Positions 1 to 20,979 of a DNA stretch of 20,979 nucleotides are shown here, piece after piece. Position 1 is the first letter of the stretch. Every line of letters starts with the position of its first letter. The DNA is from a virus. The notes below the pieces were generated by a model that was not told where the DNA came from, did not search any database, and was given only the letters and a program-made list of their open reading frames with translations. The stretch spans positions 1-20,979 of IMG/VR virus record IMGVR_UViG_3300048033_000633; one strand, written 5' to 3'. The translations under genes and the position numbers were made by a program.

Positions 1-146
1 CGAATCATATAAGATTCGCCGAGAAGTTGGTTTTCTTTCCAAGTGTTACCCCAAAATTCATTCGGGTTTATCCCAACCTGCCCAATATAATAATCAAGTA
101 GTGTGTCCCAGTCAAGTTGGGAATTTACTTTCCCGCTTTTGTAGTG
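1..146 (-). CDS. gpT-like extension of tail assembly chaperone (partial, made by -1 frameshift)
   Basis: This is an open frame in -1 phase to the upstream gpG gene. After the slippery site it reads HYKSGKVNSQLDWDTLLDYY and continues with residues such as GINPNEFW to the window edge, about 48 residues with no stop. It has no start codon of its own before an ATG at 8-6, and the frame is open upstream only to 182. That fits translation only as a gpG-T fusion. In lambda-like siphoviruses the G and GT proteins bind the tape measure protein and recruit tail tube subunits, then are lost from the virion. Tape measure should lie just beyond the window. The C-terminus is cut by the window end. Confidence 0.8.
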
Positions 147-502
147 TTTTTTACATTTCTTTCGATTCCCATATTTAAGGAATTACCAAGGATTCGCGAT
201 TCAGTCATCGCTTGTAAAATCTTCTCTAATTCGTCTGCGCCTAAATCTTCAAGCCAAGCGCCAACCGTGAATTGATTGTATTCGGGTTCTACGCCGTTTT
301 CTTGGTCGTTTGCCAAAAGCGCGGCATAAATTAAGGCGCGTATATTTGATAACGAAACACCAGCGCCAAAAACATCACCGATTTCTTCAAGGGAAATCCC
401 AAGAATATCGGTAAAGTTTGCCCAAAAGTTCATTGAAAAATGCATCGTGCGGTTTTTACCGCCCAACTTTGTTGTGTAGTAGCCACGTTTCCTTGTTGCC
501 AT
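125..502 (-). CDS. Tail assembly chaperone, gpG-like
   Basis: A 125-residue protein located after the tail tube genes, where siphoviruses encode the tail assembly chaperone that precedes tape measure. The sequence has a helical middle with Asp/Glu-rich segments (LGISLEEIGDVFGAG around residues 34-48; LEDLGADELEKILQAM around 83-98) and a basic tail (NTTKAGK), typical of Bacteroidota gpG-like proteins. The main evidence is position plus the in-frame slippery heptamer at codons 118-119, which would divert some ribosomes into the gpT frame. The start ATG is preceded by an A/T-rich leader and a stem-loop. The family assignment rests on context and frameshift rather than a catalytic motif. Confidence 0.8.
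   Translation of the reverse strand: MATRKRGYYTTKLGGKNRTMHFSMNFWANFTDILGISLEEIGDVFGAGVSLSNIRALIYAALLANDQENGVEPEYNQFTVGAWLEDLGADELEKILQAMTESRILGNSLNMGIERNVKNTTKAGK
146..152 (-). other. -1 programmed ribosomal frameshift site A AAA AAC
   Basis: On the minus strand the heptamer AAAAAAC lies in the gpG frame as gta-aaa-aac, which is the classical X XXY YYZ arrangement. It comes 6 sense codons before the gpG stop codon. Slipping back one base enters the open gpT frame. Eleven bases downstream GGGAA and TTCCC (134-130 and 123-119) can form a five-base-pair stem over the gpG stop codon, a possible stimulator; the spacer is a little longer than usual. Confidence 0.85.
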
Positions 503-516
503 AAGAATATATATTT

Positions 517-542
517 GGCGCCGAATCCCCTAATTCAGCGCC
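517..542 (-). repeat. Stem-loop between tail tube and gpG genes
   Basis: A ten-base-pair inverted repeat, GGCGCTGAAT and ATTCGGCGCC on the minus strand, with one T-G wobble and a six-base loop. It fills the 48-base gap between the second tail tube gene and gpG. No U-run follows; the next bases are AAATATATATTC and then the gpG ATG. It therefore looks like an mRNA processing or stability element, or a leaky attenuator that lowers gpG relative to tail tube, rather than a classical terminator. Confidence 0.6.
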
Positions 543-551
543 GTTTTAAAT

Positions 552-977
552 TTATACGTTAGTCGAAGAACTAATTGCTCCAGTAATAGTAATTTCACCG
601 CTGAAAGATACAGGCGATTCCATTTCTGCAGATACTTCGATTGAAGAAATAAACCCTTCACCTTCGTAAACTGTATCACCAGAAGCGGCAGTTCCGAAAG
701 ACCAATCAACCTTATTACGTCCAGTTACATAGCCGATAATTTCTTCAGCGTTTGCAGAATCATCATAAGCAACAAGACCTTCAAAAGAAATTGTTCCACC
801 GCGAACACCTGAAATAAATTCAGAATATCCGTTTGAATCTTTCGTAGTAGCTTCCGGAAGATCGTGCGAAAGCGACATAGAACAAGAAGTTGTGTGTCCA
901 ATAGTCGCTAAAGTACCGCCATCGCCGATAACTTTTACTAGCAAATTGGATCCGTTGAATACACCAGTCGTAGCCAT
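552..977 (-). CDS. Tail tube (major tail) protein, copy A
   Basis: A 141-residue protein likely to form the stacked rings of a non-contractile tail tube. Support: small size, beta-rich composition, the segment EATTKDSNGYSEFISGVRGG (about residues 42-61) typical of TP901-1-type major tail proteins, and location just before the G/GT chaperone genes. It is clearly related to the next upstream gene, which carries ATTKDSQGWQEFLSGIRSG at the equivalent place. It has a 57-base AT-rich leader with a TAnnTTTG box, which would suit a protein needed in hundreds of copies. Which copy is the main tube subunit is not decided by sequence; this one has the better leader and lies next to the chaperone. Confidence 0.82.
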   Translation of the reverse strand: MATTGVFNGSNLLVKVIGDGGTLATIGHTTSCSMSLSHDLPEATTKDSNGYSEFISGVRGGTISFEGLVAYDDSANAEEIIGYVTGRNKVDWSFGTAASGDTVYEGEGFISSIEVSAEMESPVSFSGEITITGAISSSTNV

Positions 978-1013
978 ATTGTTTTTTAAATTATTTCGTT
1001 ATCAAATTTTAAC

Positions 1014-1021
1014 CAAATATA
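1014..1021 (-). promoter_or_regulatory. Candidate Bacteroidota -7 box upstream of tail tube A
   Basis: TATATTTG on the minus strand matches the Bacteroidota -7 consensus TAnnTTTG and lies 36 bases before the start codon, in the largest gap of this part of the window. No convincing TTTG -33 element is found 17-21 bases upstream, so this is a weak call. Confidence 0.35.
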
Positions 1022-1034
1022 CAAAGAAAAAAAA

Positions 1035-1499
1035 TTACACTAGATTCCAGTTCTCGTTCAATGATTCCCATTGCGTGAATATCGTGTCCCAGGTTTCGCC
1101 TTCGGTGATACTTACCGCGAATAATCCAGTAAGTTGAATTTCTACGTTAAAAGAAACCGCGCCGTTGTTTTCAGCGACTTCGGATATATTAGTTACAAAA
1201 CCATTTCCCCGAATGATAACTTTTTGACTTGAAGGTTGTTTGAAATAAAAATCATTGATCGATCTTGTGATCAACATTTCTTCAAGTTGGGCGAAGTTTA
1301 AGGAATCGGAATAATCAGTTAGACCTTCGGCTCGAACCCTTCCGGATCGAATACCCGACAAAAATTCCTGCCATCCTTGCGAATCCTTTGTTGTCGCATC
1401 GGCTAGGTCTTGTTCTAAATTAATAACGGTGCTAGTCGAATGACCTAACACCGTATCATCTTTTAGAAGTAAAAAAGAAGTTGCGTTGATTGCCGACAT
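1035..1499 (-). CDS. Tail tube-like protein, copy B
   Basis: A 154-residue paralogue of the following gene. The shared core runs from about LEQDLADATTKDSQGWQEF through LSGIRSGRVRAEGLTDYSDS (roughly residues 28-67), against the matching LSHDLPEATTKDSNGYSEF region in copy A. A later GNGFVTNISEVAENNGAVSF matches GEGFISSIEVSAEMESPVSF of copy A. It carries a C-terminal tail of about 20 residues with repeated Trp (WDTIFTQWESLNENWNLV) not seen in copy A. It may be a second tube subunit, a tube terminator or initiator ring, or a decorated minor tail protein. It starts 5 bases after the previous stop codon, so the two are co-transcribed. Confidence 0.75.
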   Translation of the reverse strand: MSAINATSFLLLKDDTVLGHSTSTVINLEQDLADATTKDSQGWQEFLSGIRSGRVRAEGLTDYSDSLNFAQLEEMLITRSINDFYFKQPSSQKVIIRGNGFVTNISEVAENNGAVSFNVEIQLTGLFAVSITEGETWDTIFTQWESLNENWNLV

Positions 1500-1504
1500 A
1501 GCAA

Positions 1505-1780
1505 TTACTTCACTTCTTCAGCATCTACGACTTCAATATTGCTTGCATCTTCATCTTCGATCGGCGTAAATTCGCCAGTCTTTAAATCGATCTGAATCTT
1601 GCCGTGCTTTTCTTCTAGTTCTTTTGCGATCGCATCTTGTTCAGACTGAACTTGAACAAACGCATGAAGCAAAGCGTGCTTTTGAAGTTCTAAAGCACCA
1701 AGTTCCCCTTGAATCTTAGCTTTGTTTTCTTGTTGTTTTTGAAGGTTTTCAAGAATCCCTTCTTCGATCTTGTTTGCCAT
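1505..1780 (-). CDS. Small coiled-coil protein in tail operon
   Basis: A 91-residue protein, not recognised as a named family. Residues about 5-60 are a continuous charged helix (ENLQKQQENKAKIQGELGAL and following heptads) that should form a coiled coil. The last 30 residues are acidic and probably disordered (TPIEDEDASNIEVVDAEEVK). It sits in a tail gene run, 23 bases after the gene at 1804-2151 and 5 bases before tail tube copy B. A structural, chaperone or linker role in tail assembly is possible, by context only. Confidence 0.6.
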   Translation of the reverse strand: MANKIEEGILENLQKQQENKAKIQGELGALELQKHALLHAFVQVQSEQDAIAKELEEKHGKIQIDLKTGEFTPIEDEDASNIEVVDAEEVK

Positions 1781-1803
1781 TTGTAAAAATTATTTTTGTA
1801 AAG

Positions 1804-2151
1804 TTAAACAATTTCTTCGTTTGTTGGCGCATCTAGCGTTTCAGGAACTCGTAAAGTTACCATTGTTGGCGCCGCTAATTCTGCAAGTTGCGCGTCAAGA
1901 TTTTCTTTAAATTCTTCAACGTTCAACTGCGGTTCAATCCACGAAATAACATCTGCTTGCGTAAGCTGATCGAAAGGCGTAAAGTTTTCTGCATCTACAC
2001 TTGGCAAATGCTGAACGCCTATCTGCCGTGCTACGTTTTCATTTTCGTCTTTTGCGATATACGAATAATGAACATTATAAATTACGTTTTCAAGACCATC
2101 TTGATTTACGTGCGCATCTACCGCTTCAATTTGAAAAAAATATGTATTCAT
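1804..2151 (-). CDS. Conserved phage protein of unknown function
   Basis: A 115-residue acidic protein beginning MNTYFFQIEAVDAHVNQDGL. The N-terminal half looks like beta strands (ENVIYNVHYSYIAKD). The segment FTPFDQLTQADVISWIEPQL (about residues 57-76) followed by LDAQLAEL resembles a small, widespread family of uncharacterised phage proteins near tail genes, which I recall as a DUF7936-like pattern; this was not searched. It starts one base after the stop of the Cys-rich gene at 2153, so it is translationally coupled to it. No catalytic motif is visible. Confidence 0.6.
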   Translation of the reverse strand: MNTYFFQIEAVDAHVNQDGLENVIYNVHYSYIAKDENENVARQIGVQHLPSVDAENFTPFDQLTQADVISWIEPQLNVEEFKENLDAQLAELAAPTMVTLRVPETLDAPTNEEIV

Positions 2152-2152
2152 T

Positions 2153-2371
2153 TTACCATTTATTTAAAGGACATTTTTCTGTTTTTACTAGCGTTTTAGC
2201 CATTAAATTACAAGTACAAATTGTGCATTTGTTATTCTTTCGCTTATCGCATTCATCACAAATATACAAACGCTTTTCTGCAAGTTGATAATCTTCCGGC
2301 GCAGGTTTCCAGCCTAACCGCATCAATCCGTATTTTGCCCACCCGTGAAATATTGCTTCAATCTTTGTCAT
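2153..2371 (-). CDS. Small Cys-rich (likely zinc-binding) phage protein
   Basis: I place the start at the internal ATG at 2371, giving 72 residues. A longer reading from 2428 would run through the end of the preceding gene and adds only residues encoded out of frame to it. The protein has CDECDKRKNNKCTICTC (about residues 38-54) and a final KCPLNKW, six or seven Cys spaced as in a zinc ribbon. A pattern of this kind (iCd.C...C..CgC...K....CP.gkW) recurs in many phages with no known function. It starts 14 bases after the stop of the gene at 2386-2919. A metal-binding role is inferred from the Cys spacing. Confidence 0.7.
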   Translation of the reverse strand: MTKIEAIFHGWAKYGLMRLGWKPAPEDYQLAEKRLYICDECDKRKNNKCTICTCNLMAKTLVKTEKCPLNKW

Positions 2372-2385
2372 AAGCTTTGCTTTGA

Positions 2386-2919
2386 TTATGGACAACCGTA
2401 ATTTCCAACAAAAGCGTTTCCATTCCATTGACGAACCGGTGCAACACCGCCGTTCGAATCTTCATAATAGAATCCTGCCGCCGCCGGTACACAAGACCCG
2501 CCGCCTTGGTTTCGATATAACTGCGTTGAACTTGTCCAACTTGAACTGTTTGTGTAATAAGTTCTTTGAATCTGTGAACAAGGATCACCACCTAAAGTTG
2601 TTGCATATCCTAAAGTTCTAGCCGTAAGCGTTGAACAAGACAAACCGTAATCGTGATCGTATCCGCGCCATTCAGACATTGCGTGTGGTTTTGAACTATC
2701 CGGATAGTTTACCCCGTTTGTATTTGTACCTTCAAAATTCTGAAAAGTTTCTGCTAAATCTAACAAGCTGATCGGCGTATAAGGCGTGCTTGTAGAACCA
2801 TAATTGTCAAATTCTTTTTCCCTAGCTATTCCACGCAAAGATATTTCGCCAAGACTAGGAACAATCGCCCAACTGATTCCAGACCCTAACCCAATTAAAA
2901 CATCAAATAAATCAAACAT
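2386..2919 (-). CDS. Putative tail tip or receptor-binding protein
   Basis: A 177-residue protein whose start overlaps the end of the large fibre gene by 8 bases. Residues about 23-32 (SLGEISLRGIAREK) and 50-58 (ISLLDLAETF), then MSEWRGYDHDYG near residue 81-92, follow the ISLsDia...MSeWrGY pattern I associate with distal tail or adhesin-like proteins of Bacteroidota phages. The C-terminal half is rich in Ser, Thr, Tyr and Gly with five Cys (C95, C113, C143, C176 among them), suggesting a compact, possibly disulphide-bonded or metal-binding head. Partnering with the fibre is inferred from the overlap. Exact role uncertain. Confidence 0.55.
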   Translation of the reverse strand: MFDLFDVLIGLGSGISWAIVPSLGEISLRGIAREKEFDNYGSTSTPYTPISLLDLAETFQNFEGTNTNGVNYPDSSKPHAMSEWRGYDHDYGLSCSTLTARTLGYATTLGGDPCSQIQRTYYTNSSSWTSSTQLYRNQGGGSCVPAAAGFYYEDSNGGVAPVRQWNGNAFVGNYGCP

Positions 2920-5900
2920 TAAGCTTTTCTTTTAATTCATCAATTTGTTTTTGTTGGTCTTTGATTGCTTCAACTAAAACGGCAACCATCTTTTCGTAAT
3001 CTACGGTTTTATATTCTGTTTCACCATCGCCAACAAAAGGCAATTTTTGATCGCTTACAATTTCCGGAATTACCTGCTCGACTTCTTGCGCAATAAACCC
3101 AATATCTTTTTTTCCTTTTCGACCGCCATCGTTCCAAATATATTCTACACCCCGAAGCGATTTAACTTTTTCTAGCGCCGAATCAATCGTTGATACATCG
3201 TCTTTTAGTCGTTGATCTGAAGGTGTAGTTGAAAAAGCAATGATATCATTTGCGGCGTGGAATTTTCCGTTTGAATCCATTCGGAAACGTTCAACCGGAT
3301 TGCTTCCGTCGCGCATCCAAAATTGTAAAGAACCGACAATGCTTCCGGCATAATAAGCGCGTATTTGCGCGCGGTGGTGTTGCCCATCTGATCCATTTGT
3401 CGAAAATCCAATACCCGCCCAATTCGAATTATTTTGATTCGTGTTTATTAAGAATAAGGTATCATTATAATTTGTACCAGAATTTGCGTTTGAATGTTCT
3501 ACCCCTGCACCATATTGGCTACCTGATTGAACGGTAAAGTTTCCATAAATCGCGTTCGGATATCCTACATATACTTGTTTTGAAGAATTTATTCTTAATG
3601 CTATATTATTACCACCTTCATAACCATCCCTGCTAAATCTAAAAGCATTTGCATTAAAAAGGTGTTCCCCGCTACTTGCGTATTGTCTTGTTTCCCAAGA
3701 ACCGATATTTGTGCCATCGTGTCCAAAATATAAATAGTTTCCACCGCGAATTGCCGCTACCCCATTAATATCAAGCGCAGTTCCGGAAGTCGCTGACGTT
3801 GTATTTATTCCCGTGGTGCTAGTATTGACAATAAAATCAGGATTTGAATCTTTATTTCCATTTACATACGCAATCCATTGGTTATTTCTTGCATCGTATA
3901 AACCTAACTTTCTTGCGGTTCCTGCAACCGGATAAAACTTCATTCTTACATTGTAATCATCTACACCTGAAGTTCTTTGAACTTGGAATCCCCAATTTGT
4001 ATCTATTGACCTTGTTTGGTTATTGCTAATTGCGTAAAGACCTGAATTATAAGTACCATCACCAAATCCTATTTCTTTAGTGTCTGATTTGATAATAAAC
4101 GAAGGGTATGTATCACCTGCTGAAAGTAGCAAGTTATTAGTAGCGTAAACTGCATAGTCATTCAGGTAAGTTGAACTATATGCCCATTGACCGTTTCCTA
4201 ATCCGCCGACAAACGTGCTTCCATTATAAAGCCTAAACGCCGCCGTTGTTGCAGTTTGGTCTATAAATCCATTTACTTGTAAAGGCTGACTTGTAGAATT
4301 TGAAGTTTGCCCAATAAGCACCTGACCACCTGAAAGGATAGTCATATTTCTTGTAGCCGTTCCGTTGGTATAAAAATATAATTCGCCATTAGCGCCACCG
4401 ACCGCCGATTGAACATTGTAGCTTGTATCGGTAAACAATACGGAATTATAGACTTCCATATCATAATAAACTCGAAGCGATCTAATTGACTGTTTAGTTG
4501 GATTGATTTCTACCCTACCATTTGATCCTTTTATTTTTAATCTTTCAACAAGCGTTCCAGACGTGTTGCAATTTCTGAAAGTGATATCAGAATAAACATC
4601 GTTATTACCTTGATATAAATTATCAATATAAAGTTGGGCATCGCCGGTTGTATAAATAAATCGCCCACCAAGGGTAGCGTTGTTTTGATATCTAGCAAGC
4701 AATCCAATCGTTTGGCTATCTGCCGTACTTTGAACATCTACTAAAGCATTAGTTCCGCGAACGGTAAGTTGGTTGTCAGGGTCATCGCGGTTAATTCCTA
4801 CATATCCATTATCAGCATCTATTCGCAATCTTTCGGTATCTGAAGCGGCAATACCTGAACTTTTAGTTCTTACTGTAAAATGCCCACCATAGTCGCCGTT
4901 ATCAATTACCCTAATCGTTGCTCCTGCATTAGCAAACCCTGCTTGTGTTACGCTATAAGTGTTAAATCCTACATCTACATAATTACCATTACCTCCCTGT
5001 GAATTTTCAAAGAAAGCGCCATATCCGCTACTTGTTCTTTTTGTGTGAATTGGTGCAATAGGCGTTGAAGTATCAATCCCAAGTCCGGTATCCGAAGTAT
5101 ATAATTGCAACCCACCTGCAAGCGTAAGACCACCTTTTGCGGCATATCCACCGCGCCAACTAAAAACAAAAGGCGTTCTTGCGGCGCTAATTGAATCAGA
5201 AACCAAAGAAGCTTCCCATGCAGTAATTGTTGAATCGCTATAAAAAGTACTTCTATTGTAAGTTCCTGATCCGTTGCCGTATAGATTAATTGCCGAAGCG
5301 GCATCTATTTCTAAAGTACCTGAAACCCTTACGCCGCTATTTGTTATTACCGGTGCATATAATCTAATTGAACCAAGCGTATTCTGAATACCAAAATCAG
5401 TATCGCCACCTGAACCAAATCCTACCCATCCGCGTTCATTTCCGCCGGAATCTTTGTAAGAAATATATGAAGTAATTGCCGCGCCAGTCGAATCGGTATC
5501 TTTTAATTCAATAATAGGTGCAGTAGAATCAATGTACAATCTAGTACTTAATCTTGCCGACTTTGCAGTTATATCACCCGCACCTGATATTTTTACTACT
5601 TCGTTAGCTAAATAATCTGTATAAGTTTTTTTGTTTCTAAAAATCCAAGTATCGCCTTCTTCAATATCATCAACAACTTCAAATATATATCGAACATCGT
5701 TTGTAACGCCTGCTTCAGCATACATTCGAATCCCATCGTTATCCCCTGCGCCTTGCTGAAACATATAAGTAGGAACGGTTGAAACGCCGTTTCCGTAAGT
5801 TGTACCAACGGGATTTTGCGGCAAGTTTATTGTGCCTTTGATATCTAAATATCCATTGGCGCCAATATTAAATATATCTGTTCCGCCGCTTTTAAATTCA

Positions 5901-8635
5901 TAAACATTTCCGGTACCGGTAATTGTACCTTCGGCGTTCATATTGAATTGCATCTTTTCACCGACTACCGTTCCACCTGCGCGTATATACCCAATATTTG
6001 AAGCCGTTCCGTTTCCATCTGCGTCAAAATTCCAGACTAATCCCCTTGCACCCGTATCGGTTGCATCAATTCCAAAAATAATATCAGCCGACCCGATATC
6101 AAGATTCGCGTCTGATAAGTCGATTGTTCCGCTTACAAATAAACTTCCATCTATTGTAAGGTCATTTAAAATTCGAACGTCTGCATCCGTATCAACGCCA
6201 AGGGATTCAAAGCGCATAACATTTGACCAAGTATCGGAACTGCTAATATGCTTCGCAAAAGTTAAATCATAAGCGCCGCTAATCATCGCGTATCTTGCGC
6301 CATCTACATCACCTATTTGAACCGCCGCCGCGCGTGATGCACTTGAACCATAAGCGCCCAAATGAACCCAATCCCTAGCGCTTGAACCTGCAATCGAAGT
6401 ATTTTCATCGCTAACAAACCAATCTTTAGCAACAACTTTTCCTTGAACGGTAAGATCATCTTCGGTAAGATTCATTACTTCCGAACCTGCTCGATACCAT
6501 TTATAATTACGATGCGAATGGAACCAAAGATGCGAATCTTCGACACCCATTGAATACCAAGTTGCGCCATCGGTAGCGTGTTCGTAAAAATTAATTCTTG
6601 TACCTAAAGTATGATCCGAAGTATCAGGCGCGTTTACGCTTCCATTCCCACGAATAACATTTAGATAGCTTTCGAAAGTTGCAGAATTGTCGCCATCTAA
6701 TCGAAGCGCGGTTGTTGCTGAAGCGCCATCGTAAGTTTGAAACGATAAACTATAATTGTTTACCAAGCCTTCAACAATTCTAGCATCGCCATTTGCCCAA
6801 TCTAACATTCCACCAGAAGGCAGATTGTATTCTATTGCAGTCATTTCCCCAACGGTAGAAATATTTCCGCTTGAAGAAACGACCAAGGAATTTGAAGGCG
6901 CGCCATTGTTTAAGATAAAAACATCTGAACCTGCGGTAGCATCCCTTATCTTGAAAATATCAAGATTTTGATCGTTTTCTAAATCCCATCTTTGACCGGC
7001 TGCGGTTGTCAATATTCTAACCCGATCAAGTGTATTTCCTTGGGTATTATTTATAACAAGGTCTAAATTTTGAACAGACCCATTTTGAACAGTTAGACCG
7101 GTAAAAGTTCCCGTGCCACCTGAATAATTTCTGCTAGAATCAATAACGGTAGTTCCGGCAATTTCAAGATTTCCTGAAGCAATATTTACATCCGAATCAA
7201 CTCGTAGAATTTCCGTTCCGTTTTGATTTAAAATAAACGATCCGCTATATTTTGCAGAAATTACTGACCAATCCAAATTTGCTTCAGCGCCACCAATATA
7301 AAGCGTTTGTGTAGCATCGGATGAAGGTCTTAAATAAGACGTGTCGCGATTAAAAACAACGCCAAATCCCCGAATTTCTGTTGAAGAACTATCTGAAAAA
7401 AATACGGACAAAATGCTATTTGCCGTTCCATCGCCTACCGAAATATCATTTGTTGTTGTAAATCCATTATCGGTAACGTATTGAAGATCAAAATCCGTGG
7501 CGTGCTTATTATCTACGGTATCAGCATTTCCTGAAATATCACCAGTCAAATTACCTACAAAATTAGCCGCAACTAAATCTTCTGTTCCTAAAGTCCATCG
7601 ATCGTTTGTTTCATCCCATAAAAAAGAAACATTTGCAGAACTTCCCCTTTTTACTTCAATTCCTGCATCTTCAGTAGGTGCAGTTACGCCATCAATATCA
7701 GCATTCAACGTAATAATTGCATCGCCAATATTAAGATTTGTCGTATCAATAAAAGTTGTCGTTCCGGAAACAGTCAAGTTTCCATTGACAACCAAATCGT
7801 TTGAATTTTCCCATCTGCTATTTGAAGCGTTATAAACAAGGAATTGATTATTTGCCGGACTGCTTAAATAAACATCGTGAAGCATTCCAAGGTAATAACC
7901 ATTTTGGGCGCGTATAAAAAGCGTTCCGTTGTTGGCGTGGCTATTTATTACAATAGCAACTTCAAGATCAAGCGCAGGTGCCGCAGGTGGCGTAGTTTGC
8001 CAATATCCGGCAGTCGAAGAAGAAACGTAAAGCGTTTGCCCTTCAGAATAAGCTGAAGTATTCAATCCGCGAATCTTTCCGAAAGTTGTTACCTTACCAT
8101 CTTCGCCGTTAGGAATATCTTCGGTGGTAACCCCAAGAAAATATTTTGCTTCGATCGAACCGTCTGCGATCATAGGCGCGACTGTTAAACGCCCACTTGC
8201 ACCTAGCGTTCCAGTAACATATACCGGCGTTCCATCGTTGATTGTCGAACCGGATTGATTCTTCACATGAACGTGCATTTCTTGTCCTAGCTGAAGAACT
8301 GCGCCATTCTGAACAACGTCAATCGTTTCTTCGTCTGTATTCCAAGACATCAATCCTTGCGTTCCTGATCCGCCGGTTAAGCGAAGCGAAGAAGCCGTAA
8401 TCGAACTTGAAGCATCAAGCGATTGCGTTTTAATATTATTTGAAACGGTAAGGGTGTAATTTGAATCGGGTGTTGATCCGATACCAACGCGCGCCGTTGA
8501 AATCCAAAGCGCAGATTCATTACCTAGACCATCACTTATTCGATCAGGTGTTGCAGATAAAGAACTATTGTCGCCAATTTTTAAAAGTGAATTGTAGGTA
8601 TCTTTGACCTTTAAGCCGGTTAAATCAGTAGCCAT
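2912..8635 (-). CDS. Giant tail fibre with C-terminal S74 intramolecular chaperone
   Basis: A 1907-residue structural protein, the largest gene here. An N-terminal attachment region (about 1-280) is followed by many modules of beta-strand-rich repeats such as LTVSGTTTFIDTTNLNIGDA and LTIDGSLFVSGTIDLSDANL, typical of trimeric beta-helical fibres. The last 102 residues are a peptidase S74 domain: SDQRLK with S1806 and K1811 spaced as the Ser-Lys dyad of the endosialidase-type chaperone, then GVEYIWND, IGFIAQEVE and a terminal helix (VEAIKDQQKQIDELKEKLNV). The chaperone trimerises the fibre and then cleaves itself off just before S1806. Glycan or surface recognition is the likely role; no depolymerase active site was identified. 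Confidence 0.9.
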   Translation of the reverse strand: MATDLTGLKVKDTYNSLLKIGDNSSLSATPDRISDGLGNESALWISTARVGIGSTPDSNYTLTVSNNIKTQSLDASSSITASSLRLTGGSGTQGLMSWNTDEETIDVVQNGAVLQLGQEMHVHVKNQSGSTINDGTPVYVTGTLGASGRLTVAPMIADGSIEAKYFLGVTTEDIPNGEDGKVTTFGKIRGLNTSAYSEGQTLYVSSSTAGYWQTTPPAAPALDLEVAIVINSHANNGTLFIRAQNGYYLGMLHDVYLSSPANNQFLVYNASNSRWENSNDLVVNGNLTVSGTTTFIDTTNLNIGDAIITLNADIDGVTAPTEDAGIEVKRGSSANVSFLWDETNDRWTLGTEDLVAANFVGNLTGDISGNADTVDNKHATDFDLQYVTDNGFTTTNDISVGDGTANSILSVFFSDSSSTEIRGFGVVFNRDTSYLRPSSDATQTLYIGGAEANLDWSVISAKYSGSFILNQNGTEILRVDSDVNIASGNLEIAGTTVIDSSRNYSGGTGTFTGLTVQNGSVQNLDLVINNTQGNTLDRVRILTTAAGQRWDLENDQNLDIFKIRDATAGSDVFILNNGAPSNSLVVSSSGNISTVGEMTAIEYNLPSGGMLDWANGDARIVEGLVNNYSLSFQTYDGASATTALRLDGDNSATFESYLNVIRGNGSVNAPDTSDHTLGTRINFYEHATDGATWYSMGVEDSHLWFHSHRNYKWYRAGSEVMNLTEDDLTVQGKVVAKDWFVSDENTSIAGSSARDWVHLGAYGSSASRAAAVQIGDVDGARYAMISGAYDLTFAKHISSSDTWSNVMRFESLGVDTDADVRILNDLTIDGSLFVSGTIDLSDANLDIGSADIIFGIDATDTGARGLVWNFDADGNGTASNIGYIRAGGTVVGEKMQFNMNAEGTITGTGNVYEFKSGGTDIFNIGANGYLDIKGTINLPQNPVGTTYGNGVSTVPTYMFQQGAGDNDGIRMYAEAGVTNDVRYIFEVVDDIEEGDTWIFRNKKTYTDYLANEVVKISGAGDITAKSARLSTRLYIDSTAPIIELKDTDSTGAAITSYISYKDSGGNERGWVGFGSGGDTDFGIQNTLGSIRLYAPVITNSGVRVSGTLEIDAASAINLYGNGSGTYNRSTFYSDSTITAWEASLVSDSISAARTPFVFSWRGGYAAKGGLTLAGGLQLYTSDTGLGIDTSTPIAPIHTKRTSSGYGAFFENSQGGNGNYVDVGFNTYSVTQAGFANAGATIRVIDNGDYGGHFTVRTKSSGIAASDTERLRIDADNGYVGINRDDPDNQLTVRGTNALVDVQSTADSQTIGLLARYQNNATLGGRFIYTTGDAQLYIDNLYQGNNDVYSDITFRNCNTSGTLVERLKIKGSNGRVEINPTKQSIRSLRVYYDMEVYNSVLFTDTSYNVQSAVGGANGELYFYTNGTATRNMTILSGGQVLIGQTSNSTSQPLQVNGFIDQTATTAAFRLYNGSTFVGGLGNGQWAYSSTYLNDYAVYATNNLLLSAGDTYPSFIIKSDTKEIGFGDGTYNSGLYAISNNQTRSIDTNWGFQVQRTSGVDDYNVRMKFYPVAGTARKLGLYDARNNQWIAYVNGNKDSNPDFIVNTSTTGINTTSATSGTALDINGVAAIRGGNYLYFGHDGTNIGSWETRQYASSGEHLFNANAFRFSRDGYEGGNNIALRINSSKQVYVGYPNAIYGNFTVQSGSQYGAGVEHSNANSGTNYNDTLFLINTNQNNSNWAGIGFSTNGSDGQHHRAQIRAYYAGSIVGSLQFWMRDGSNPVERFRMDSNGKFHAANDIIAFSTTPSDQRLKDDVSTIDSALEKVKSLRGVEYIWNDGGRKGKKDIGFIAQEVEQVIPEIVSDQKLPFVGDGETEYKTVDYEKMVAVLVEAIKDQQKQIDELKEKLNV

Positions 8636-8652
8636 TCAAAACGATTTTACTA

Positions 8653-8660
8653 CAAATTTA
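8653..8660 (-). promoter_or_regulatory. Candidate -7 box before the fibre gene
   Basis: TAAATTTG on the minus strand fits TAnnTTTG and lies 17 bases before the fibre start, in the 43-base gap after the holin-like gene. No clear -33 element is present, so it may be chance in AT-rich spacer. Confidence 0.3.
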
Positions 8661-8678
8661 ACCAAAAAGGCGAGAAGG

Positions 8679-9119
8679 CTATTTCTCTTTATCTACGCTA
8701 GTTCCGAAAAAGTAAGCGAACAGATTCGATACAACGACGCCTTCTAATAATCCCAGTAGATGAATAAATAATTCGTTGTCTTTGGTTTGTGGTTCATAAA
8801 CAATAGCGTAAATAACAAATACAAAAGATAGCAACCCTACAACTCCTGTAAGGTTAAAAAGTATATCGTGCTTTCCAGCTTTAGCCATACCGACCTCGCG
8901 TTCCCTGGCGCTTTTACGATCTTCAACTTGTAGGGCGTGAAGTTCTTTCATTTGTCGGTGTGCTTCTTCTTTTTGATCTGGTGTAAGTTCTTCGTCAGTA
9001 TCGATAAGATTTTTGACAATGCCAAGAACCCCCGAATCCGGAAGTACTTTACCAGCAAGTCCGCCTAATAATTGGCCGACTTTTGTTTCGCTGAATTTCT
9101 TTTTCTTTTTTGTTTCCAT
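8679..9119 (-). CDS. Holin-like membrane protein
   Basis: A 146-residue protein with a very basic N-terminus (METKKKKKFSETK), an amphipathic charged middle (EELTPDQKEEAHRQMKELHA; RKSAREREVGMAKAGK about 73-88), then two hydrophobic helices (about residues 89-110, LFNLTGVVGLLSFVFVIYAI, and 118-138, LLGLLEGVVVSNLFAYFFG). The aRErevamA motif before the first helix resembles three-helix holins of the GTA/Phage_holin_3 type. It lies one base downstream of the M15A endolysin gene. A holin forms inner-membrane lesions that free the endolysin. The family match is from memory of the pattern. Confidence 0.65.
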   Translation of the reverse strand: METKKKKKFSETKVGQLLGGLAGKVLPDSGVLGIVKNLIDTDEELTPDQKEEAHRQMKELHALQVEDRKSAREREVGMAKAGKHDILFNLTGVVGLLSFVFVIYAIVYEPQTKDNELFIHLLGLLEGVVVSNLFAYFFGTSVDKEK

Positions 9120-9120
9120 A

Positions 9121-9492
9121 TCAGTAAGTCCAAATTACGTTCTTGGGTTTATCAGGGTCGTTATCAACGTGAATAAAAGAATCAGCAATACCAATACGAT
9201 TGAAACCCGCTTCAATCAAGGCGCTTAAAATTTTATAACGATGCTGACTACTTGGTGTAGCAATATCCACGGCGTAACCTTTTAGGTGCGAACTATTACG
9301 ACTAACCTTATATCCTGCATCTAACAACCGGTCAATATCAGCTTCGATTCTAAACCCGCTGGTAATCGTAAACGGAATACCCGCAGTATGACGCGCCTGG
9401 TTCAACATATACAACGTGCTTGCTTGCATAAGCTGACCGCTACCTTGCTGAAGTGGCGAATCAAATTCGTGTGATCTGAAATAGTTAGTCAT
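9121..9492 (-). CDS. M15A peptidase endolysin
   Basis: A 123-residue zinc peptidase expected to cut peptidoglycan cross-bridges or stem peptides (D-Ala-D-Ala carboxypeptidase-like fold). The M15A zinc ligands are visible: SSHLKGYAVDIA supplies H69 and D76 in the SxHxxGxAxD motif, and FIHVDND supplies H108. SGFR near residue 45-48 matches the conserved TSGyR segment. Length is right for a single catalytic domain without a wall-binding module, as usual for Gram-negative hosts. There is no signal peptide, so release should depend on a holin. It overlaps the preceding membrane protein gene by 8 bases and is followed directly by a holin candidate. Confidence 0.9.
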   Translation of the reverse strand: MTNYFRSHEFDSPLQQGSGQLMQASTLYMLNQARHTAGIPFTITSGFRIEADIDRLLDAGYKVSRNSSHLKGYAVDIATPSSQHRYKILSALIEAGFNRIGIADSFIHVDNDPDKPKNVIWTY

Positions 9493-9736
9493 TTACTCGA
9501 ATCTGAAGGTCGTTTATATGTTGGTGCGCGTGCTTTATAGTTGGCGCTAATAACGGGTGATCTTTAATACTTGAATGCGCCGCGTGTACACAATACGGGC
9601 AGTTGTCTGCATAAACTTTATCAAGCTTATCTTTTATAAGCGCCGTATCAACTTGGATTGAATAAACAGTTGATATCAACCAACCACAAACTGCCAGTAA
9701 TAAAGTTCCGGCTAGATAAACAATTTTGTCTTTCAT
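9485..9736 (-). CDS. Single-pass membrane protein in lysis block, spanin-like candidate
   Basis: An 83-residue protein with an N-terminal membrane anchor (about residues 4-25, KIVYLAGTLLLAVCGWLIST) and a small soluble part containing CPYC (about 47-50) and several His (HAAHSS, HAHQH). The Cys/His set could bind metal. The anchor is not a good lipobox, because the residue before Cys is Val. Position directly upstream of the endolysin and overlap with it suggest a spanin or endolysin regulator, but no established spanin signature is visible. The start ATG overlaps the previous stop as ATGA. Confidence 0.5.
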   Translation of the reverse strand: MKDKIVYLAGTLLLAVCGWLISTVYSIQVDTALIKDKLDKVYADNCPYCVHAAHSSIKDHPLLAPTIKHAHQHINDLQIRVND

Positions 9737-10008
9737 CGTATTATTTCATTTAATCTTGCGATATCTTTTCGGATTCGCTCGCGTTCAAGCTTAAAGTCAA
9801 TCACCTCTGTTTCCAGGGTGCGTATATCCGGGAAAATATAAGTATTCTGATTATATCGCAAAGACTGAAGTTCATCTTCATTGGTCGCGATTCGGTTTTC
9901 AAGCCCGAAGTATAAATACACCGCTGTACCTACACCAATAACAATCTGAATCAACCATTTTATATTGATTGATAAACTAGAATCATCATTTATTTTTGCG
10001 GTAGTCAT
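9733..10008 (-). CDS. Membrane-anchored coiled-coil protein in lysis block
   Basis: A 91-residue protein with a short polar N-terminus, one hydrophobic helix (about residues 18-37, IKWLIQIVIGVGTAVYLYFG) and a charged C-terminal helix (ENRIATNEDELQSLRY, then LETEVIDFKLERERIRKDIA) predicted to be a coiled coil. This layout resembles inner-membrane spanin subunits, which have one helix and a periplasmic coiled coil, though topology is not proven. It ends with ATGA overlap into the next gene. Alternative: a small membrane protein unrelated to lysis. Confidence 0.5.
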   Translation of the reverse strand: MTTAKINDDSSLSINIKWLIQIVIGVGTAVYLYFGLENRIATNEDELQSLRYNQNTYIFPDIRTLETEVIDFKLERERIRKDIARLNEIIR

Positions 10009-10017
10009 TTATTGTTT

Positions 10018-10230
10018 TCACTTCTTTTTACTCTTAATCCAGGCGCGATATTCGTCGCGGACGTAATAAAAAAGCTGTTTGCCTAGTAAACCAAAGAAAC
10101 CACCAATTAAACCGACTGCGGCAGATTGAACCCAACCCATTGTATTTATTGCGGTTGTGGCTGTAAAAAGAAAGCCACTAACGAACGAAATTTTGTTATC
10201 TAAATCCATACGACAAAAATAAGAAATCAT
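10018..10230 (-). CDS. Small holin-like membrane protein
   Basis: A 70-residue reading whose ATG overlaps the previous stop (ATGA). A start at residue 8 (10209, MDLDNKIS) would give 63 residues and a cleaner N-terminus. It has two short hydrophobic stretches (ISFVSGFLFTATTAIN and AAVGLIGGFFGLLGKQLFYYV, about residues 15-30 and 37-57) and a basic C-terminus (WIKSKKK), as in small class II holins. First gene of the lysis block. The block holds two holin candidates, this and the gene at 8679-9119; one may be an antiholin or pinholin. Sequence alone does not say which. Confidence 0.5.
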   Translation of the reverse strand: MISYFCRMDLDNKISFVSGFLFTATTAINTMGWVQSAAVGLIGGFFGLLGKQLFYYVRDEYRAWIKSKKK

Positions 10231-10664
10231 ATTTTTTCGGCCTTGACCGTTATGTTAATGATAGCACGGTAAAACGTGTGATCTTCTAGGTTATCCGTAA
10301 TATACTTTATCCCAGCGTTTTGTATCACATAAACGTTCCAACCTTGTGCCGTTAAATCAATATATCCATCGGAACGCGTGCGTATTTGATTTAGTATTTC
10401 GTCCGTGATTAAGTTGCATTGAAGTTCACCCCCAACGTTATAATCAAACCTGGTAACAACCTCTAAACGAACCACCGCTTCGGTATTAAACGATGAACGA
10501 TTCAAATCATCTTCGTCGTTACTTACTGAATACACCCGAACAAATGGGTAGTCAGTATTTCGTGGTATCACGTTAAATACTGGAACATCAATACTATCAA
10601 CTGTAATGTTACCAGTCAAGCGATCAATAAACGCCTTTCTTATATGGTGAACTACTTCATTCAT
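10227..10664 (-). CDS. Tail completion/terminator protein (DUF3168-like)
   Basis: A 145-residue protein starting MNEVVHHIRKAFIDRLTGNI with a following IDVPVFNVIPRNTDYPFVRV segment. The pattern of an N-terminal helix, then a beta sheet with the P-fvrv strand and a closing strand (FYRAIINITVKAEKI) fits tail terminator proteins of the gpU/gp17/DUF3168 group, which cap the tail tube and join it to the head. It overlaps the gp10-like gene by 8 bases. The assignment depends on pattern and gene order (connector, closure, gp10-like, terminator). Confidence 0.65.
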   Translation of the reverse strand: MNEVVHHIRKAFIDRLTGNITVDSIDVPVFNVIPRNTDYPFVRVYSVSNDEDDLNRSSFNTEAVVRLEVVTRFDYNVGGELQCNLITDEILNQIRTRSDGYIDLTAQGWNVYVIQNAGIKYITDNLEDHTFYRAIINITVKAEKI

Positions 10665-11133
10665 TGGTTATTCTTTTAAGTCGCTTTTCAAGGCGTGCTA
10701 ACATTTTTTTATAAGCTTTGGCAACCGAACCATAAAAGAAAGGTTGCGGTTCTAAATTCACTTCTCTTATTCCTTTCCCTTTGAATTGTGCAATATAGCT
10801 ATCAGGTATTCCCAGCTTAGTTGCGTCGTTTGGTGATAAATATCGATTACCCGTACCGAACTCTACATAAGGCGCGTATTCTGCGGTAGAAAATAATTCG
10901 GCGCCATTTTTTAACGCTTTCGGTTGTATTGATTGTTTTAGTGTTGAACCATAAGAACCTTGACCCTGGTCGCTTCTTTTGGCGACTGGCGCGGCAGAAA
11001 CAGCCAGTCGGTGCGCTTCTAGGATTGCGGTATTAACTTCTTTTACAGCTTCCTTTTTGGCAAACTTTGAAAGCTTGTTCAACTTCTTATGAAGTTTCTT
11101 CAGATCGGCGCTATTTATTTTTGCATCGACCAT
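10657..11133 (-). CDS. HK97 gp10-like neck/tail protein
   Basis: A 158-residue basic protein that fits the HK97 gp10 family: N-terminal lysine-rich helices (LKKLHKKLNKLSKFAKKEAV), A-R-L-A-V-S-A-A-P-V around residues 46-53, then GSLKQSI-like GSTLKQSIQPK and AEYAPYVEFGTGNRY (about 86-100), the most characteristic segment, and a basic C-terminal helix. Members lie in the neck between head closure and tail terminator genes. It starts at the last base of the closure gene stop (overlap) and is translationally coupled. Confidence 0.85.
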   Translation of the reverse strand: MVDAKINSADLKKLHKKLNKLSKFAKKEAVKEVNTAILEAHRLAVSAAPVAKRSDQGQGSYGSTLKQSIQPKALKNGAELFSTAEYAPYVEFGTGNRYLSPNDATKLGIPDSYIAQFKGKGIREVNLEPQPFFYGSVAKAYKKMLARLEKRLKRITNE

Positions 11134-11459
11134 TAGATTATCTTCACCGCTTTTATTGTAGTCATAAAATCTTGCTTCGAATCAAAAAAGTCTGTGATGC
11201 GGTACGTGTCTGTATCTGATTCGATTTGTAACAAATCGTCAAATTGAATATCGTCCGCTGTTTTTTTGCGAATCAACAATTCAATATCGTTATGAAGGGT
11301 ACGTTGCCCGTTTTCAGTTTTGACTTCACCGCCTAGTTCTTTCTTATAAGCCCATATAGTCGCGATATCTGACGTTTCGGTAGTTGTACCCCCGTAGCCA
11401 TCAGAAGTCTCGGTAAATCGCTTTATTGTTACCCTGGTATTTAATTTACCCGCATCCAT
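11133..11459 (-). CDS. Head-tail adaptor / head closure protein
   Basis: A 108-residue beta-barrel protein of the SPP1 gp16 / HK97 gp7 head-tail joining type. It opens with MDAGKLNTRVTIKRF, followed by DGYGGTTTETSDIATIWAYK (about residues 20-39); the xGxLnxRVtI..p....D.yGg....w....wA pattern is diagnostic. Later strands (LLIRKKTADDIQFDDLLQIE; YRITDF) match the family. The protein closes the connector after DNA packaging. It shares one base with the stop of the connector gene and one with the start of gp10. Confidence 0.88.
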   Translation of the reverse strand: MDAGKLNTRVTIKRFTETSDGYGGTTTETSDIATIWAYKKELGGEVKTENGQRTLHNDIELLIRKKTADDIQFDDLLQIESDTDTYRITDFFDSKQDFMTTIKAVKII

Positions 11460-11974
11460 TAAACAAACATTGATTTGTAGCTTGATAAAATGCTTTTAAC
11501 ACTTGTAGGTATTTCGTTTGATGCGCCACCTACAACGCTTGCGAAATCAGATCGGTTGTCATAGTACGTTGAAACAAGTTGTAGTATCGCTTGCTTCAAA
11601 AGGCCATCAGATAGACCAGTCGTAGCGTAAGTAACTTTTACTTGTTCAGCTGACCCGCCATCTAGTTCAATCGTTTCGTTATCCAAACCTAATACCGTGT
11701 ATTCAGCTGTTTCGCCTTCTACGGTAACCGCAGAAATAGAACTGACTGGCGCAAATGGAATATCAAAGACCCCGTTTGTTTTATCCACGTAGTACGTTCG
11801 ATTCTTTGCTACAATATCGCGTGAAATATAATTTTCGCACCATATACGAGCTTGTTCAATCATTCTACCTATGATAGCATCATCGGCAGAAGTGTCAATA
11901 CGTACGTAATCTTTTACGTCTTGGGTAGTTACGATTTCGCTTCCAGTAACGGAATTAACTTTGATCTGTCGCAT
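11459..11974 (-). CDS. Head-tail connector protein, gp6-like
   Basis: A 171-residue, mostly helical protein of the HK97 gp6/SPP1 gp15 type, forming a ring under the portal. The characteristic opening is an early helix with VTTQDVKDYVRIDTSADDAI (about residues 15-34) then IGRMIEQARIWCENYISRDI, the L-K.hLRid..dDd..i..li.aA...ve.y motif. The middle is beta (TYYVDKTNGVFDIPFAPVSS) and the C-terminus a helix bundle (LLKQAILQLVSTYYDNRSD). Its start lies 20 bases inside the end of the preceding small gene. Confidence 0.88.
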   Translation of the reverse strand: MRQIKVNSVTGSEIVTTQDVKDYVRIDTSADDAIIGRMIEQARIWCENYISRDIVAKNRTYYVDKTNGVFDIPFAPVSSISAVTVEGETAEYTVLGLDNETIELDGGSAEQVKVTYATTGLSDGLLKQAILQLVSTYYDNRSDFASVVGGASNEIPTSVKSILSSYKSMFV

Positions 11975-12170
11975 CTTTTGTTTCGTTTTCGAGCTTTAAT
12001 TCTTTTGTTTCAATCTCGGCTTTTTCTTCTTTGTCTGCCTTCTTTGCAACCTCTGAACCCCAACCCATACGAAGCCATTTATCTGCGTGTTGTGAAGGTA
12101 CTTCAACCGTAGCGCCAACTTTTACGCCCAGGTCTTTTGCGACTTTTTCGTTTTTAACCTTGAATTTCAT
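11955..12170 (-). CDS. Small protein at head of connector operon
   Basis: A 71-residue protein, not recognised by name. The N-terminal half (MKFKVKNEKVAKDLGVKVGA, then VEVPSQHADKWLRMGWGSEV) looks like a small folded domain. The C-terminal half is a highly charged Lys/Glu stretch (KKADKEEKAEIETKE) likely to be disordered. Small proteins of this kind commonly sit between capsid and connector genes in Bacteroidota phages, with a possible role as head accessory or connector partner. It is the first gene after the island terminator and overlaps the connector gene by 20 bases. Confidence 0.65.
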   Translation of the reverse strand: MKFKVKNEKVAKDLGVKVGATVEVPSQHADKWLRMGWGSEVAKKADKEEKAEIETKELKLENETKDATDQS

Positions 12171-12187
12171 ATCGTGTTGATTTTATC

Positions 12188-12195
12188 CAAAGATA
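12188..12195 (-). promoter_or_regulatory. Candidate -7 box for the connector/neck operon
   Basis: TATCTTTG on the minus strand fits TAnnTTTG exactly and lies 17 bases before the ATG of the 71-residue gene. It begins inside the U-run of the terminator just upstream, so a promoter would restart transcription where the previous unit ends. A TTG lies 14 bases upstream, shorter than the usual 17-21. Confidence 0.45.
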
Positions 12196-12227
12196 AAAAA
12201 AATGCGCCACAAGGATTTGTAGCGCAT
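12195..12227 (-). terminator. Rho-independent terminator after the nuclease gene
   Basis: Minus strand ATGCGCTACAA, loop ATCC, TTGTGGCGCAT gives an eleven-base-pair stem with one T-G wobble, followed by seven or more T. It sits 27 bases after the nuclease stop codon. A strong, canonical intrinsic terminator. Confidence 0.9.
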
Positions 12228-12237
12228 CTTCCGTTAA

Positions 12238-12254
12238 CCAAACAACTAAACTAT
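12238..12254 (+). repeat. Island junction repeat, copy 1
   Basis: Reads CCAAACAACTAAACTAT, then ATTATGAA, just after the nuclease gene stop. The decamer AACTAAACTA (12244-12253) recurs at 12698-12707 in the same orientation and at 13538-13547 inverted. With copy 2 it flanks the nuclease gene and the upstream terminator as a near-identical direct repeat with one extra A. Confidence 0.6.
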
Positions 12255-12643
12255 TATGAAGAAGAATAATTGAACGTAAAGTTATTGAAAAAAATTGAAT
12301 TCTTTCCATGCAATGATAAACGAATCGCTTTCATTGATCCCGTGTTCGGAAATATGAAGAAGCCACCAAAGTATTCAGAATAAACAGCGAAGAAGTTCAC
12401 GTTTTCTTTTGTGTAGAATTGGGTATTCTTTTCAAGTGGCGCGTGAACCGATTTGCGGTGTTCTAACGGCGTTTTAGAAGTGTATTTGATTTGTACCTTA
12501 TAAATGGCATCGTGCGTATCTACAATCGCATCATAAGGGCTTGAATCCAGTAAAGGCATCGATACAATGTACCCGCGGTTTGTACATTCCGTTGCGAAGC
12601 GATATTCTGCCGCGCAACCCGTGTAGTTGCAGTTAGGTTTCAC
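12254..12643 (-). CDS. PD-(D/E)XK-type nuclease, stand-alone
   Basis: A 129-residue protein. Start is GTG; the ATG overlapping it (ATGTGA) runs straight into a stop. The fold signature reads GCAAEYRFATECTNRGYIVS (about residues 9-28), then SPYDAIVDTHDAIYKVQIKY (35-54): conserved E13, D38 and Q51-x-K53 in the E...D...QxK order of PD-(D/E)XK endonucleases (PF11645-like). Further on comes NFFAVYSEYFGGFFIFP, the strand pair typical of this group. Possible roles: Holliday-junction or repair nuclease, free-standing homing-type nuclease, or anti-competitor/defence enzyme. It is alone between two terminators, not part of the neighbouring operons, and may depend on leaky read-through since no clear promoter is seen. 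Confidence 0.75.
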   Translation of the reverse strand: MKPNCNYTGCAAEYRFATECTNRGYIVSMPLLDSSPYDAIVDTHDAIYKVQIKYTSKTPLEHRKSVHAPLEKNTQFYTKENVNFFAVYSEYFGGFFIFPNTGSMKAIRLSLHGKNSIFFNNFTFNYSSS

Positions 12644-12659
12644 ATCTTAAAGTTAAACA

Positions 12660-12686
12660 AAAAAGAAAAAGGGCGCCGAAGCGCCC
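12660..12686 (-). terminator. UUCG-tetraloop terminator after the mini-gene operon
   Basis: Minus strand GGGCGC, loop TTCG, GCGCCC, then TTTTTCTTTTTT. The UUCG loop and GC-rich six-base-pair stem with a long U-run make a textbook terminator, 30 bases after the last mini-gene stop and 17 before the nuclease GTG. Confidence 0.93.
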
Positions 12687-12691
12687 GATTT

Positions 12692-12708
12692 CAAACAAAC
12701 TAAACTAT
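12692..12708 (+). repeat. Island junction repeat, copy 2
   Basis: Reads CAAACAAACTAAACTAT, matching copy 1 with one extra A, between the stop of the last mini-gene and the terminator hairpin. The same plus-strand sequence continues with ATTATGAAAAC (12716-12726), which also equals the start-codon region of the gene at 20598-20864. Confidence 0.6.
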
Positions 12709-12716
12709 AAATCACA

Positions 12717-12866
12717 TTATGAAAACGCGATGCGGTAATCGTCTTCACAATCGACTGAACAATAATATCCAGACGTGTAAAGACCGCAATTCGAGCAACG
12801 AGTTAAGTACTCGCCGTGATTGCCAATCGAATTGTAATAATCTTCAAGCGGGTCGTTGTTGTGCAT
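12717..12866 (-). CDS. CxxC mini-protein B (49 residues)
   Basis: Starts at the ATG at 12866. A longer in-frame reading exists but its first part is antisense-like sequence without a plausible start. It begins MHNNDPLEDYYNSIGN and contains RCSNCGLYTSGYYCSVDC (about residues 23-40): two CxxC-like pairs in a zinc-ribbon arrangement, CxxC-x9-CxxxC. It resembles mini-protein A (13236-13364), which has HNDP near the N-terminus and CPECG...YCSTGC. It overlaps the previous gene by 23 bases and ends before the UUCG terminator. Probably a zinc-binding adaptor; function unknown. Confidence 0.7.
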   Translation of the reverse strand: MHNNDPLEDYYNSIGNHGEYLTRCSNCGLYTSGYYCSVDCEDDYRIAFS

Positions 12867-12996
12867 TCCTATTACTTTTAATGATTTGTTCAACGGCTTC
12901 TTTTTTGGCTTTGCGCCCCAAAATTGAAATGTAAGGAAGATTGCAGTTGTCGCCCGTAGCAATAATTTCATTCAATGTATCAATCAAATTGTCCAT
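12844..12996 (-). CDS. Soluble mini-protein (50 residues)
   Basis: ATG at 12996 lies inside the last codons of the membrane mini-protein before it (13-base overlap), and its stop lies 23 bases inside mini-protein B. Sequence MDNLIDTLNEIIATGDNCNL, then ILGRKAKKEAVEQIIKSNRN, suggests two amphipathic helices with a basic middle. I do not recognise it. The nested overlaps favour translational coupling in a compact operon. A longer upstream reading from a TTG at 13095 is rejected because it runs through the membrane gene in another frame. Confidence 0.6.
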   Translation of the reverse strand: MDNLIDTLNEIIATGDNCNLPYISILGRKAKKEAVEQIIKSNRNAQQRPA

Positions 12997-13109
12997 AACA
13001 ATTTCAGTATTAAAAGGAACGCCATAAAGCCTAAAACCATTCCCATTGTAAGAATGAAAATCATTTCGACAATAAAGCGAACGTTTCTTTTCCAATTTTT
13101 AAACTTCAT
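12984..13109 (-). CDS. Single-helix membrane mini-protein 2 (41 residues)
   Basis: ATG shares its A with the preceding TGA (TGATG). Sequence MKFKNWKRNVRFIVEMIFIL then TMGMVLGFMAFLLILKLLWT: a basic N-terminus, then one long hydrophobic helix (about residues 12-40). The positive N-terminus implies an inner-membrane protein with the N-terminus in the cytoplasm. Its reading frame is hidden under longer, unlikely frames. No known family. Coupling with mini-protein 1 suggests a pair. Confidence 0.6.
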   Translation of the reverse strand: MKFKNWKRNVRFIVEMIFILTMGMVLGFMAFLLILKLLWTI

Positions 13110-13231
13110 CAGAAAAACAGATTTCTGATAAATATTACAACTAAACAAATGGTCATCAAACCAAGTCCAAAACTAGCCCCGTAGTTAAGGCTTTTAATCA
13201 GTTGTTTTTCTCGTTTTTCAAAATTTTTCAT
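13109..13231 (-). CDS. Single-helix membrane mini-protein 1 (40 residues)
   Basis: ATG at 13231 follows the stop of CxxC mini-protein A by 4 bases (TAAGAAGATG). It encodes MKNFEKREKQLIKSLNYGAS then FGLGLMTICLVVIFIRNLFF: a charged cytoplasmic N-terminus (1-14) and one membrane helix (about 17-38). The stop codon overlaps the next ATG. The bases are also covered by a longer TTG-started frame which would fuse it to an out-of-frame part of mini-protein A; I reject that. Possible roles include superinfection exclusion, or holin-like regulation, by size and topology only. Confidence 0.6.
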   Translation of the reverse strand: MKNFEKREKQLIKSLNYGASFGLGLMTICLVVIFIRNLFF

Positions 13232-13235
13232 CTTC

Positions 13236-13364
13236 TTAATGATAAGCGGATTCCTTGCATCCAGTTGAACAATAATCTTCATAGTGTGGTATTTCCTTAC
13301 CACATTCAGGGCATTCGTGATACCAGCCATCAAGCTGTGGATCGTTGTGCGCGATATAAAACAT
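13236..13364 (-). CDS. CxxC mini-protein A (42 residues)
   Basis: First gene of the mini-operon, starting 25 bases after the TATATTTG box. Translation begins MFYIAHNDPQLDGWYHECPE and contains CPECGKEIPHYEDYCSTGC (residues 18-36): CxxC then CxxxC, a miniature zinc ribbon. It shares HNDP near the N-terminus, the spacing between Cys pairs and the YCSxxC end with mini-protein B, so the two look like paralogues flanking the two membrane genes. Function unknown; zinc-dependent protein or nucleic-acid contact is possible. Confidence 0.68.
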   Translation of the reverse strand: MFYIAHNDPQLDGWYHECPECGKEIPHYEDYCSTGCKESAYH

Positions 13365-13389
13365 AATATCAAGTTTTGGTTAAACTACC

Positions 13390-13421
13390 CAAATATAAAA
13401 TTTTTTTTTGGATTGTAAAAA
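13390..13421 (-). promoter_or_regulatory. Promoter of the mini-gene operon
   Basis: Minus strand TATATTTG (13397-13390) matches TAnnTTTG. A TTTTTAC element (13421-13415) lies 17 bases upstream as a weak -33 box. The start codon of CxxC mini-protein A is 25 bases downstream. Because the capsid terminator lies just upstream, the island needs its own promoter, which supports the call. About 50 bases further upstream GTGAA-CGTA-TTCAC (13475-13455 area) forms a short dyad that could be an operator. Confidence 0.55.
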
Positions 13422-13494
13422 CTTTTTTTATTCGCAAGTAAATCTTTTGAAGTTCAGTGAATACGTTCACCAAAAACCCGAATATTTGGGGAAT

Positions 13495-13518
13495 AAAAAA
13501 CCCCGCCGTTTGGCAGGG
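13495..13518 (-). terminator. Terminator after the major capsid gene
   Basis: Minus strand CCCTGCC, loop AAAC, GGCGGGG, then TTTTTT. Seven base pairs with one T-G wobble. On the plus strand the same hairpin is followed by TTTCTTTTT, so it could act in both directions. It lies about 30 bases after the capsid stop. Confidence 0.9.
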
Positions 13519-13528
13519 TTTCTTTTTG

Positions 13529-13550
13529 AAGAACTATTAGTTTAGTTCTT
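13529..13550 (-). repeat. Stem-loop abutting the capsid stop codon
   Basis: An eight-base-pair perfect inverted repeat AAGAACTA and TAGTTCTT with a six-base loop directly after the TAA of the capsid gene, ahead of the terminator hairpin. The arm and loop contain the inverted third copy of the AACTAAACTA decamer (13538-13547). It may protect the abundant capsid mRNA 3' end. Confidence 0.65.
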
Positions 13551-14730
13551 ATGGTGTTTCAAGCGCCGCTTTAGCCGTAGCGAATGATCCGTTTACGAAT
13601 GCATTCGGTAGGTAATTAGTAAGGGCGATACGCTCCTGGATTCTTACCGTTACGAAACCATCACGTACGTTTGTTCCATCTTCACGGTGGAAAGTAACCG
13701 CTAGGTTGTCGCGTGTCCAAAGTTGTGAACCTTGTGCGAAGTTACCCGCTAAGAAAGTACCCGCTGCGATTGCAGTATTTACGATAACTGGAACGCCCAT
13801 GAATGAAGGCTGAAGTCCAGCGTAAACCTGATCTTTTAGGTAATTGTTTTGCGTGTCTTTTAACAATAGGATTTTGTGGAAATCGCTAGGGTTAAGTACA
13901 ATGTAATTAGCACGATACTCGCTTAATGCAAGTTGGTTAAGCGCCACAACTAAAACGTCAAACTCGTTAGCTGATTCGATTGCGTCAGCAAAACCACCTT
14001 CAGCGAAGTCAGCCGCGTCAGTAATGATACCTGAAAGGTTTGGCGAAGTTCCGTTTCCGTTAAGGATTTGGTCATCTTCTTCAGCCATTAATTTTTCAGC
14101 CGCACGAACAGAAATATAAGAAGCTAATGCAGGTGTGTCTGCAAGCATTTCTTCAGAAATTCTGAAGTAAGCTCCAATTTTCTGTACGTTTGAATCAGTT
14201 GCAGTAAGATCGAAATCCGACTGTGCTAGGGTAGCCCCCTCGGCTTTGGCCGCAGTTCCGTCAGCGTATCCGCTTTCTTTTACGAAACGTACAACATCAG
14301 ACGAAGTTGAACCTACTGGAATGATTGAACGCATATGCAGTTGTCTTGCAGGATCATACTTGATTCCAGCAACACGATCAGCGGCGATAACTTCACCTGT
14401 GAAATCTGCCGCAGTAGTCATATCTGCCTTGATTTCGAATGAAGCACCGTTTGACTGACCTTTAAGCATTCCGTCAAGCGCACCAGCTTTTACTACTTCG
14501 ATTAACGAAGATTTGAATGATTTAGGTTGTGAAGCTTCGAATTGTTTTTTACGAGCCACTTCCATTTCGTCCATTCTTGCGTTGAAAGTCTCTGTAAGGT
14601 TTTTGATTTCACCTTTAAGCATTTCGTCAGCTTTTCCGGTTGCTGATTCAACAGCTTGCCCGTAAGCCTTCTCTAATTTTGAATCGATCAAGTTACCTAA
14701 CTCGTCGATTTGGTTTTTAAAATCTTCCAT
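13549..14730 (-). CDS. Major capsid protein, HK97 fold
   Basis: A 393-residue capsid subunit. Residues 1 to about 75 form a charged coiled coil (IDELGNLIDSKLEKAYGQAV; EIKNLTETFNARMDEMEVAR), the scaffolding delta domain normally cut off by the prohead protease. The mature part follows: FTGEVIAADRVAGIKYDPAR, RSIIPVGSTSSDVVRFVKES (P-domain, E-loop region), RISEEMLADTPALASYISVR (spine helix) and DDQILNGNGTSPNLSGI, all standard HK97-like landmarks. No separate scaffold gene is present, which matches the built-in delta domain. Starts one base after the protease stop. Two stem-loops follow its stop codon. Confidence 0.93.
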   Translation of the reverse strand: MEDFKNQIDELGNLIDSKLEKAYGQAVESATGKADEMLKGEIKNLTETFNARMDEMEVARKKQFEASQPKSFKSSLIEVVKAGALDGMLKGQSNGASFEIKADMTTAADFTGEVIAADRVAGIKYDPARQLHMRSIIPVGSTSSDVVRFVKESGYADGTAAKAEGATLAQSDFDLTATDSNVQKIGAYFRISEEMLADTPALASYISVRAAEKLMAEEDDQILNGNGTSPNLSGIITDAADFAEGGFADAIESANEFDVLVVALNQLALSEYRANYIVLNPSDFHKILLLKDTQNNYLKDQVYAGLQPSFMGVPVIVNTAIAAGTFLAGNFAQGSQLWTRDNLAVTFHREDGTNVRDGFVTVRIQERIALTNYLPNAFVNGSFATAKAALETP

Positions 14731-14731
14731 T

Positions 14732-15442
14732 TTAAGAAAATCGTTTTTTAAGTGTGTTAATTAAATATGATTCGATTTCAGAATTGTCAGCCTTTACTTC
14801 GACCGGCGAAGTGGTTTCTTCAACCGGCTTCGTGGCATCTACAAATAATGCTTTCAATTTTAAAATTTCAGCTTCCAAAGCGTAACCCATATCGTCAGAA
14901 ATTTCGCCTTTGCGTAATAACTTGGCAATGGTATCGTAACGCTTGTATAGTTCGTCCAGGTTCTTGGTTCCTTTCACATCAAGGATTTTAGCCTGGTCAT
15001 TCGCCGCTAATGTTACGGCGCTTATTTCAAAAAGTTTTACTTCTTTGATCTCGCGATATTCACCTTTGTCTTCTTTTACGATTGGTAAAATACCTACCGA
15101 ATTTTCGGTGATAACACCCGCTTTCATAAGTTCAATAACGTCTTTTCCTAAAGTAGTCTTTGGAATTTCAGCTACGAAAACAAGTCCTTTTTCATCCTCG
15201 TAAAGTTCTTTCATCTTTCCGATTGGTTGCATCATATTGTGCTGATACAAATACTTTACGCGTTCTCCGTTCTCTTTGATTGTTTTCTGATAAGCACCAC
15301 GGCGAATAATATCGGCGTCAGAATCTTTATTATCAAAATATGATCCGTAACCTTTTACAATACCGTTCTTTTCGTCGGCATCCATAAGTTCGCCTAATGG
15401 CGATGCTTTATACAAAAATTCCATATTATCTATTTTTCCCAA
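14732..15442 (-). CDS. HK97-type prohead maturation protease
   Basis: A 236-residue serine protease of the U35/HK97 type that matures the capsid. Visible landmarks: IVKGYGSYFDNKDSDADIIRR (28-48, written as the gyas.f...D...D.i..GA region), H68 in YLYQHNM, S115 in ITENSVGILP, and LFEISAVTLAAN (138-149) with E139. H68, S115 and E139 are the expected catalytic set. The C-terminal 80 residues are less conserved and acidic, perhaps interacting with the capsid delta domain. It lies between MuF and capsid genes, the standard order. Confidence 0.92.
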   Translation of the reverse strand: MGKIDNMEFLYKASPLGELMDADEKNGIVKGYGSYFDNKDSDADIIRRGAYQKTIKENGERVKYLYQHNMMQPIGKMKELYEDEKGLVFVAEIPKTTLGKDVIELMKAGVITENSVGILPIVKEDKGEYREIKEVKLFEISAVTLAANDQAKILDVKGTKNLDELYKRYDTIAKLLRKGEISDDMGYALEAEILKLKALFVDATKPVEETTSPVEVKADNSEIESYLINTLKKRFS

Positions 15443-15456
15443 AATTACTTAATTTT

Positions 15457-16392
15457 TTATAAGTCATATTCGTCTGGCTTCGGGTACATCACTACCACAC
15501 AACGACAATTAACTCTGTTCGCTGGACTTGCCGTAGCTTCGCCAGCTGTGTGCATTGCTTCACCATTAACGATAAAAGGTTCGTCGTATGGTTTTTCTTG
15601 TTTATTTACTGCGCCGTGCGCATCCCTTTGCCAACCATCCATCGTTGTAATCCATTGCTTTAGTAGCTGTTCTTTAGGAAACATTGTGATAGCGCTCTGA
15701 TTGATGGCGTAGTTGCTTATCGTTGTACCTTCGGTTTTTACGATACGCTTGGCTTGCCATCGGCTTATCTGTTTGAACTTATTATTCAAAATCCGCGCTT
15801 TTTCATTTACGCCTTTTGACATAAAATCAGGATCACCCATTAACGCCCTAGTAATCATCTTCAGCTTGCCTAGCGCAGTACCCTGGATAAGCTTGATTTT
15901 TGAAGCTGAATAAATTTTAGCATAGTCAAGAAACTGCTGTTCCCAGATTCCTAAAAGCGCCTTTTCGTTTGATGATAACGACTTGATTTGAAAACGATTT
16001 ACATTTCTAAAGTACCAAGCGGCAAACTCTAAACCCATTCCCGTAAACATTCCTACCATCAAGTCCTCTATATCAGGGTAACTGAATAGTCCGATTTCGT
16101 TTATATGGTTTGTTTGAAGAAATTGTTCAATACCTTTTTGGTACTGCGAGTAATAATATCGTGCAAACTTTCGTGAATAGTTTCGTTCTAGTATATCGCG
16201 CTTACGTTCAAATCCAAACTTGAAACGCTCTACGTCATACGTTGAAGCTTTTTTTACAGGTCGGTACAGACTTGCACATACCGCAAGCCTTTGATCTTGA
16301 CTTGAAAATTCTCTTTGAACTTCCACATCGGTAATACACCGGTCTAAAAAATCGCTTTCGCTTTCGTTTGTTCTTGGCTTCGGTAGCGGCAT
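15457..16392 (-). CDS. MuF-like head morphogenesis protein with N-terminal small domain
   Basis: A 311-residue protein. Residues 1 to about 47 form a separate motif, PLPKPRTNESESDFLDRCIT then LAVCASLYR, a two-Cys small domain that I have seen attached to protease or portal genes in Bacteroidota phages. The C-terminal part (about 190-311) is the MuF domain: KRIVKTEGTTISNYAINQSA, KQWITTMDGWQRDAHGAVN, and the classic ending NRVNCRCVVVMYPKP. MuF proteins bind the portal inside the head and are needed for morphogenesis; they sometimes deliver effectors. Starts 2 bases after the portal stop. No toxin domain is fused here. Confidence 0.88.
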   Translation of the reverse strand: MPLPKPRTNESESDFLDRCITDVEVQREFSSQDQRLAVCASLYRPVKKASTYDVERFKFGFERKRDILERNYSRKFARYYYSQYQKGIEQFLQTNHINEIGLFSYPDIEDLMVGMFTGMGLEFAAWYFRNVNRFQIKSLSSNEKALLGIWEQQFLDYAKIYSASKIKLIQGTALGKLKMITRALMGDPDFMSKGVNEKARILNNKFKQISRWQAKRIVKTEGTTISNYAINQSAITMFPKEQLLKQWITTMDGWQRDAHGAVNKQEKPYDEPFIVNGEAMHTAGEATASPANRVNCRCVVVMYPKPDEYDL

Positions 16393-16394
16393 CG

Positions 16395-18134
16395 TTATTC
16401 ATTTTCGGCGATTCGTTTAGCCCAAGATGCCATAGCCTTGCCGCCCCAAAGGTTGTAAGCTACATATCCTTTATCTTTCCAGGGTTCGCCTTTGTATTGA
16501 TCTGAAATAACCGCGTTATCTTCGTGGCGACTTAAAAAGCTATGAACGCGCTTTACCGTATCTAATGAAAGCGGTTCGCGCTTTGCTAATTGGTTTGCTC
16601 TTTGCCAACCGGTTGAAGTACCAGCGGTAACTACATCACGGCCGTATTTGTCGCGCCATTCAAGCATACGTTTAGCGTTATTGGTTGCGCCTTGCGGGTA
16701 GTTTGAATAGCTTTCAGCTTTGTATTCTTTCTGTTCTTCTTCATCTTCTTCTTCGTTTTGAACTGGCTCTGGTTTTGGCAACTCGATTGGTTCCGAAATC
16801 ATATCCATATCATTATCTAGCGGAATAAGATTCGCGGGTACAAAATACGAGTCCATTTGTTCGTTTTCTTCATCGATACCGTAGTTCATTACATCGCGCT
16901 TCTCGTTCGGCGTGATCCACCAAGCTTGGTAAAGTTGATTAACGACTTTCTCGGTTTCCTCTTGCATTTCAGGAATCGCCGTGAAGTCATATTCGATGCA
17001 AATCTTGTCGCCATATTTAGGCGCCAACCAACGATTCAATTCATCTTGAATCTTCATCAATTCAGGAATAACCGCCATCTGATAAAGCGCTTTTTTCGCT
17101 TCTTTCATATTGTTGTAAGTCGAAGCGTCGGTATTGTTTAGCATTTGAACAGGCACGCCGTAGATATTACAAAGGTCTTTGACTGAAGCGTTGTATTGTT
17201 CGATAAGTGAAAGATCTGAAGCATTCAACCCGAAGTTTATCCACGATAACTTTTTCGGCGTGATAAGAACATCACCAGCGTTACCGCTACCTTGGTGTTG
17301 CCTTCTAAACTTGTCTTTTAATTGTTGCGCTTGTACTTCGTTAATATCGCCTTCTTCAGACATCAATACACCTCTAGCGGTTTGGTTTTGTAAATACTTA
17401 ACACCAGTTGTAACGGCTTCGTTGTTGGTAGTAAGCGATCGGAAACCTGCTCGAAGTGGCGACTGACCGTAAAGGTGCGAACCAGTACCATCATAATACG
17501 GATTGAAATCTTTGATATGACAAATCATTTCCGCCGGAATATCATAAGTTCCGTTGTATTCCAAACGATAACTTTTCACCGGTTCCATAATCCCGTTAGA
17601 AATAATTTCCATCACTTGCGAAGGCATCACATACATTTCCGTAAACTTACCCGCGTTGATCCCCGTATCAGGTGAAATTCCGTAGATATATCCGTTACCC
17701 GTTAGTTTTCTAAAGGCGATAAGTTCAGATATCCAAGACGCATACGATTGCGCTGAATTAGGGTTTTCCAAAAGTTGCTGAAGCTCGTGGCCTTCTAGTT
17801 CAACCAGCGCGTTCTTTTTTAGAAGCTGCGTTTTGTACAACGCAGTCGGATCGGCAACACCTGATTGCATCGCCTTATATCTTTTGTATTCGCTTTCCTT
17901 TGTTTTCTCGTAGATCGTAAAAGGTATGGTTGTCGCCGCCTTGGTGATAATATTTATCAACGAATAAATCGTAGCGTTTTTGCGATAACCTTCCGTAATA
18001 TAGTTATCATCGTTTTCTGTATTCCAAAGCACCGAATGACCCAGGTGGTTGTAAATTGCTTTGTTATATTCCGCCGCTGTTTGTGTGGCGTTCTTGGTTA
18101 GTATATTTCGGAATCGATCCAGTATTGAAGCCAT
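16395..18134 (-). CDS. Portal protein, HK97 type, with extra C-terminal domain
   Basis: A 579-residue portal, longer than the usual 400-480. Residues 1 to about 440 are the HK97-type portal: ATIYSLINIITKAATTIPFT (54-73), NGYIYGISPDTGINAGKF, DKFRRQHQGSGNAGDVLI, and LIEQYNASVKDLCNIYGVPV followed by QMLNN. The dodecamer forms the DNA entry channel and docks terminase. After an acidic linker (EEEDEEEQKEYK, about 464-475) comes a domain of about 100 residues with YPQGATNNAKRMLEW, GWQRANQLAKREPLS and WGGKAMASWAKRIAE (479-579), a stand-alone pattern also known to me from protease genes of related phages. The domain may bind DNA or terminase; its function is unknown. Confidence 0.9.
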   Translation of the reverse strand: MASILDRFRNILTKNATQTAAEYNKAIYNHLGHSVLWNTENDDNYITEGYRKNATIYSLINIITKAATTIPFTIYEKTKESEYKRYKAMQSGVADPTALYKTQLLKKNALVELEGHELQQLLENPNSAQSYASWISELIAFRKLTGNGYIYGISPDTGINAGKFTEMYVMPSQVMEIISNGIMEPVKSYRLEYNGTYDIPAEMICHIKDFNPYYDGTGSHLYGQSPLRAGFRSLTTNNEAVTTGVKYLQNQTARGVLMSEEGDINEVQAQQLKDKFRRQHQGSGNAGDVLITPKKLSWINFGLNASDLSLIEQYNASVKDLCNIYGVPVQMLNNTDASTYNNMKEAKKALYQMAVIPELMKIQDELNRWLAPKYGDKICIEYDFTAIPEMQEETEKVVNQLYQAWWITPNEKRDVMNYGIDEENEQMDSYFVPANLIPLDNDMDMISEPIELPKPEPVQNEEEDEEEQKEYKAESYSNYPQGATNNAKRMLEWRDKYGRDVVTAGTSTGWQRANQLAKREPLSLDTVKRVHSFLSRHEDNAVISDQYKGEPWKDKGYVAYNLWGGKAMASWAKRIAENE

Positions 18135-18157
18135 TAAGGAAATTTTTCGTAAAAATA

Positions 18158-18165
18158 CAAATTTA
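18158..18165 (-). promoter_or_regulatory. Candidate -7 box before the portal gene
   Basis: TAAATTTG on the minus strand fits TAnnTTTG in the 45-base gap between the PP-loop gene and the portal gene, 23 bases before the portal ATG. The -33 position lacks TTTG. It could boost head gene expression independently of terminase. Confidence 0.35.
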
Positions 18166-18179
18166 AAGTTTTGGGTATT

Positions 18180-19028
18180 TTATAACCCGCAGTAACCGGA
18201 ATCACATTCGTTGAAATCATCATCAAATAATTCAAACTGCACGTTCCATTCTTTTATCTGATCATAAGTCATTTCTGAACGCCAATGCGCGTTATTAATG
18301 CTTTCCCGTTCACGTTTGGCAAACCATTCCAGTTTATTCGGGTGCTTATCAAACATCTTTCGAAGTAACATCGGCGTCTTATGAAAACAACCTACACAAT
18401 TATTCATCCAGGCAAAACGTACCGGTTTGTCTTGCCAGTATTGTTCAATTTTGTCTTTGTAAATGTTATCTTCAATCAGCGGAAAATGCGGTTTACGATA
18501 TTTTACATCAACCCATTTGTTACGTCCGTCTTTATGTTTTTCAAACGTAGCTTTAAAAGATTCAAGACCGTTTTCGTCGCAACGATCTAGCATATTATTG
18601 GCACGTCTTGTTTCATTTGCACGAAATCCTATCCTAGTCAATAGCGGTTCGCCTATATTTTCCGCCCACCAATAGAATATTGGTTCAATCTTCATTTCTA
18701 TTGTACAAAACCTCTGCACCTTATTAGGCAAGTAAACCTTTTCTTTTCTTGTTGTTATTTCGTCAAACGTTCGCCCAGTAACCCAGGTAATTTTACGCCC
18801 TATGAATTGTTCAAGGTCTAACATCGTGTAAATTATGGTATCATCTTCTAGCGTACCGATAAAAGGCGCCTGAATACGATCTTCTATTTCTTGACGAAGT
18901 TTTTTATCAGGGAATAAACAAGTACGATCAGAAGTTCGAACTAAAGCAAATACGTCATAATCTGCGGGGTAATTTGCGGCGATATATGAAGAAGTTTTTC
19001 CGCCACTTAATGAATTAAGCTTTTTCAT
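18180..19028 (-). CDS. PP-loop ATPase, PAPS reductase/DndC-like
   Basis: A 282-residue adenine-nucleotide alpha hydrolase. The PP-loop SGGKTS is at residues 8-13, close to the N-terminus, and is followed by DVFALVRTSDRTCL. C108 lies in RFCTIEMKIEP, the CT...K..P motif of the PAPS reductase family. A later GFRANETRRA (134-143) and NNCVGCFHKTP (209-219, C211 and C214) suggest substrate binding and a possible Fe-S or zinc site. Such enzymes activate or transfer sulphur: PAPS reduction, DNA phosphorothioation (DndC) or tRNA thiolation. No DndD/E partners are visible here. It overlaps terL by four bases (ATGA) and precedes the portal, so it is expressed with packaging genes. Exact substrate unknown. 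Confidence 0.8.
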   Translation of the reverse strand: MKKLNSLSGGKTSSYIAANYPADYDVFALVRTSDRTCLFPDKKLRQEIEDRIQAPFIGTLEDDTIIYTMLDLEQFIGRKITWVTGRTFDEITTRKEKVYLPNKVQRFCTIEMKIEPIFYWWAENIGEPLLTRIGFRANETRRANNMLDRCDENGLESFKATFEKHKDGRNKWVDVKYRKPHFPLIEDNIYKDKIEQYWQDKPVRFAWMNNCVGCFHKTPMLLRKMFDKHPNKLEWFAKRERESINNAHWRSEMTYDQIKEWNVQFELFDDDFNECDSGYCGL

Positions 19029-20185
19029 ACTACAAAGAAGTTGGTTCGCTTCGAATATACAGAATAAACCGCGTATCTTAAAGCATCTTGAAGGTGATTC
19101 ATCTTATCAACGGGTTTGTTTATTATCGTTCCGTCTTTAAGTTCTTCCCAATAGTAGTTATGGTATTCTTTGATAAGATTTTTTGAATCGTCTGAAGCGA
19201 ATACATCAAATTCTTTGACTAATGAAATACCCGCCATAATTGAACCTTGACCTTTTACCGCGGGTTTTATCCAACAGCCTAAACGTTTGATTTCTTCAAT
19301 GGATTTCGGTTCGGCAGAATCAGCGTAAACAAGAACCTGGTCGTAATTATTTTTTTTCAGCCATTCCGCTATTTCGTTGTTTGTCATTCCAGTTTGAAAC
19401 AACAATTCCTTGATATAAAGCTTATCGTTCACTTTCTGAACTAGAACCGCCGCCGTTGGATCGTTGCTATATCCAAAATCAAGCCCAATAATCGGATCGT
19501 CAAACTCGGGCATATCTTTCTCGGGAATGAAATTCCAGTTCGAATATATTTGACGTTTTGAATAAGTGGCTTGCAGACCAAGACCGTAAACGCGCCAATA
19601 ATCCGGATCCCGTTCTTCCATTCGTTCAATTTCATGTATCAACTCTGGCGGTAAAAACTTATTGTCTTTGTACGTTGTAATCCAAGTATCACAATCTTCG
19701 CGTGGAATGATTTCGTCATAAATCCAGTGAATCGGATCTGAAGGGTTGAAGTCAAGTATTAAGAATCCAGTAGTACGCATATTAAGCTGACGGAAATCTT
19801 CTAGTAATAATTCGTTCGCTTCATTCAAGTAAGCGATATCACGTTTACGACCTCGTATTTTTTGTGCCTCGTCTAACGAAAGAAACTCTACTAAATGGTT
19901 GCGGTATCGAAATGTATTTTCCGCCTTATTGTGTACCCCTTGGTAATACATTCCTAATTGTTCGAGTATTGAAATGAAATCACGTTGAACCGAACCTTTC
20001 AACGCGGGTAAGGTTTTACGCGCTATGGTTATTGTAAGTGGCTTTTCACTTGAACGTAGAAGGTATGCAAGGTATTGACAAATCGCGTACGTTTTACCCG
20101 ATCTTGTTCCACCTTGTTGAACTCTGAACCGCTTGTTTGATTTTAGAAGTTGCTCGAATTGTATGTTACAATCAACCGTTATCAT
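19025..20185 (-). CDS. terL: Terminase large subunit
   Basis: A 386-residue packaging motor. The Walker A is QQGGTRSGKTYA (about 23-34), Walker B is RDIAYLNEAN (115-124, D116 and catalytic E122), and LDFNPSDPIHWI (144-155) is the following coupling segment. The RNase H-like nuclease has GLDFGYSNDPTA (234-245, D236), VYADSAEPKSI (287-296, D289) and NHLQDALRYAV (363-373, D368). These are the expected three Asp for two-metal cutting. It resembles PBSX-type large terminases. It begins 14 bases inside the small terminase gene. Confidence 0.96.
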   Translation of the reverse strand: MITVDCNIQFEQLLKSNKRFRVQQGGTRSGKTYAICQYLAYLLRSSEKPLTITIARKTLPALKGSVQRDFISILEQLGMYYQGVHNKAENTFRYRNHLVEFLSLDEAQKIRGRKRDIAYLNEANELLLEDFRQLNMRTTGFLILDFNPSDPIHWIYDEIIPREDCDTWITTYKDNKFLPPELIHEIERMEERDPDYWRVYGLGLQATYSKRQIYSNWNFIPEKDMPEFDDPIIGLDFGYSNDPTAAVLVQKVNDKLYIKELLFQTGMTNNEIAEWLKKNNYDQVLVYADSAEPKSIEEIKRLGCWIKPAVKGQGSIMAGISLVKEFDVFASDDSKNLIKEYHNYYWEELKDGTIINKPVDKMNHLQDALRYAVYSVYSKRTNFFVV

Positions 20186-20531
20186 CGTCTTTGTGAACGC
20201 GCCATTCTACAACCGTATTTTCAAGTGTGCCTTCGTGTTGTATTTCTTGGCGTTCTACATATCCTCTTTGTTTGCCCCTTGTTTTTAAATAAAAGAAAAT
20301 TGACGCTTCTCTACCTTTCTCGATATTCTTAAACATTTTCGATTCAGCGAAGTCTAGCGCAACGTTCTCGATATCCTTTACTTGCTCTGCGTACTTGGCG
20401 TCATTCTTTAGCCAATCATAATGCGTTGAACGATTAATACCGACAATCTTGCAAGCGGTTGATACTACGCCCATTGATTTTTCAAGGGCTTCTAGCATCG
20501 CTTTTTTAAGTGTTGGATTTTGTTTGTTCAT
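20172..20531 (-). CDS. terS: Terminase small subunit
   Basis: A 119-residue DNA-recognition subunit. A helix-turn-helix runs from about residue 21 to 42 (GVVSTACKIVGINRSTHYDW), followed by an oligomerisation helix (AEQVKDIENVALDFAESKMF) and the typical KGREASIFFYLKTRGKQRGY segment (73-92) that links to the terminase-binding tail (EWRVHKDDDNG). The ATG lies only 15 bases after the U-run of a terminator. It overlaps terL. Function: recognises the packaging site and regulates the large subunit. Confidence 0.9.
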   Translation of the reverse strand: MNKQNPTLKKAMLEALEKSMGVVSTACKIVGINRSTHYDWLKNDAKYAEQVKDIENVALDFAESKMFKNIEKGREASIFFYLKTRGKQRGYVERQEIQHEGTLENTVVEWRVHKDDDNG

Positions 20532-20546
20532 TCGGTAAAATTAGGC

Positions 20547-20572
20547 AAAAAAAAAGGGGCTACAAAAGCCCC
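20547..20572 (-). terminator. Terminator immediately before terS
   Basis: Minus strand GGGGCT, loop TTTGT, AGCCCC, then nine T. Six GC-rich base pairs with an uninterrupted U-run, 25 bases after the stop of the upstream gene and 15 before the terS ATG. This leaves almost no room for a separate terS promoter. Confidence 0.9.
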
Positions 20573-20597
20573 CTACAAAACTGATATGATTTGTGTG

Positions 20598-20864
20598 TTA
20601 TACGATATCCTCGAAAACGTCATAAAACGTTTCTTCACCGATTTCATAATCGTAAACGATATACTCTACATCACCGCCTAAAAGGCTTCCAAGTGTAATA
20701 CCATTCTCTAAAGCGATATACACATACCCCGAGTTAGCATTAAACCCAACTTCCATAATATCCTCGTTAGGTGTATTCTCTGCATAAGCTTCCCATACTT
20801 TTGCTAATCCTTTTGCTTCTAAATAAGCTGGGTTTTCAAGGTTGATAGTTGTAATAGTTTTCAT
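20598..20864 (-). CDS. Small acidic hypothetical protein upstream of terminase
   Basis: An 88-residue acidic protein, unrecognised. It starts MKTITTINLENPAYLEAKGL and contains a helical part (AKVWEAYAENTPNEDIMEV) followed by beta-like strands (GYVYIALENGITLGSLLGGD; VEYIVYDYEIGEETFYDVFE). Its leader has a plausible promoter and the gene ends at a strong terminator, so it may be a monocistronic early or regulatory gene rather than part of the late operon. The start codon region ATTATGAAAAC is repeated in antisense near 12716. Confidence 0.65.
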   Translation of the reverse strand: MKTITTINLENPAYLEAKGLAKVWEAYAENTPNEDIMEVGFNANSGYVYIALENGITLGSLLGGDVEYIVYDYEIGEETFYDVFEDIV

Positions 20865-20898
20865 AATCTTTAATTTAGTTGTTATTGATTTACATAGG

Positions 20899-20929
20899 CT
20901 AAATTAAAAATAAATTTTAGAATACAAAA
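20899..20929 (-). promoter_or_regulatory. Candidate promoter of the 88-residue gene
   Basis: TTTTG (20929-20925) as -33 and TAATTTAG (20906-20899) as -7, separated by 18 bases; the -7 differs from TAnnTTTG at one position. About 35 bases separate it from the ATG. The inverted repeat at 20916-20957 overlaps its upstream half. Confidence 0.45.
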
Positions 20930-20957
20930 CTTTTTTTAAGTTTTTTTTTATTCTAAA
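20916..20957. repeat. Nested AT-rich inverted repeat
   Basis: Two stacked palindromes: outer arms TTTAGAATA (20916-20924) and TATTCTAAA (20949-20957), nine perfect pairs; inner arms AAAACTT (20926-20932) and AAGTTTT (20938-20944), seven pairs. It overlaps the -33 region of the promoter for the 88-residue gene, so it could be an operator. Alternatively it ends the gene to the right, outside the window. Confidence 0.6.
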
Positions 20958-20979
20958 CCCTTAAAACTTTTTAATGGGT

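What the first reader, a model, noticed from the sequence alone, without database searches (positions are those of the whole stretch)
12181..13550. Accessory island of transcriptionally isolated cassettes between capsid and connector genes
Two units, a five-gene mini-operon and a single nuclease gene, sit in the middle of the structural operon, each closed by its own terminator, with a promoter candidate before the first. This is the layout of a moron. It interrupts a region where the genes are normally contiguous and is the best candidate for an undescribed system in the window, for example an anti-defence, exclusion or competition function.
Basis: partly seen in the sequence, partly recalled or inferred. 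Interest (0 to 1): 0.75.

Follow-up and report, generated by a model that had tools for sequence, protein, structure and literature searches.

The report
Swappable accessory-gene slot beside phage capsid gene
Next to their capsid gene, this family of uncultured viruses of (probably) Bacteroidota keeps a small, separately transcribed gene island in which one gene is swapped for unrelated ones between almost identical viruses while a DNA-cutting enzyme always stays, which looks like a new example of the known kind of 'moron' locus that viruses use to carry optional, host-adapting genes.

Summary
Between the major capsid gene and the head-tail connector lies a 1.4-kb island: five overlapping mini-genes (two zinc-ribbon, two single-TM, one soluble) and a PD-(D/E)XK nuclease, with terminators after capsid, mini-genes and nuclease. 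In 60 relatives spanning the site the plan recurs, so it is not a recent insertion. The nuclease is present in all of them, has an intact active site, and is about as constrained as the capsid (dN/dS 0.14 vs 0.11); it has the I-Ssp6803I/Hjc fold. What varies is a single-gene slot behind the island promoter: fixed leader/promoter, a small ORF exchanged start-to-stop, and in several clades a fixed terminator. About 30 unrelated families fill it; among 64 phage pairs with 95-99.9% identical capsid genes, the slot gene is unrelated in 50. The window carries an EMPTY slot. One slot family sits at 88% identity in an unrelated phage. This is a moron-type accessory hotspot, like the anti-CRISPR region of Mu-like Pseudomonas phages or SPP1 gene 14, not a new system. 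Counter-defence is the likeliest role of slot genes, but inferred only.

The parts
13549..14730 (-). major capsid protein gene (HK97 fold), left flank of the island
   Evidence: PF05065 E 1e-41, phrog_10
13495..13524 (-). terminator after the capsid gene
   Evidence: fold -20 kcal/mol; equivalent in 56 of 61 loci
13390..13397 (-). -7 box TATATTTG of a Bacteroidota-type promoter; -33 element degenerate in the window, intact in L002, L082 and most relatives
13365..13389 (-). position of the accessory slot, empty in this phage (occupied by a 45-135 aa ORF in most relatives, in near relatives followed by its own terminator)
13236..13364 (-). ORF A, 42 aa zinc-ribbon mini-protein
   Evidence: PF09889-like, E 0.001, below cut-off; dN/dS 0.20
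13109..13231 (-). ORF B, 40 aa, one predicted TM segment
   Evidence: hydropathy 2.16; homologs in near relatives
12984..13109 (-). ORF C, 41 aa, one predicted TM segment
   Evidence: hydropathy 2.69; homologs in near relatives
12844..12996 (-). ORF D, 50 aa soluble mini-protein
   Evidence: cluster CL9 in 10 loci
12717..12866 (-). ORF E, 49 aa zinc-ribbon mini-protein
   Evidence: cluster CL11, dN/dS 0.22
12671..12686 (-). terminator closing the mini-operon
   Evidence: equivalent in 45 of 61 loci
12254..12643 (-). PD-(D/E)XK nuclease, 129 aa, I-Ssp6803I-type; present in every relative spanning the site
   Evidence: PF11645, catalytic E13, D38, Q51, K53 invariant, 2ost Z 16.1, dN/dS 0.14
12197..12232 (-). 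terminator closing the nuclease unit
12188..12195 (-). -7 box TATCTTTG ahead of the connector operon
   Evidence: same place in L002, L003, L005, L008, L015, L049, L063, L082
11459..12170 (-). 71 aa gene (12170..11955) and head-tail connector (11974..11459), right flank
   Evidence: PF05135, phrog_442

Best explanation
It is a fixed accessory (moron) locus of an uncultured lineage of siphoviruses, probably of Bacteroidota. SHOWN: the head gene cluster is split by an independently punctuated island; its first position is an expression slot in which the leader/promoter stays and one small ORF is replaced start codon to stop (in several clades the downstream terminator stays too), while the downstream mini-genes and the nuclease are conserved; sometimes the whole island including the nuclease is replaced as a block. 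INFERRED: slot genes are made from a host-type promoter independently of the late programme, and act as optional host-takeover or counter-defence factors whose value depends on the host's current defences; replacement runs through homologous recombination in the conserved flanks between co-infecting relatives. The nuclease is a constitutive member; most likely it cuts DNA of co-infecting phages and so biases inheritance of the island (marker exclusion or homing-like), with a packaging or junction-resolving role the main alternative. In the window the slot is vacant.
For: Same site occupied in 60 of 60 relatives, nuclease in all. Hotspot profile over 169 pairs: 71% unaligned 200-400 bp after the capsid stop, 0-0.4% in the capsid and protease genes, under 1.2% in the connector region. 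Clean swaps in near-identical phages with breakpoints at the start codon and at the stop/terminator: L009/L013, L024/L025, L053/L060, L002/L082, L047/L048, L064/L065. Slot gene unrelated in 50 of 64 pairs at 95-99.9% capsid identity; about 30 families. Same slot family in distant clades and, at 88%, in an unrelated phage behind its terminase. Block replacement of island plus nuclease: L069/L072. Promoter and terminators recur. Selection on core genes against near-neutral overlapping ORFs as control.
Against: No slot family has a named function; almost none hits PHROGs or Pfam and the one predicted fold gives no clear match. No expression data. A universal, strongly constrained nuclease is unusual for a dispensable or selfish element. 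Counter-defence models were not available; PADLOC holds defence families and gave only weak hits for the window proteins.
Confidence: 0.6

Rival explanations
1. The nuclease is a core DNA-processing enzyme (Holliday-junction resolving or terminase-associated, as HNH proteins are in many packaging machines) that happens to lie beside an accessory slot; it has nothing to do with cassette exchange.
For: Present in all relatives with intact catalytic residues, dN/dS like the capsid, second-best fold match is archaeal Hjc, Z 11.7; in another phage group (L091) a 50% identical nuclease sits directly before the terminase large subunit.
Against: Closest relative by sequence profile and fold is a homing endonuclease; its allele is exchanged with the island as a block; its gene is not next to terminase here.
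Confidence: 0.4
2. The slot genes encode alternative capsid decoration or stability proteins, which often lie next to the capsid gene.
For: Position directly after the capsid gene; small size; decoration genes count as morons in other phages (PMC4378225).
Against: About 30 unrelated families on capsids up to 100% identical at the nucleotide level (L024/L025), separate promoter and terminator, two families look like winged-helix proteins from their sequence (my reading only), one family also in a phage with no homologous capsid.
Confidence: 0.08
3. The island is a superinfection-exclusion module (TM mini-proteins plus nuclease acting together, like T4 Imm/Sp).
For: Conserved single-TM mini-genes next to a nuclease.
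Against: The TM mini-proteins are replaced by unrelated ones between clades while the nuclease stays; nothing tested.
Confidence: 0.12
4. Swaps are artefacts of metagenome assembly.
For: All loci are metagenomic contigs.
Against: The same slot allele recurs in contigs of different samples (CL37 in L009, L010, L012; CL41 in L025, L026, L065) and breakpoints fall on gene boundaries in many independent pairs.
Confidence: 0.03

Closest known systems
Anti-CRISPR region (RGP G) of Mu-like Pseudomonas aeruginosa phages (PMC4378225)
   Same: Fixed site in an otherwise conserved genome; exchangeable ORFs of mostly under 100 codons, most without homologs; a constant companion gene (g9 there, nuclease here); lower GC than surroundings (36% for the mini-operon vs 43% capsid and 39% window)
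   Different: Not a Mu-type phage; companion is a nuclease; single-gene start-to-stop exchange; no anti-CRISPR shown
Morons of lambdoid phages HK97/HK022 and of SPP1 (PMC6316719)
   Same: Extra transcription unit with own promoter and terminator between structural genes; SPP1 ORF 14 lies at the same place, between capsid and head-completion modules
   Different: Here the locus is permanent across the lineage and mainly one position in it turns over
[quoted passage not shown]
   Same: Conserved flanks, very diverse contents
   Different: Those hold anti-phage systems next to cos or integrase; here tiny single genes inside the head cluster
I-Ssp6803I homing endonuclease (2ost, PF11645)
   Same: Fold Z 16.1, profile E 6e-10, E/D/Q/K active-site pattern
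   Different: Free-standing, not in an intron; fixed in all relatives rather than sporadic; cleavage site unknown
Competition endonucleases: gp210 of phage PhiPA3 (PMC11620839) and Skunavirus HNH enzymes (PMC12724721)
   Same: Phage nuclease that could damage co-infecting relatives and drive local exchange
   Different: HNH enzymes with demonstrated activity; none shown here

Membership tests
Moron / accessory hotspot | own promoter and terminator | tested here: met
   terminators in 56/45/30 of 61 loci, promoter in 39 of 61 leaders; in the window only the -7 box is intact
Moron / accessory hotspot | present or absent, or different, at one site in close relatives | tested here: met
   slot gene: unrelated in 50 of 64 close pairs, empty in several
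Moron / accessory hotspot | whole unit is an extra absent from most relatives | tested here: not met
   island and nuclease in all 60 relatives; absent only from distant Muminvirus, capsid 33%. The slot, not the island, is the moron
Moron / accessory hotspot | expression independent of the lytic programme; benefit to phage or host | not testable with these tools
   needs RNA and infection data
PF11645 / I-Ssp6803I-type nuclease | sequence family and fold | tested here: met
   47 bits vs cut-off 26.1; 2ost E 6e-10, Z 16.1 over 124 residues
PF11645 / I-Ssp6803I-type nuclease | intact PD-(D/E)XK-type active site | tested here: met
   E13, D38, Q51, K53 invariant in 24 sequences
Homing endonuclease (functional sense) | sporadic distribution with empty target alleles | tested here: not met
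   no relative lacking the nuclease was found among those spanning the site
Homing endonuclease (functional sense) | site-specific cleavage of the cognate site | not testable with these tools
   needs purified enzyme
Anti-CRISPR locus | member inhibits CRISPR-Cas, or an aca-type regulator is present | tested here: inconclusive
   no HTH companion recognised among core genes; slot families unannotated

The most novel reading that the evidence does not exclude
The universal I-Ssp6803I-type nuclease is the engine of the locus: it cuts relatives at or near this site in mixed infections, so that repair copies the donor island and keeps shuffling slot genes, making a self-propagating reservoir of counter-defence genes in the head operon.
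Probability: 0.2. Interest if true: 0.75.

Novelty: new variant of a known kind. Interest (0 to 1): 0.5.

Why it matters
It gives a compact, searchable marker (capsid gene, promoter, slot, mini-genes, PDDEXK_5 nuclease, connector) that points to about 30 families of small unknown phage proteins under strong turnover, i.e. a list of candidate counter-defence proteins from uncultured Bacteroidota-type viruses, and a testable case of a nuclease tied to a gene-exchange hotspot.

Tried and rejected
TAGTTTAGTT repeats after the two units and the capsid gene: weak (6 hits at one mismatch, 4 of 100 shuffles as many). Structured RNA downstream of the slot in L013: no Rfam family. Known isolates: no DNA match in the phage collection, capsid relatives at most 34%, connector none. 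Host by genome contigs: only one hit, in a bin labelled Woesearchaeota that is probably mis-binned. Profile scan of viral contigs with the nuclease alignment failed for lack of a conserved stretch. Fold search of slot family CL18: best Z 6.0, no significant viral match, uninformative. Integrase: none in 13 viral records, which may be incomplete. An attempt to read TAACTTTG near the nuclease end as a promoter was dropped, since it is coding sequence.

Full report
What is there. The window is an IMG/VR fragment of a siphovirus with all structural genes on the minus strand. Between the capsid gene and the head-tail connector lie five overlapping ORFs of 40-50 codons and a 129-codon nuclease gene, with terminators after the capsid gene, after the mini-operon and after the nuclease. 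A -7 box TATATTTG precedes the first ORF.

Relatives. A scan with the capsid protein found 540 relatives in IMG/VR, of which the best 80 were kept. All 60 that span capsid to connector (plus the window; L084 and L085 duplicate L008 and L003) contain the nuclease at the same place, at roughly 30-91% identity. The gap is 1.1-2.9 kb. The site is also occupied in L093 (capsid 62%) and L101 (65%), but not in the distant Flavobacterium phage snusmum, capsid 33%. The locus is therefore an old, fixed feature of this lineage.

What varies. Clustering the ORFs gives a regular plan: leader, usually one slot ORF, a short TM gene, in some clades one or two more, a second TM gene, a soluble 50-residue gene, the nuclease. 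The slot ORF belongs to about 30 unrelated families over 63 loci (slot clusters were chosen by hand from their position). In near-identical phages the exchange is exact. In L009 and L013 the sequence is conserved up to the start codon, unrelated through the ORF, and identical again from the terminator CCCCCTTCGGGGGG on; in L024 and L025 capsid, nuclease and connector round to 100% identity and the slot differs. Over 169 pairs the slot position is unaligned in 71%, the capsid gene in 0-0.4%. Of 64 pairs with 95-99.9% capsid identity, 50 differ in slot family; these pairs are not independent. L069 and L072 (capsid 98-99%) differ by the whole island, nuclease included, between flanks of 97-100%.

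The window allele. Alignment with L002, L082, L005 and L007 shows that all four carry a slot ORF and a terminator GCCCCCTTCGGGGGGC between the promoter and ORF A, and that the window lacks this segment. L002 and L082, both about 94-95% identical to the window in the capsid protein, hold different slot genes; L082 and L007 share one although their capsids differ by some 20%.

Mobility. The CL18 slot family occurs at 88% identity in L097, a phage without a homolog of this capsid protein, right behind its terminase (by inspection of the ORF at L097:1703-2911), again followed by mini-genes, one with a TM-like stretch and one a zinc ribbon.

Are the mini-genes real? Pairwise dN/dS: capsid 0.11, nuclease 0.14, CL5 0.12, CL4 0.17, ORF A family 0.20, CL7 0.22, ORF E family 0.22, CL1 0.29; overlapping out-of-frame ORFs in the same stretch 0.6-1.35. 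So the mini-genes are translated and constrained. Some slot and small-gene families show weaker constraint on few pairs (CL18 0.85, CL35 0.46, CL14 0.62).

The nuclease. PF11645 (E 3e-12), I-Ssp6803I by profile (E 6e-10) and fold (Z 16.1, rmsd 2.2 over 124 residues; next Hjc at 11.7), model pLDDT 88.6. E13, D38, Q51 and K53 are invariant. It is very probably an active nuclease. Universal presence speaks against a purely selfish homing gene; block exchange speaks for involvement in competition or exchange. A 50% identical relative beside the terminase gene of another phage group (L091) keeps a packaging role open.

How it works. Most likely: a promoter of the Bacteroidota vegetative type (TTG-N16..21-TAnnTTTG in 39 of 61 leaders against 0.9 expected; consensus from general knowledge) drives the slot gene outside the late programme, and slot genes help the phage on particular hosts. 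The pattern matches the anti-CRISPR-bearing region of Mu-like Pseudomonas phages (PMC4378225) and the SPP1 moron between capsid and head-completion genes (PMC6316719). No function was shown here: slot families have almost no annotated relatives and one predicted fold was uninformative. The host assignment to Bacteroidota rests on the promoter type and on the terminase being closest to Bacteroides and Phocaeicola phages.

Verdict. A real, well-supported accessory hotspot; a new variant of a known kind. The window is its least telling member because its slot is empty.

Noticed in passing
window 18180-19028 (-): A phosphoadenosine phosphosulfate reductase family gene (phrog_424, E 4e-20) sits between the terminase large subunit and portal genes: another moron-type gene inside the head cluster.
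   Followed up: partly
window about 15450-18130 (-): The stretch covering the head morphogenesis gene and the end of the portal gene is a second, weaker variable region (16-22% unaligned in close pairs); the portal C-terminus (468-575) matches phrog_2859, suggesting an added domain.
   Followed up: partly
L097:3001-4940: Unrelated phage with the CL18 slot gene after its terminase followed by a mini-gene row including a zinc-ribbon ORF resembling ORFs A and E: the same kind of island at another site.
   Followed up: partly
L009 and L013, between slot terminator and next ORF: About 90 nt of identical, non-coding, possibly structured sequence (GCGCGCTGAAGAAGCTAGGCGGACTGCTGACG...); no Rfam match in L013.
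   Followed up: partly
L091:4717-6325 (also L088-L090, L092 not inspected): Nuclease of the same family encoded directly upstream of, and overlapping, a terminase large subunit in another phage group.
   Followed up: partly
window 2912-8635 (-): 1907-residue tail/fibre protein whose C-terminal end looks like an intramolecular chaperone (SDQRLKDDVSTIDSALEKVKSLRGVEYIWN), from the sequence only.
   Followed up: no
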